Assembly (NCBI RefSeq): GCF_017916325.1
Contig: NC_090168.1
Location: forward strand, 1,135,143 to 1,199,142
Direction of reading: 5' to 3'
DNA length: 64,000 nt
DNA from: Leishmania martiniquensis
Taxonomy: Eukaryota > Euglenozoa > Kinetoplastea > Trypanosomatida > Trypanosomatidae
Position numbers and translations under genes: made by a program. The notes below the pieces were generated by a model. That model did no database searches. It was not told the origin of the DNA and worked only from the letters and a program-made list of their open reading frames with translations. How positions within the stretch are numbered: the first letter of the stretch is position 1; each line of letters starts with the position of its first letter. Positions 1 to 64,000 of the stretch are shown piece after piece.

Positions 1-608
1 GCAAGTCCACCGCACTGCGATATCTGCTCGGCAGAGATCGTGTCGCTTCTGTAGCGGAAGACTGGAAGCCATATTTTCCCAAAGTCACCGCAAGCCCCAC
101 CGCGGGTCCGGCGAGTCGAGCAGCCAACTTTGCGGGGTGTGTCCGTAGCTATCACGGCATCGCCATAGGTGACAACCCGCAATCCACCGACTACGAGCTG
201 ACGGTGTTTCGAGATCTCCCGTTTCTGTCGGTGGAGCGGGAGTCACAGCGGGTTGAGCGGCACCGGCGCATTCTGCGGCGCCTGCGGCGCACGCAGCTTA
301 TCGAGAGCCGCGGTGGTCAGCCGTTGATGCCGGATGGCAGCCAGGCACCGTCCTATGCGGAGCTCGTCTGCAGCCTGCGCCGCAGTGGGCCCATGATGGA
401 TGATCGCCTATTCCGAAACATCAACTACGTTGGTGGCGAGGAAGAGGGCACGGCGCTTTTTCTTACCGCTCTCCTGCACTACGCCACAGCAGGCTCGAAG
501 GGCAAAGAAGTGCAGATGACCACGGCTGCGTTCTGTGATGCTATCCACAAGGCACAGGGGACAAGCCGTGATCAGGTGATGCTGCGTACCGTTCCTGCGA
601 AGCTGTAA
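1..608 (+). CDS. 3' end of an unidentified gene (5' truncated by window edge)
   Basis: An open frame is read from the third base of the window (Lys-Ser-Thr-Ala-Leu) to a TAA at 606-608, about 201 residues, and the gene clearly continues upstream. If the cut codon is Gly, the first residues GKST would be the end of a Walker A loop, followed by a helix RYLLGRD. That resembles nucleotide-binding proteins, but nothing downstream confirms a family. The rest contains an Arg-rich helix (ERESQRVERHRRILRRLRR, about residues 77-95) and a C-terminal part ending RTVPAKL. No membrane segment is visible. Real coding is supported by the long open frame and Leishmania-like composition. I do not recognise the family. 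Confidence 0.6.
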   Translation, partial: KSTALRYLLGRDRVASVAEDWKPYFPKVTASPTAGPASRAANFAGCVRSYHGIAIGDNPQSTDYELTVFRDLPFLSVERESQRVERHRRILRRLRRTQLIESRGGQPLMPDGSQAPSYAELVCSLRRSGPMMDDRLFRNINYVGGEEEGTALFLTALLHYATAGSKGKEVQMTTAAFCDAIHKAQGTSRDQVMLRTVPAKL

Positions 609-1816
609 GCGAGTTCGGCGGCAGAGAACACGCGCTTGAGCACGCAGCTGTCGCGATCCTTCGCCAAACCCTTTCTCGGAGGTGGGGGGAAGGTTGCAGG
701 CGAGGCAGAGGGTGCGACACCCTTGGTGCACGTCTCGCTGCTGGGCATGTCTGAGATGGGTGCTCCTCTTTTCCCTCCTGCCCCCTCTTCGACGTCTTTG
801 ACGGCCGCTCTCCGCTGTCTCGTTCACCGCATCGCTTTGGCGCGGGCGAGGCGGCGCTTTTGCTCTGCAAACTGTGATTGCTCTTTTTCCTTCGATGCGC
901 GTGAGCGCCTCCATTGTAACGCTGCCTGTGCTTCTCGCGCTCTCTGTGTGTCTCTCGTGCTCATGCCCCTCCTCCCTTCCTCTCCGCTACACGCGTCCCT
1001 GCGGCCTTGGGCGTCGGTTCGGAGGCCTCGACAGGCAAAGGCGAGGTCTGGGCGGGCGGCATCGGGGAAGCGGCTAACGAAGAAGGGTAAAACGGCAGAT
1101 CGCCAAAGTAGCCATGAGGCCGCACCCAGAAAAAAGTGAAGAGCGTTCAAGAGAGGCAGCGGCGCAGCGTGTCTGCTCACGATTCGTACTCAAATCTGGA
1201 CGGAGGAGCGCTGCGGCGCCACTCCTGGGGCCGCACTTCGAGGTCATGGTGTGGGGTAGCGCGACGACGCGCCTCGTGAAGAGTGACGCACCACTTTCCC
1301 ACCGCTGTGCCTGGTGCCTTCTCTCTCTCTCGCACGTGGAGCTCCCCCACGGGGATCGTCTCAACGTCGCCTGTCTTGCCCAGCATGTGCTACACACCGC
1401 TGCATTTCGCCCCATCTTTTATCCTCCCTCTCAAACGTTTTGGGGCGCACATCGTCCGCTGTCAAAAAACACCATGAGTCGCGCCGAGAGCATCACATAC
1501 ACTCGTACGCTTACCAACGCACTCCACGTGGTCCATACCTCTGCGCTACCCCCTCCCCTCCCTTCCCTTCCCGTTACCACTCCCTCTCTTTGTCACTGTT
1601 CAGTCATCTGCGCTTGCTCCCTCACTGAGTACCCCGTAGACTGTGCACTGGCCGCCTTCAAAGGCTTACAGCAGCTTTCTTCATCGATCTCGTTTGGTAG
1701 TCGCCCTCGTCCCCTGTCACGAGCGACCGTGCGGCTTCCATAGCTTTCCTCGACGTCGCAGAGCCGTCTTCACCATTTCACGGCGCGCCGCATCGAGCCG
1801 CTTCGTTCGCGCCCTG
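609..1816 (+). other. intergenic / UTR region
   Basis: No convincing gene. It would hold the 3' UTR of the truncated upstream gene and the 5' UTR of the coiled-coil gene. Overlapping open frames here are Arg/Ser/Cys-rich reads of GC- and CT-rich sequence. The strongest signal is the pyrimidine tract at about 1549-1600, annotated separately. Confidence 0.6.
1549..1603 (+). promoter_or_regulatory. candidate spliced-leader acceptor for the coiled-coil gene
   Basis: A CT-rich tract of about 50 bases ends in CAG at 1601-1603. It lies 214 bases upstream of the ATG at 1817. A later, weaker option is the GCAG near 1760. Confidence 0.45.
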
Positions 1817-3262
1817 ATGTTCACGGAAACCTCAGAAAAGTACTCGGCGGCGGACGGGACGATGAATCAGCCCCTCGAAAAGAACGAGAAGAATGTAGCG
1901 GATGAGTATACTGCCGTGGAGGAATTTGCGCCTTCCACGACGACGGTCGCCTCAGGTGCCGCTGGTGACGCTCGCGTTGGCGCTAGCTATGCCGAATACA
2001 TGGAGGCGAAGGCGCAATTGGAGGAGGCACGTGCCTCACACGAGCGGCGCGTGCAGGAAATCGCCCAAGACTCGCTGGGGTGCGACATCAACTCCATCCC
2101 CTCTCTGGAGGAGCTGCGGCGCGAGCGTACGCGTCTGACAGAGGAAGTGCGCCATCACAAGGACGAGCAGGACTCCCTCGCCCTCGACATTGAGGGGCTG
2201 GAGGGCGCAGCGGATGTATATCAGCTGGCGGCCCGCGTGCAACGGCTGGAGCACTTTGTCAAGCGCGCAATGCAGTACGTTGAAGAGACGCTGCCGCTCG
2301 AAGTTGAGAAGACGGTCGAGGAGGACCGCTATCAGTCCAACCTGGAGCTGTGCGCCTATATCCAGGGGCTTCAGAAGAGGCGCACAAACACGCTCCAGAA
2401 GATCGCCGCCGTGCAGGAAATGATGAACAAGAGGAGTCGGCTCCAAAGCGCCTTCGACGAAGCTGTCGATAAGCCCGAGAATGAGGACCCGATGGAGGCC
2501 AAGGCGGCGAAGCATACACAGGAGAACAAAGACGAATGCGCCGTGCTGCATCAAAAGATCCGTAAGTTCCGCTCCATGGTGACGAAACTGCAGATCGATA
2601 TCGCAAAGGAGAGCAAGGAAAGCAAGAAAATGGAGGACAGGATGTGCGCTTGCATCCGGAACGTTGAACTCGCCAACGCGCGTGATGCGCGGCTGTGCAA
2701 GGAGCTGAACAGCCGCAACTCTGCGGTGACGACGAACTCGCAGCTGCTGATGGATCAGCTCAACGTCGAACACTACGGCTTCGACAGTACGTTAAAAACA
2801 AGGCAGCTCTTGGAGGACATCAAGGACCGCCAGACCGCCGGGGATGGAACGCTAGGAGACCAGTCGCAACACATGCGTGACGCCTCCTTTGCCTCGCTCG
2901 GCACACCTCAGTCGCGCACCAACTCGATGACCGCATCCCAGCGAGCTGTCAAGCTGCCGATGGTTGCAATGAAGAGAACAGAGTCGCAGCGAGCTCGTGA
3001 TAACGCCGTGCGTGAAGCGCGGGAGGAGTTATCACAGTCGCTGCGCCGTACGAACAGCACTGGCAACAACCAGCTTTCTCGCGCCGCGTCGTTCTCTAAG
3101 CCGCCGCTGGTGGCCATGAAGCCGACGGCGTCGCAGCGCAGCCGCGACAGTGCTCTTCGCGAGGAACGCGAGGGGGCCTTGGCTCTCCGCTCTCGACAGC
3201 GCAGCAACTCCCTCGGCTCTGAAGTCCGCACGCCATCCGTGTCGGCAAGGCTCGGCGCTTAG
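1817..3262 (+). CDS. kinetoplastid coiled-coil protein with C-terminal VAMK repeats
   Basis: 481 residues. I chose ATG 1817 because the frame upstream to 1643 has no ATG; ATG 1862 (MNQPLEKN) is an alternative. Residues about 57-320 are Glu/Lys/Gln-rich with heptad character and almost no Pro, which reads as a long coiled coil. The C-terminal 110 residues are basic and Ser-rich and contain a diverged duplication: P-M-V-A-M-K (V383) and P-L-V-A-M-K (V432), each followed by T-x-S-Q-R-x-R-D-x-A and an acidic-basic RE run, 49 residues apart. Each repeat is bordered by RTNS, RRTNS, RAAS or RSNS, which look like basophilic kinase sites. There is no signal peptide or membrane segment. Composition suggests a cytoskeletal or flagellar structural role, but this is inference; I do not recognise a named family. 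Confidence 0.8.
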   Translation: MFTETSEKYSAADGTMNQPLEKNEKNVADEYTAVEEFAPSTTTVASGAAGDARVGASYAEYMEAKAQLEEARASHERRVQEIAQDSLGCDINSIPSLEELRRERTRLTEEVRHHKDEQDSLALDIEGLEGAADVYQLAARVQRLEHFVKRAMQYVEETLPLEVEKTVEEDRYQSNLELCAYIQGLQKRRTNTLQKIAAVQEMMNKRSRLQSAFDEAVDKPENEDPMEAKAAKHTQENKDECAVLHQKIRKFRSMVTKLQIDIAKESKESKKMEDRMCACIRNVELANARDARLCKELNSRNSAVTTNSQLLMDQLNVEHYGFDSTLKTRQLLEDIKDRQTAGDGTLGDQSQHMRDASFASLGTPQSRTNSMTASQRAVKLPMVAMKRTESQRARDNAVREAREELSQSLRRTNSTGNNQLSRAASFSKPPLVAMKPTASQRSRDSALREEREGALALRSRQRSNSLGSEVRTPSVSARLGA

Positions 3263-4370
3263 CCGCTTAGCGCTGAGGGAAAGGTGGACGGGAAGAGAGA
3301 GACCGATGGAGGGGAAGGCAAATGTGCTCGTAGCAGGTGTGACACAAGGCAGTGGCCTTCGCCCGTGTTCAACCAAGAGAAGAGAGATGCAGCGTATGTG
3401 GCGTAGCAGCGCTGAGGACGCTGGACGCATCACCGGTCGTCTAATTCCGTAGAAATGGTCACCTTCGTATCCTCTCCTCGTCCTCTCTTTTCGTTCCCCC
3501 CTCTCCCCCTCTCCTTCTTGCTCGTCCATCTATTGTTGCGCGTGCTTGAAGACCGGAGTCTTACGGCGCAGCTATTCTCTATGACGACCTCACGCCCCGC
3601 TTTGGCTTTGTTTCACTCTCCTCTGTTCGAATCTGTCTGTTCATCTTTTTTTTCATGTAGTTGATGTTGGCTTTCAACCCCTTACCCCCCTCCCCCAACT
3701 CAGATAGCCTGTACCGTGAATGGAATGCAGGTGGTGACCAAGAGAGGAACTTGGATGAGGGTGAGAGGGACGAAGGTGGGTGGAAGCGGAGGGCTTGCCC
3801 TCTGCGGATTCCTCTGTGCCGTTGTGTGGGAGTGCGTCTTTTCGCCCGTGGCAGTAGTGAGCGAGCTGGAGCGACAAAAGCAAACGATCCTTGACACCCT
3901 TCCCACCCCTTCTGCATGCGCGCGCGCGCGCTCTCGCTCTCGCTCTCTCTCCTCACTGTGCTCGCCCACCTCCTTCCATTCCTCTTTTTCTCCCCTCTTA
4001 CTTGTTTTTCGATGTCTTTTTTGGCTGTTGTGTGTTTCGTTGATGCCTTTCCCTTTCCTGTTTTCTGTCCGTACACACCCCTGTGCTACACACACACAGA
4101 CTGTCTCTCTCTCTCTTTCTGTGTGTGTTTGTCGGCCACGTCCACCGGAGCGATTCAGTCATAGTTTTTTTGTGTGTGTTGGTCTTCATCGGTTCCTTCT
4201 CTTTTCCACGTATTTCTTTTTTTTTGTTGTGAAGGACTTCTGTTTGGTGTTCGCCATAACACCTCTCTCCCCCCACACAATTTTTTTTCTTCCGTTGTCG
4301 CCTCTCCGTGGAAAACAAACAGCCAACAAACGAACAGCAAAAAAACACACAGGCGGGGGAGAGAGAGACA

Positions 4371-4399
4371 GTGTGTGTGTGTGTCTGTGTGTGTGTGTG
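4371..4399 (+). repeat. (GT)n microsatellite
   Basis: 29 bases of GT repeat with one C interruption, following a (GA)n stretch, in a probable UTR. Confidence 0.85.
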
Positions 4400-5303
4400 C
4401 TTGAGAGAGTGAGAGGGAGAGCGGGAGGCTGACGCGGTGAGCAAAACGAGAATAGAAAAGAGAAAAAAGAAGCCAGCCGGCGCAAGCGGCGAGTGCCGTT
4501 GGAATGAGCAGCGAAGGAAAAAAGTCGCAGCGGCTACATGGCACTCACCTCCCCTGCGTGGATGGCCTGGATGCGCGCGCGTGTGTGTGTCTATCTGTCT
4601 GTGTGCGCGCATGGAGGTCTTGGGGGAAGAGGGTAGCGGGGCAAGTAATGCGATCACACCCTTGGGGAGTGGGACGGGAGCGATAGCGAATAGTTTGCCT
4701 GTAAGGAGAGCTTTATGTCCACTGCTTACGCCGCATCGCGGCCCTCTTCCTCCTACTCCTCCTTCTTCCTTCCCCTCCCCCCTGATGCTTGTGTTTGTGC
4801 GCGTTTGTGGATTTGTGTGTTGCCGCGCTCTATTGTAATTCATACCTCAACGAACCTTCGCAAAAAGGGGAAAAAGATCTCACGTTTGCTGGACTGAATC
4901 GTTCTAGCTGGGCTCCAGTGAGTCGTTACTGCGCCGACGGTGCATCGCCGTTTCTTTGTCTGCCATGCACACCCACAAAGAATCGCCCATGAGCTCTTCA
5001 CTCCGCAATTCCGATAAAGTGTCGACCAGCCTACAACGCAAGTGTGGTTTCTCTGAACTGCTTGCTTTACAAGGAACGCGTGTGGGGTGGTGTGAAAAGT
5101 GGCGCTCTTTTTTTTTTGTGTGTGTGTGGGGAGGGGTGACTCATACCATGAGCGGAGCAACTCCCTCTTTCCTTACCTCCCTCGTGGAGTCTCTCTCTCG
5201 AGAAGCAGCCGCCTCCTCTGCTTCTGCAGAGACACTCACCTGCCCAGCCTTCGTCGTGATCGATGGCGGCACCGATCCCCATGGGGGCTCCTATGCTTTC
5301 GTT

Positions 5304-5340
5304 TGCCCCCCCTCTCTCTCTCGTCGCTTCTTTCCAATAG
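5304..5340 (+). promoter_or_regulatory. candidate spliced-leader acceptor for the RGG-tail protein gene
   Basis: A C- and CT-rich tract (5305-5335) ends in AATAG at 5336-5340, 194 bases before the ATG at 5534. An alternative CAG lies near 5445. Confidence 0.45.
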
Positions 5341-5533
5341 GTAAACGCGCACATCTATTACTCCACAGGCGGCACATTGAAAGACTGGCCACGCATCGTG
5401 GACGTACGTGTGTGCGCAGTGCCTTGACCTGACCACCGTCCGCAGCTCTCATTGCGTGCGCTGCGCGTCATCACACTGACATTGCCTTTTGGTTGACAGC
5501 TGCTTCTTCTCCGTCTTTATCTTCTTGGCCATC

Positions 5534-8500
5534 ATGACTTCTCTGGACGTCGACACTCATGAGGCAGAGCCTCTCATGGAGGAATTGGCCCCCTCTGAGG
5601 CAGCAACGTGGTCGACGGAGACGTTTCTGCGCTTCTCGTCATTCAGAGATGCGTACAGGGCGTGGCACGAGACCGCCGGCTTCTTTCAATGGCTGGAATC
5701 AAGCGACTACGCTGTGACGCTGCTCGCCGCTTCGAATCTGCGTCCTCTCCGCTTTATCACAAGGGAGCGAGGCCCAATGCCGAGAGCGTCCTCGTCGCAC
5801 GATGTCGGAACACGCGCTGTGCATCTGATGCTGTGTGCGCCGTGTTGCAACATTACAGTCGTCCTCTCCGAAGAGGAGCGGCGAGCACTGACGAAGTTAG
5901 CACGGGTCTTCCCATTCCACGTGCGCCTGAATGGTGTAGCTACACGAAAGGAGGGCTCCAATACTGCAGTGGTGCACACTACGGAGCTGGAGTGGCAGCA
6001 TGGGATTATAGCTGGCTTGCTGGCGCGCGCTCACCGAGAGGACTGCGCTTGGCGCGACCGACATGCTGCGGACGCGAAGGGCAGCGAAACAGAGGATACC
6101 GCGGTGCCATGTGCGCGCCAAATCCTGCTAGGCAGTGCATCGTTGTGTGTCACGGAGTCGACCACAGTTCGTTGCTTCTGCGCCGCATTGAAACTTCGCT
6201 CGACAGGCGCTGAGACATCCACCAACGCCGCAGCTCGGGTGCGTTGCCTGCTTCCACGAGGCACCCCGCCGAGCGTGGTTCGGCAATGGATGGAGGAGAC
6301 GCTAGCCGTCCTCGAACCCGCGCCGTCTGCGGTAGGCAGCGAGGCTACATCTGTCGCGCCACGGCTGCGTTACTCGGGGAGCAATGCGAATGAGCGCATT
6401 CTGCAGCTCTTTTTCACCCCAAAGAAGCGTCCTAGGCCAGAGACGATCAGCGGAGGCGCTGTCTCTGAAGCCGGCGTAACAGGGGAAGCGGTGCTGCAGT
6501 ACATGGCGTTGCTGATGTCCCTCTACGGGTACATCGCGGTTTCAGCCAATGACACGCGGCCGGTGGAGGCAGGGACCTCAGATGCTGAGGATGCCGCATC
6601 AGGGCACGAGGCAGTTGCCGCTCGTGCGAGAAGTCGCCGGTCTCCCCCCCTGGACGGACCGCAGTGCGACTGCCCATCGACGATACGACGGCCGACGGAC
6701 GAGGGGGGGGGGAGCCGGCGAACGCACCGGGAAACGGTGACACAGTCGGAGATTATGTCTGACGCCGACACGATGAGGCTTCTCGGATGGCGCCTCCGGT
6801 GTCAGTTCTGCGCCTGCGGCCCTCCCATCATGGCTGTGCGTGAGGGCGTCACGACCATCACGACTGCTGCCGTCACGGTGACAAGGACTATGGAGTCTGT
6901 GTGCACACCCACTGGCACTACTGCTCCCCCAAGTGCCCACGCGTTCTGCGAGGAAGCGCGGGTGGCTCTAGAGGAAGAGGCCCATGCGCTGCCGCTTGAC
7001 AGAGGAATGGGAGGTGCAGTAAAATGCGGTAGGGGTGCTAGCAGTAGCGGGGGCAGCGAAGATGTTCTGGGGACCCTTGCAGAGGTGGAGGCGGCTCTGA
7101 GGAGCGCTGACCGCAGCCAGCGTAGCGACCAGCTTGAGTCGGAGGTTGAAGCACGAGAGGAAGGCGACGAAGATGCCGTTCCGAATACTACGCAGCTGCC
7201 ACCGCCCGCTCGAAGCAGCGTAGACGAAGAAAACGACGACCACGAGGCCGAAAGCGTGTACACAGGCAGTGAGGTGGACAGGAGCGTCGGCAGAGAGGAA
7301 GGAGTACCCGCAAAGGCGGGATCAGGGGATGCCTTCGGCAGCGGTGCGGCACCCCTCGATGAGCAACGCACACAAATGAGCATGGATGTTGCTCTCTCAC
7401 AGGCGGAAGCGACTGCGCCTCCTGTGGCCGCTGCTGCTGATTATACTGCTGTGACCTCTCCCCCCGCCCTCAACACGGCCACCACCAAGACGGTAATGAG
7501 GAGAGCAACGCGGTCGGTCACCACTATTACGATAACCTTCTCAAAACGGCCAACATTGCAGGAGGGCAGCCAGCAGCCACGCGTCGACGTTGCGACCGTC
7601 GGCCACCACGACAGCTGCCCATGGTCTCGACTGTTCCTCACCGACGCCATCGACGCAACAGCGCTTGCGGCACCGCAGCGCTTTATGGACTTCACATGGT
7701 CGGTGGGCACGGACAGTGATGCAGTGGGTGAAGAGAGCGTGACAAATGGCAGTAACGATGCGTCGTCATCCGTACCGACGCCTGGGGAGCAGGCCGCATG
7801 TGACGCACACGATGCAGCGGGCAGGGCGAGTGCCGATGGCGAAGGGCTACTCGTGGAACCTCGTGACCCCCCGCCACTCGCGGGAAAGCGCTCGCATCGG
7901 ACGATTCTCATCTTGCGCTTTCTTCTGCCGGAGGTGGAGCGCCTCATCACGGCATGGAGACTCAGCGAGGAATGGGAGCGCACGCAACCGAGCGGGTATC
8001 TGCGACATCCTTTATGGCGCACATGGCTCACGTCCCAGACGCTGCACCCTGTGCACACGGAGAGCGCTGACGGCGTCATGGAGCAGTACTTGCGCACCCT
8101 TGAGCGACACCTGATGCCACCACCGTGCACCGCAGAGGAGGTGGAGATGTGCGAAGCACATCCTATTGCCGCGGCTAATGACCGAAGCCGTGACCGCAGC
8201 GTGCGCCGCCAGCCAGGAGCAGGGACGATGGTAAATGCGGAGCGGGAGGCGCTGGGCTCGTTGGGGAGGCTTTGCGTGACGATTGGCGCTCCTCTCTACA
8301 GCAGCAACTTCACCTCCTCCAGCCAGACTCTAGGGGCTGCCTGGGATGTGGCTACTCGCTCGCTGCACGAATGCTTCGCCAGCGGCAAAAGGGCGACGGG
8401 GTCGGGCACAGCAGCGCGATCTGGTGAAGCGCGTAGGTTACTGAGCGAGGGGCTGCGATCGCTGCTGCAGGTTTCAGGCGCCTCAGCAGCCCAAGGTGCC

Positions 8501-10297
8501 ACTGTCGGCAGCGAAGCTGGGCTGAAAGGTGCCATTACTTCGGCAGCCAACGAAGAGTCGCGAGAAAGGGAGGAAGGCGCCGCGGTGTGCGCCTTCCTCA
8601 GGACTGTGGAGGCGCGCTACGCAGACAGCATCTCTCACGAGGGCGGCTCCAACGCTTCACGGTTTGGACTCGCGCTGCAGCGCGAAGCTGTTCCGCGCGC
8701 GTTGCACGAGCTGGCCTCCTTCCTCTACCCAACAATGGAAACTCGAGCTGCAGACGGCACCAGCCCTACTGAAGCTCCTGTTTATGTTGTGAAGGTCGCC
8801 CCTGGGAGCGCGAATGCGTCACCATCCCTCGGCCTTAGCGATGCAGATCGCTCATGTGTGATGCAGTACCTGCAAGGCATGCATCGCATTGCTCAGGAGG
8901 AGCACCTGCAGCTGCAACGGATGCGAGAGAAAAGGCAGGAAGTGCCGCGGCTCGCCGATGCAAAGGCGACCGCAGCGGTTCGCATCCCTGCCCCCTCTGC
9001 CGCCGCTGCCGCTGCCTCAACGCCTTCTGCACCAGCGGGGCGCGCACCACCCGCCCATTCAAATTCTGGAAAAGGACGCGGGGGTCAGCAGCAGCGCTCG
9101 AAGGGCAACAAGGCTCCCAATTCATCGCCACACCAGCCGCAACTGCCGAATGAGAAGCAGCGCCCACCAGTGCTCCAGCCGCCACCGAGCCATGGCAATT
9201 CCACGGTGCCATCGTCTTACCCGTCATGCCCATCCAGCGTTTCGTCCGTCTTTCCAGCGGAATTGCGCCACAGCAGGGGCCCTGCGCTGCCCTCTCTCGG
9301 CTACGACAACCTGCCCTGGGCATCTTCTCAACTCTTCCTCCAGGGTAGCACTGAGGTGTCACCACCGCCGCAGCTGTCGCCGGCGCTGCATCAGCCGCAC
9401 AGCATGATGGTGAACAACGCTCTGCATCCTATGCGTGCCTCTCCGAAAGGTCAGGCGGGCGGCACTGGGCCATTCGACCCTCCAAGCAACATCAGCCTCT
9501 TCCCTGCACCGAATGTGACTCCGGGCACTGGTCAGGATCCCATTTTTCCCGGTAGCAGTCGTGGCGGGCGAGAGCTTGCTCGGGCTGGCTTTGCTGACGA
9601 TGATGGGACCTTCTTCTCGGCTATGCACCCCTTCGGGTGGTCGCCTTTTCCACCAGGTCCATCGGAAGGGGATAGCGCCACCTCTATGACAGCAGCCCTA
9701 TATGCTCGGCAGCCTGGCGCCGCCCCTCCATCCGTTCGTGTCGGCGGCCCTCCTCCTCGCGGCAGCGACTCCGTTTTGGGCAGTGTTAACGCGAGCAATC
9801 TCAGCAGCGACAGTGGCAGTGCTGCTGAGGATGTGCGTCTCTCCAATTGGAGCAACAGCTCGACGTCGCAGATACCAGCGCACGGTGGTGGTGGCAGTCG
9901 CGGGGTCAGTTGCCAAAGTGCATCCCCTGTGCTTCGTCGAGACGGCGCTGGAGGTGGGAATCGTAGAGCTGGCGGTGCCGCAGCGCCTAGTGTCCTTGGC
10001 GCTGCGGCGCCGTTGTCCGCCGCTTCGCAGAAGGCGTCGATGCCGGCTACCAGCCGCGCCCGAGGAAGCAAGCAGAATCTACAGCCACCGGCGCCCAACA
10101 GCCAGCCGTCACCGAAAGTAAGAGGTGGCTCTCCTGCACTCGGCGGTGGAGGCTCGAATGTGCATGCACCACCGGCTCGCATTGGTGGTGGCGGTCGCAG
10201 TGGGCAAGGCCGAGGTCGTGGTGGCGGCCAGCGGCGCGGAGGTGGAGGCCGCGGTGGTGTTGCCGGTGCCGGTAGCGGCTTTCGACGAGGCGGCTGA
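5534..10297 (+). CDS. large low-complexity protein with C-terminal RGG-rich tail
   Basis: 1587 residues. ATG 5534 is the first Met in a frame that opens 15 codons earlier with TTG. The N-terminal 400 residues are the most globular-looking part. Residues about 505-636 are acidic and Ser-rich. A hydrophobic/helical block at about 790-880 includes ILILRFLLPEVERL. From about residue 1140 the chain is Pro/Ser/Gln/Gly-rich. The last 45 residues (about 1542-1587) are almost entirely Gly and Arg with RGG/GRG motifs. RGG tails are known RNA-binding and arginine-methylation regions, so an RNA-associated or granule role is a reasonable inference. No RRM, zinc finger, helicase or membrane motif was recognised. 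Length and low-complexity spacers are typical of Leishmania proteins without close homologues outside kinetoplastids. Confidence 0.8.
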   Translation: MTSLDVDTHEAEPLMEELAPSEAATWSTETFLRFSSFRDAYRAWHETAGFFQWLESSDYAVTLLAASNLRPLRFITRERGPMPRASSSHDVGTRAVHLMLCAPCCNITVVLSEEERRALTKLARVFPFHVRLNGVATRKEGSNTAVVHTTELEWQHGIIAGLLARAHREDCAWRDRHAADAKGSETEDTAVPCARQILLGSASLCVTESTTVRCFCAALKLRSTGAETSTNAAARVRCLLPRGTPPSVVRQWMEETLAVLEPAPSAVGSEATSVAPRLRYSGSNANERILQLFFTPKKRPRPETISGGAVSEAGVTGEAVLQYMALLMSLYGYIAVSANDTRPVEAGTSDAEDAASGHEAVAARARSRRSPPLDGPQCDCPSTIRRPTDEGGGSRRTHRETVTQSEIMSDADTMRLLGWRLRCQFCACGPPIMAVREGVTTITTAAVTVTRTMESVCTPTGTTAPPSAHAFCEEARVALEEEAHALPLDRGMGGAVKCGRGASSSGGSEDVLGTLAEVEAALRSADRSQRSDQLESEVEAREEGDEDAVPNTTQLPPPARSSVDEENDDHEAESVYTGSEVDRSVGREEGVPAKAGSGDAFGSGAAPLDEQRTQMSMDVALSQAEATAPPVAAAADYTAVTSPPALNTATTKTVMRRATRSVTTITITFSKRPTLQEGSQQPRVDVATVGHHDSCPWSRLFLTDAIDATALAAPQRFMDFTWSVGTDSDAVGEESVTNGSNDASSSVPTPGEQAACDAHDAAGRASADGEGLLVEPRDPPPLAGKRSHRTILILRFLLPEVERLITAWRLSEEWERTQPSGYLRHPLWRTWLTSQTLHPVHTESADGVMEQYLRTLERHLMPPPCTAEEVEMCEAHPIAAANDRSRDRSVRRQPGAGTMVNAEREALGSLGRLCVTIGAPLYSSNFTSSSQTLGAAWDVATRSLHECFASGKRATGSGTAARSGEARRLLSEGLRSLLQVSGASAAQGATVGSEAGLKGAITSAANEESREREEGAAVCAFLRTVEARYADSISHEGGSNASRFGLALQREAVPRALHELASFLYPTMETRAADGTSPTEAPVYVVKVAPGSANASPSLGLSDADRSCVMQYLQGMHRIAQEEHLQLQRMREKRQEVPRLADAKATAAVRIPAPSAAAAAASTPSAPAGRAPPAHSNSGKGRGGQQQRSKGNKAPNSSPHQPQLPNEKQRPPVLQPPPSHGNSTVPSSYPSCPSSVSSVFPAELRHSRGPALPSLGYDNLPWASSQLFLQGSTEVSPPPQLSPALHQPHSMMVNNALHPMRASPKGQAGGTGPFDPPSNISLFPAPNVTPGTGQDPIFPGSSRGGRELARAGFADDDGTFFSAMHPFGWSPFPPGPSEGDSATSMTAALYARQPGAAPPSVRVGGPPPRGSDSVLGSVNASNLSSDSGSAAEDVRLSNWSNSSTSQIPAHGGGGSRGVSCQSASPVLRRDGAGGGNRRAGGAAAPSVLGAAAPLSAASQKASMPATSRARGSKQNLQPPAPNSQPSPKVRGGSPALGGGGSNVHAPPARIGGGGRSGQGRGRGGGQRRGGGGRGGVAGAGSGFRRGG

Positions 10298-10993
10298 AGA
10301 GGGTGATGTCTTTCTTTGGGTTCTTGCCAAATGTGCGCGCCACCCGAGCAGTGTCTCGCTGTTACCTCTCGCACCTCCTTTCCCTGCAGACGCGTACTCG
10401 AATGAAGCCCATAAGCTTTCCCCTAAATTCGTGTAGGCTGAGGCACTGACGCACGCGTGGCAGTATGGGTGCAGCGGAGGGCGCTAACAAATTGGTGGAC
10501 CCCCGTCTCTCCATAGACGGCGGCATGATCACCTACAAGTAGCCTAGGAATTCAAACGTCATTTACGGCGACCCTTGCCAGATCTACATACGCTCCCCGT
10601 ACCTTCTTGGGGCCGTTGCATGTGCTCTCTTTTCTCCTCGCCGCAGACGCGCTCGCCTCTTCAGACCTTTCGCCTGACGCTGCTCCTCTTACAACTCATC
10701 TCTTAGTCGACACCGTGTAGGATTTCGTCGGCCTCTGCGTGGGCTTCCTGTAAGCGTCCACTGCTACTACTCATTCCTCCCCTCTACCCCGCCTTCCTCG
10801 TTCTGTGATTGCGCTTGCTGCCTCCAACTCCACGTGCACGCCTGTATGCCGGTGCACTTTGCCTCATCACTATAGAGTCAACGCCAACACACCTCTTTAT
10901 CCACTGCCTCCCTCATTTCGCCCTATCTTGCCCCCTTACCGACGTAGGTTGGGTGGAACTGGAACACACGAAGGAAGCGAGCAGCCAAAGAGA
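10298..10993 (+). other. intergenic / UTR region
   Basis: About 700 bases without a gene, with several short pyrimidine tracts and AGs (for example 10680-10707 and 10905-10947). Nothing else is visible. Confidence 0.6.
10905..10947 (+). promoter_or_regulatory. candidate spliced-leader acceptor for the 1048-residue protein gene
   Basis: A CT-rich stretch ends in GTAG at 10944-10947, 47 bases before the ATG at 10994. The tract is shorter than most here, so an upstream acceptor near 10707 is possible. Confidence 0.35.
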
Positions 10994-13900
10994 ATGGCTC
11001 TTGTTCCACATACACAGGAGGTGCAGCGGGAAGTAGAGTCGTTGCAGCAGCTCCGCCGTGCGCTGCATGAGGCCTACCTTGTGGAAGCCAAGGCAGGCCT
11101 GCGCGTCGGGAAAGATGCGAGCAAGCCGCCTTCCGTCACGGATGCACGCCGCACTGTGGACGCCCCTACGTTGAGCGTGCTGAAGTCGCCCAACTACCCC
11201 TTCACCCTTTGCGAGGAGGCTCCGCCGTCGTACGTGCCGCCGCCGGTGCCGTACGACGTTGAGGGCAAGATTGAGTCGCTCAAGAAGCGCGTGCTGCAGG
11301 TGCAGGAGGACTTCCAAAACTATCAGAAGCGCCACAGCCGTGACGGTGCGCCACTGCCGGCGTCTCAGGTGATTGACTTCTTTAGTAGCAACACGACCTA
11401 CGCTGAGGTGGCGTGGGAGGTGTCGTCGCTGCAGTGGTTCTACCGCTGGGTCCTCTCGCACTCGATCAGCCACTTGTGGAACTGCAAGGAGCAGCTTGAG
11501 TACGTGCTCACCGACGACAGCAATGACCTGCCGCAGATGGTGGAGGAGATGGACGCGTGCCTGCGAGCATACCCCTTTTCGGCTGCCGTCTCCATTCTCG
11601 ACAGTGATCGACAGGCAGTCGTGGCGCAAGAGCGTCGCCGTCTTCGATCTGTTAGCCGCATTTACCGTGAAAACGTGCCGGCGACTGCCGTCACAGCCGC
11701 GACGAGCTCTTACCTCAGTCCGGAGGAGAAGTGTATGTACCAAGAGTTCTTCAATCAGTCGGAGCACATGGTTCTCCTGCTTAACCACACCTTGATGCTG
11801 AACAAGGCCAATAGCGCATACACGGCCGGACTCAAGCCCGGCGTTGACACCATGGGTCAAGGGCTGCTCCTCAAGTCGCAGAGCTCAGTCCGTGGCTACT
11901 CGCAGGATAGTGGCACCCTGCTGCTGCCGAACGAATCAGCCATTGGCGTGATGGACGTTGACAATCTCGCCAAAGAGACCCTTAACGCCGTCTCCGCCGA
12001 GCAGGAGGTGATCGCAACTCTTATGAAGGTGATCAGCGAGCGCCAGGAGCGCGGTGAGTGCTTTGAGATGTCAGCTGCCGAGCAGGAACGTACTCGTGCC
12101 GCGCAAATTGCCGTATACAGTTGTGTGCTGAGCGACATGAGCCTCATGGCGTGCCAGATGAACCTCACTGTCGAGTTCATGGAGCACTACGAGGCGTGGC
12201 TAAAGCTTCGCGGGTACGACTCTCACGAGCAGCTGATGACGGAGCTATCAAAACACAGTGGTGGCACGCCGTGGCCAACGCTCACCGCGTACGAGCTAAA
12301 CAGCACTGACGGCGGACATAGCCATTTTGTGCCACCACCAGAGGATATCATTCGTTTTTACCACCCCTCAGAGAAGATGCCGAGTGAGAGTGCGGATGTG
12401 AAGAGCATCACTTCGCTCCGAGAGGACTACAAGCGTCTTGGTCGCAACGTCACTTCGACAGCAGGTGCCTCCACCAACAGTGCCGCTTCCTTCCCATCGG
12501 CACCGCCATCGGCAGCGCCTCCGAAGGCGGCGGCGGCTGGTGATGATCACATGGTTGTTTCACCGGCATCTGTGAGAGCTGCCATGTTGCACGAGGCAGA
12601 CAGCGATGTAGCGAACGCCTTTTACGCACTTCTCGTGCACACGGACAAGGCACTGCGCAGAAATGGTGCCGCCGCCGCCACGAAGGGCGACTCCGTCGAA
12701 CGCACCTGGCTGATTGCAGGCGTGCGCTACGCTGTCATCAAGATGCTTCGACGAGATTGGAGAGCCGCTGAAATAGCGAGAGATATGCTTGCCGTGGAGG
12801 AGGCCCTTCTTGCCGTGCTGAATGGAAAGAGAAACTTCTCTCGCATGACGCCCGCAGCTGCGGCGCTCTGCGCTATGGTGCAGGAGTTGGTGCGGCTCAC
12901 TGTTGCGCGCAGCACGCTGCGCTCCCTCATTACGGAGGTGTCGATCACGGTGCACATGCCCGAGGACGCGGACAACTACGCGAAGGCGGTAGCGGACGTG
13001 ACGAACCCACTGGGGCACGAGCGATGGGGTTCTCTCGTGGACGCTCTGTGGTTTCAGGTAGACCCTTCGACTGCCTCGAGTGGCGGGCTCATATTCCAGC
13101 CCACAACAGCGGACGGCGCGGCGGTGGGACCGGTGCCGTGTAACAAGCAGGGCGCTCTTCATTTTCTCTACATGGAGACCATTGACATGCCACCTCATGC
13201 AATGACCAGTGGTGCAGTGACGATCGCGATGTGCTACCGACTGCCTCGCATGTCGCCCGGCGCGGAGGCGAGTCGGCGCGTGGCACCCACGCTGGCCGCC
13301 GTTGCTGAAGCGCAGCCGTCAGGGCGAGGTGGCCTCTCTCGCTACTACCTTGCGCATCGTACGCTGGCGGCACTCTCTGAAGTAGAGACGAATGGCCTTC
13401 TTCCCTGTTTTGCGTGCCGCGTTTCAGAGGTGGGCGCCGTACCCCTTGCCGAGATGATCCACGTCGCCTTTGACGACGGTAATACGAGCTCTCTTGTGGA
13501 CACGAATCATGTGCCGCACCTGTGCATGCTGCCGCCTGCGGCAATGGCGCTGAAGAGGATGGAGGCGCGAGTGGGGGTGGCCCCGGTACCAACAAGCTCG
13601 ACGGATGAAATGTACGTCGCGTACATGGAGCCCGTCAGCTTTCACTCGATCGGACTTCTTGTGGGCGGCCTACTGGAAGACATGGCGGCTCGCGCACCGA
13701 TTCTGGGCGATCTTTACATGGCTGCTGCCACCGTTCGGGAGCAGGCGCTGTCTGATATGAAGAGTGGAGCCGTGCCAAAGGGGTTCGCCAACACGAGCGC
13801 GCATCCGACTTCGATGGAATGTGCACCCTCGAAAGCGCGCGTCATGAGTATCCAGCGTGAGTCGGTTGCCAACCGAAATTCCAAAGTGGCATCGCGCCTC

Positions 13901-14140
13901 ATCTCGCCGCTGCTGCGCCACATCGAGGACAAGATCTCTTCTTTGCAGCTTGGCGAGGGCAGAGGCCACCCCGTCGGCGGATCGAACACGACTGGCACTA
14001 CCACGCAGGCGTCGGTGTTGTTGCCCCGCGGGACGTCAGCACGAGAGCCGTCGTCTGTGACTAGTCGCCCGACCCAAATGGTCAACTGCGGCGACACCAC
14101 GTCGCCGTCCCCCTCGGCGGTGCGACCGAACCGGCTCTAA
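10994..14140 (+). CDS. conserved-type hypothetical protein, 1048 residues
   Basis: ATG 10994 (MALVPHTQEVQ) is the first Met in the frame and follows a probable acceptor AG by 47 bases. Residues 1-480 are well ordered and mainly helical, with short coiled-coil-like stretches around 10-30 and 90-120. A Ser/Ala/Pro-rich linker at about 486-518 divides the protein. Residues about 525-930 form a second ordered, helix-rich region with a Cys/Met-containing core. The last 60-70 residues are Thr/Ser/Pro-rich and look disordered. No transmembrane segment, nucleotide-binding loop or zinc motif was found, and I do not recognise the family. The high order and balanced composition of both halves argue for a genuine conserved protein. 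Confidence 0.78.
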   Translation: MALVPHTQEVQREVESLQQLRRALHEAYLVEAKAGLRVGKDASKPPSVTDARRTVDAPTLSVLKSPNYPFTLCEEAPPSYVPPPVPYDVEGKIESLKKRVLQVQEDFQNYQKRHSRDGAPLPASQVIDFFSSNTTYAEVAWEVSSLQWFYRWVLSHSISHLWNCKEQLEYVLTDDSNDLPQMVEEMDACLRAYPFSAAVSILDSDRQAVVAQERRRLRSVSRIYRENVPATAVTAATSSYLSPEEKCMYQEFFNQSEHMVLLLNHTLMLNKANSAYTAGLKPGVDTMGQGLLLKSQSSVRGYSQDSGTLLLPNESAIGVMDVDNLAKETLNAVSAEQEVIATLMKVISERQERGECFEMSAAEQERTRAAQIAVYSCVLSDMSLMACQMNLTVEFMEHYEAWLKLRGYDSHEQLMTELSKHSGGTPWPTLTAYELNSTDGGHSHFVPPPEDIIRFYHPSEKMPSESADVKSITSLREDYKRLGRNVTSTAGASTNSAASFPSAPPSAAPPKAAAAGDDHMVVSPASVRAAMLHEADSDVANAFYALLVHTDKALRRNGAAAATKGDSVERTWLIAGVRYAVIKMLRRDWRAAEIARDMLAVEEALLAVLNGKRNFSRMTPAAAALCAMVQELVRLTVARSTLRSLITEVSITVHMPEDADNYAKAVADVTNPLGHERWGSLVDALWFQVDPSTASSGGLIFQPTTADGAAVGPVPCNKQGALHFLYMETIDMPPHAMTSGAVTIAMCYRLPRMSPGAEASRRVAPTLAAVAEAQPSGRGGLSRYYLAHRTLAALSEVETNGLLPCFACRVSEVGAVPLAEMIHVAFDDGNTSSLVDTNHVPHLCMLPPAAMALKRMEARVGVAPVPTSSTDEMYVAYMEPVSFHSIGLLVGGLLEDMAARAPILGDLYMAAATVREQALSDMKSGAVPKGFANTSAHPTSMECAPSKARVMSIQRESVANRNSKVASRLISPLLRHIEDKISSLQLGEGRGHPVGGSNTTGTTTQASVLLPRGTSAREPSSVTSRPTQMVNCGDTTSPSPSAVRPNRL

Positions 14141-16390
14141 GCACAGGCCATGTGCTTGCGAGCTCACCTACTTTCATGTGCGCTGCATGACACCCTCTCT
14201 CTGTTTTCGTACATGTTGTCTCTTGTCTTCGTCTCAGGGAGGCGGAGGTGGCGTGTACGGACATGTCTGTCCGTGTGTGTGTGTGCGTGTCGGCGAGGGG
14301 CGTGGGAAAGGCCTCCGTAGATGATGGAGTGCACTGCTGCAGGCACAGAGGGATCAGGCCAGAAGGTACTATGATGAGATTCAACTGGAAGGAGAGTCTG
14401 CCGGGGAGGGGCATGCTGTTGGAAGTGCCCGACGGTCAAGGGGGGTGCACGAGGCTGGGAGGAGGTGAGGTTTACAATGGCGGCGTTGCCTCTTGGCTTT
14501 CTCTCTCACCGGTATACGCCGTGTCATCTGACCCCTCCTCGTGTCTGCCACCTCTGATGTGCGGTGCCTTTTTTTTTCGCTGTGGCTGACGGTTTTCTTT
14601 GCTCTCATTCACTCATGCGCTCTGCTCCGTACATCCTCCCCACTGGCGGCCTCGTTCGGCGCTTCTGACCCACTGTCGCTGTGGGTTTGAAGGCGTCAGA
14701 TCAGTGCTTTTCTTTGCTTTACATTGTTATGTCCAGTATCACTTTCCGGCACTTTTTTTGTGCCCCCCCTCTCCTCCTCTTCGGTTGGAGGCCGTGCCAC
14801 GTGTATTCCTCGTCCATGTATGCACATGCATCTCCGTGTGTGTGTGTGCTTCCCGATGGGAAGGGGGTGAGACGGCGACTCCTTTCGAAATCGCTCGACC
14901 TTTTTCGTTTCCACCTCTGTTTCTCTTTGACTGTACGCTTTCGTCTCTCTCTGTGTGTATGTGTTGTGATTTGTTTTCGTCTCTCTCTACCGCGACGCAT
15001 CGCATCTTCTCTCGTTGCGTACATTGTGTGTGCATGCGTGTGCATGTGTGTGCGTGTGTGGGTGAATGTACCGTAGTCGCTGCGTCTGTACGTGTATCGC
15101 TTGACTTACCTCCGTTTTTCTTTTGCCGCCATGACTCTCTCTCTCCCGCCATGCCATTATTTTCTTTTTTCTGCAACGAGCTGTCTCACCTGCCTCGTTG
15201 GCCGATCGCTCCTTGTAGCATTTCTGTCACACCTCCCTCTCATTGTGGCAGTTGAACGCAGCAGTCGAGAGTGAAGAGGGAGGAGCGCGCGCCCTTTCCT
15301 TCGTCTTTGCTGATACCGCAGAACGATGAAAGCACTGCCAGTAAGCAATAGCGCTTGTGTGCGCATGTGCCATCTTCCCAAGAATCAAGGGCAACCGAGC
15401 CATCGAAAGACGCGCCTCATAATCTCGCTAGGAAAAAAAAGCAGTCTCCGACACCGCGCCCGATTTTTCTATTGCGGCGTGAAGACGGCGCATGCATGGG
15501 TGGTGCAGGCTCCCTTTGTACACGCGTACTGTAGCCTTTTGTAGATTGTTCAGGGGACTGCACTCGACATGTGTACAGCGTGACATTGACCAAAGGTGGG
15601 CGCCGATTCGGCGAGGGCCAGAGAAGGGCCTTTGCTCTTCGCCGTCAGAGAAGTGCTTGCCGCCATCCTGTACAAAGGCTGCACGTGGGAGGAGAGAGGC
15701 GGGCAACATTCGACACGGAAAGGCCCACCAATTTCCTCTTCGCTGTGTAGGCTATGCGCGTCTCAGCCTTCCAGACACGCCGCGCGCTCGACTCTCTCCC
15801 GTTCCCTTTCTCTTGTCATGTCGTACACCCCTTCCCGCGACCAAATCTCGTGGCGAAGCATTTGGATCGCCGCTTCCATTTCATTCGTGGAGAAATTTTT
15901 TTTTTACACCTCTCGCTGGCTCTCGGTGAGGTTCGTTTTTTTTTTGTTCTTTTGTTTTCGCACAAGCCTTTCGGAAAAACCGCCACAGTGCCTCCACCAT
16001 CTGTCTCTTCCTCGTGAGTGACTTTCCACATCATCAGAGGCAGCGCGCATGGGGTCGCTTTTCTATCGATTGCTCTGAGCATTGTTTCCCCTTCTTAATC
16101 TGCGGTTGGCTACTCGAAGGTGGCCGCTGTCCTCTTTGGAAGCGCAGTCATTCGAATCGACGCCAAGGGCTTGTGGCACGCAGCCTCTATACGCTGCCGC
16201 CTCGTCCCTGACATCTCTGCAGAAACGCGGCCCTTCGCGGGCCGCCGTCTAGTGGCCTCATACTCTAAGTCAGCAGCAACTGGGGAGCTGCACCGAAGTC
16301 TTCACATTGCATCTCCCTTTTTGCCGCTGAAGGCTATCGTCGACTCTTTCGCGGACGAAACCGCAACACCCTCCTCCTCCAGCCGCTATA
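14141..16390 (+). other. intergenic / UTR region
   Basis: 2.25 kb with no convincing gene. It contains (GT)n and CT-rich DNA, a small perfect hairpin at 14257-14274 (7-bp stem, 4-base loop), and long T runs at 15893-15905 and 15934-15957. An AG at 15965-15966 after the second T run is a possible spliced-leader acceptor for the membrane protein gene, but its 5' UTR would then be about 425 bases; a later AG near 16329 is also possible. Confidence 0.55.
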
Positions 16391-17584
16391 ATGGGAACGG
16401 GCAGAGAGGCAGTCTCCACCGCTGGAGACATCGCCGCGCCGGCGCCGGCGGTGGAGCGCAATATCCGGATGCTGCGCTTTGGCTCCCTTGCCATCTTGGG
16501 CGCCTACGCCCTAGCCACCTTTTACAAGGTGGGCCTCATTGGTCGAATCTTGCCGGCCTCCATCCGCCATCGCCTCGAGTCGGTTGTGGAGGCCGTCAAG
16601 AGCCGTACCCAGCCGATGGGTGATGCCAAGCGGTTCGCCGTGGCCCGGTCTCATTTGACGGCGACGTACACCCTCGCCGCGTCAGGGATGGCGGTGCTAG
16701 CGACTGGTGTCGCTGTCTTCCGCCACGCACCACGAGTTTCCATTGCGATTCCGGTCGCGACCACTGTCGTGCCGGCAGCGCTGCTGCTCGGGATCCCAAA
16801 GCGGCGGATACTGTCTGGTGGTCGTCTACTGTGCTTCTATACGTCGATGATCTCTGCCGGGTATGCCCTAGGGCCGATCGGGTGGGTGGCGCAGGACAGT
16901 CTCATTGTTTTGGTGCTGCTTACTGGATGCACCATGACCGGCATATGTGTTCCGCTTTACCTCACACGCGGCATGATCAGCTATGTAGTGAGCGCGCAGG
17001 TGCTCTCCTCCGCCCTGTCCGTTGCCCTCGTCACTGCTCCAAAGCAGTCCAAAGGCAACTCACCGCTGAAGGCGTTCAGGGAGCAGGCTGGAATGGAGAT
17101 TGTCCTCAATGGCGACATCAACGTGCTGTTCACGATGCAGCTCATGTCCAATGTGGCAGTCTGCATGTGGCATACAGTTCCGAGCATCGTCCACTGCGTA
17201 GCGTGGCAGGGGAGGGAAGCGGAGCTCCGCGATTCGATGGACCCCGTGAGGGAGGCGTTCGGAATTTGTGCGGGCACGACGTACGTTGTCTACCGCTGCG
17301 TCCGGTGGGCTTGCCGACTCCTTATACGGCGCGTCATGACGGACAGCACCAGCGACCCGCAAGGCGGGCAGGGCCAGAACACCTGGCTGGCGCTATCAAG
17401 CCACTCTCTGGACGTCAACGGCGCGAGCGGTGTGGTGTCAAGTGTGGTCATGTGCCTCTGGTATGTGCGGGCCGTGTCGCTGCTGCAGAAGGGTGACATG
17501 GAAACAACCTTAAATCAGCTGCGCTCTGTCTGTGCGCGCGTCTCTCCGATGAGGCTGCTGCTCGGAAGCGCCGCCGTACACTAA
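16391..17584 (+). CDS. multi-pass membrane protein, possibly BI-1/TMBIM (GHITM)-like
   Basis: 397 residues from ATG 16391. At least seven hydrophobic stretches are visible, near residues 27-47, 87-107, 113-133, 141-161, 163-185, 190-212 and 238-265, with another near 355-370. A short soluble N-terminus and a hydrophilic loop at about 48-85 precede the helical bundle. The order of the helices and the Gly/Ala-rich core (GGRLLCFYTSMISAGYALGP, then a helix ending CVPLYL) recall the Bax-inhibitor-1 family and its mitochondrial TMBIM5/GHITM branch, which act in ion handling and cell-death control. This is fold-level resemblance rather than a motif match, and another polytopic family is possible. 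Confidence 0.7.
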   Translation: MGTGREAVSTAGDIAAPAPAVERNIRMLRFGSLAILGAYALATFYKVGLIGRILPASIRHRLESVVEAVKSRTQPMGDAKRFAVARSHLTATYTLAASGMAVLATGVAVFRHAPRVSIAIPVATTVVPAALLLGIPKRRILSGGRLLCFYTSMISAGYALGPIGWVAQDSLIVLVLLTGCTMTGICVPLYLTRGMISYVVSAQVLSSALSVALVTAPKQSKGNSPLKAFREQAGMEIVLNGDINVLFTMQLMSNVAVCMWHTVPSIVHCVAWQGREAELRDSMDPVREAFGICAGTTYVVYRCVRWACRLLIRRVMTDSTSDPQGGQGQNTWLALSSHSLDVNGASGVVSSVVMCLWYVRAVSLLQKGDMETTLNQLRSVCARVSPMRLLLGSAAVH

Positions 17585-19836
17585 GAGACCGCTGTCTCTC
17601 GCTCGGCTGTCCTGCACGACCTTGCCGTAGACGACCGCGCGGGTGGCAGGAAAGGGAGGATCTGTTCCCCCTCCAAAAAAGAATAAAGCGGGCGAGCTGC
17701 ATGCATCTTGAGCTGTGTCGCGTAGACGTCGCAGGCGCCATCTCATAAATTCGCTCCGATGCACGTAGAAAAGGACAGTGGGTCACTTCAAGAGACGCAA
17801 CCGAAGGCAGCAACTGAAACGAGAAGCAGACACGCTGCCCTGTGCTGTGGCTGACTGTCACCGGCGGGCCCCGTTCTCGTCCAAAAAGGAGCGGAGGGAC
17901 ATTCTGCCACGGCGCAGGCCTGTGCACTTTGGATTTCGCGAAGCGGCGACAGGTCGCTATCGCCACCGCTGCGACGGGCCCTCTCCTCTTTTACGTTTCT
18001 GTGCGCTCAAGGGGCGGTGCGCCGTGGAGCTCGCATGCTCGGGCTGATGGCTGCGAACACCCCTTTTCGAACCTTTACATCTCATTTGGCTTCGTTGCTC
18101 CTTCTCCTGCGTCCCGGTGCGGTGCTTGGCATCTCGCGCTCTCGGTAGTGGCGCCTCTCTTGTCGACCCGCTGAGGGCGGCTCTGCTGCGATGGAGGGGA
18201 AGGCGCGAACGCACACGCGCGGGGGTGACATGTTCGCCAGGAAGGTCAGCACCCATTCAACCAACGTTTTGCCGTCTGCACCACAGAACTTCCGTCTCGC
18301 ACGCAAACCTCCCTTCACGTGCCGCGTGCGGGCGGTGAAACCTATCTGTTGCCACACGATGGGCTCCGCCTGTAAAGCCATCCGTTCATCTCACCCCTGC
18401 CGACGAGGGCCTGGGGTCATCGAATGCACCACGCCGCTCCGCGCTACAGCAGTGCTCCCCTTCGTCTCTCTTCATAGAAGCGGTGAGAGAGGCTGTTGGC
18501 CAGGCCGGGTTCCCTGGTGTAATGGCGGCCCCGGCCTCGCTTTGTGCCGCGCGCGTTGGAGGAGGTTGGGAGACAGAAGCGGCGCCGCTTTCATGACTGT
18601 GTGGTAGAGAACGAGATGTCGTCCCCGTAGGCGGATGCGCGTTGGTGCCTTCTCGGACGCTCTGCGTTGCCTCGACCATAGATGCCCTAGCCCACGAAAA
18701 GGTGATGAGGTCTTGTAACGCCGTGCAGACTTCAGTGGGCCATGCCGTGTTCGCGGCAGCCCGTGCGGCGAGCATGATACGCCGAGATTATCTGCAAGCG
18801 CATACCTGGCGCCGCAGTAGACCGGTATGCGCTTTACCATCAGGATACACGGAAAGCGAGCACTTTTCATCGGCCCAAGGACGCGTTTCAGATTGTTTTT
18901 TGTGGGAGGATTCGGGCGCGGCAAGCATCACCTCTTGCGTGCACGCTGCCGAGGAGCTTAGGGGCTTTGAGCATATTCAGGGATTGCGTGCCAGCCTCGC
19001 TACAAAGGCGGCGGCCAAGAAATGCCGCAGCGGAGTGGGGCCCTAGTGAGAGACGTCAAACGCCCCGCCGCTTCATGCGCTCGGTGCGCACCCCGTGAGG
19101 GCGGCTTACCAAAGGCGGAGTCGCCGCGTGCGTGCAGAGTTTTGTTTGTGCTTCACGGCGGCCAGGAAACGATATGATCGAGGGCCGCCATCGCTGCAGA
19201 AGGACTGCCGCGCAGCTTGGCTGTTGGAAAATTTGAGGTGCTTCTAGGTTTCTGGACCACTACCATACAACTGTCACGGGCATGAGAGGCTGCTGCGGGG
19301 GCCGGCGTTGTAGTGCGAGTGCGAGCAGACACAAAGTAGACGCACGGACGGGATGGTGACGGCTCTAGTACATCTCTGACACGACCACTGCAGATGCTGA
19401 CAAGCGATGCGCAGAGGAACTAAAGGACTCCTCGATTCTGCGCTTCATGCCCCCCTCCCCACCATCGCACGGGGGCCGCTGTTCGAGAGTGGGAACATCC
19501 ACACCCGTGGCAGCATTGGAGAGCCGTGCCGTCGCAGAACACACAGCCAGCCTGTGGGGCTTTCGACGTGGCCGCTGCGACGGGGCACTTGGCGCTGTGG
19601 ATCCTTGGGATCTCCATGTAGCGGCTACCGCGGGCGCCTTCCCGGTCAAAGACAAAGCAGCCTCTCGCCTCGCTGTAGGATAGCCAGCGCCAACCTCCGA
19701 CCGAGAGGGAATTGTCCGAGCCCCTGTGCCGCCTGCGTCGTCAAGCGCATCTGGGTGTGGCTCACTTCCTGAGAGGGCCGCCATGATGGCTGTAGGCGCA
19801 TGCACCCTCGCCCTGTGTGTCAGCTGTTTTGCCTCA

Positions 19837-19855
19837 CCGGTTATTCTATAACCGG
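19837..19855. repeat. small perfect inverted repeat (8-bp stem, 3-base loop)
   Basis: CCGGTTAT and its exact reverse complement are separated by TCT. It could form a tight hairpin in the transcript; no known function. Confidence 0.7.
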
Positions 19856-21135
19856 GCTTTGTGCGTCGCCTTTTCCTCCTTCAACTCGACGCGGTACAGC
19901 GCCTTTGACAGTACGCCGACAGCGACGGAGGAGGAGAAGGCGCACAGGGCAAAATATTCAACGGCGACAGTGTGAGCGGAGTTCGCGTTGAGGGAAGGTG
20001 GTGAAAAGTTGCAGATTGAGCCCTCTGTGTGTGTGTGTGGGGGAGTGTTGTGTGTGACGGCATCAGCGCGGGACGAGACCGCTGCGGCGCTTTGACAGCT
20101 GGTGGAAGAGCAGATGAAGTCGCGTAGCTGCAACCGCGAGTGTCTCGGTATGTGCCTGCTTGACTGCACACTTCATTTCTGCGCATACCATGCGGCAGTT
20201 AGGGCAGCCTCGGACAAGCGCCTCCAGTGGGTCATGATCTGCTTCCTGTTCGACTAAGGCATCCATGCGTATTCATGACGTGTGCCACGGAGCCCTTCTG
20301 CACATGTGAGAGAAGGAAATGGTTTGTGCGTATTCGCTTCGTGGGGACACGAGCATGCCCCGCACAGAATGCTGCTGTCTGCGTGAGCGAGCGACGGCAA
20401 AGCTGTACGCGCTCCTCCTCTCCTTTGCCCTCTCTTTCCCGCAAAGAGCGGTGCGCACCACAGCACATGTTAGGCGTGCACTTTATCTCTGGTCAACACA
20501 CTCGTGAGCGCCTCTGCACGCGATCACTGCATGCTTCCCTTTCTTCTGCTTGTCGCTGCGCTTCTCCTTCTGCTCTCTCTCTCTCTCTAGACGTTAGCGG
20601 ATAAGCGCGAGGGTGGCGTAGTGGCAAGACAGCAAAGCGAAGGGCGCAGTATTTTCAATAGCCGCTCCGTGATCTGCCCCTTTTCTGATGTCTCTCGCGT
20701 TTTCTGCTGCCTTCTTGTCCAACGCTTGACATGCGCACTCAAAGATGCCGGCTGGCGAATGCCCATGTGGCACAAACAAATCCGTGATGGCTGGGGCGGC
20801 GGCCACTCTCAAGTGGTTATTCTTTTTGCTCGCTTTCTGTGTGTCAGCTAACGCTTATGTGGCCTCGATTCCTTTTTTTTTGGAGGCCGCTTACTTTGTG
20901 GTGGCACTTGTTGCTGCTCTGCTTATGTGGGTGTGTCTGTGTGTGTGTGGGGTCTTTCTCTTTTTCACGGACGATGTGAGTGTGCTGGCTGACGTTTCTT
21001 ATTTTTTCCTCTCTCAGAGTAAGCATGGGTGCACTTCTTTACCTCTGCTTCATCATACATTGGCACGTCTCTTTACTAAGGGTGCCGTATGCGTTTCCGG
21101 CAAGCGTCAAGGATGATTCGTAAGGCGTGCGGCGG

Positions 21136-21166
21136 TATACATATATATATATATATTTATATATAA
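21136..21166. repeat. TA-rich microsatellite
   Basis: 31 bases of mostly alternating T and A in an otherwise GC-rich region, within the 5' flank of the 585-residue protein gene. Confidence 0.8.
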
Positions 21167-21408
21167 TGCAGATGCTTCGAAATGATCCTCTCTCTTTTTC
21201 GCTGAGTGCGTCCGTGGCAGTTCTGTGGCGCACTCACTTGCAGGCTGCCGGCGTGCGGCGAATCGTGTTGATGCCTGCAAATGACTCGCTCGGCCTCCCA
21301 GCTACATACAAGCGACGTTCCCATTTTCAAGCCAAGCGCCTCTCCTCTCCCTGGCATCTCTCTCTGTATGTGCCCTTCACGCTGCTCTCGGCTGAATGCG
21401 AACACGTC

Positions 21409-21505
21409 TTTCTTCTCTTGACCTTTTTCACTTCTGTTTGTTCCCTCCCCCCTCCATTTTGTACCGGGCCTCGTCATCGTTGCGCCCTCTGACTGCTGCG
21501 CTCAG
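21409..21505 (+). promoter_or_regulatory. candidate spliced-leader acceptor for the 585-residue protein gene
   Basis: A long CT-rich tract (about 21409-21462) is followed by CTCAG at 21501-21505, 79 bases before the ATG at 21585. Confidence 0.5.
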
Positions 21506-21584
21506 ATGGGTCAGTCTTGGAGGTGGATGGAGCGCACGGCAGTCCTCTCCTCATCCTCCTGGCAGGAATGACTGAGGCAGAAAA

Positions 21585-23342
21585 ATGCACGCAAGCGATG
21601 AAGCGAAGACAAAGTCTGGGGCACGCTTCGGTGCCCAGAATCAAGGTGGGGACATGCCGAGCTGGCTGCGCCGATCCTACACGCGAACCATATCCAGTGA
21701 GATTCGCACGACAGAGCAGCTTCAGTGCTCTTTCGAGGATGTTCGAAAGCAATGGTGGGGCCTGTGCCTGACATACACGCAGAGAAGGGAGGAATCGTCT
21801 TGTCACGGGAAGGTGGCCACGGAGGAAATCCTTCCACGCGGTACTCGTGATGCAGTCGATCGCCTGGTGAGCCAGCTGAAGTCGGTGAAACAGGAGTTGC
21901 TGGCGCATTTGTCGAGGCTATCTGGCGCACTTGCCGTTCCGACTATACCGCCACCGAGCGAAGCAGCGAGCTCCCCTCTGCCGGCATGGGTGAGCGACTT
22001 GATGGGCGACAGCATCCCGTGCAACGCGCGTGCGTCTCGCGTGGAGCAGAACTCGGAGGCAATACAAAGCTATCTGCAGGCGATTTGGCTGGCGCGGCGA
22101 GTGTGGGCGTGGTCTCTGTGCTTCGCCACTGTCACGATGGACTTGGAGCTGTTGTCGAGCAGTGTCAGTGTCGCAGCGGAGCTCTTTTTTGGCAACCTGT
22201 GTCGCGCCGCCACGGCGACTGAAGGAAGCAAGGGCGTCCGTGATTGGGGCGATGACGCTGCCCTCCACAGTGCCTACAATTTAAATGGTGTGCTTTCAGA
22301 AGCTCTCCTTCATGCGACTGTTGCCGCTGTAGCGGCTCGGGTGTCGTTGGAGCGACGAGCGGAGAACGGGGTGGCCTGCTGGCATGACGCCCACGTTCCT
22401 ATGCAGATCTTGGCGAAGGTGGAGGAAGAAGGGCGTGAGATAGCTGCCTTCTTTGGCTGTAGCGTCGCGTCTGCGATGTACACTGCCGGTTCTGTAGGTG
22501 GGGCGTCCTCCATGCCTGTAGACCCGCACGCGGCGACGCCGGAGGGGGATGTTCCTGTCCCTATGCCGGAGACGAGTGCTGCACCGGCGATACGCGATAT
22601 GTTTTGGGTGAACGCTGTCGCGCTGTGCTACGGCGTCGTGGTGCGCGACGACGCGAACGCTGCACGGCTTCTGTCTGTGTTCGAGGCGGCAAAGCGCTCT
22701 TTCTCGGCCGAGGCAACGGAGGGGGCGTTGGAAGAGGAATCGGCTTCATCCTCGCCATCGATAGGAGCACCCGAGCAGCCTCGCGCATCAGAGACACCTT
22801 CAGTGATACAGTCAGCGACGGTATTTGTCCTACTCGTGGCAAAGCTGCTTATCGATGAGGACTACGGCGCTCTTCCGGAGCTCCTGCGTCGCGCTGGATT
22901 CGTCGACGAGGGCGATGACTGTGCTGCGGATGGGGAGGTACTCTGTCCAAGCTTGTTGCTGGCCGCAGGGTGTCCAGAGGGTGCTGTTCTGCGCTTCCTC
23001 ATTCGCCTTCTGGCAGAGCACGTCGTGCGTCGGCGATGGATAGAGCATGGGCTGGGGCAGGCCTTTCGACCGATAGAACCTCATCATGCCGGTGCAGACG
23101 CTGCCACGGTGGAGCCAGACAGGCTGGAGGATGCTGAGCGCCATCAAGGGGCATACGCGCTGGCGAATCGTATGCCCCTTGATGAAGCCGCACGGCGTGC
23201 TCGGCTTAACAGACAAGCGGCTGCATGGAAGCTCTTTCCAGGCACGCGAGACCTCTGCCATGCGTTGCAGATGGCCGCGCTGCGCAGCATACGCGGTGAG
23301 TGGCCGCTGCCGCCGGCGCTGCTTAGGAGCGCTTTTTCGTAG
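21585..23342 (+). CDS. hypothetical helix-rich protein, 585 residues
   Basis: ATG 21585 is preferred because it is the first Met after the probable acceptor at 21505; ATG 21654 (MPSWLRRSYTRT) is an alternative. The protein is Ala/Leu/Glu-rich and mainly helical, with several Trp residues in its N-terminal third (KQWWGLC; IWLARRVWAWSLCF near residues 167-180) that would pack in helical repeats. A Ser/Pro/Glu-rich break lies at about residues 375-410 and a short acidic patch (DEGDDCAADGE) at about 442-452. No catalytic or membrane motif is visible and I do not recognise the family. A perfect 16-bp inverted repeat lies inside the coding sequence at 23142-23184. Confidence 0.72.
   Translation: MHASDEAKTKSGARFGAQNQGGDMPSWLRRSYTRTISSEIRTTEQLQCSFEDVRKQWWGLCLTYTQRREESSCHGKVATEEILPRGTRDAVDRLVSQLKSVKQELLAHLSRLSGALAVPTIPPPSEAASSPLPAWVSDLMGDSIPCNARASRVEQNSEAIQSYLQAIWLARRVWAWSLCFATVTMDLELLSSSVSVAAELFFGNLCRAATATEGSKGVRDWGDDAALHSAYNLNGVLSEALLHATVAAVAARVSLERRAENGVACWHDAHVPMQILAKVEEEGREIAAFFGCSVASAMYTAGSVGGASSMPVDPHAATPEGDVPVPMPETSAAPAIRDMFWVNAVALCYGVVVRDDANAARLLSVFEAAKRSFSAEATEGALEEESASSSPSIGAPEQPRASETPSVIQSATVFVLLVAKLLIDEDYGALPELLRRAGFVDEGDDCAADGEVLCPSLLLAAGCPEGAVLRFLIRLLAEHVVRRRWIEHGLGQAFRPIEPHHAGADAATVEPDRLEDAERHQGAYALANRMPLDEAARRARLNRQAAAWKLFPGTRDLCHALQMAALRSIRGEWPLPPALLRSAFS
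23142..23184. repeat. perfect 16-bp inverted repeat inside a coding sequence
   Basis: CATCAAGGGGCATACG (23142-23157) and its exact reverse complement (23169-23184) are separated by 11 bases. It lies near the 3' end of the 585-residue protein gene and would form a strong hairpin in the mRNA. Confidence 0.9.
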
Positions 23343-23529
23343 GGTGGCACTGAAGAGGTGAGCCGATCGTTTGTAGCGCACATGAGCTCCCTGTGCGCAC
23401 CTTTACACTAGTCTTCCGGGGTGACTGAGAGTTGACTGTTCCGATCGAAGCAAGTTTTAGGTATGGGTCTGGGAGGAGGCTGCCCTTCAGATGGCCGAGA
23501 CGTCACGGTGCGATATGTGGATAGGCGCA

Positions 23530-23573
23530 TTGCGTCACTTGAGCGCTGGCCAACCCACGCTCAAGTGACGCAA
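23530..23573. repeat. perfect 16-bp inverted repeat, intergenic
   Basis: TTGCGTCACTTGAGCG (23530-23545) and its exact reverse complement (23558-23573) flank a 12-base loop. It lies about 190 bases after the stop of the 585-residue protein gene, so it is probably in a UTR. Confidence 0.9.
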
Positions 23574-24100
23574 ACACTCCCCCCTCCCCCAACACACACA
23601 CGCACTATCCGTCTCGAATGCATGGCTCTGCGTACTTTCATGATTTCCTGGTGAGAGTCACCTGTTCCCGTGCGCGATGTCGCTCATGTCGCCTGACCAG
23701 AAAAAAAACGCTCTTTCGGATGGGCAGGAAGGACTGCCGAACACCTTCTGCGACACTCCTCGGCTCGTGGACGAGGCATTCGGCGTTGCGGACGAAGGCG
23801 ACAGCGTACCTGCCCCTCACCGAAGCCATAAGGGCGCATCATATGCACCCCTCTCTCTCGATGTGCCGACCTCTTCTTGCAGGGTGAGAAGGGAATGGGA
23901 GGGCCATCATGCCACCCCTTCATGCCACTCTCCATCGCGAGACTATTATTTTCAACACTTCAGCGCTACGGTGGTGCCACAGCGCCGAACACAGGGTCAA
24001 CCAATAAACACGGGGAGAAAAAAAACGACCGGCATATCATCTGAGGCTGCGCGGACCAGCCAGCCGAGCTTCTCTCGATCGTCTGTCGCGATTCACAGAG

Positions 24101-24163
24101 CTCTTTCTTTGCCCCTCCCTCCCTCCCTCCCTGCCCACCCTTCCGCACCGATCTCCTCTTCAG
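24101..24163 (+). promoter_or_regulatory. candidate spliced-leader acceptor for the RAD51C-like gene
   Basis: A strong CT-rich tract with a repeated CCCT unit (24101-24147) is followed by TTCAG at 24159-24163. It lies 59 bases before ATG 24223 but downstream of the longer-frame ATG 23677, which argues for the shorter protein. Confidence 0.55.
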
Positions 24164-24222
24164 CCAAAAGCACGCCCTCTGTGTCGCAGCGACTCTTCCG
24201 CGGAGCCCCTTCACTCGCCCCC

Positions 24223-26274
24223 ATGGCCCTGATCGAGTGCTCTGAGTTGCTGTCCTCCTCCACGAAGGCGAAGCTGCAGGACGCTGGCATCCTGTACGTC
24301 TCGGATGCCGTCGCTCTGTTCTCCTCTAATGCATGCCGCACCGGTGGCAGCAGTGACAGTCAACTGTTATCGGCCGTACGGCATTTCTGCACGACATCGA
24401 GACATGACACGTTACAGAATGACGCACGACCACGGCGCCGTCAGAAGCCAGGTGCCGCTGGAGATGGTGTTGACTTCTCCGATGCCCCGAGCGGTTCGGC
24501 GAGTGCCGAGACGGCGATGCGATCGACCCTCTCAAACACGGCCAGTCTGTCAAGATTGCTGAAGCTCACAGAGGACGAGGTGCATGAGATTGCGGAGATG
24601 GCTGCACGCACCGCGATGGTGGCCCAGGGGGAGGTTGAGCGGCGAAACGGTAGAACTTTGGGCGCGCAGGGAAGCGAGCTCTTTGAGGGCGTTGCGCCAT
24701 CTTCGCCGCTTGAGCCGCCGGCTTCTCCCCCTCGGCCTGCCGAGACTGCACAGAACACGTGCGAAGATGCTCATGCGTTTGACGGTCGCTCTTGTACGAT
24801 TCCAGGTTGCCGAACGCTGCTTGAGTTGTACGCCGAAGCTCGGGCCCGACAAGCGCAGGGCTTTCCAACCCATGTAACGACCTTCTCTCGTGAGCTCGAC
24901 CGCATACTGGGCGGTGGCGTACCCGTTGGTGGCGTCACCGAGATCAGTGGCCCTCCTGGGGTTGGCAAGACACAGCTGCTGATGCAGCTGGCTGTTAGCT
25001 GTACCATGCCAGTAGAGTTTGGAGGCATGGGAGGTGCGTGCCTCTTCGTAGATACAGAGGGCAGCTTTGTCGTCGAGCGCTTAGAGCAGATGGCGACAGC
25101 GGCGGTCTCGCTCGTGCGCGCCATACTTTTGCGCCAGCGCCAGCTGCCGCGAAGCGAGACGGCTGCCGCGCCGTCCCTCACTCTGAGGCAGCCAGCAGAG
25201 TCGAGTAAGAAGCGAAATCGATCCCCACCGCTGGATCTGCACACGGCTCTGCCTCAACGTGACGATTGCGAAGAGAGAGGCGGTGCGCCAGCCATCGAGG
25301 GCGACTTCTCTGTAGAGTCTGTGCTGCAGCGCGTGCACTATGTCCGGGTAACAGACCTGGCAGGGCTGCTGGCGCTCTTGCACAGTCTGACACCATGGCT
25401 TGAAGAGGATCGGAAGGGTGAAGCGAGCGCTGTGGTATCGACGGGATCAGGTGGCATGACGGCGGAATCTTCCAGGAATCTCAGCAAGTCAGCCGGCGGT
25501 GCGCGCACGCCGGTGCGAATGGTTCTCGTGGACTCGATTGCGTTGCCGTTCCGCTCCTTTGAGGGCTTTCACAGAGGAGGTCTCAGTGGGAGCAGTGGTG
25601 GTGACGGGGACGGTGCCATGAACCTACTCGGCTACGCAGAGGGGACTGCTGCGCATAAGGGCCTGTCTATGCAGTCTTCCAAGGGCCTTTGGTCGAGGCA
25701 GGGGCTTTGGCGGCGTTCTCGTCTCCTGTTCCAGTGTAGTACGTTACTGGAGCAACTAGCAGGCGCATATCAGCTGGCCATTGTGGTGACGAATCACATG
25801 ACTACCAAGACGCTACGCAGCCCTGCCTCCCAAGACGCCACCTGCGTCAGCGCAGCACAGAGGACCGGCTGCTCTGCCGCTGACGGCGAGGCCAACGGTG
25901 GGCACCACCGGCTGAGCATTCTGGTTCCTGCTCTCGGTGATGCGTGGGGACAGGGGCTCTCTACGCGGCTTCTGCTTTCTTTCCACCACTACGACCTTCC
26001 TCCGTGCTGCTTTGTCGCTCAAACCACCGCACCGACGGCTGCTAACGAGTGCATGGAGGACGTGGTCTACTCCCTCACAGCAGCACCACACCAGCCGCCG
26101 ACAGCTCTGCGCAGCGTGGCGCAGCACCGGGTGGTGCGGGTGCTCAAGTGCAGCGGCCAGCCGAGGCGGGAAGCCTGCTTCCTAATCACATCGAAGGGCA
26201 TTCGCGACGCTCCCAAGGAACTGGCGTCGCGATTGGCTGAAACGAGTGCCGGTGCAGGGCAGGGACATCCATAG
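24223..26274 (+). CDS. RAD51 paralogue of the RAD51C type (kinetoplastid RAD51-3-like)
   Basis: 683 residues from ATG 24223. The protein matches RAD51C in order: an N-terminal helical segment ECSELLSSSTKAKLQDAG, a linker CRTLLELYAEA, then the ATPase core with ILGGGVPVGG, Walker A GPPGVGKT (243-250, Lys249), FVDTEGSFVVERL, Walker B VRMVLVDS (Asp437), VVTNHMTTK and LVPALGDAWG, and a closing strand LITSKGIRDAP. Walker A to B spans 188 residues against about 111 in human RAD51C as I remember it; the excess is Ser/Arg/Pro-rich inserts. RAD51C-type proteins act with other paralogues to help RAD51 load on single-stranded DNA in homologous recombination, in the nucleus. The start at 24223 aligns with the start of the family's N-terminal domain; a 182-residue longer reading from 23677 exists. 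From memory, Leishmania RAD51-3 is the likely orthologue. Confidence 0.88.
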   Translation: MALIECSELLSSSTKAKLQDAGILYVSDAVALFSSNACRTGGSSDSQLLSAVRHFCTTSRHDTLQNDARPRRRQKPGAAGDGVDFSDAPSGSASAETAMRSTLSNTASLSRLLKLTEDEVHEIAEMAARTAMVAQGEVERRNGRTLGAQGSELFEGVAPSSPLEPPASPPRPAETAQNTCEDAHAFDGRSCTIPGCRTLLELYAEARARQAQGFPTHVTTFSRELDRILGGGVPVGGVTEISGPPGVGKTQLLMQLAVSCTMPVEFGGMGGACLFVDTEGSFVVERLEQMATAAVSLVRAILLRQRQLPRSETAAAPSLTLRQPAESSKKRNRSPPLDLHTALPQRDDCEERGGAPAIEGDFSVESVLQRVHYVRVTDLAGLLALLHSLTPWLEEDRKGEASAVVSTGSGGMTAESSRNLSKSAGGARTPVRMVLVDSIALPFRSFEGFHRGGLSGSSGGDGDGAMNLLGYAEGTAAHKGLSMQSSKGLWSRQGLWRRSRLLFQCSTLLEQLAGAYQLAIVVTNHMTTKTLRSPASQDATCVSAAQRTGCSAADGEANGGHHRLSILVPALGDAWGQGLSTRLLLSFHHYDLPPCCFVAQTTAPTAANECMEDVVYSLTAAPHQPPTALRSVAQHRVVRVLKCSGQPRREACFLITSKGIRDAPKELASRLAETSAGAGQGHP

Positions 26275-26794
26275 GACTAACGGAGCCCTTCCACACTGTT
26301 GAGCAAGAGGGGGAGTAGGCTTAGCGGCCCTTCAGCATGGCGCCCATCTCCCGCACATTCCTGCACGCTCTCCCCCTGTAGCACAGTTTTTACCTAGGGA
26401 GACGCCTGCACATCGTAGACGGATGCAGACAGAGAGCGCAGCACAGAAGAACATACGACCGCCGAGTGCGCCTCCGCTGTGGTGGGTGGCCTCGGAATAG
26501 TTTGGTCACGGCGTGCCTTTAAAGAAAGAGGCACTGGTGCACGTAGCCCCCCCCCCCACACACCATGGGTTCGGCGTGAGCGTGCGCCACTAAACTGCCA
26601 TCACGCGTGTTGCCACATGACCGACAGTGCTGCACGCCGCATGCCGCCCTTTCTTCACAAAAGAGATGCCACGCGCGCTCTCTTTCGCCCTCTTCCGCTT
26701 CCTACATTACTTCGTGCACGCACTGCTACCGTATCCTATTCACAGCTGGGCTCTTTGCCACCCCTCTCCTGTCTCCCTTCATCTCACACCTCCG

Positions 26795-26904
26795 CCATCG
26801 CCCTCGGCCCTTGCCCCCCTCCCCCAGACACACACACAGAGCGAGAGAGAGTGGGGGGGGGCCGGAGCTGAGTTGTCGCGCAGGAGAGCGGTGCCGCTCT
26901 CCTG
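26795..26904 (+). repeat. dispersed repeat, copy A (+ orientation)
   Basis: A segment reading CCCTCGGCCC, a C run, AGACACACACACAGAGCGAG, a GA run, a G run and GCCGGAGCTGAGTTG recurs in reverse orientation at 44855-44952. The conserved core is directly followed by a hairpin in both copies: here 26881-26904, CAGGAGAGCGG and CCGCTCTCCTG around TG. No coding frame is conserved, so it is a UTR element or short ncRNA/retroposon fragment. Confidence 0.65.
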
Positions 26905-28460
26905 TCATCGGGGGCAGAGGGGCGCTTCTCCTGATGCTCCACGTGTCATGCTGCAACGGTACGCGGGCGAGGTGTGTGTGAAGGATCCGCAGGAAGCGCA
27001 CATCGACGGCTCTGCGCGCGCACACACGCACTCTCACGCATGCGCAAACATGCACAGATATGTATCGTCACGTGTATGAATGCCTTATGCGCCCATGCAT
27101 GGTAGAGGTGCCATATGCGCAGTCTGCTGATGGGAACGTAGGCCTGCTGTTTCACGGCTCGTTGCGATGGCGACACTTTTCTTCTCGCTTCTTCGTTGTG
27201 ACATGCGCCTCCTCCTTGCTCCTGTCTCCTCTCCACTTGACGCAGCGATCACGCCGGGATCTGACTGTGCCAGTGCTCGCGCACGCTCTCTTGTCGGCGC
27301 GTGTGCTGATCGTGTGCCTTCTGCATGGCGCGCGATGCAAATAGGACCGCGCTTTGTGCAGAAACGGCGCTGCGCCCGCCGCCTCAAAGGGCACAGTTTT
27401 CTTTTCCGTTTTCTGTCTTGTCGTGCCTCTTGTCGCGCTGGCGCTCTTGCGCCCCCTATCGCGAACCGCAGCCATTGCAGAGAACTTTACTGCGCGAAGG
27501 TCTCTGCCCGCCTCTGTCTTCTTCGGTTCTGAACCGATTTGCCTGTGCGCGAAAAAGAAAAGCATTGGCTGCCGGATCGACAGGAAGACGAGAGGCGATC
27601 GCGGGTGAAGCAGAGACTGCAACGTACGCCATGCCACCAAAGAGAAGAGGGAGTGAGGCACACAGATGGAGCGGGGCGAACGAGCAAAGGAAATCGTGAC
27701 ACTATTCTCCAGGACATTCGGGTCTGGCGCCTTCCAACCTTGCTGTCTGCCCCTCCTCTTCCGTTGCATCAGTGGCTCTGTGGCTGTGTGTGTGTATATG
27801 TGAGTGTGTGTGCGGGGGTGGGGGGCGTCCTGCAAGCATCGCCGCGTGTTAAAGCCTTCATGTAAAGCTCCATTAGAGACTTCAGCAACGCCATCAGTTG
27901 AGGCAGGTGATCTGCTGTTGTCTCCTTGCGGTCCTTCGCCTCATCCACCGCTCCTCCATGCAGCTCTCCCTCTCGCCGCCTTTCGCGAAGTGACACCGCT
28001 TGCGTCAGTCCCCGAGAGGGGAAGGGGGTGGGTGGTAGGTGCGGCAAGTTCAGGTGGCGGCGCACCACAGCGTCTTTCATCGTCGCCTCGGTGTGTACTT
28101 CGCGTGACACACGAGCCGCTCTTCAGGAGGCCCTCGCCCCTCTCCTCTTCTCTCGTTGGACTCGTCGCCTCCTTCGCCATTGAGCCGTCTGCGCTGCTTT
28201 CACTCCCGCTTTTCTTCTCCTCCCTGTGCTAGCTACCCCGCCTCCTCTCCTCCGCTCGTATCACCCTGCCACCCGTGGCCTCTCGGTCCTGGTTGCGCCG
28301 CTCGCGACGCTCTCGCGCTTCTTGAACGAATCCGCAAAGAAGATTGTAGTTACGCGCGCTCACGTCCGGCACGCATAGACCCACAGCCACACGTACCTGT
28401 GATACGTGCGCAACACACAGAGAGCAGACAGGAAAGAAGAAACGGCGTCTCCACTCCCCG

Positions 28461-28492
28461 TCGGCTTTCCCTCTCTTTTTCTCTCGCGTCAG
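28461..28492 (+). promoter_or_regulatory. candidate spliced-leader acceptor for RSPH9
   Basis: CT-rich tract ending in GTCAG (AG at 28491-28492), 28 bases before ATG 28520. Confidence 0.5.
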
Positions 28493-28519
28493 CCTCTCTC
28501 TTTTTTTACTGGCGCGCCG

Positions 28520-29479
28520 ATGACGTCTCACCACCCTTTTGAGTATGCCTTCATGGCGGGCGCGTCCTTCTCACCCAAGGAGCGCGTCCAACTCTCCAGC
28601 TCCCTTCCTCTTCTTAGCGTGCAAACGAAGCGTAAGGAGCTGGTGCTCTGGGGCAAAATATTCGGATACAAGGCGGACTACATTATCGTGGAGGCCTTTG
28701 ACGACGACGCAGTGGTGGAGCCTGAGCTGTACTACACCCTCGATGAGGGGCATACCTTCAGCCTTCTCGGTACCCCCTCCTCGGTCTTTGCCATGTGCCC
28801 AGGCTACAGCAACTGCAAGGGTCTGGAGCAGGCGGAGTGGAAGCAGATCATGCTACTCGGCATGCGTGGCCCCTTCATCGGTGACCCTGCGTACGAGTAC
28901 CGTGTCAGCAACCATAGCGCAGCTCACGGTGCACCGGAGACGCAGAGTGTGAAGGAGTCGGTGCGCCTGGCCCTCTTTATTGAGGAGCTTGACCACGAGT
29001 GCCGGGTGGTACCTCGTGGGGCATACGTCATGGCCGAGCGTCAGTCGACGGCGACGATTGCGATGACCACTGGGGCTGACATTGACGCGGGCTCGCGGAC
29101 TGAGGCTCGGCGCAACAGTGCGTTTACAGGACTTCCGCGCACGGTCGAAGGGGCCCTGACACTCCGCAATTATTACCACCTGCGTGCTGTGAACCCGTAC
29201 CGCCGCCTTTTGGCGCGCAGCAAGAACTCCTTCTTCAGCAAGTCAGCGCTGGAACAGGTCAGCGAGCACCCCCTCCTCGACGCAACCTTCGAGTCCTTGT
29301 CGGGGGATGTGCCATCGGGAATGTGGCAGCTGCGCTACGACCCATTTCACAACGTCGTGATAGGCCGCAACATCCGCTTCCCTGGTTCCCTTTTCTACCA
29401 CGTGCCAGAGACCTCCGTCTACGGCAGTGTGTACATGGGTGATGGCAACATGAACATCAATGTTGCCTTCGAGATGTAA
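28520..29479 (+). CDS. RSPH9: radial spoke head protein 9 (RSPH9)
   Basis: 319 residues. ATG 28520 (MTSHHPFEYAF) is the first Met in the frame after the pyrimidine tract. Recognisable RSPH9 features are the N-terminal segment ending in LVLWGKIFGYKADYIIVEAF, the central FIEELDHECRVVPRGAYV, and the C-terminal WQLRYD ... FPGSLFYHVPETSVYGSVY followed by GDGNMNINVAFEM. RSPH9 is part of the head of the axonemal radial spokes, which contact the central pair and regulate dynein in motile 9+2 flagella. It is somewhat longer than the human protein (about 276 residues), with an extra Thr/Arg-rich stretch at about residues 172-205 just after the VVPRGAYV motif. No transmembrane segment is seen, as expected for an axonemal protein. 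Confidence 0.9.
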   Translation: MTSHHPFEYAFMAGASFSPKERVQLSSSLPLLSVQTKRKELVLWGKIFGYKADYIIVEAFDDDAVVEPELYYTLDEGHTFSLLGTPSSVFAMCPGYSNCKGLEQAEWKQIMLLGMRGPFIGDPAYEYRVSNHSAAHGAPETQSVKESVRLALFIEELDHECRVVPRGAYVMAERQSTATIAMTTGADIDAGSRTEARRNSAFTGLPRTVEGALTLRNYYHLRAVNPYRRLLARSKNSFFSKSALEQVSEHPLLDATFESLSGDVPSGMWQLRYDPFHNVVIGRNIRFPGSLFYHVPETSVYGSVYMGDGNMNINVAFEM

Positions 29480-30488
29480 AGCCGACGAGCACAACCGTGT
29501 CAACGCCCGCAAGCACGCGTTTTTTGTGTTTCTTTCTTATGTGAGTGTGCGTATGCGTGTGTCTCTGGCCGTGGCCGCTGAGTGATGGGTGGCGTAGCCC
29601 TCCGATCCCTCGGCCTCTTCTCCTCACGGCCACCCCAGGCACGGATGTAGTCGTAGTGAGCTCGTCATGCACATATGTGGCCGGGCTGGTGCCCGCGCAT
29701 CGAACAGTCTGTCTGGCGCTTTTCCCCACACGTTATTTTTGGCTGCCACGAGAGACGTCGGTGGCCGCAGCGGCGACTCTTTCTCTCTCTCTCGCTACGC
29801 TGTGCGGGCTGCCTGCTCGGCCACCGTACGCGCCGTCATAGCAGGTCGTGGGGTTCTGGCGTACACAGCAGGCGCTTCTCCGTCTCTGCCGCCCCTTTTC
29901 CTTTGCGGTTCAGTTAGCGTAGATGTTCTTGGATGCAGAGAGGGCACCGCCTGGCGTTCTGATGTTTTGTAAGAGCCCTCCTTTCCTGGCGTGCATGCCA
30001 TCCCTCTGACCTTCTCCCACCCCGCGCCTCCCCTGCGCGAGAGGGAGAGGCGCTGCCATCACAATAGGCCTGCTGTTCTCTCTCTAGACCGGCAGGTCGG
30101 GGTCTTGCGACTGCTGTGCAGTAGTTCTTGCATGCCACGTCTCGCTCGTGACGATGGCGTGCGCCATGGGACAGTCCTGTTGCTGTCCCATCCCTTTCGC
30201 AGTAACGATGGAGAATGACACATGCGGAAGTGGATGGGTTCGCCGCTCTTGATGCGCCGTTCGCGGCTCCCTCTGTCTATGCCACCGCTTCTCGCACTGG
30301 GCGCCACTCTTTCGCTGTGCTTGTTCGCTTCCCCCCCTCCTCCCTCCACCAAGACGCGCCCCTTCTTAGTGCTCAGAGGCACAGCCGCTCTCCCTCTGCA
30401 GCGTGGCATGTGATGAGCTCTGTGTAGTAAAACGGACGAGTGCAAGGAAGAAAGACTAGGTTGGGCAGATTCGTAGACGTAGGCGGCA
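29480..30488 (+). other. intergenic / UTR region
   Basis: 1 kb without a gene. A small perfect hairpin lies at 30166-30191 (9-bp stem, 8-base loop). A C/T-rich tract occurs at 30321-30349. Confidence 0.6.
30321..30368 (+). promoter_or_regulatory. candidate spliced-leader acceptor for the mitochondrial protein gene
   Basis: C/T-rich tract 30321-30349 followed by AG at 30352-30353 and again at 30367-30368, about 120-135 bases before ATG 30489. Confidence 0.4.
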
Positions 30489-32702
30489 ATGCTGCGCCGA
30501 CGCTTTGTGCCAGTGACAGCTGCTACTGTCGTGCTGAGTAGCAACACGACCGTGTCTGCGTTCACGCTAGCCTGCGCATCGCGCTCGGTAACGTCTCGCG
30601 GCCAGTTCAACCCTATTCACGCCTTCACGGAACAGAGTACCAGCCCAGCAAAGAGGGCCACAAACGAGAAGGAGTTTGAGTTGATGATCACCAATCCAGG
30701 TCCACTGCGCGTCGCCTACTCGCCGGACTACCTCGACTGGCTGTATCGTGCTTACCGGTCAAAGCTTAAGTACGCTGACGAGCGCAAGAAAGCAGAAGAG
30801 GTGTTTAACGGACTTCTGCTAACAAGCCAGAGGGATGAGCATGGGCCCCATGCCGCTCCGGCGCTGCCTGGCGCCCTACCCCCAGGACAGATACTGCGTC
30901 CGCGCCACTCTGTGCGGCGGCAGGTAGGAGAGGCTCAGCGAGCGGCTGCCCAGGAAAAGCTCGATGCGCTCGCGCAGCGGCAAGGCATGCTGGACCTTTT
31001 CGAGCGGCAGCCACAGTTCCCTGCGATCCACATCGACAAGGCCACTCGCTACCACGTTGCGGAGCTTTTCAAGGAAATGGTGCTCGACCGTGCCTGGACG
31101 TCGGAGGAGGTGTGGGACAAGGCACTCCTGTACCGCGCGATTCTAACCGAGCGGCAGGCGTCATATCCCGCTTCTTACCGTTACATCCTAGATACAGCGC
31201 AGGAGGTGAACCTAGCACCACGGCAGAGCAGCAGCAGCAGCGCCCCTCAACGCCCCTCCAGTGAATTCGTTAGTAGCACCGATGCCGATTATGCCGCGGT
31301 CATCCCGAGTGAGGACGACTACATGTACTTTGTGTACCTGGTCCGGAGATACTACATTGATAACGTGGTGGAGGGGCACGTCGTGCTGCGCTGCCACCGC
31401 CACCCGAACGCGTCGGAACTGCTCTTCTCCCATCCGCCACCGAAAGATGAGCAGGAGGTGCTGCGGGGCCTCTACGGAAGCCAGGACGCTGCCAGAGCAA
31501 CGCAGGGCGGAGCCCCGTCGACCGCGGCGGAAGGTGATGCCGCCGCCGTGCCAAAGCAGAGGCTCTCTGCATCTGCCGCCATCGCCCGTCCACGTCCTCC
31601 GTGCTCCTACCCGCCCACTGAGGCGCTGTGGCGCTGCGAGGAAAACGAAGCGCTGCTGCGCGTGCTTGTGTTCGGCGAGCTGAACCTGCTGGTGTCAGAG
31701 AACCCTTTTGTTCGTTTCCCGAACGCACAGGCGTATCTGACGCGGCCATCAGCAAGTGCTCCCGCCGTTGGCGCCGCAGGAGCCTCCGTGGAGGGGGCTG
31801 ATGGCTCTGGTGGGCCGCCGCCGCCGTATCGTCGCGGGGGTGGTCACCGCGGCGTCAGCAGCGACAGCGGTGTTACGTTGTCCAGCGTGATTGCGGAGAA
31901 GCGCGGCCATCTTCTTGCACCGCTTTCTCGCAACGTGGCAATGATGATTGACAACCGCGCCAACGATGTTCGCCGCCTTCAGCAGCGCTACGAGCGCGAA
32001 GACGCTGCGTTGTTCCAGACGATGCTGCGCGGCGGCACACATGCAGAGGAGAACCCCGGTCTCTACTCCTCCTACTCTGACTGGAGCTACTTCAATCCAC
32101 GCGCCGTGCGAGCTGAAGAGCGCGATGCGTTATCGCGCCAAACTGTGGCTGCCCTCAAGAGGTATGACGAAGCCTCCAAGAACCTTTATCGTATAGGATT
32201 CGAGGAGGCGGAGGCTAAAGCCACTACCCGCGCTGTGGAGGGGGTGAACGACGCGCCGTCGTACCTGCCGACGCTGCCGCACTTCGTAGCGCTTGTGAAG
32301 AAAAACCCGCAGGTGTCCTTCCTGAGTCATGTGGCGCTGCCGGAGGCATATAGCTCTGCCTCTCCGTCTCCCACGAGGCTATCGGAGAAGCAGCAGCTGG
32401 AGAAGCTTATTGTGCAACTCGCTCGAGCCCTATATCGGACAGCGCTCGAGTTCCACAAGCAACCGTTGCGCCGTGTGAACCGGCAAAAAGCACAGGTGGC
32501 TGCTTCCCTGTTGGACCGCTTTGTGGCGGAGAGCTGGCGAGCACACTGTGTACTGCACCCATCGTCAGAGGGTGTGCGCGAGATGGCGCGGCGCTTCAGT
32601 CCGTACGTTCCCTTTGAGGGTCGTATTCTCGACGAAAGCGGCTTCCCGACGGACGCGCGTGTTGAGGACTACGAGCGGTGGATGGCAGCACCGACCGCGT
32701 AG
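30489..32702 (+). CDS. probable mitochondrial protein of unknown function, 737 residues
   Basis: ATG 30489 begins with MLRRRFVPVTAATVVL, followed by a long Ser/Thr/Arg-rich stretch free of acidic residues for about 50 residues, a typical mitochondrial presequence. The mature part is rich in Arg, Tyr, Pro and Glu, with conserved-looking helical blocks around 60-120, 170-260, 270-310, 375-410, 450-540 and 570-720, and Ala/Ser/Gly-rich low-complexity linkers (about 330-365 and 415-455). The aromatic- and Arg-rich composition and the many short linkers resemble kinetoplastid-specific mitoribosomal proteins and assembly factors, but no named family is recognised, so this is only a suggestion. No membrane span is seen beyond the presequence. 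Confidence 0.78.
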   Translation: MLRRRFVPVTAATVVLSSNTTVSAFTLACASRSVTSRGQFNPIHAFTEQSTSPAKRATNEKEFELMITNPGPLRVAYSPDYLDWLYRAYRSKLKYADERKKAEEVFNGLLLTSQRDEHGPHAAPALPGALPPGQILRPRHSVRRQVGEAQRAAAQEKLDALAQRQGMLDLFERQPQFPAIHIDKATRYHVAELFKEMVLDRAWTSEEVWDKALLYRAILTERQASYPASYRYILDTAQEVNLAPRQSSSSSAPQRPSSEFVSSTDADYAAVIPSEDDYMYFVYLVRRYYIDNVVEGHVVLRCHRHPNASELLFSHPPPKDEQEVLRGLYGSQDAARATQGGAPSTAAEGDAAAVPKQRLSASAAIARPRPPCSYPPTEALWRCEENEALLRVLVFGELNLLVSENPFVRFPNAQAYLTRPSASAPAVGAAGASVEGADGSGGPPPPYRRGGGHRGVSSDSGVTLSSVIAEKRGHLLAPLSRNVAMMIDNRANDVRRLQQRYEREDAALFQTMLRGGTHAEENPGLYSSYSDWSYFNPRAVRAEERDALSRQTVAALKRYDEASKNLYRIGFEEAEAKATTRAVEGVNDAPSYLPTLPHFVALVKKNPQVSFLSHVALPEAYSSASPSPTRLSEKQQLEKLIVQLARALYRTALEFHKQPLRRVNRQKAQVAASLLDRFVAESWRAHCVLHPSSEGVREMARRFSPYVPFEGRILDESGFPTDARVEDYERWMAAPTA

Positions 32703-34455
32703 GTCCTCACCTCACCTCCATCTTGGTGTCGGACGCGATGGGCTCGATGGTGCGGCATCTCTGTTGCCATGCGCAGCAGAAGGGCTGGAAAGCAGAAAGA
32801 GAGGGGGGGGTAAAGCCGATGGTGCCGGCGTCTGCAACCTCCTACGCTACCCTCCTATCTTATGTGTAGCGCTCGACGCCCTGGCTTTTATTTGCGTGAG
32901 CACGCAGAGAGCGGTGGCAGTGAATCGATGGTGTGGAGGGAGGGCCACATGTTAGGCAATGCGCCCGTGCCTGTCTGAGGGCGTCGGCGTTGTCGCTGGG
33001 AGCTGAAATGCGATCGCTTTCGTTACCGGGCGCTAGCGTTGCGGCTACAGAGCCGACCCCGCATTGTTGTCATCTCCGTCTCGACTTGTATGTCTCTCTC
33101 TTTCTGTCTGTGTGGAAATGTGCCTCATGACGCCATCACGAGTGTGTCGGGTAGAGAAGCGGAGCATAAAAGAAAGGCAAAAAAGCGCTTCCAATGCAGG
33201 GGTGCGGGATGGCCGAGGCAGCACAGAGTGGGCGAGAGTGGTTGGGTGGTCGGGCAAGAAGAGGGCGAAGGTAAGGAAGTGTGAGTACGTCGACTCAACT
33301 GCCCTCCTCTGCTGTCTCCTCTCCCCCCTCTCTCTCACCAGCGCCGCATCGTCGGCGGGTTCAGTCCCCCTCCGTCACATAAACGTCAGAGGCAAGCAAA
33401 GCAAACGGTAGCCGAGAGCACAGGCGTAAGGGTTGGCGTGCGTATCGAGGCGTACACGTCGTGCGCTGCATTCGCCACGGGGCGTCTTGCTCTCTGGACG
33501 CAGCGTCGCCGAAGGGGAAGGCCCTTGCGCGAGTACGCAGCGACCGCTGTCGGATGGCGGATGTTCTCGAGCGCGAGGAGGGACATGGAAGCGACTCTCA
33601 CGAGACTGCTGCCCCTTTGAAGCCCCCCAGCACCAGGCGCTCATGCACATTATCTGTGGGGATGCGCCAGGGCTTCCCGCCTCACCCTTCCTCTCTGCTT
33701 CTCCTCTGTGACGAATCTCTCTTCATCCACACCCTTGCCATCGCTTCTTTTTTGTTTTTCTTTGCTTCCCAACCGCCCCTTGGTTCCGCCAACTCGCACG
33801 ACACGCCGTACGGCATCCACGTCCCCGAGCGCTGCGCCACAGTCTTTTTCTTCACGCACATATCGACAAAGCCGCGTCTGCTACTCCACTCAGGCAATAC
33901 ATGCATTCCTGCCTACGCTCCCTCGCTCTTGGTGCACTCTCCATCAAGCCACACTCGGGCGCTCATCAGCGCAGGCCTCTCTCAAACAAGCGCGCATCAT
34001 TTTCTCACTACCTCTTTTTCTCTGGCACCCGCTCCCGTTTTGCTTTTTTCTTTTTTTTTCGCAGGCGACAGCCATCCTTCATATAGTCGCCCGCTCCTCT
34101 CCACTCCCCTCCTCCCCCCTCGCGTTCTGCTCTGCTTCCTGTGGCACACGCGCCTGTAACTAATGGGAGCTCCTTCCTCTAAATTTTCTCGGAAGGTCGT
34201 TTTTTTTGCCAAGCCCTTCCCCATCACTGTCTTCCCTGCTCAGATCCGTTTTTTTTCTTAGGCATCCGTAAGGCTTTTTGTGGGCGCATTGTGTACGCTA
34301 ACACGGAGACCGTACTCCAATCCACGTGGCAACGGATCACGAAAACTAGGAAGCGGTGTAGCAGATCGCTAACAACGTATGTGCTCTGGCGCCGGCTACT
34401 GTGTGTGTGTTGCTTATCACGGCTTGCAGCACAGCACCAAAGGAGTGGCTCGAAA
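32703..34455 (+). other. intergenic / UTR region
   Basis: 1.75 kb without a convincing gene. Long T runs and CT tracts occur near 33740-33765, 34010-34065 and 34198-34260. The 232-codon frame at 33461-34159 is Ser/Leu/Phe-rich and was rejected. Confidence 0.6.
34198..34261 (+). promoter_or_regulatory. candidate spliced-leader acceptor for UAP
   Basis: Two pyrimidine tracts end in CTCAG (34239-34243) and TTAG (34258-34261), about 195-215 bases before ATG 34456. Confidence 0.45.
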
Positions 34456-36135
34456 ATGACCTGCAAGGACGTACTACTATCTCTCTTGGAGGGAAGTGGG
34501 CAGGAGCATCTCGTGGATGCGTACGACACGCTGCCGCCATCGGAGCAGGAGACGCTGGCTGCTCAGATACAGTCGTACACTAATGCTCAGTGGCGGCACA
34601 TGAGCGCCATTCTGCGAGACTGCCTTCACCGCCTCGAGCTGAGCAACGCATCCGCCGCCGCGCTAGGGGACGGCTCTGCAGCAGATGCCCCACGCATTGT
34701 GCCTCCGCCTGCAGACACCATTATCGACGTTGCGGCCCTCCTTGCTGAGAGGCCCAGTGAGCTGGAAGCGTTCCGGAGCGCTGGGATGCGCATCATTGCG
34801 AGTGGCGCAGGAGCAGTCCTGCTGATGGCGGGGGGAAGTGGCACCCGCCTTGGTGTGACCATCCCTAAAGGCATGTTCGAGTGCGATGCGCTCGTCAGCG
34901 GGCGCTCGCTCTTCGCGTACCACTGCGAGCGCATCCGCAAGATGGAGCAGATGGCTGCGATAGAGCTATCACCTCCCTCTGGCCCAGCACGTGCCGGTCG
35001 TGGGACGCTGCCATTGTTCGTTATGACTTCAGAGCAGAACGACGCCGCAACGCAACAGTTTTTTCGTGAGCATCATTTCTTTGGGCTGCAGCCCGATCAG
35101 GTATTCTTTTCTCGGCAAACCTCCCTCCCCTGCTACGATGAGACGACTGGGCGAGTGCTGATGGAGACGCGAGGAAAGATATGTCTCGCACCCGGCGGCA
35201 ACGCGGGGGTCTACGAGTGTTTTGCCAGGGTCTCCTCCACGCTGTCCGGCGGCCAGAGTATCCTGGCGCAATTCGAAGCGAGGGGCGTGCGCTACGTTCA
35301 AATCGTGAGTGTGGACAACATACTCGCCCGGCTTGGCGATCCGTACTTTTTCGGCGTCGCCGTTGCGCGCCAAGCTGAGGTGGTCCTCAAGACAGTGCCC
35401 AAAATTTCAGCCACCGAGCGGGTTGGTGTGGTGGCGCAGGTCAACGGGGAGTGGAGTGTGGTCGAGTACACGGAGATCGGGGCTGAGCGGTCTGCCGCGA
35501 TGGATAGGAGGACGGGGAAGCTTTTGCTAGATTGCGGCAACATCGCCTCTCATTGCTGTTCCATAGAGTTCATGGCGCTGATGGCGAAACACATGGAGAC
35601 GAGCGCTTTCTATCACGCAGCCCGTAAGACCATTCCGACCATCAATGGTCCTGCACCAGCGATAAAGCTGGAGGCGTTCATCTTCGATGTGTTCCGCTAC
35701 GCGAAGGATGTCCCAAGCCGAGGCGAGCGATCCAAGCGGTCCACGCTGCCGGATGCGTTGCAGATTATGCAGGTAGACCGCAGCTTGGAGTTTGCGCCGA
35801 TTAAAAATGCCGACGGCGCTGCAGCGGACACGCCCACCACAGCCGCCCAAATGCTCTTGCAGCTGCACACCAAGTGGGTCACGCAGGCCATTTCAGCGTC
35901 TCCGGAGACGCCAGCGGAGGCTGCAATGCACGCCTCAGGGGTTTACACGGCGCAGGAGCGCGCGAGGGCGCTGCAGCGACTCCGCGACGGGGAGTGCCGC
36001 TGGGAAATCTCTCCGCTTGTCTCATACGAGGGTGAGGGGCTCGAGGCGTACATGGAGCAGTTAATTTGTCGATCCGCCACTGGCAGCGGTGTCTTGAGCC
36101 TGGATGAGGCAACTATGAGTATGGCGAACATGTGA
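34456..36135 (+). CDS. UAP: UDP-N-acetylglucosamine pyrophosphorylase
   Basis: 559 residues from ATG 34456, the first Met in the frame. The enzyme joins UTP and GlcNAc-1-phosphate to give UDP-GlcNAc, the donor for GPI anchors and N-glycans. The nucleotide-binding loop GGSGTRLG is at 126-133, followed by PKG at 137-139. Downstream are the family signatures ICLAPGGNAGVYE, VQIVSVDNILARLGDPYF, KTVPKISATERVGVV and EYTEIG. The PKGMF and SLFAYHCERI pattern fits UAP/AGX better than UDP-glucose or UDP-sugar pyrophosphorylase. The C-terminus is SMANM; Ala-Asn-Met loosely fits the relaxed trypanosomatid PTS1 pattern, and T. brucei UAP is reported to be glycosomal, so glycosomal import is plausible. No transmembrane segment is present. 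Confidence 0.9.
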   Translation: MTCKDVLLSLLEGSGQEHLVDAYDTLPPSEQETLAAQIQSYTNAQWRHMSAILRDCLHRLELSNASAAALGDGSAADAPRIVPPPADTIIDVAALLAERPSELEAFRSAGMRIIASGAGAVLLMAGGSGTRLGVTIPKGMFECDALVSGRSLFAYHCERIRKMEQMAAIELSPPSGPARAGRGTLPLFVMTSEQNDAATQQFFREHHFFGLQPDQVFFSRQTSLPCYDETTGRVLMETRGKICLAPGGNAGVYECFARVSSTLSGGQSILAQFEARGVRYVQIVSVDNILARLGDPYFFGVAVARQAEVVLKTVPKISATERVGVVAQVNGEWSVVEYTEIGAERSAAMDRRTGKLLLDCGNIASHCCSIEFMALMAKHMETSAFYHAARKTIPTINGPAPAIKLEAFIFDVFRYAKDVPSRGERSKRSTLPDALQIMQVDRSLEFAPIKNADGAAADTPTTAAQMLLQLHTKWVTQAISASPETPAEAAMHASGVYTAQERARALQRLRDGECRWEISPLVSYEGEGLEAYMEQLICRSATGSGVLSLDEATMSMANM

Positions 36136-37509
36136 CAGCGAGACTGGGGGGGGGCGGGTAAGAACGAGGTGTACTGTATCTCTCTGAGCATCATCAGCTG
36201 CGCGCCCCTTCCCCCACCGTTCCCGCTTTGCCTCCTTCTCTGCAGAGATCCTCGTTTGCGTTTCGCTGACTTTTCTACAGTGCCTTTCACATTTACTGTT
36301 CCCGCTCTTCTTGTACTTCAGCGGCAGTCATTAGCCTTGTCGCGGAACACACGGTCGGTTGCATCTGTGTCGCTGGTTGGCGCTGCCTTGGCGGCCGTTT
36401 CTTGCCAACACCAGTGAAGGCGCTGAAGGCTGGGCTCGTTGGCGCAACGCCTCCCTTCTTGACGTTTTGTGTATGTCTCTCTCTCCTCGCTTTCTATTGC
36501 GCGGCTCTGTTCTCCGCCCCCACTTTTTTTGCTGTTTTCACTGTGGCCTCTGTGTGGTGCGCCATGTCTGATTGCCCGGGTGAGATTCCCTAAGCGAAGC
36601 ACACTTTTGGTGCACGTTGCAGCTCTCAGCCCATGATTGTGTGTGTGTGTGCACATCTCACTTGCGCCCTCTGGGCCTCCACCTCGATCGGTAATTGTCG
36701 CTCTCCTGTGCGCAGGCACCTGCCTATCCAGAACCCTTCTCCTCCAGACACGCCCACCCCCCTATCCCCAGGCAGCCGCGCTGTCCGGCGGCAGGCCCCC
36801 AGTATCGGAGAGGGTGGGCTCTGCCGGCTACCGCCGGCGTGGTGTAACACATGCAGAAAAACGCATCCAGAGAGCAGAAGGGCGCCGAGTGGCGGAGGGG
36901 AAGGGTTGCGGGGAGAGATGCATGGCGGTCGGCCGCGCGGTGCGTGCGCGCAGGATGTGCGAGGGGCGCTGCCGAGCTCGTTGTTGGAGAGCCCGACTTC
37001 CGCCAAGGTGCGCCAGAGGCGGGTGACGTGTAGTAGTACCTATACGCAGGGAGCAGGTCGGGCAAAACCTGCGCCTAAACACAAATTGTGGTTGCGTGCG
37101 ACTGTAAAGTGTTTGAAGTTCGTCACGAAATCAGCGGTGACAGTTACATGGCGCCCGCGCACACTGACAGCGTTGCTGTTACAAGAGGGAGAGCGCATTC
37201 TGTGACTCTTCCAAGGCCACTCGTGCCCGATGCATGACGCACCGCAGTGCGTCTGTGGCCTTTTCACCTTAACGCTGGCCAACGAAATCGCTCACTGAAG
37301 CCTCCCTCTCTTCCACCACCCGAATCGTCTCTTTTTTTTCCTCTCCAAAACGCGGCATCATCGCACCCGTTCGTGGTGGCCGGGAGGCAATCTGCTCGGC
37401 TTCGCTTTTTCTCCTGTCCTTCACGCATCAGACTCGTTCTTGTGCGTGCCCCTCTCAGTCTTGTCAGCTCCTCTCTCCCCTCCCTTTCACAAGCTACGTT
37501 TTGCTGAAT
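36136..37509 (+). other. intergenic / UTR region
   Basis: 1.4 kb without a convincing gene. A 190-codon frame at 36633-37205 is Cys/Arg/Ser-rich and lacks any recognisable feature. The 3' part turns CT-rich before the RRP12-like gene. Confidence 0.6.
37455..37493 (+). promoter_or_regulatory. candidate spliced-leader acceptor for the RRP12-like gene
   Basis: CT-rich tract ending in CAAG (AG at 37492-37493), which would leave a 16-base leader before ATG 37510. An upstream CAG at 37465-37467 is an alternative. Confidence 0.45.
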
Positions 37510-40500
37510 ATGGTTGACCGACTGAAGCCCTCAGCGGGTGCGCTCGCCAGTCGCGACCGCGGTGGTGTGCGCCGCACTAGGAAAGGGGCCAACCTCAGTC
37601 GTAAGCAGGTGCTGGAGGCGCGGCGGAAGATATGGACGCAGAGGGAGTGCGCCATGAAGGAGGAGGCGAGGGCCGAAAAGAAGAAGCGGATGGCACAAAT
37701 TCAAAAGCGGAAGAACAAGAAGAGCCATCATGTCTTTTACAGGAGGACACTGCACGCTGTTCAAGAGGGCCTGACAAGTGCCATCGAGACCCTCGGACAG
37801 AAGGTCAGTCCGCTTTCCCTCTTTATCAGCGCCTCCACTGCCCTGTCCAAGACACCAGAGCAGCGCCATGTGCCGTATATGCTGTCTATCATGGCGGCCT
37901 GCGTCCCGCAGCTGAAGCAAGGTGTCCTGTTGCATCAGCTGCAAGCGTGCTTCAGTCTTTGCGACCAGTTGATGGCAGAATACGGCACGAATAACACCCT
38001 CATTGCAGCGAAAGCGTTGAAGCTCGCTGTCGCGCTGCTTCTGTCCATCGAATCCCCGACCGCGGAGCAGCTGCGCCTGCTGGAGAAGCTGGGGCCCAGT
38101 AAGCTGCAGACGGAGACCATGAAGCTGTACCTTTCCAGCTTCCGCAAAGTGCTGGAGGCGAGCGCCCTCTGCACGAGCGACGGCGGAGGACCAGTACCAC
38201 GCAAGGACCCAGTCTCGGCCCTCTACAGCCTCAATACTCGGCAGCGCTTCTTCTGCGCTGGCCTACCCATTTTCGTGCGGGTGTGTCTGCGCAACCTTTC
38301 CGAGGCCTCCGCCGCCGTCATGTCTGCTGTCCTGGCGGAGTTGAATCTTCTCTTTGACCGTGCGCTCTCTCCTTACATTGTCGAGTCCCAAGAGGGCCAG
38401 CGGTGCCTCGACGGGCTCTTGTCAGAGGAGCTCCTCTCGCTTCTGAAGCCGCTGTATCAGCAGTGCTGGGGAATGGCCGTGGAGCTGCTCGCGACCGTCT
38501 TCAAACGCATGAGCTACTTGAAGCGGGTGCAACCACCACCAGAGGAAGTCGGCAAAGCACGGGCTGAGTACGCGGCGAGTGTCGGCAACAGCAGCAGCGC
38601 AACGCAGAATGCCCTCGATCGCACGCGGACGTATATTGCCTTCACCGATCGCCTTCCATCTGTCCGGTTCCTTGTGAGAGTACTGAATAAGCTTCGCGTC
38701 ATGGACGACTCCTCTCTCAATGCCAAGGTGGAACGCGCGCTCGTGGCATTGGGGTGCTGCATGTACATGCGCGAGTTCATCGAGCTGCTCGACTTCGACC
38801 CGCGCGGCGCGTACGAAGCGGAGATGAGTGTGGACAAGGATGCGGCGGAGCAGGCAGCTGCTCTCTGGTCACCGAGCTACCTGCTAAACGTGTGGCGCCG
38901 CACCTCCTCCCACGACTCGCTGCCATTTTTCATTGAGCACTTCTTCCCGAAGATTCAGTTTTGCAGCAAAATGGCGGTGATGGCCGAGAAGGAGCAGCGT
39001 GTCGAGGAGTTTACCCGGTGGTCGGCGCTGCAGGTCCAGTACTGGCGCGTCGCCGCTGGCTTCTGCCATTACCCGGTGGAGGTCACGCTCGAGTCATTCC
39101 GGGACCTGGCCAAGCAGCTTGTCGGGCTGCTATCGAGTGCCACCTTTGTGAGCACGAGTGCGTCTGCGATTCACGTGCTGTGCAGCGGCTACGATGCTCT
39201 CAGGCGTACCGAGCAGGATGACGATGACGACGACCTCGACGGCACGGAAGTCCTCCCTGACGACCTGCGAGGCGAAGTTCCCACGAGCAATGCGATGCAA
39301 CGACAGCAGCGCCGACTTCGCAAAAACGCACTCGACGAGGATTTCTACGTCCTTTCTGTCACAGATCCCGGGTGGAACCCGCACCGTTACCACAACATCA
39401 CCCAAGCGTATGCCCAGCGTGTGTGCGACACGATTTTCGCCAAGTTCAGCGCGAACATTATGCCGAAGCTGTGCAATACATTCGAAGCACACGATTCCAC
39501 GGCCGTCCTGCTGGCGATCCAGAGCTTTTCAACAGTGTGCAGCAAGTCCGTCATGACAACCATTCTCGAGGGCATTCTCAACGTCAGCTCGAACATTGCA
39601 GCGCAGGCATCGAGCAGTGGTAGCAGCAGCAAGGGCGGAAACGCCCCGCTCACCTCCAAGCGCCGTGTAATTCTAGATATCGCGTGCGCCGTGGTGCCGC
39701 AACTGTCGTCGGAGCACGTCATGACCCTCTTTCAAGACATCATCGAGCCCGTCCTGATGGACCCAGCCCCGGAATCCCGACTGCTGCAGAAGAAAGCGTA
39801 CAAGCTTCTCTACGCCATTTTTGAGCATCGCATCAAAGATATTTTTCCAGTGCTGCAGCGCATTCTGGGGCTTCTCTCCCTCAGCCGTCAGCACGTCACC
39901 ATCTCAGGCTTAAAGATGCGCATACGCTGCCTATCCTGGGCTCTTGATGCATGCAAGATGTACTGCCCCGACGAGATGCTGCCCACCATCCGCTCGCTCG
40001 TAGGTGAGGTTGTTCTCTTCTCGCGAGAGCGCTCGCGCGAGACGCGGGCCATGGCAATGGAGGTTCTCGAGAAGATGCAGCGCTACATGACCGCCGCTGG
40101 TGCGCCGGTAAACTCACTGCTGCTTATGGTAATCGCCGGGCTCTCAGGGAAGACGCCGATGATGGTGTCCAGCGCAGTGGTGTGCATGGCGAAGGTGGTG
40201 TATTTGACGCACAACGACTTGCCCGAGTCGGACCTGGAGGCCGCCATGGCGGTCGGGTTCCGACTTATGGAGTCAAAGGAGGTCGAGGTGCGTACGGCCG
40301 CAGCCATCTTTGCTCGCATGGCCCTCAAACTGGCAAAGCGAAGCGCCGCCGTGAAGGCGGCTGTGGCGAAGGCGCTGCCGAAGCTGCTGTACGCCATTGC
40401 CCTCGTCACGTCCCAGTCGAGTGTGTCGAGCAACACGCGTATGCAGCTTCGCGTGCTTTTGGAAAAGTGCTTGAAGCGCTTCCCCATTGAGCAGATCGAC

Positions 40501-41391
40501 CCTATCTTCCCACTTGGCAGCAAAAACTTCCTTCGCTACACGCAGAAGATGATGAAGCGCGAGGAGAAAAAGAGTGAGAGGGAGCTGAAGAAGCGCAAGG
40601 AGAAGCAGCAGAGCGAGTTCGACAAGCTGTTCCTGGGCGCCGCAATGAATGCAGGGCGCGAACAGGCTGCGGAGGAGGACTTGCTGGAGACGGGTGCACT
40701 GAGCAGCTTCGTGGCGAAGCACGCGGCGCCCGTTTTCCAGGGCTTCGGCGGCGCAGCGATGGCTGTCGGCGGTGATATGGACGACGAGGATGATGAGTAC
40801 GACCAGATGGTGCTCGATTTCCAAAGCGACGGAAAGCTGCGCATCATTAGCAAAGAAGAGAAGCGAGCGGAGGAGGCGCACAAGGCCCGCCAGGCGATGG
40901 CTGAGCAGCTGCTGCGGCGCAGCAGCTGCCTCGTTACTGCGTCTGCACTGAACAGTGAAGCGAACGCGCGCCCAGGAAAGCGCTCGCGTGCAGAGGACGA
41001 GGACTTCGAGAATGAGGAGCTGACGCTGCGTTATGGTAGCCGCGTCACCGATGATGCAACCGAAAAGGCCACGGAAGCCTACAAAAAGGGCCGTAGACTC
41101 GTGGGCCCGAGTGCGCTGCAGGTGGCGCGCCTGCGTGACCAAAAAGCGGCAAAGCGCGAGATGAAGCGGCAGCGTGTAGAGGAAGACATTCACAAAGGTG
41201 ACGAATTCTGTGGCACAGGGGACGGCGATGTGAAGCGCGGAAGCCTCGATCCTTTCGCCTATGTGCCGCTTAACCGTCGTTACATGAACCGCCGCAACGC
41301 GCGCCACGCGGTCCACCGATTCGAGGCTGTGGCCAACAAGCACTTGAAGGGTAACAAGGCAAAAGCAGCGAGGGAAGCAAAGGACAGGTGA
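37510..41391 (+). CDS. RRP12: RRP12-like HEAT-repeat ribosome biogenesis protein (NUC173 domain)
   Basis: 1293 residues from ATG 37510; an earlier in-frame TTG has no support. The N-terminus is basic (RRTRKGANLSRKQVLEARRK), as in many nucleolar proteins. Residues about 60-1010 are long amphipathic helices typical of HEAT repeats, with an acidic break (DDDDDDLDGTE) near 575-585. Residues about 1010-1040 are highly Lys/Glu-rich (KMMKREEKKSERELKKRKEK). The tail ends in a basic block with DPFAYVPLNRRYMNRRNAR, very similar to the RRP12 C-terminus. Yeast Rrp12 (1228 residues) helps export and process both ribosomal subunits and binds RNA; length, helical content and tail agree. Nuclear/nucleolar location is inferred from the family. 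Confidence 0.87.
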   Translation: MVDRLKPSAGALASRDRGGVRRTRKGANLSRKQVLEARRKIWTQRECAMKEEARAEKKKRMAQIQKRKNKKSHHVFYRRTLHAVQEGLTSAIETLGQKVSPLSLFISASTALSKTPEQRHVPYMLSIMAACVPQLKQGVLLHQLQACFSLCDQLMAEYGTNNTLIAAKALKLAVALLLSIESPTAEQLRLLEKLGPSKLQTETMKLYLSSFRKVLEASALCTSDGGGPVPRKDPVSALYSLNTRQRFFCAGLPIFVRVCLRNLSEASAAVMSAVLAELNLLFDRALSPYIVESQEGQRCLDGLLSEELLSLLKPLYQQCWGMAVELLATVFKRMSYLKRVQPPPEEVGKARAEYAASVGNSSSATQNALDRTRTYIAFTDRLPSVRFLVRVLNKLRVMDDSSLNAKVERALVALGCCMYMREFIELLDFDPRGAYEAEMSVDKDAAEQAAALWSPSYLLNVWRRTSSHDSLPFFIEHFFPKIQFCSKMAVMAEKEQRVEEFTRWSALQVQYWRVAAGFCHYPVEVTLESFRDLAKQLVGLLSSATFVSTSASAIHVLCSGYDALRRTEQDDDDDDLDGTEVLPDDLRGEVPTSNAMQRQQRRLRKNALDEDFYVLSVTDPGWNPHRYHNITQAYAQRVCDTIFAKFSANIMPKLCNTFEAHDSTAVLLAIQSFSTVCSKSVMTTILEGILNVSSNIAAQASSSGSSSKGGNAPLTSKRRVILDIACAVVPQLSSEHVMTLFQDIIEPVLMDPAPESRLLQKKAYKLLYAIFEHRIKDIFPVLQRILGLLSLSRQHVTISGLKMRIRCLSWALDACKMYCPDEMLPTIRSLVGEVVLFSRERSRETRAMAMEVLEKMQRYMTAAGAPVNSLLLMVIAGLSGKTPMMVSSAVVCMAKVVYLTHNDLPESDLEAAMAVGFRLMESKEVEVRTAAAIFARMALKLAKRSAAVKAAVAKALPKLLYAIALVTSQSSVSSNTRMQLRVLLEKCLKRFPIEQIDPIFPLGSKNFLRYTQKMMKREEKKSERELKKRKEKQQSEFDKLFLGAAMNAGREQAAEEDLLETGALSSFVAKHAAPVFQGFGGAAMAVGGDMDDEDDEYDQMVLDFQSDGKLRIISKEEKRAEEAHKARQAMAEQLLRRSSCLVTASALNSEANARPGKRSRAEDEDFENEELTLRYGSRVTDDATEKATEAYKKGRRLVGPSALQVARLRDQKAAKREMKRQRVEEDIHKGDEFCGTGDGDVKRGSLDPFAYVPLNRRYMNRRNARHAVHRFEAVANKHLKGNKAKAAREAKDR

Positions 41392-42851
41392 GGCGATGGC
41401 CTGCCGTTCTTGTCACGCCGGTGTGCGCAGCGCTATGCGGGAAGGGGCGCCCTTTAGGGCTCTTTCTCTTGTTCCTCACCGCCCCTGCAGCTTCCTGCCC
41501 CTTCATCGGCTGAGTCGCGCTGCCACTGGACAACATTCATGCCTAAGAGAACGTGGCGTGCTCCGGCTCGTTTGCTCCACTGTGTTTCTGTGCCCGTTTA
41601 ACAACAAACTGACCTAAGTATATTTGTAGCCCTCGCCCCTCTCTCTTTCTCTGCGCATGTGTATGTGGGGAGGGCGGGAAGTGGGGGAGGAGGGCGAGGC
41701 TGATCGCTTGTTTTTGGATTCTGGCGTCCGTTATGGCAGAAGAGCTCACCCAACTTTGGCGAAGTAATTGAAGAAATAACAACGTGGCATCTTCAAACGC
41801 GGAGGGCGCAAGGGCCGCCGCTCTCTTTCTCTCTCTCCCTCGCACACAACTCGCCCCTTTTTTTGTGCTGTACAGGGCGGCAGCTTGGCCCGCGCAGTAG
41901 TGAAAGTAGGGTGGTGGTGGATGGCGGGTGGGATGACACGCGCCTTGCAGGATCTCGGTACTTGCGCGACTGCACTTGGCATCACCATACACATGCGCCT
42001 CACGATTCCTCCCAAGATTGAAAGAGGGGTTGAAGGAGGTGAGGGGGTGAGGAGTGTGTGTGTGTGCGGGTGTATGTGAGGAGGAAGGGGATGATAAGGA
42101 GGGAGGTGGGGGGCGACGGTGACGGGCGGAGAGGAGCATTTAGCGAGGGAAGCGGCTGCCATAGGGCGGAGGAGAGGGGGCTGTGGCGGCACATGGGGGA
42201 AATAGGCGCGGCCCCTCTTCTCTCTTCGTTTGCAGAATCGTCTCAATCTCAGCACAGGTCAGCGCCCTATGCTGCTTGAGAGAGAAAAAGGGGCAGGGCA
42301 TACGGCCGTGAATGAAGCGAAGCATCGATCTCTGTGCGACTGGCCACCTCCGAGTCCTTCCCGGTTCCTCTCCTCTTGAGCTCTGTCTCCGCCCCCGGCC
42401 ACCTCCTCCCCCCATTGTGCTCAAAACATATTGGACCCCGTTGACGTCACCCCTGCGCACTCACCTCACGCCCGCTCGCTGTCGTTCGACGCCTCATCAG
42501 CACCACCGCCCGCACATATGCAAGCCGATGAGGGCGAAGATCTTCTCCTCTTTGCGTCCCCCGAGGGGGAGGGGGACATGCGGCGGTTACGGAAGCTCTT
42601 TCTCCCCCTCCCTGCGTCGCAAATAAACGCGCGTGCTCCCTCCTCTTCTCTACCTCCAACTGTGCTTCTCGGCGAATCTGCCCTTTCATGGGCCTCTCAC
42701 TTCCTCCCCTCTCCCTTCGCCCCTCCCTCTCCGTCATCACGCCTCCCCTGTCCAGAAACCCAACGCAAAGAAAACGTTCCTCAAGGCGACAGCGCGTCTG
42801 CTTGTGCCTCGATTACTTCTGAGCAGGCACCAGCACTCTTCCATTCCCAAC
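41392..42851 (+). other. intergenic / UTR region
   Basis: 1.46 kb without a convincing gene. Around 42010-42190 the + strand is G- and GA-rich, unlike the usual CT-rich UTRs. The in-frame extension upstream of the M32 gene (from 42633) lacks an ATG and contains the acceptor tract. Confidence 0.6.
42693..42755 (+). promoter_or_regulatory. candidate spliced-leader acceptor for the M32 carboxypeptidase
   Basis: Long C/T-rich tract ending in TCCAG (42751-42755), 96 bases before ATG 42852. Confidence 0.5.
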
Positions 42852-44351
42852 ATGGAGGCATACAAGAAGCTCGAGGGGGTCTTCACGAAGGTCTATCGCC
42901 TGGACCACTTCCTCAGTCTTGGTGACTGGGACCTGAACACAAACATGCCCCCCAAGGGTGGGGACGCTCGCGGTGAGGCTATGGCGGTGCTGTCGGAGAT
43001 TCGCTTCGGCTTCATCAGGGCACCAGAGATGAAGGATCTGATTGAGAGTGCCGCCAAGGGCAGTGAAGAACTGAGTGCGGTGCAGCGCGCGAACTTGCAC
43101 GAGATGACGCGAGCGTGGAAGAGCGCCACTGCCTTGCCGGAAGAGTTTGTGGGCCGCAAGATGCGCCTCACAACACGTGCGCACGGCGTGTGGCGCGACA
43201 GTCGCGCAGCCAACGACTTCAGCAAATTTTTGCCAGTGCTGAAGGAGCTGGTGGCGCTCGCCCGGGAGGAGGGCACCTACCTTGCCGCCGGTACTTCCCT
43301 TTCTCCTTACGAGGCGCTCATGAATCAGTACGAGCCGGGTATCACGACGCAGAAGCTGGATGAGGTATACGCGAATGTGAAGTCGTGGCTGCCACAGCTG
43401 CTGAAAGACATTCTGCAGAAGCAGTCCGGCGACTCGGTGATGGAGTACTCGCGAACGTTTCCACGCGACAAGCAGGAGGCGATGTGCAGAGAGTTCATGA
43501 AGCTGTGGCACTTCGACACCGACGCTGGCCGCCTCGATGTGAGCGCCCACCCTTTCACGGGAATGACGAAGGAGGATTGCCGACTTACCACCAACTACGC
43601 TGAAGAGACGTTTGTGCAAAGCCTTTACGGCGTCATTCATGAGGGCGGTCATGGCATGTACGAGCAGAACTGCGGACCGCGCGAGCTCATCACACAGCCC
43701 GTGTGCAACGCGCGCTCGCTTGGCGTGCATGAGAGCCAAAGCCTTTTTGCGGAGTTTCAGATAGGCCATGCGACGGCCTTCATTGACTACCTCGCGACTC
43801 GCCTGCCCGATTTCTTCGAGGCGCAGCCGGCCTTTTCGAAGGAGAACATGCGCAAGGCGCTGCAGCGGGTGCAGCCTGGCTACATTCGCGTCGATGCGGA
43901 TGAGGTGTGCTACCCGCTGCATGTGATCCTGCGCTACGAGATTGAGCGAGACCTGATGGAGGGAAAGATCGAGGCGGAAGATGTGCCACGCATATGGAAC
44001 GAAAAGATGCAAGCATACTTGGGTCTCTCGACGGAGGGCCGCGACAATGTTGGGTGCCTGCAGGACGTGCACTGGTCCATGGGTTCCCTCGGCTACTTCC
44101 CCACATACTCGCTCGGTGCCATGTATGCAGCGCAGCTCATGGCAAGCATTCGAAAGGAGATGGGCGACGACCAGGTGGATCAGTGCCTCCGCACAGGTGA
44201 GCTCCGCCCTATCCTGGAGAAGCAGAAGAAAAAGATATGGGGCCACGGGTGTCTGTACGAGACAGACGACCTCATGACGCGGGCGACGGGCGAGACACTG
44301 AATCCAGAACACCTGCGCCGCCACTTGGAGGCGCGCTACCTGAAAGCTTGA
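42852..44351 (+). CDS. M32-family metallocarboxypeptidase
   Basis: 499 residues, starting MEAYKKLEGVFTKVYRLDH, which matches the N-terminus I recall for trypanosomatid M32 enzymes. These are zinc carboxypeptidases of the thermostable carboxypeptidase-1 (Taq) type that remove C-terminal residues from peptides in the cytosol. The zinc motif is HEGGH at 263-267 (His263, Glu264, His267), followed by a conserved HESQSLFAE segment that supplies a further ligand. The family signatures NTNMPPKG, HPFTGMTKEDCRLTTNY and RVDADEVCYPLHVILRYEIE are present, and the protein is complete. The family occurs in prokaryotes and a few protists, so bacterial ancestry is accepted for kinetoplastid M32 enzymes. No signal peptide or membrane segment is seen. 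Confidence 0.93.
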   Translation: MEAYKKLEGVFTKVYRLDHFLSLGDWDLNTNMPPKGGDARGEAMAVLSEIRFGFIRAPEMKDLIESAAKGSEELSAVQRANLHEMTRAWKSATALPEEFVGRKMRLTTRAHGVWRDSRAANDFSKFLPVLKELVALAREEGTYLAAGTSLSPYEALMNQYEPGITTQKLDEVYANVKSWLPQLLKDILQKQSGDSVMEYSRTFPRDKQEAMCREFMKLWHFDTDAGRLDVSAHPFTGMTKEDCRLTTNYAEETFVQSLYGVIHEGGHGMYEQNCGPRELITQPVCNARSLGVHESQSLFAEFQIGHATAFIDYLATRLPDFFEAQPAFSKENMRKALQRVQPGYIRVDADEVCYPLHVILRYEIERDLMEGKIEAEDVPRIWNEKMQAYLGLSTEGRDNVGCLQDVHWSMGSLGYFPTYSLGAMYAAQLMASIRKEMGDDQVDQCLRTGELRPILEKQKKKIWGHGCLYETDDLMTRATGETLNPEHLRRHLEARYLKA

Positions 44352-44854
44352 GCTGAGCATGACTGCGTGAATCGTCGGCAGCCCACGCCGCCTCGGCATG
44401 TCTTGCGTCCCTGCTGTGCAATATCAGGATGCCCTCTTTTATTTTTTCTTCCAATACCCACCTCCTCCTCTTTCTCTTCCCTTTTGGCATTACTGGGCGC
44501 TGCATCCAAGGTGGTCGTGCACACCCACCAGTTGCCGCCTTGCGGTTCCCCAGCTAATGATAGTCTGAATCAGTGAACTAGTGTACGCGGATGCGCTCGA
44601 GCCATTGCCCACGGGAAGGCTTTAGGGCTGAGGTTGGGACTTGGTCACATGAGGAACAGACTGGAGCATCTCAGTGCGGCGCAACTCCTTCCATGAGGTT
44701 TACGAAGATGGAGAAGACTTGAAGTCATGCGAGCAACGCAACCATCATTCTAACTCGCTTTTTTTAAATTTTTATTTCTTCATGCTTGCTTGTGTCGTCA
44801 GCAGTCGTGATGGAAATTGTACGCTGCCCATCTTTGTCATTCGTGACGACGGAA

Positions 44855-44952
44855 AACGTCGCCGTGCGCGGCAACTCAGCTCCGGCCCGTCTCCGCCACT
44901 CTCTCTCTCTCGCTCGCTCTGTGTGTGTGTCTGGGGGGGGCCGAGGGCCGAC
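44855..44952 (-). repeat. dispersed repeat, copy B (- orientation)
   Basis: Read on the minus strand, this gives a C run, AGACACACACACAGAGCGAG, a GA run, and GGGCCGGAGCTGAGTTG followed by CGCGC, almost the same as copy A at 26795-26904. The core is again followed by a small hairpin, here with different bases (plus-strand 44845-44863, CGACG and CGTCG around GAAAA). Confidence 0.65.
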
Positions 44953-45302
44953 CGCCCCCGCGCCCTGTCAAGTCCCCAGTCACCGCTGGTGGGGGGAGGG
45001 GGATAGCACAGGCTCGACATGGTGCACCGGAGGGGGCGACCACAGCGCTGCATCGCTGCGGCTGTCGGCGATCAGGGCCGCGATGGCGTGACTCCGAGCT
45101 CGCTTTGCCCACTGGTGCGGGGAGCGTGAGCGGCCCGAGGGGGGCGCGAGTGGGCGGGCGGCGTGGTAAGGAGCGGCCGCGAGGCGGACTGCGTGTGCAG
45201 AGGCTGAGGCCGTGGCTGTGCTCCGGCGGCTGCGCCTGTGTGGTGGTGTAAGGTGTGTCTACGCGGCTGCTTGGCGCCGCGCGGCGGGGCCTGCGAGGAG
45301 CT

Positions 45303-45339
45303 GGGGGAGGAGGGGGAGGTGTGATGGGGTGAGGGGGGG
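45303..45339 (+). promoter_or_regulatory. G-quadruplex-prone motif
   Basis: Four G runs (5, 5, 4 and 7 G) are separated by loops of 4, 9 and 3 bases on the transcribed strand. It is about 530 bases upstream of IDH. Confidence 0.55.
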
Positions 45340-45568
45340 CTGCACGGCGGAGTTCAGTATCTATGGAAAGAGAGAGACCGAATATGTGAAGAGCCCATGG
45401 CTTCCTTTACGCCGCTCGTCTATCCACTTTGCTCTTTTTGTGAACGTTTTTCATGCCGCATGCATACGTATACATATGGCGTACACGTGCGTCATGGGAA
45501 TTCTGTTCACCGCAATCACCGAAGGTGGAAGCAATAGAGTTGCTCGTGTCTCCGTCGGCCATCCGCGT

Positions 45569-45588
45569 CACACACACACACACACACG
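45569..45588. repeat. (CA)n microsatellite
   Basis: About 20 bases of CA repeat just before the IDH acceptor tract. Confidence 0.85.
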
Positions 45589-45604
45589 CAGACGTACAGT
45601 CATA

Positions 45605-45669
45605 CACTCTTCGCTCGTCTTTTTCCTTCATTTTTTTCTCGGTTCTCTTCGTCCACTTGTTTCTGAAAG
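45605..45669 (+). promoter_or_regulatory. candidate spliced-leader acceptor for IDH
   Basis: A T-rich pyrimidine tract ends at GAAAG (AG at 45668-45669). From there to ATG 45866 the frame has no in-frame Met, so translation would begin at 45866. Confidence 0.45.
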
Positions 45670-45865
45670 AGTTACGAGACGCTTGGCGTTTTTTTTTTGT
45701 TGGAAGACTTCGGGCCGTCGCTCGCTCTCTCTCGCTTTACGCTCGTGGGAGTCGAGCGAGTGGGTCTTAGCCGTCCTCTGCTTGGCCGCGTATCCACGGC
45801 ATTTTCCTGGCCGCACGAATAGCAGTCTTGCTGACACTGCAAACGAAAAGAAAAAGTGTGCCACA

Positions 45866-47143
45866 ATGGGAGAGTCCATCACTTTCGAAAAGGGGATGCT
45901 CGTGACGCCAAGCCATCCGATTATTCCATACATTGAAGGAGACGGCATCGGCAAGGAGATCACGGAGGTGGCCCATCGTGTTTTCGACGCTGCGGTCACG
46001 AAGGAGTATGGCGCCTCGCGGCAGATCTCGTGGTTAGAGGTGCTCGCTGGGGAGAAGGCGTTCGAGCAGAAAGGCACCTGGCTGCCGGCGGAGACGATCG
46101 AGGCATTCGATAAATACCGCATCGGTATGAAGGGTCCCCTCGCTACTCCGGTCGGTGAGGGGATCCGCTCGCTTAACGTGGTGCTGCGCCGCCAGCTGGA
46201 TCTGTTCGTGTGCCAGCGTCCTGTTCGGTGGTTCACTGGCGTAGGTTCGCCTATCCGTCACCCAGAGTGGGTGGACATGGTTGTGTTCCGCGAAAATACA
46301 GAGGACATTTATTCAGGCATCGAGTGGGCCCAGGGCACCCCTGAGGCGGCGAAGTTTGCCGACTTCCTTCAGAAGGAGATGGGAGTGACAACGGTGCGTT
46401 TTCCAGAGACGAGCGCGTACGGTGTGAAGCCGGTTTCGCTTGAGGGAAGCGAGCGACTCGTACGTGCGGCCGTGCAGTACGCTATTGACCATCACCTTCC
46501 GTCCGTCACACTGGTGCACAAAGGTAACATCATGAAGTACACGGAAGGCGGCTTCAAGAAGTGGGGCTACAGCTTGGCGGAGCGTGAGTTCCCCGGGGCC
46601 GTCTTTACAATGATGCAGTACGATGCCATTCGGGCGAAAAGCGGCAAGGAGGCTGCCGAGGCGGCGCTGCGCGAGGCCACAGAGAGCGGCAAAGTTGTGG
46701 TAAAGGACTGCATCTGCGACGCCTTTCTGCAAAACACGATTCTACGGCCATTAGACTACAGCGTGATTGCGACATTGAACCTGAACGGCGACTACGTGTC
46801 GGACCAGCTGGCGGCGCTGGTCGGTGGCATTGGCATCGCCCCAGGAGCGAACATCAACTATGCGACGGGTCACGCCATTTTTGAGGCGACGCACGGAACC
46901 GCGCCGGACATTGCCGGGCAATGCAAAGCAAACCCCTCCTCGCTCATCTTGTCGGGGGCCATGATGTTTGACTACATGGGCTGGTCCGAGGTGTCGGCGC
47001 GCATCATCAACTCCCTTGAAATGGTCTTCCAAGCCAACATGGCAACAGGCGACCTCGCGCGGCAGATGACGGGTGCGAAGACGCTCTCGACCGCAGAATT
47101 TGGAGAGGAGCTCATCAAGAAGATCAAGGGCGATGGGGCGTAG
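45866..47143 (+). CDS. bacterial-type isocitrate dehydrogenase with NAD-type cofactor residues
   Basis: 425 residues from ATG 45866. The enzyme oxidatively decarboxylates isocitrate to 2-oxoglutarate. It aligns along its length with E. coli Icd (416 residues): HPIIPYIEGDGIG, GPLATPVGEGIRSLNV, FRENTEDIYSGIEW, LVHKGNIMKYTEGGF, NLNGDYVSDQLAALVGGIG and LFEATHGTAP-like FEATHGTAP. Isocitrate-binding residues are kept: Ser102, Asn104, Arg108, Arg118, Arg142, Tyr149 and Lys219. E. coli uses Lys344 and Tyr345 to bind the 2'-phosphate of NADP; here these are Asp348 and Ile349, and Tyr391 is Gly, a pattern of NAD-dependent bacterial IDHs. So NAD preference is predicted. No mitochondrial presequence or PTS1 is seen. 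It is unlike the typical eukaryotic NADP-IDH fold group, so bacterial origin is likely. Confidence 0.9.
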   Translation: MGESITFEKGMLVTPSHPIIPYIEGDGIGKEITEVAHRVFDAAVTKEYGASRQISWLEVLAGEKAFEQKGTWLPAETIEAFDKYRIGMKGPLATPVGEGIRSLNVVLRRQLDLFVCQRPVRWFTGVGSPIRHPEWVDMVVFRENTEDIYSGIEWAQGTPEAAKFADFLQKEMGVTTVRFPETSAYGVKPVSLEGSERLVRAAVQYAIDHHLPSVTLVHKGNIMKYTEGGFKKWGYSLAEREFPGAVFTMMQYDAIRAKSGKEAAEAALREATESGKVVVKDCICDAFLQNTILRPLDYSVIATLNLNGDYVSDQLAALVGGIGIAPGANINYATGHAIFEATHGTAPDIAGQCKANPSSLILSGAMMFDYMGWSEVSARIINSLEMVFQANMATGDLARQMTGAKTLSTAEFGEELIKKIKGDGA

Positions 47144-47769
47144 GCAGAAGCGGCGCTGCCGTGCTCGCCACTCGAGTGGCACGCGAAGGAGGAATACGCT
47201 ACCTTTTGGTTCAAGCCCAACCCCCCCTCCTAGCGATCCACTTCCCTCCCCCCTTCCCTTCACGCTGCACACCCTCGTGTGTCGCTGTTTCGCCTCTTGT
47301 TCTCCCGTTTCTCGCTGGGCCCCAATCTTCCCCCTCTCCATTGTCGGCCTTATAGCACCTTTAAATGAATCATCGAAGCCGTCTCCCGCCTCCTGTGTTT
47401 CGACACCGTGTTCGATCACGGCTGGTGTGCGCTGTGGGTCTTTGCTGCTGGGCTCTGCAGCGGGAAGCGACCTCTTACGCACCTAGCGCTTGTCTCCTGC
47501 ACAGATGCCCAGCGCGCTTTTCATACGGTAAGCGTGTGCACGTGGATATTGGATGGTGCGTCGCTCTTTCCCTCTGTTCCTCCGTTTTCCCCTTCCTTGG
47601 TCGACCGGCATCAAAAAGGAATGCAGCGAGGGAAGGGCCGCACACGCGTACTTCAGCGTGAGTACACTTGCTTGTTCACAGCTTTCCTCCACCTCTCTCC
47701 CCTAACGATTGTAGCCCCTTACGTGAAGCGGGGGGGCTAGAGGCGCACACTTCTCCGCGTGCGTGGCTT

Positions 47770-48240
47770 CTCAGGGGTCCCGCGATGTCAATCGGTGGGG
47801 GTGAGCCACGAAGCCCCCTCCCCATTCCTCCTCCCACATGCTGAACCACCTTTGGTGGTGTAGCACACAGGGTTGATTGCGTACCTCAGGGAGAGCTCAC
47901 ATCGATGCATGCCGGCGGATGCCGCCTGCGATGGTGAGAACCGTCGCACAATCAATAGGCAGCGCGAAGTGTCGGCTCGACTGAAGGATAACGCAGGTCG
48001 CTCTCGCTGTGCTTACTAGTGTGTGGCTTCTGCGCCGCCCGAGGGAGATGCACGAGGGGTAGCCACCGTTATCACACAAACGGCTACACGGCGACCTGTA
48101 GAGGGGTGGATTGGCTGTGCAGCCATAAAGGCAGTGGCCTAGCTCAGGTTGACCGAGTCTGTATCTCGATTGAACACACCGCCCAAACGACTGCTACGCA
48201 CAAGGTGGTGCATTTTGGGACCTTTGTGTAGGGCGGTGCG
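47770..48240 (+). mobile_element. candidate degenerate SIDER-like retroposon
   Basis: About 470 bases of GC-rich, non-coding sequence with a style I associate with Leishmania SIDER elements: CACCTTTGGTGGTGTAGCAC, GGGAGAGCTCACATCG, GCCGGCGGATGC and a CGGCTCGACTGAAGGAT segment. SIDERs are short degenerate retroposons found in 3' UTRs, where some lower mRNA stability. Here it would lie in the IDH 3' UTR. The identification is from memory of sequence style and needs a database comparison. Confidence 0.35.
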
Positions 48241-51200
48241 GACCTTGGCTTGGTCGTGTGTGCAGATTGCGTCCGTATTTGTGCGTGGTTGGGTGTGTGT
48301 GAATAGAGAGAAGGTATGACAGGAGAGTGGTAGAGTGGCGGTGATGTTCGATGACCGAATAAATGCGTTGATGTTTTTTTACAGGAAAGAAAAAGGTGCG
48401 AACGGAAACGCAAAGCCGTTTTCTAACGCCCTTTTTGTTGTTGACTGCGTATGGACGGGGTCTGCTGTACTGGCGGCTCCTTACACGTTTCTTTTGTGCC
48501 GCTCAAGTACCCCTCATGTTCTCTTGGGCGGACTCGTGCACGGCGTACGTAAAAGGTGCGTCGTCTGTGTACCCTCGCTGTGTGCATGCCTCCTCTTTCC
48601 CTCTGCGACGGCCTGCATCAGCGCTCGATTTTTTTTCCTGTGAGCTCGCCCAGCTTCACAGGGCAGAGCACGCACGCACATGTGCATCTGCACGTATTTC
48701 TTCGCCTCTACAACGCCCCTCCTGTGGAATGCGTTGGATCAGCGCGCGAAACGGGGTTGTATGAAACGCGTGCCCCCCACCCCCACCTCCACCCACTTCT
48801 CCGCGGTGTTTGAAGGGGACTTCAGACCTCCTTTCCTTGTTTGCTCTATCGTGGGCGCTGGCATCTCCATCCTGCCGTCGTCAGTGAGGGCGGGCCCATG
48901 TGAAGCTGATACGTAGATGATGGACGGAGAAGCTGCAGGTAGATTCGCGGGTGTGTGGAGAACAAGAAAGAGGTAGCGAGCCCGCGTGCGCGTCTCTGCC
49001 GCTGTTGCCGCGCACATTTGTGTTTGCGTGTGTGTGTGTCCGTCTTGGAATTGTATTGGCGCCGCTCATGGGCTAAAAATGTAAAAAAAGACTCTCTCCC
49101 AATTTCTTCATTTCCCCTTCTCTCTTTCTGCCTCTCTCTCTGTAGGCCCCTCATCGAGAGGGAGAGAAAGGGACGAGGACTGCAAAGGTGCCGAGACAGA
49201 GGCCGGGAGGGGTAAGATGGGCTACGATGCGCATAAAAAGGTCGGTTTCTCTTTCACAAAGCGCGCAGGCTTCGATGACTCGAGAGAAAAAAGGGTGCGC
49301 CTGCTTGTGGCTTCACAGGTGCACCTGAATCGGCTGAGGTACAGTCGCGGGCGCAGGGAGGAGAGGGGAGGAGTCACACATCGAAGATTCTTTAAGCTGC
49401 ACGCCACAACACAACAAAATTCTTCCCTTTGTTGTGACATTTGCGTACTGGTCATTTCCTCTCCCTTTCTATCGTAGCGTTAGCGAGCACAGGAACAGGC
49501 CGCCTCCCTCCCACCCTGGTAGACCCCACGACCTGTTATCTCGTTGACAGACGCTCCAACTCGCCATGGTACAAGCTCCCACACATTCCCGCCACCGCCC
49601 CTCTGCCCCTCCCTCACCGGCGCATGTTTGCAAATTTGCACCGCTGATAGCGTAGTAAGTTGCATCTTTTTCCTCGTTGCCCCCGTCTCCTCTTCTTTTC
49701 CGCATGCACGAGCCAAACCGTCCGCCTACACTGACCCGCATCCCCCTCTGCTCTCCCTCCATGACGGTGCCGCCGCCTTCCGCGCCACACTCTCCTCATT
49801 TGGTTTGCCTGGCGCCCTTCCAATCGCCACGACCACTTGTTGCCCTGTATTCAGGTTTGACGCACGCCTGCGCACCTACAGGAAGACACTCCCGCGCATG
49901 CACCTCCGCCACTTCTCTCTCATTGTCACCATCTGCGGCTGCTTGTCAGATGAACATGCAGAGATGTTTGAGGCGCGGGTGAGCGACCAGCGAGCATAAT
50001 CATGTGGAACGCGCTCACATTGAGCCGCAGCTGAGCTTTCTCGTCTGCAGATCTTGCGCGTCCGCGTATTCTGCACCCCCTTTTCGCCACCGAGCCTTTC
50101 CATCGACCGTCGCTGGCAAGCAAAGGTGTACATGAGGACAGCACTGATGCGTTGCACCGCGCATGCTCGACTGAAGAGCGATCTTTTTATCACACCCAGC
50201 CTCTACGCTTCTTTCCTGCGCATGTTGTGTGCTTGGAAGGCCTTGTCTGCTTTAAACTGCTGACAATGTCAGTTTGCTTGCGAACATGTGGGTGTGGGGG
50301 TCACAGCTTTGCAACGACTCTCATGGGAGAGCGCGCTCACAGTATGTCGATGATATGAGCCGCCCCAGCTCCTTTGTGTTGGGTACTGTTGAGGCTTGTA
50401 CGCTGTGCACGCTTTCTTGTGACCTATACCGACACGCGGTGCTGTTGCGCTGACGTTGTTTTCCAAGATGGCTGCGCGCTGCACATCCGCTTTCTCCACG
50501 TCAGTTGGATTTATGGCCCTTGAGCTGTGAAGGCAACGCAGATTCTTGGACTGGAGGCAATGCATTGCTTCTTTGAATACACGGATGGCGTCTGCGTACC
50601 TTTGCCGCTGCGCATCCCCTCATAGAGCGGTGTCTGCGGTACTCAGCTCTCTCGTCTCCGAGGACTCACCACCGAGCTCCTTCTCGGCGGCCGAGAGGGC
50701 GTTATGTGGCTCTTCCCTGCGCTTCTACGGTCATCTGTCGGTAGATACCGGTGAGAAACTGAAGCGCCGCTAATTTGTCGCGGACTATGTCGGCCCTGCC
50801 CACTGCATGTCTTCATGAGACCCCGCACAATGCGTATGCCTCTGCTTCCATTGCGTTTGCGTTGCAGGAAAGTGGCGGCGGCGGGGGGAGGCCCTCTTTC
50901 CACCCCCGCGCGGACAAGGATGGACATGACACGAGGAAGCAACAGGAGGGAGAGGGGCTGATGTGGTGTGCGAGCCACCTTTTAGCCAAAGAGTCTCAGT
51001 TACAGAAGAAAAAACAGCGAAATAACCGAAAGAGGAGAACGAAGAGAAAGGGGGTGGTGGTGATGATGGTGGTGGGGGTGAAGAGCAGTCCATTTCAGGC
51101 GCAGACGTCGAGGTGCTCTTTTTCTCGGAACAGGCGGACAGGGCAACGGAGTCTGCCCTTCCCCATCTCTCCCCCTGCCCCTGAACCGTATCCTTCTCTG

Positions 51201-52390
51201 CACAGCGGCCAAAGGCGAAAGAAGATGAATCGCAGTACAGAAGAGATGAGAAAGGCGCTGTCGTCGTCTTCTGGAAGGTCGATCTGCGCTCTCTGATGTT
51301 CTCGTCGCTCTTCTTCCATCGCGAATGCGGTGCCGCGGCCACGTTTTGTGACTGGTGTGCGTGAAATTGTCGGGGCGAGTAACCGATATGCTCACGGCGC
51401 AGTGCACGGCGGCTCTTGCTCGACCTGATGTGAGGTGATGCTGCGAGGCTGAGCTTCTGCTGCTCTTTCAAGCGCAACATATGTCCCCTCTCCACTTCGC
51501 ATATTATCCTCGTGGGCGCCTCCCCCCAACGCTTTCATTGCCTCTCTCCTCCTCCTTCAATTCTTCCGCGCCGCGCGCACACCACTCGCGCCTCCTCCGC
51601 CCCTCCCCTCTCCCCTTCCTCCATGGGATTACATCTCCTGTGCCCTCGTAGCACGTCACCTCCCCTGCATATAGCCTGTAAGGCGGTAGAGAGCCATTCA
51701 TCGCACGGCACATCTCGTTCGATGCGCTTTGCGTCACCTCGCTCGCCTTCCTCTTGTGCTGTTTCCATTTCCTCTCGCTCTCGGCTGCCTCGCGGCGGCG
51801 AGTCAACTGCTCGCGCCTGTGTTGCGCTTCCCCCCTTCTTTGCGCCCCCCTCCGTCCGCCTCCTTCCTCCTCTCTCTTCACCAGGGTACAATCGGCTGCT
51901 CCCATTTGTTGTAGAGTGTGGTACTCCCTAGGCGGTAGGTGGCTTCAGCGTACCTCTACTGCCTTCGTCTGGTGAGAAAAGGGTGTCTGAGCATCAAAGG
52001 GCCTCTTGCTGCTGCTTCTCGTGTCGGCGATCCGGCTTTGGTAAGCAGAGTTGGTGTGGCGCAAGCCGCTGAAGCTCCCTTTCCCTCACCGACCGTGTGT
52101 TGCCCCCCTCCCCCCTCATCCCCCACAAGACTTATCGGGGGGGTGCTCGGCTCTCTTTGTGTTCTTCTTCATGCGCCGGCAAACGCTCATCTCCTTTTGC
52201 TGTTTTCCACGAGTCGCGCTTCTCAGCTGTACGCAAAGGCCTCCGTGGCGCATCGGTGACGCGTAGCGGCGTGCACGGGAGGCTGCTTCGTCGTTGGTAT
52301 TCCTTTCCCTTGTCTGTCGGCCGCTCACTGCTTGGCGCACCCGGCCTGAGAAACTTTTGTTTTTGTTTTACCTCCTCATTACACACCCAC

Positions 52391-52439
52391 CCACACACTT
52401 CCCTCTCTTTTTCTCTCCCCCTTCCTCCCCACCCCCAAG
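52391..52439 (+). promoter_or_regulatory. candidate spliced-leader acceptor for the kinesin-ROCO gene
   Basis: Very long C/T-rich tract (about 52399-52436) ending in CAAG at 52436-52439, 217 bases before ATG 52657. Confidence 0.5.
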
Positions 52440-52656
52440 GCGGTCACGAACTCGACACCGTCTCCACATCGTCTCTCTCCCCCGCCCTCTGCCACGTGAG
52501 GAGCCTCTGTCACACGCGCTCCTCCACTCAGTCGAACGCGACAGCCGCTTTTGACGTCGTCGTCTTCGCTGGTGCTCACGGGCCCCACCTTTCGCGTTCG
52601 TCATCCCCTCCTCCCCCTCGACTGCTCTCACGGTCGAAACAGACACGGCCAAGCCG

Positions 52657-55600
52657 ATGAACGACAGCGCAGTGAGTGCCTCTCACAAGGCAGCGTCGAG
52701 CCGAGCCGAGTCCGAGGCACAGTCGAGAGAGAATAGCGCCGAGCGAAACACAAACTACGAGGAGGGGCGCATCACGGTGAGTGTACGCTTACGGCCACTC
52801 AACTCACGCGAGCTGAAGCTGAGCGCCGGGAGCTGCATCGCCGCACTCGAAGAGTACAACACTCTATACATCCTCCCGCCAGGGGAGTCGGAGCGGGACG
52901 TGCACGCGCTTCTTGCCAATGACCCGCATCTGCGTGGTATCCGTCACCACCGCTTCACCTTTGACAATGTCTACGACGCGAACTCCACCCAGGAACAGGT
53001 GTATGAGCGGATCGGGAGGCCGGTTCTACAGTCCAGCTTCTGTGGCTACCACACATGTATTTTTGCCTATGGCCAGACAGGCAGCGGAAAGAGTTACTGC
53101 ATGATGGGCGCCGATGGCGGCTGCTCCATCGATGATGCACCGGGTATCGTACCGCGCTTGTGTCGCGAGCTCTTTCTGGAGATGGGGAAGAGAAAGCAAG
53201 CCGCCTTGGAGAAGGAAGAAGAGGTGGACTTCAGTGTCTACGTCAGCTACCTCGAAATCTATCGCGAGCGTGTCCGCTCCCTCTTGCACGAGGTGCACGA
53301 TGCCAAGGTTGTGGCGGGCGGGAGTGAGGGGTGCGGGCCCGCCTCGCCACGTCTTGTGAGCGGGTCTGTGCGTCGCTCCAGCTTGCTTCATGCGGCGGAC
53401 TCGGCCGACGCTGCGCTTCGGGTGCGCGAGCACCCGACTCTCGGCGTGTACGTTGAAGGCCTCGCTGAAATCGCTGTGACGAGTGAGGAGCAGGTGCTTC
53501 GACTCATGCTGCGAGGAAATCAGCGCCGGCACATGGCGTCGACGCGCATGAACGAAACGTCGAGCCGGTCACACGCCATCTTCACACTGCAGCTGCTGCA
53601 GAAGCGTACGCGCGCCGTCCCCTCTGGCAAAGGGAGTCCTGGTGCTGTGACCACAGGGGCATCCTCGTCGGCGGCAGCGACGATGACGACCCAGTTGGGT
53701 GCCAAGATCAACTTGGTAGACCTCGCGGGCAGCGAGCGCGCCAAGGCGACCGGGGCTGAGGGAGATACCCTCAAGGAAGGTGCGCAGATCAATAAGTCGC
53801 TCACGACACTCGGCATCGTCATCAATGCCCTCGCTGCTCAGTCCACACCGACCGCCAACAGCCCTTCAGGGGCGTCGATGGTGCGGTCCGCTGCTGCGCC
53901 GAAGAGGCACATTCCTTACCGCGACTCGACACTCACCTTTCTTCTGAAGGAGTCCCTCGGCGGCAACAGCAAAACCTTCATGATTGCCACTGTGAGCCCC
54001 AGCGGAGACAGCTACGACGAGTCATTGAGCACGCTGAGGTACGCAGATCGGGCCAAGGCAATCGTGACAAAGGCGTTCGTCAATGAAACGGCCGGTGACA
54101 AGAGAATACGAGAGCTGGAAGAGGAGGTGACGCGACTGCGGGAGCAAATTCGCTCGTTGCTCAGTGCAGAGGCGCAGCGCTCCTCTACTTCAACGACAAT
54201 GGCAATGGGGCCTGGCGAACCCGCCGTCAGCGAGTCGCCTCCCTTACCGTCAGTCATGAAAGGTAGCCACCTCTACGCCACTCACGAGAACTGGGCGGAC
54301 GAGGGCGAGTGTGAAAGCTGCGAGAGGAGCGGGGCGCACTCATCAGCAACGGATATGGACGCGACGCACATGCACGAAACCGACGAGGGGCTGCAAGCGC
54401 AGAGCGCGGGCTTAGAAAACTCTCTGGAGGGGAGTGAGGGGACGCCAGCGCCAAATTCACCGATAGTGAAGAGTCCTGTGGAGTCCCGCGCCGAATTCGT
54501 TGCAACGTTGGAGTCTGAGCTGCGCCGTGCGGAGGAGATGATTCGACAGATGTCGGAGTCGGAGGCAGAGCGCAAGGAGCATGTAGCGCAGCTTGTGAAG
54601 CGACACGAGGAGGAACAAGCGGCGATGCTGGCGACGGCGGCGGCAGCAACCAAGGGCACCTATAATAGTACCGCTGGGGTGAGGGGTGCGACGATACGTC
54701 TGTGCCGCGAGGAGCCGTATTTGTTGAACATGGACGGGGCGGGTGACTGGGTCGTTGCCCATCTTGTGCCTGGAGAGACACGTGTTGGGGTCTTTTTGTC
54801 ACACCTCAGCGCCGCGTCGGACGCAAAGGCGGCGGCATCCCCGACGGAGCGTGAAAGTGACGGTGAGGTCAGCAGTCAGGCAACGTCGTTCGACTCATCC
54901 CTCGTGCTCTCCTCGCACCTTGTGGGCTCCGACGGCGATGCTAATGCGGTGGTACATGATGACGACGCCGGCGCACGATACTTACGACTGCCGAAAGAGT
55001 TCAGCGATGGCGTAGGCGGGCCGCATTGCATCCTTGAACGCCTGGAGGCGGCGGGGACTGCCGTAACGGCTACCTCGACGACGGTTCTAAGGGCATGCAC
55101 GGGGTACGAGACGTTTGTCATGCGCCCCATGTGCCGAAGACCGTTCGTCGTCAGGGGCAGCGATTCACTCGTCCTGCAGAGCGGAGACGTGCTGGACATT
55201 GGCGACGATCACATTCACCTCAAGTACATGGACCCTGCGGCGCCCCCAGTGACGTCGCGCGGACTACAAACAGCTCGCATGGAAACCGAAATGTACGGCG
55301 GCGATGGCGACCAGAGTGCCGATGGGGCTAAGAGCGATCGCGGCACGGGCTCAGCGACTGGTTCGGGCGCGTCGTCTGCAAACACGCAGGAGCAGGCGCT
55401 GAAGTCGCTGCAACGGTTGACGCCCACCTTTGACAGGCGCTCGGATGGGGTGGGTGTGGACGCGAAAGCGCGGGCGCGAGGCGGTACGCCCGGCGACGGC
55501 GATGAGCGTGAAGACAGTCGCGCGGATGCGGCGTCGTCGTTCGAAGTCGACTCCTCTCAGTGGACCTACAATCAGGGCGATGAGCCCGTGAGCTTCTCCG

Positions 55601-58600
55601 CAGAGCAGGGGTACCCTGAAGAGGGCACTCATGAGCGACGAGGAGCTGGTGGTGTTGGTACGGGCGCTGCCTTGGCGGCACCGCAGTCGCTATCCAGACC
55701 GCTCATTCCCACTCTTGCCCTGGGCAAGGCGCTTCCAGGAAGCCGACTGTCAACGCCTCCCCTACAGCAGTACCATTCAGTGCTCGGAGACCCGCTCGAT
55801 ACGGTAAGCGCCGACGCTGCCGAAACGGAATCCTCTACGACCTTCTCGGACTCGGCTGGCCTCTCCGCTGCGAGCCCTCTACTGAAAGAGATTGCTAACG
55901 CACCTAGCCTTTCGCTTCCCATTGAACGCCTGCAGTCAGCGGCAGGTACGCCGATTGCACAGACGAGAGCATCGAGCAAGCGCGCTCCGCAAACGACGCA
56001 CCTGAACCCCGATACGGCGTTGCCCCTCTCCTATTTGCAGTCGATGCGCACGTACCCGTCGAAAAGCACCTACCGAAGCGAAACCGCGCCACGCTTTGTG
56101 GGCCGCTACAATTTTGTCTTTGTGGGGCCGTCTGGCAGCGGGAAGACGAGTCTTGTGCGGAACTTGCAGACGCGCGACACACCCTGGCTGCACTCTGCCT
56201 TTTCGGCGTTCATGAGCAACAGTCGCGTCCCCACTGGCGTCGATGCCGGCAGTAATTCATGGCCGTCAGGGGCGGTGCATCCGACGATTGGTATCCAAAC
56301 CACCACACTAATCGCCGCCGGCGCGACGCCGATGCGCCTCCATGTGCACGAGCTTGGCGGGATGCCTTACTTCAGCCCGCTGCTAGACCAACTTCCTGCT
56401 CATCGAGTAACGTATCTGTTGTGCTTTCCGCTGCACGGCGGACCGTCGTTCATGTCCCTGCGGGGGATTGTGGAGGATATTTTGTGCCGCACAGACAGTC
56501 ATACGGTGTCGCTGGTGCTGGTTGCCACACACGCCCACCACCGCAGCGCCGCGGATGGCAAAGACGGAAGCGGCGGCCTCTTCTCTCGCCGCCTTACAGC
56601 CGCGCAGCAGGCGATGCTGCAAGCTCAAATGGAAGAGTTAGAGCTGCAGGTGGTCAGCCTCATTCAGATGCTGCAGCCCTACCCACAGCTGCGACCTACA
56701 GTGGTGGGCCGCTTCGCTGTCGACAACGTGCATCGGCAGGTGTACTCCACCGGATATCGGGCGGTGGAGGGGTTTCCCGAGTGGCTGGAATGGCTCGGAG
56801 ACCTGGCGCGTGATCGGTGCCGGGCCGATACGGATTTTGCCAGTGGACTTGTGCCTGTGCGGTGCCTGGAGCTTGGCCGCCAGGTGGGTCTACTGCGGGA
56901 AAGAGGAAAGTGGTGCCTGTCTCTGCGCGATTTCAAGGCGCTGGCAACGGCAGTCAGCGCGCAGTACGACGCAGCCGAAGCCGCAGACCCCTCTCTTGCC
57001 AGGGACACCCTCCGCCATCACGTACAGCTGCTCGCAGACTGGGGTGTGCTGGCGCATCGCTTTCGGAGCACACCGCTACGGCAACATGTCATTCTCGATG
57101 TGCGGTGGCTCTGCCGTGCGCTGACAACGCTGGCGTGCTGCGCGCTGGTCGCCGAAGCGGAGTCTGATGGGCTAGACAGCGAGAATGATGCCCAGGCGGA
57201 GGCCACAGCCGGGAAGCAAAGGCCGGAAATCACGACTCGAAAAGAGCTAGTACTACGCATCTTGCTCACACCGGAGGCCGAGGGAGTCATCGACGTGGTG
57301 AAGGTTGCGGCGATGGACACGGCCCACCTGCTTCGCTACGGAGTCTTGACGCTGCCTGTTCTCGCGACTATGCTGGAGCCTCATTTTAGAGCATTCGACA
57401 GTGCAGGTGTCACCGGAAGCGGCAGCAGCGACACTGGCGTCGACGTCGGTAGAGGCAAGGCTGGCGTGCGGAAGGCAGACAGCATCGGCGTTGCTGGCTT
57501 TGACTCGCCTGCAACCAATGCGCGCTACACTGTGCCACTGGCTGGCATCATTGAACTCTTTGTGCTTTGCGACCTCCTCATAGTGGGGCACAAGCTCTTC
57601 TTTAGTCCATCCCCGGACGCGTCACCAACTGCTGCGGCGCCCGCACAAGGCGTGGAGGTGGAGGCAGGCGCTCTTCCCGTTTCTGCTGCACCGCAGCGGC
57701 AAAGAGGCCGTGTGCATGAAGGTGATGGGCACAACCCGGACGACATTGAACCGGAGGAGGAAAGCTTTGTTTTGTACCCGCTGAGCTGCCGCACCCCCGC
57801 ATCTGCCGGTGTCACGTGGCTTTTCCCGTGTTTCCTCTCCGGCCCCTTTTACATCTTCAAGCTCGACATGGTACCACGCAACTTTTTTCCGAAGCTCATG
57901 TGCCGCCTGGCCACGGTTTCGAGCAAGGTCTACCTCGGGCCAGTGCAACCACAGAGGTGGGGTAGACCGACGCAGCAGTGGGCAGCGGAGGCGACGCGTG
58001 GACGAGTCACTGCTGCAGGGTGCTCGTCGGCAGCGGCGGCGCGGGGCCCGTTCGACTCTTACTTTGCGGATTGCGTTGGAAAGTCGTTTGTGCTGCCTCG
58101 ATTCTCTACGTACTTGACTCGCACCTCTGCCGAAGGCTCACCGCGCCGGTGGGATGGGCTGTGGTTCGACACAGCGTGGCTACTCTACAAGGACCGGGAG
58201 GAGAGCGATGACTGCGAAGACGATAACTGCCGCGTGCTTGTGCGGCTAGTTCACCACAGCGTCTTCCTGTCCTTCCACTGCGACCAGGCGGCCTCGTCAT
58301 CGGGCATGAGCGGTAGCGGTGCTAGTCCTGGCGTGCAGGATTTTTACGAAGCTGTTCTCGAGGCTGTCCGGCACGTTGTAGAGGAGTTCCCCGGCAGCAA
58401 GTGCAGCGAGTCGATGCAGTGCTCTGTTGACCCTGTGACGCTACTTGAGATGGAGCTGAAGCACCCCGCCATTCAGTCCGACCAGGAGGCGTCCGCATTG
58501 AACCGCTACGTGCGGTACATGAGAATCAACGACAACCTGAACAGTCTCGAGCGTGTCCTCGCCAAGAATGGGACGGCGCTGCGAACCGCCCGGACCGCCC

Positions 58601-58881
58601 GGAGGTCTCACGCACCAGGCTCGCAAGATGTTGGGGATGAAAGTGCCTACGTGCCGCTGCTGCGGAATTTCAGTGCTACGCGCCCACTGGACATCGCCGA
58701 GTGCCTCCGGATTTGGAAGACGAAGCACCGCTTCTTCATCTCTGCTGAGACGGAGGCACAGCTGATGGATGCACTGCAAGAGCTTGATGCATGCTACCGT
58801 GTGTCACCCCCGCTCACTGCCAAAAGCTGTTTCGCGCTGGATCGACTCCTGGACGTGCTGGCGCGCATTGACACTGCTTGA
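52657..58881 (+). CDS. kinesin motor fused to FHA-like and Roc-COR (ROCO) GTPase modules
   Basis: 2074 residues. N-terminal kinesin motor: P-loop GQTGSGKS (139-146), switch I NETSSRSHA (299-307), switch II DLAGSE (355-360), end near 475. Residues 475-510 and about 612-665 read as coiled coil. Residues about 681-858 resemble the FHA region of kinesin-3 motors (PYLLNMDGAGD, GETRVG, then a long beta-like segment ending DDHIHLKYMD). About 860-1130 is low-complexity. Residues about 1148-1395 look like a Roc GTPase: P-loop GPSGSGKT (1157-1164), TIGIQTTT, HELGG (DxxG position, 1231-1235) and THAH (1291-1294). About 1396-1875 looks like COR: LDVRWL (1480-1485), FIFKLDM-like YIFKLDMVPRNFFPKLM (FFPKLM 1743-1748), and WDGLWF (1832-1837). 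No LRR or kinase domain is seen. Role inferred: microtubule motor controlled by a ROCO switch, perhaps flagellar. Confidence 0.88.
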   Translation: MNDSAVSASHKAASSRAESEAQSRENSAERNTNYEEGRITVSVRLRPLNSRELKLSAGSCIAALEEYNTLYILPPGESERDVHALLANDPHLRGIRHHRFTFDNVYDANSTQEQVYERIGRPVLQSSFCGYHTCIFAYGQTGSGKSYCMMGADGGCSIDDAPGIVPRLCRELFLEMGKRKQAALEKEEEVDFSVYVSYLEIYRERVRSLLHEVHDAKVVAGGSEGCGPASPRLVSGSVRRSSLLHAADSADAALRVREHPTLGVYVEGLAEIAVTSEEQVLRLMLRGNQRRHMASTRMNETSSRSHAIFTLQLLQKRTRAVPSGKGSPGAVTTGASSSAAATMTTQLGAKINLVDLAGSERAKATGAEGDTLKEGAQINKSLTTLGIVINALAAQSTPTANSPSGASMVRSAAAPKRHIPYRDSTLTFLLKESLGGNSKTFMIATVSPSGDSYDESLSTLRYADRAKAIVTKAFVNETAGDKRIRELEEEVTRLREQIRSLLSAEAQRSSTSTTMAMGPGEPAVSESPPLPSVMKGSHLYATHENWADEGECESCERSGAHSSATDMDATHMHETDEGLQAQSAGLENSLEGSEGTPAPNSPIVKSPVESRAEFVATLESELRRAEEMIRQMSESEAERKEHVAQLVKRHEEEQAAMLATAAAATKGTYNSTAGVRGATIRLCREEPYLLNMDGAGDWVVAHLVPGETRVGVFLSHLSAASDAKAAASPTERESDGEVSSQATSFDSSLVLSSHLVGSDGDANAVVHDDDAGARYLRLPKEFSDGVGGPHCILERLEAAGTAVTATSTTVLRACTGYETFVMRPMCRRPFVVRGSDSLVLQSGDVLDIGDDHIHLKYMDPAAPPVTSRGLQTARMETEMYGGDGDQSADGAKSDRGTGSATGSGASSANTQEQALKSLQRLTPTFDRRSDGVGVDAKARARGGTPGDGDEREDSRADAASSFEVDSSQWTYNQGDEPVSFSAEQGYPEEGTHERRGAGGVGTGAALAAPQSLSRPLIPTLALGKALPGSRLSTPPLQQYHSVLGDPLDTVSADAAETESSTTFSDSAGLSAASPLLKEIANAPSLSLPIERLQSAAGTPIAQTRASSKRAPQTTHLNPDTALPLSYLQSMRTYPSKSTYRSETAPRFVGRYNFVFVGPSGSGKTSLVRNLQTRDTPWLHSAFSAFMSNSRVPTGVDAGSNSWPSGAVHPTIGIQTTTLIAAGATPMRLHVHELGGMPYFSPLLDQLPAHRVTYLLCFPLHGGPSFMSLRGIVEDILCRTDSHTVSLVLVATHAHHRSAADGKDGSGGLFSRRLTAAQQAMLQAQMEELELQVVSLIQMLQPYPQLRPTVVGRFAVDNVHRQVYSTGYRAVEGFPEWLEWLGDLARDRCRADTDFASGLVPVRCLELGRQVGLLRERGKWCLSLRDFKALATAVSAQYDAAEAADPSLARDTLRHHVQLLADWGVLAHRFRSTPLRQHVILDVRWLCRALTTLACCALVAEAESDGLDSENDAQAEATAGKQRPEITTRKELVLRILLTPEAEGVIDVVKVAAMDTAHLLRYGVLTLPVLATMLEPHFRAFDSAGVTGSGSSDTGVDVGRGKAGVRKADSIGVAGFDSPATNARYTVPLAGIIELFVLCDLLIVGHKLFFSPSPDASPTAAAPAQGVEVEAGALPVSAAPQRQRGRVHEGDGHNPDDIEPEEESFVLYPLSCRTPASAGVTWLFPCFLSGPFYIFKLDMVPRNFFPKLMCRLATVSSKVYLGPVQPQRWGRPTQQWAAEATRGRVTAAGCSSAAAARGPFDSYFADCVGKSFVLPRFSTYLTRTSAEGSPRRWDGLWFDTAWLLYKDREESDDCEDDNCRVLVRLVHHSVFLSFHCDQAASSSGMSGSGASPGVQDFYEAVLEAVRHVVEEFPGSKCSESMQCSVDPVTLLEMELKHPAIQSDQEASALNRYVRYMRINDNLNSLERVLAKNGTALRTARTARRSHAPGSQDVGDESAYVPLLRNFSATRPLDIAECLRIWKTKHRFFISAETEAQLMDALQELDACYRVSPPLTAKSCFALDRLLDVLARIDTA

Positions 58882-59929
58882 GGTGCTGGTGGAAGTAGCG
58901 GAGAGGTACGCGCGCGTGTCTGCTCGCTGTGGCGGGCTTTCTTTTCCCTTGCCTCTTCTGTCTTCCCTCTGCCGCCTCCTTCTCCGCATACTTCTGTGTG
59001 CAGGCAGAGACGTCTGCGCCGGTAAGGTTCTTCGCGTCTCTCGACATCTTTCGATGCCTCTCGGCCTCGCTTTCGAAATTGACCGGGGAAGAGGGGGGCG
59101 AAGGGGAAAGACAGCATGCGCAAGCGGAGTGCACACAAGCTGATGTGTCACAGCGACTCTCTGAGACGCTACCGTGGTTCTTCGCTTCTATCGCTACCCC
59201 CTCTCCCCTCCCTCCTTACTCACACAAACGTCATTGACAGAGGTGTCCCGTCTTGGCACCGCTGCGCTCGCCTCGGGAAAGAAGTATGTTTGCTTATCTA
59301 GCCCATGCAAAACTGCTAACTGTGCTGATGGCATTCATGAGAAGCTTACCCATGTTTCGGCAAAGACTGTGCGAATAAGAGGAACCTCTCTCAGCGCGCG
59401 TCTGTCTGAGTCTGCTCTCTTCATCTATGTGGCCGAGGCCCGCGATGGTGCTTGACGTGTTCGGGCTCGCACCCTGCATGACTTGGAGCTGAAAGCGCCC
59501 TTGATCTTCTCTACCTTTTTACTGGTAGCGATCAAACTGCTCTGCTGCTCTTGCTCTCGTGCCTCCTTCCTCACATTTCGGATGGGCGTACATGCCCCAT
59601 GCTGGATGCTGCCGTGCGCGTCATGCCACCATCACCCACCGCCCCACCCCCACACCGCCACCCACCCACCGACCCTTCACTACAGAAAGCCCACAGCCAT
59701 AACAACTATACGCGAGGCTCTGCGCGCGTTGTCGCATCACCTTATGATACGCGCCTGACTTCTCGTTATCGTCGGACTACCCCTCTCGCGCCAGTGCAAC
59801 ACCGCGTCGCACACGCTTCCACCGTATCGGATTTCCTTTTTTGGCGTCGTTTTTTTTTTGTACCGGCCTCCTTTGACGCCTTCTCGTGAAAGTACCAGCG
59901 CTTTTCGCTGATTTATCGGGCTCAGGTGA
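58882..59929 (+). other. intergenic / UTR region
   Basis: 1.05 kb without a gene; CT-rich, with a C/A-rich stretch at about 59628-59680 and the M17 acceptor tract at its end. Confidence 0.6.
59829..59892 (+). promoter_or_regulatory. candidate spliced-leader acceptor for the M17 aminopeptidase
   Basis: T-rich tract (two T runs) ending in GAAAG (AG at 59891-59892), 37 bases before ATG 59930. Confidence 0.5.
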
Positions 59930-61528
59930 ATGGTGGCTGGAGCGATGAACAGCACCAAGCGCGTCCGCTCCCAGTCAGCGTACGAAGAGGCGAATGTGTC
60001 CGCCTTCGTGGACAGCTGCGTGGATTTTACCAGCAATGTGACCTTCCACACGGTGGAGGAGGGCCGAGCGCTCGCAGCGAAGACGGGAAGGTTACAGACA
60101 GTGCTCGTCCTGGGCACGGAGGCGCAATTGCAGGAGACTGCTGCGAAAGCACTATGCCCGCACTACGACGCGGCGATGTGCGCTGTCGCCGCTACGGCAC
60201 CGGAGTCGCGCGCTCACGTGGCGAGGGTGACACCGACGCTGCGACTACTGATTGGCAAGGTGCCGTCTGTTGCGTCGCGTCACAACTGTCCGTCAAGGCC
60301 GGATAAGATGAGTGAGATCGTGAAGCAGGCGATGGCGGAATGTCCCGCGGCAGACGCCGAGGCTGGGCTGGACATCTACTTCCTGGGCCGCGGTTATGAG
60401 GCGAGCGTGGCGGTCGCGATAGCGCGGTCATGCAACCAGTCATTTACTGCGAAGCGCGGACGCGCGGAGCAGAACTACATGAACCCGGGACGCCCGGTTC
60501 GGGTGGTGCTGCCAGCTGGCAAGAAAGCTTCACTCGCTGTGGTGGCGCAGTGCGTGCAGCTATGCCAGCGACTGGTGAATGCGCCGACGAACTTGCTGGA
60601 TACGGTGACGTTCACAGAGATTGCGGTACGATGGGCGGCGAAGCTGAAGGCCGATGGCATCGCCGCGTCTGCCACGGTGATTGCGGGAGAGGATCTCCGC
60701 GAACTTGGGTATGGCGGTCTGTATGGTACAGGGAAGGCCGCTGAGTACCCGCCGCACCTCGTTACACTGTCGTACAAGCCGAAGGCGGGCATATCCCCCA
60801 AAGATCGAATCGCCTTTGTGGGCAAGGGCATTGTGTACGACACAGGCGGTCTTGCGATCAAATCCCGTGACGGTATGTGCTCCATGAAACATGACATGGG
60901 CGGCGCAGCCGCGGTGTTCTGCGGTCTGCTGTGCCTGGCAATGCTGCATGCGCCGATCGAGGTTTCAAGCATCCTGTGCCTCGCTGATAACGCTGTGGGC
61001 CCTCGCTCGCAGCGCAATGATGACATATTGCGCATGAAATCAGGCGTCACTGTAGAGATTAACAACACAGATGCCGAGGGCCGACTTGTGCTCGCGGATG
61101 GCGTCTACCACGCCTGCAAGGAGCTGAGCTACACGCCCAGCATCATTGTGGACATGGCGACGCTGACGGGCGCGCAAATGATTGCGACTGGGCAGCACCA
61201 CGCTGCTATTTACACCAACACAGACGCAGCTGAGAGCCGCTTTGTCGCCTCCGGCAAGGCGTGCGGCGACTTGTGCTTTCCGGTTGTTTACTGCCCTGAA
61301 TTCTTCAACTCCGAGTTCTCCAGTGCCGTGGCTGATTACAAGAACAGCGTGAAGAATCGAAGCAACGCGCAGGTGAGCTGTGCCGGGCAGTTTATTGGCA
61401 ACCACCTGGCGAGGGACTATGAGGGCGAGTGGGTACACGTTGATTTGGCCGGGCCGGCGGCCCGCGATGAGGCCACGGGCTTTGGTGTTGCTTTGCTTGC
61501 ACAGACGTTTGCCGGGGAACTGCTGTAG
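59930..61528 (+). CDS. M17 leucyl aminopeptidase
   Basis: 532 residues from ATG 59930; a second Met at residue 6 (59945) is an alternative. M17 enzymes are hexameric two-metal aminopeptidases that remove N-terminal Leu and similar residues from peptides. The catalytic residues match bovine LAP with a constant offset of 49: metal ligands Lys299, Asp304, Asp322, Asp381 and Glu383, and catalytic Lys311 and Arg385. The signature NTDAEGRL is at 379-386. The first 170 residues form the variable regulatory domain. The C-terminal part contains DMATLTGAQ and a metal-free final strand. It is complete, with no signal peptide or presequence, consistent with a cytosolic enzyme. It likely contributes to peptide turnover downstream of proteasome and lysosome. 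Confidence 0.95.
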   Translation: MVAGAMNSTKRVRSQSAYEEANVSAFVDSCVDFTSNVTFHTVEEGRALAAKTGRLQTVLVLGTEAQLQETAAKALCPHYDAAMCAVAATAPESRAHVARVTPTLRLLIGKVPSVASRHNCPSRPDKMSEIVKQAMAECPAADAEAGLDIYFLGRGYEASVAVAIARSCNQSFTAKRGRAEQNYMNPGRPVRVVLPAGKKASLAVVAQCVQLCQRLVNAPTNLLDTVTFTEIAVRWAAKLKADGIAASATVIAGEDLRELGYGGLYGTGKAAEYPPHLVTLSYKPKAGISPKDRIAFVGKGIVYDTGGLAIKSRDGMCSMKHDMGGAAAVFCGLLCLAMLHAPIEVSSILCLADNAVGPRSQRNDDILRMKSGVTVEINNTDAEGRLVLADGVYHACKELSYTPSIIVDMATLTGAQMIATGQHHAAIYTNTDAAESRFVASGKACGDLCFPVVYCPEFFNSEFSSAVADYKNSVKNRSNAQVSCAGQFIGNHLARDYEGEWVHVDLAGPAARDEATGFGVALLAQTFAGELL

Positions 61529-62145
61529 AGAGGAAGCCGCGGTCACGGTGCGCACCTACCAAACGGCATGTGCTCGCGAGTGAGATGGAGGCGCACATGG
61601 GACCTCTTCTTCCTGGCCCCGTGTGATTCTCTTTGATCCGTTACCGTCATTGGTTTTGCGTGTTCCAAGTCATTGCGAGAGTCTAGCCCTTGCTCACTCT
61701 TCCCATCAACTGCCCTCTGGCGCGACCATGCGGTGACACACTGCAGTCGTGGTGGTGGACTGACGGTGTCCGGCGGCGACGGCTGCAGCTCTCTCCTATC
61801 GCAGGGAAGAGGAGAGGGTGGTGGTGGTAGTAGTGGTGGTATTGGTACCTTTTTATTGTCGTTTTTTTGTAAGGTGTATCGCGAGCATCTCTCCTCGTGC
61901 CTGCCGGTATGCGTCTCGGTGCGCCTGCACGCGTGCACTTGCGAAGAGTCCTCGGCTCCGCTGTCCGTCCTCACGTTTTCTCTGTCTCCCTCTTTTATTT
62001 CATGTTTGTGTGTCCCCTTTTGCTTCCCTTTCGCAACGGTCGACGACGTCTCAGTGGAGTGTTTTGTTTCCATACAAACAGACACACACACACAGACAGA
62101 CAGACGCAGACGCAGACGCGATCACTCGCCTTTTTTTTAAGTGAT

Positions 62146-62173
62146 ACATATATATACATATATATATATATAT
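62146..62173. repeat. TA-rich microsatellite
   Basis: 28 bases of mostly alternating T and A, next to an upstream run of eight T. A comparable repeat occurs at 21136-21166. Confidence 0.8.
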
Positions 62174-63469
62174 CGGGCGCTTATGTGTTTATGGATTGTT
62201 GCTTCATGGAGAAGCTGTGTGTGTAAGTGTGTGTGTGTGTGTGGATGAGAGAGGGGGAGGGTGAATGGCTCAGGCGAAGAGCATCGAGAGGAAAGCCGCG
62301 AACATCGAGTAGGCGTACTCTGCGCAGGGAACTTCTTTGCTTGTGTCCTTTGTTTCTCTGCGTGAAATTCCTCTTTGGGAGTGTGCCGCCGCTTCATCCT
62401 TTCCCTTCTTCCCCCCTCTCCGCTCTCTCTTTCTCTCTCTGTGTTGGTGTGTGATGTGCTCCGGGCTTTTTCTCTTCGTTTGTGTGCCGGTTTCTTCTTT
62501 TTGTTGCTGCATATCTGCCCAAGCTGCCGTTTGCATCCACGGGCCACACCGCACGCAGCCACTGCGAGGGACTTCGCTGGAAGCAAAAAAGGCACCCGTT
62601 CGCTCCTCCAGCAGCATGGGTGGACGGATGAGTACATGGGCTCACCTACTGGTGATATTTCCTGTTGGTGTCAGCGGCTCCAAGTGAAGCATCGACGCGT
62701 GCACGCAAGCGGCAATAAAAAAAGATCTAAGGCAGGTGTAGAACATTTCTTCACCTGCGAGTGATCTTTTTCTGACGAGCTGGAGCGCTCTACGAGCTTC
62801 AGTGGAAAGGCGTTGAGAACTTCCCTCTGCGTCCTGCCCCGCCCCCAACACACACACACATACACACACATACACATGCACACCGAAACGGGGGGCGGAT
62901 CGAAATCCTTCTGCCTGTGAATCCGATGTCCCTGTGGGACACGCAGCAGATGTGCCGCCTGTTCACCTGTTGGCCCAGGCGACTGCGAGGTTTGCCGCAG
63001 CACGCTTGGTAGATATGGGTAAGCGGAGGGGGAGAGGGAACTTCCCCACCTCCCTCTTATTCCCCTTACCAGCATGACTCTTTGGCCCTTGCTTGTGTGG
63101 TCGAGAGGCGCACCTCTGCGCGGAATGTGCTGAAGAGTCATCATCTGCTCCTGCGCGTCTGATCCTTTCTGATTTGCATGTTGGTGCCGCCCTTTAGACT
63201 CGCGCGGCGTGACGGACCAGTACGTAAAGCGGTCAGGTTCATGACTTGGCATGTGAGCAGGTAGCCGCGTCACCAGAGAGGAGACCATTTCATTCTCAGT
63301 GTATCGCGTTCTAGTGGACCGATCCTGCCATTTTTCGACCCTGACCCAAGTGCCGCAGAGCATACACAATCACAGAACCCACTTCTCACGCAGGAGGACA
63401 CTGTGGCTCGCTTATTGGCCTCTTCTCGCGCCTGTCGCGCACTTCCTGTTTCTCCGAGCAGATTCAGGC

Positions 63470-63497
63470 TGCTAGCTCTTTCCTGCCCTCTCCAAAG
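63470..63497 (+). promoter_or_regulatory. candidate spliced-leader acceptor for the 99-residue protein gene
   Basis: A CT-rich tract ends in CAAAG (AG at 63496-63497), 128 bases before ATG 63625 and directly followed by a TA-rich stretch. Confidence 0.4.
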
Positions 63498-63624
63498 ACA
63501 TATAAATATATGCATATATTCATTGCGTCTTGTCGTTGTATAATCCTCCTGCATATCTGCATCAAGCGCCTGCAGCTTCTATTGGTCTTCATCCTTCGAC
63601 GCCCCCCTTCCTGATACGTAACTC

Positions 63625-63924
63625 ATGGGGCTCCCGGGTTGGATGCGGCGGTGCGAGATCTACGCAATCTGCATGGTATGGCCGATCGCGACCGTCGTGG
63701 GGCTGGTGGGCACCTATCGCATCTTTATGTGGAGTTACGGCGGCCGCGAGTGCTTCCGATACGTCGCTATTCAGGAACCGTTCAAGGAGGAGTGGTACCA
63801 GGCCAACCCCAAGTCGGCGCTGGGCATGGACACGCCACTCTCGCACGTGCCAAAGTACCTGGAGACGCCCGGCTACACCGTCGACGGGGCCGTGGACGAG
63901 CACCCCCACCACCGCAACTTTTAA
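63625..63924 (+). CDS. small single-span membrane protein, 99 residues
   Basis: ATG 63625 begins MGLPGWMRRCEIYAICMVWP. Residues about 13-35 form one hydrophobic helix preceded by a basic cluster, and the rest is soluble, Pro/Tyr/His-rich and ends DEHPHHRNF. Size, single N-terminal anchor and composition are those of small subunits of mitochondrial respiratory complexes or other organelle membrane complexes, but no family is recognised. Coding potential is supported by the clean balanced composition compared with surrounding spurious frames and by the probable acceptor site upstream. Confidence 0.7.
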   Translation: MGLPGWMRRCEIYAICMVWPIATVVGLVGTYRIFMWSYGGRECFRYVAIQEPFKEEWYQANPKSALGMDTPLSHVPKYLETPGYTVDGAVDEHPHHRNF

Positions 63925-64000
63925 ACAGCCCTCAAAGGAGGGGTCTGGGGCTCCCCCTTGATGCGCTGGACTTTTGTTTTCGCCGCGCACGTGTTTACTG
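63925..64000 (+). other. start of 3' UTR
   Basis: 76 bases of downstream sequence to the window edge; nothing recognisable. Confidence 0.5.

What the first reader, a model, noticed from the sequence alone, without database searches (positions are those of the whole stretch)
52657..58881. Kinesin fused to a Roc-COR (LRRK2-type) GTPase module
One uninterrupted reading frame carries a complete kinesin motor (P-loop, SSRSHA-type switch I, DLAGSE), an FHA-like region, and then a second P-loop domain whose order and motifs look like Roc followed by COR (LDVRWL, FFPKLM, WDGLWF). ROCO proteins normally carry LRR, kinase or WD40 partners. A motor-ROCO fusion would place a GTPase switch directly on a microtubule motor, notable because LRRK2 binds microtubules and can block kinesin movement. 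I know of no described kinesin-ROCO protein, but I cannot search.
Basis: partly seen in the sequence, partly recalled or inferred. Interest (0 to 1): 0.92.

Follow-up and report, generated by a model that had tools for sequence, protein, structure and literature searches.

The report
Kinesin-3 motor carrying a Roc-COR module
A Leishmania-type parasite gene encodes one long protein that joins a kinesin motor and its FHA domain to the Roc-COR core otherwise known from Roco proteins such as the Parkinson's protein LRRK2, an architecture shared by its relatives, although in this species the GTP-recognition site looks degraded.

Summary
Window 52657-58881 (+) is one 2074-aa frame with a kinesin motor (3.7e-100), a kinesin-3-type FHA domain (the 11 best Foldseek rows are kinesin FHA structures) and a C-terminal Roc-COR-A-COR-B tandem. 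On the window protein alone Pfam is not significant for Roc (0.19) or COR-A (0.15-0.22); its relatives settle it. Eighteen homologs were found; 17 carry motor and module, the 18th starts inside the motor. The five deepest match COR-A (best 4.5e-6) and, as cut-out pieces, COR-B (best 1.2e-4) in the right order. A 7-row profile ranks LRRK2 Roc first in the PDB (2e-8). Motor and module trees agree in their main splits. The module is single-copy here. Two departures weaken the 'GTPase switch' idea: G3 is ExxG in 19 of 19, and the G4 Asp is lost in 9 of 9 of the Leishmania/Novymonas/Porcisia clade. Best reading: a kinesin-3 whose tail is a Roc-COR dimerising/regulatory module, with altered or lost guanine dependence in this clade. 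Ten searches of open papers listed no description of it.

The parts
52657..58881 (+). whole gene: kinesin - coiled coil - FHA - linker - Roc - COR-A - COR-B - C-terminal tail, 2074 aa
   Evidence: homologs with the same layout
52786..54063 (+). kinesin motor domain, residues 44-469
   Evidence: PF00225 3.7e-100; nearest solved relatives KIF13B and KIF1A
54100..54189 (+). neck helix, residues 482-511
   Evidence: predicted helix, pLDDT blocks 63-82
54478..54642 (+). long helix before FHA, residues 608-662, placed like kinesin-3 CC1
   Evidence: predicted helix; KIF1A CC1-FHA among the best Foldseek rows
54718..55230 (+). FHA domain, residues about 688-858, with a long low-confidence loop inside
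55297..56091 (+). poorly conserved linker, residues 881-1145
   Evidence: mean identity 44% (Leishmania clade) and 39% (Leptomonas clade) over residues 880-1130, against 80% and 79% for the motor
56092..56811 (+). Roc (Ras-like) domain, residues 1146-1385
56125..56148 (+). G1 P-loop GPSGSGKT, residues 1157-1164
   Evidence: GxxxxGK[ST] in 19 of 19
56350..56361 (+). G3 position: ELGG (ExxG) in place of DxxG, residues 1232-1235
   Evidence: ExxG in 19 of 19
56527..56538 (+). G4 position: THAH, residues 1291-1294; THAD in the Leptomonas group
56812..57216 (+). COR-A, residues about 1386-1520
   Evidence: weak Pfam match at 57010-57129 (0.22); 6 of 6 COR pieces match COR-A, this one included
57829..58461 (+). 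COR-B, residues about 1725-1935
   Evidence: alignment to relatives whose pieces match COR-B at 1.2e-4 to 0.033; no Pfam match on the window piece itself
58462..58878 (+). C-terminal tail, residues 1936-2074, conserved in the clade, no known domain
   Evidence: 0 Pfam families at E up to 1 on a piece that holds it; 70% mean identity in the Leishmania clade

Best explanation
This is a single-copy kinesin-3-type (Unc104-like) motor of trypanosomatids whose C-terminal tail is a Roco-type Roc-COR tandem. Shown: the architecture, its presence in one protein in 17 of 18 homologs found, and homology of the tandem to Roc, COR-A and COR-B. Inferred: the N-terminal motor with coiled coil and FHA walks and dimerises as in KIF1A/KIF13; the Roc-COR module works as a second dimerisation and regulatory unit on the tail, COR-B pairing two chains and Roc setting the state of the pair through nucleotide or a bound partner, so that cargo binding or release of the folded motor is gated at the tail. 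In the lineages with a G4 Asp this may be a GTP/GDP-driven switch. In the Leishmania/Novymonas/Porcisia clade, including this species, the lost G4 Asp makes guanine specificity doubtful, so here the module more probably acts as a nucleotide-locked or partner-driven scaffold. Likelihoods: identity about 0.95; tail dimerisation/regulation about 0.5; GTP-driven gating in this species about 0.2.
For: Open frame and motor. Seventeen of 18 homologs carry motor plus module. Pfam COR-A 4.5e-6, 3.8e-5, 1.1e-4, 3.3e-4, 6.6e-4 in the five deepest relatives, 0.014 in P0014, 0.22 here. COR pieces: COR-A 6 of 6, best 1.6e-7, one other family listed (DUF6063, 0.19); COR-B 5 of 5 deep ones in tighter pieces. 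Profile vs PDB: the first 16 of 471 sequences (60 shown) are LRRK2 entries (15 so named) at 2.1e-8 to 4e-7, next Rab27 at 5.1e-5. Profile-profile with five bacterial Rocos: E 3e-7 over 507 columns; COR alone scores 35.8 (19 rows) and 32.5 (five deep rows) against maxima of 22.8 and 22.2 in 40 column shuffles each. Motor and module trees agree in their main splits. C-terminal half of COR as the dimerising part: PMC6337361, section read.
Against: No Pfam match of the window protein to Roc or COR is significant alone, and its C-terminal piece matches nothing. On one cut-out piece the only model over its cut-off is AAA_28 (27.3 bits against 27, E 4.8e-6), over the P-loop stretch alone, and Ras stays just under its own (20 against 21.6). 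Every COR-A, COR-B and Roc match of the relatives lies under Pfam's curated cut-off. COR-B is not listed for the longer pieces and passes 0.1 in 3 of the 5 deep full-length proteins. HH-suite gives the COR-only comparison a probability of just 12-36%, and the 507-column alignment runs past the COR end of the bacterial Roco, so its far part is doubtful. A COR-only profile found no Roco entry in PDB (4 weak matches, all NDUFB9). The structure model of the module is poor (mean pLDDT 37.9). ExxG in 19 of 19 and the lost G4 Asp argue against a normal GTPase. The homolog searches used the module as query and admit only proteins of 0.55-1.75 times the query's length, so short free-standing Roc-COR relatives could not appear. 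Nothing here tests dimerisation, motility, nucleotide binding or cargo.
Confidence: 0.6

Rival explanations
1. The Roc domain has become a pseudo-GTPase in the whole family: the module is a structural cargo adaptor or dimeriser with no nucleotide cycle, and the P-loop is a relic or binds nucleotide permanently.
For: G3 ExxG in 19 of 19; G4 Asp lost in 9 of 9 of one clade and the motif altered elsewhere (TFAD, TCTD); mean Roc identity is still 75% within that clade.
Against: GxxxxGK[ST] intact in 19 of 19 and the switch I Thr in 19 of 19; an Asp at the end of G4 is kept in P0010-P0018, 9 sequences.
Confidence: 0.4
2. The module is a generic Ras-like or other P-loop domain followed by an unrelated family-specific helical tail; the Roco likeness of the tail is convergent or weak.
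For: COR-only profile vs PDB finds no Roco; fold matches do not separate Roc from Rag, Arl or Rab; AAA_28 is the one model just over its cut-off on a window piece; low HH probability for COR alone.
Against: COR-A in 6 of 6 isolated COR pieces, best 1.6e-7, with one other family listed; COR-B in 5 of 5; COR-COR profile score above all 40 shuffles in both row sets tried; LRRK2 ahead of all Rab and Rap sequences.
Confidence: 0.04
3. Two neighbouring genes read as one frame, or an assembly error.
For: A low-conservation linker of about 265 residues lies between FHA and Roc.
Against: Continuous in 17 of 18 homologous predicted proteins from several species; coding bias across the linker; no long pyrimidine tract inside the frame.
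Confidence: 0.01

Closest known systems
Kinesin-3 (Unc104/KIF1A, KIF13B)
   Same: N-terminal motor closest in sequence to KIF13B and KIF1A, coiled coil then FHA as in CC1-FHA.
   Different: No PH domain found by Pfam; no lysine-rich loop where the K-loop would be (sequence; K-loop recalled); the tail is Roc-COR instead.
Roco proteins (LRRK2, LRRK1, DAPK1, MFHAS1, C. tepidum Roco)
   Same: Roc followed directly by COR-A and COR-B.
   Different: Review PMC6337361 sorts Rocos into LRR-RocCOR, LRR-RocCOR-kinase and DAPK groups (section read); here no LRR or kinase was found by Pfam, a kinesin motor instead. G3 is ExxG, while all five bacterial Rocos read here have DxxG.
IMLRK proteins of amoebae (inactive myotubularin/LRR/ROCO/kinase)
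   Same: Roco core joined to an unrelated enzyme family; Entamoeba members are described as having deletions in critical residues, with one that might be active (PMC2927912, passages).
   Different: Partner is a myotubularin with LRR and kinase, not a motor.

Membership tests
Kinesin superfamily | complete motor domain with P-loop, switch I, DLAGSE | tested here: met
Kinesin-3 | motor nearest to kinesin-3 | tested here: met
   best PDB sequences KIF13B and KIF1A; no tree of kinesin families was built
Kinesin-3 | FHA domain after the neck | tested here: met
   by fold; Pfam FHA only in P0019 among the seven full-length proteins scanned at E up to 10 or 0.1, 0.0037, under its cut-off (P0013 also without)
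Kinesin-3 | lysine-rich K-loop in loop 12 | tested here: not met
   no lysine cluster, judged by eye, in the sequence shown (definition recalled)
Kinesin-3 | C-terminal PH domain (Unc104/KIF1 branch) | tested here: inconclusive
   no Pfam match in the window protein at E up to 10; tail not modelled well
Roco | Roc domain | tested here: met
   profile vs PDB 2e-8; Pfam Roc 2.2e-4 in P0018; 0.19 in the window piece
Roco | COR directly after Roc | tested here: met
   mainly through relatives; not by structure
Roco | G3 DxxG | tested here: not met
   ExxG in 19 of 19
Roco | guanine-specifying G4 ending in Asp | tested here: not met
   THAH here; Asp lost in 9 of 9 of this clade; kept in P0010-P0018; P0019 reads THLED. 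The review says that G4-G5 vary in Roc domains
Roco | GTP binding and hydrolysis, COR dimerisation | not testable with these tools
   needs biochemistry

The most novel reading that the evidence does not exclude
Trypanosomatids hold a fourth kind of Roco protein, a motor-Roco, in which the Roc-COR dimer cycle directly gates a kinesin-3; in the Leishmania branch the module has been turned from a GTP switch into a nucleotide-independent or differently fed scaffold, a natural before-and-after pair for Roco mechanism.
Probability: 0.25. Interest if true: 0.88.

Novelty: new variant of a known kind. Interest (0 to 1): 0.72.

Why it matters
Roc-COR is the core of LRRK2, and the catalytic half of LRRK2 blocks kinesin on microtubules in vitro; changes in its ROC basic patch or COR-B interface abolish this (PMC9758056, passages). 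A protein in which Roc-COR and a kinesin evolved in one chain offers a direct test of whether the Roc-COR state controls a motor. The loss of the G4 Asp in one clade and its retention in the sister clade make the need for guanine nucleotide testable by comparing natural orthologs. In the sources listed the homologs are named as Unc104-like or motor-domain kinesins or as hypothetical proteins, and one partial protein as a SAR1-family GTPase; none of the names shown mentions Roc-COR.

Tried and rejected
Structure prediction of residues 1130-2074 used 13 rows (window and 12 near relatives), before the deep ones were found; the model is poor (37.9) and both jobs were then spent, so COR was never tested by fold. 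Foldseek and VIA on that model list small G domains of many kinds; LRRK2 is first in VIA but tied within 1 Z unit with Rag, Arl-like and LRRK1 rows, so this only supports a Ras-like fold. A COR-only profile against PDB found no Roco. COR-A (E up to 0.001) and COR-B (E up to 10) searches of the own genome found nothing, not even this gene. A scan of bacterial and archaeal genomes with the Roc-COR alignment gave 34 pattern matches and no relative. In 30 bacterial genomes searched for COR-A, 3 of 30 matched, at 6 places; L096 was dropped because it held no frame with a P-loop (frames of 282 and 313 aa), leaving five Rocos for the profile comparison. The 8-row COR set (score 39.5) was not shuffled. 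P0004 and P0011 were left out of the identity means, and P0011 out of the motor tree. That tree warns of long branches meeting (P0014 with the five deep rows); no rebuild without them was made. Literature: ten searches over open-licence PMC papers. Searches found 0 papers; some searches listed 30 of 225, 20 of 80, 20 of 138 and 20 of 33. No title or abstract start shown describes a kinesin-Roco. Passages were seen from PMC2867816, PMC9758056, PMC6337361, PMC8885694, PMC2927912 and PMC10164940, and sections from PMC2867816 (one) and PMC6337361 (two); PMC8246997 was not opened. Subscription papers and supplements, such as the full architecture list of PMC2867816, were not seen. The L. mexicana DEATH kinesin is a different, 610-aa protein.
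Full report
What is there. The + strand frame 52657-58881 encodes 2074 aa. It has a full kinesin motor (3.7e-100) whose nearest solved relatives are KIF13B and KIF1A. The genome is that of a Leishmania-type parasite: the nearest protein, 81% identical over residues 1130-2074, is from Leishmania sp. Ghana 2012 LV757.

One gene. Third-position GC is at least 0.59 in each of 21 blocks of 100 codons, and no pyrimidine tract of 12 or more bases lies inside the frame, against 10 in the 1.5 kb upstream and 2 in the 1.2 kb downstream. Of 18 homologs found in three searches, 17 carry motor and module in one predicted protein; P0011 starts inside the end of the motor. The searches used the module as query and admit only proteins of 0.55-1.75 times the query's length, so short free-standing modules could not have appeared; in the own genome, where no such limit holds, the module occurs once.

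Roc and COR. The window protein alone gives Roc 0.19 and Ras 5e-4 on a cut-out piece and COR-A 0.15-0.22: suggestive, not significant. On that piece AAA_28 is just over its cut-off (27.3 against 27 bits), over the P-loop stretch alone. The family decides. COR-A in full-length relatives: P0018 4.5e-6, P0017 3.8e-5, P0016 1.1e-4, P0019 3.3e-4, P0015 6.6e-4, P0014 0.014; all lie under Pfam's curated cut-off, though the protein database's own precomputed list gives COR-A to P0017 and P0018. In seven Roc-COR pieces COR-A matches 7 of 7, Roc 2 of 7 and Ras 3 of 7 at E up to 1. In COR pieces COR-A matches 6 of 6, best 1.6e-7, with one other family at 0.19. COR-B matches 5 of 5 deep relatives in pieces cut around it (1.2e-4, 5.6e-4, 0.0014, 0.01, 0.033) and not the window piece; it is not listed for the longer pieces, and in full-length proteins it passes 0.1 in 3 of 5. 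P0018 aligns to the window's Roc and COR-A stretch at 7.7e-45 and 39% identity, so the chain of homology is direct. A profile of seven Roc-COR pieces against the PDB ranks 16 LRRK2 entries first (15 so named) at 2.1e-8 to 4e-7, then Rab27 at 5.1e-5; LRRK1 follows at 0.002. Against five bacterial Rocos taken from 3 of 30 genomes, profile-profile E is 3e-7 over 507 columns, the far end doubtful. COR against COR scores 35.8 with 19 rows and 32.5 with the five deep rows, against maxima of 22.8 and 22.2 in 40 column shuffles each; the reversed profile gives 14.2 and 11.7; an 8-row set, not shuffled, scores 39.5; HH probabilities are 12-36%.

Results against. COR-only profile vs PDB: no Roco. The model of the module is poor, and its G-domain matches are shared among Roc, Rag, Arl and Rab folds.

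Evolution. Motor and module trees (18 and 19 rows) show the same main splits: five deep rows, then P0014, then the Leptomonas group and the Leishmania/Novymonas/Porcisia group; they differ in detail among P0003-P0005, and P0014 is a long branch. This fits one old fusion inherited vertically. No canonical Roco was found in this genome with COR-A at 0.001 or COR-B at 10, but those searches missed this gene too.

G motifs. P-loop GxxxxGK[ST] 19 of 19; switch I Thr 19 of 19; G3 is ExxG in 19 of 19, whereas the review calls the DxxG region, with the Roc-COR interface, the most conserved of Rocos (PMC6337361, section read). G4: THAD in 4 of 4 of the Leptomonas group, THRD in P0017 and P0018, THKD in P0015, TFAD in P0014, TCTD in P0016, THLED in P0019; THAH (8) or THAR (1) in 9 of 9 of the Leishmania/Novymonas/Porcisia clade. 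Yet mean Roc identity within that clade is 75% (motor 80, FHA 67, linkers 49 and 44; 8 of 9 rows used), close to the Leptomonas group's 78% (3 of 4 rows). In the five deep rows Roc is less conserved than FHA, 49 against 52. The domain seems kept under constraint after losing a specificity residue.

How it likely works. Shown: parts, order, conservation. Inferred: the FHA-bearing motor end works as in kinesin-3; [quoted passage not shown] Roc state sets tail pairing or partner binding and so gates the motor. In this species a GTP-driven cycle is doubtful; a nucleotide-locked or partner-driven scaffold is more likely.

Known or new. A survey of 1624 kinesins found 105 architectures, most in one organism (PMC2867816, one section and passages); its full list was not available here. 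The Roco review lists three groups, none with a motor (section read). Ten searches of open papers listed no kinesin-Roco (several lists were capped). I file it as a new variant of known kinds.

Noticed in passing
47144-52656: About 5.5 kb between isocitrate dehydrogenase (45476-47143) and the kinesin gene holds no ATG-started ORF over 231 aa and no tandem repeat (score 50 or more), and 47200-52600 has no second copy in the genome at E 1e-10.
   Followed up: partly
59930-61528 (+): Next gene downstream is an M17 cytosol-aminopeptidase-type peptidase (PF00883, 5.1e-91).
   Followed up: partly
G000:C32:1203504-1203887, C14:508955-509296, C36:747216-747527, C33:1279420-1279794: Other large open frames (837-1054 aa) of this genome carry Ras/Roc-like G domains marked over the Pfam Roc cut-off (the last one only with its neighbours in the frame); their remaining domains were not examined.
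   Followed up: no
P0008 (L. tarentolae ortholog): Its module P-loop reads GPSDSGKS, with Asp at a position that is Gly in most of the other 18 sequences; it still fits GxxxxGKS.
   Followed up: no
P0011: A 1690-aa homolog starting inside the motor is named 'GTPase SAR1 family protein' by its source, an independent naming as a G-domain protein.
   Followed up: no
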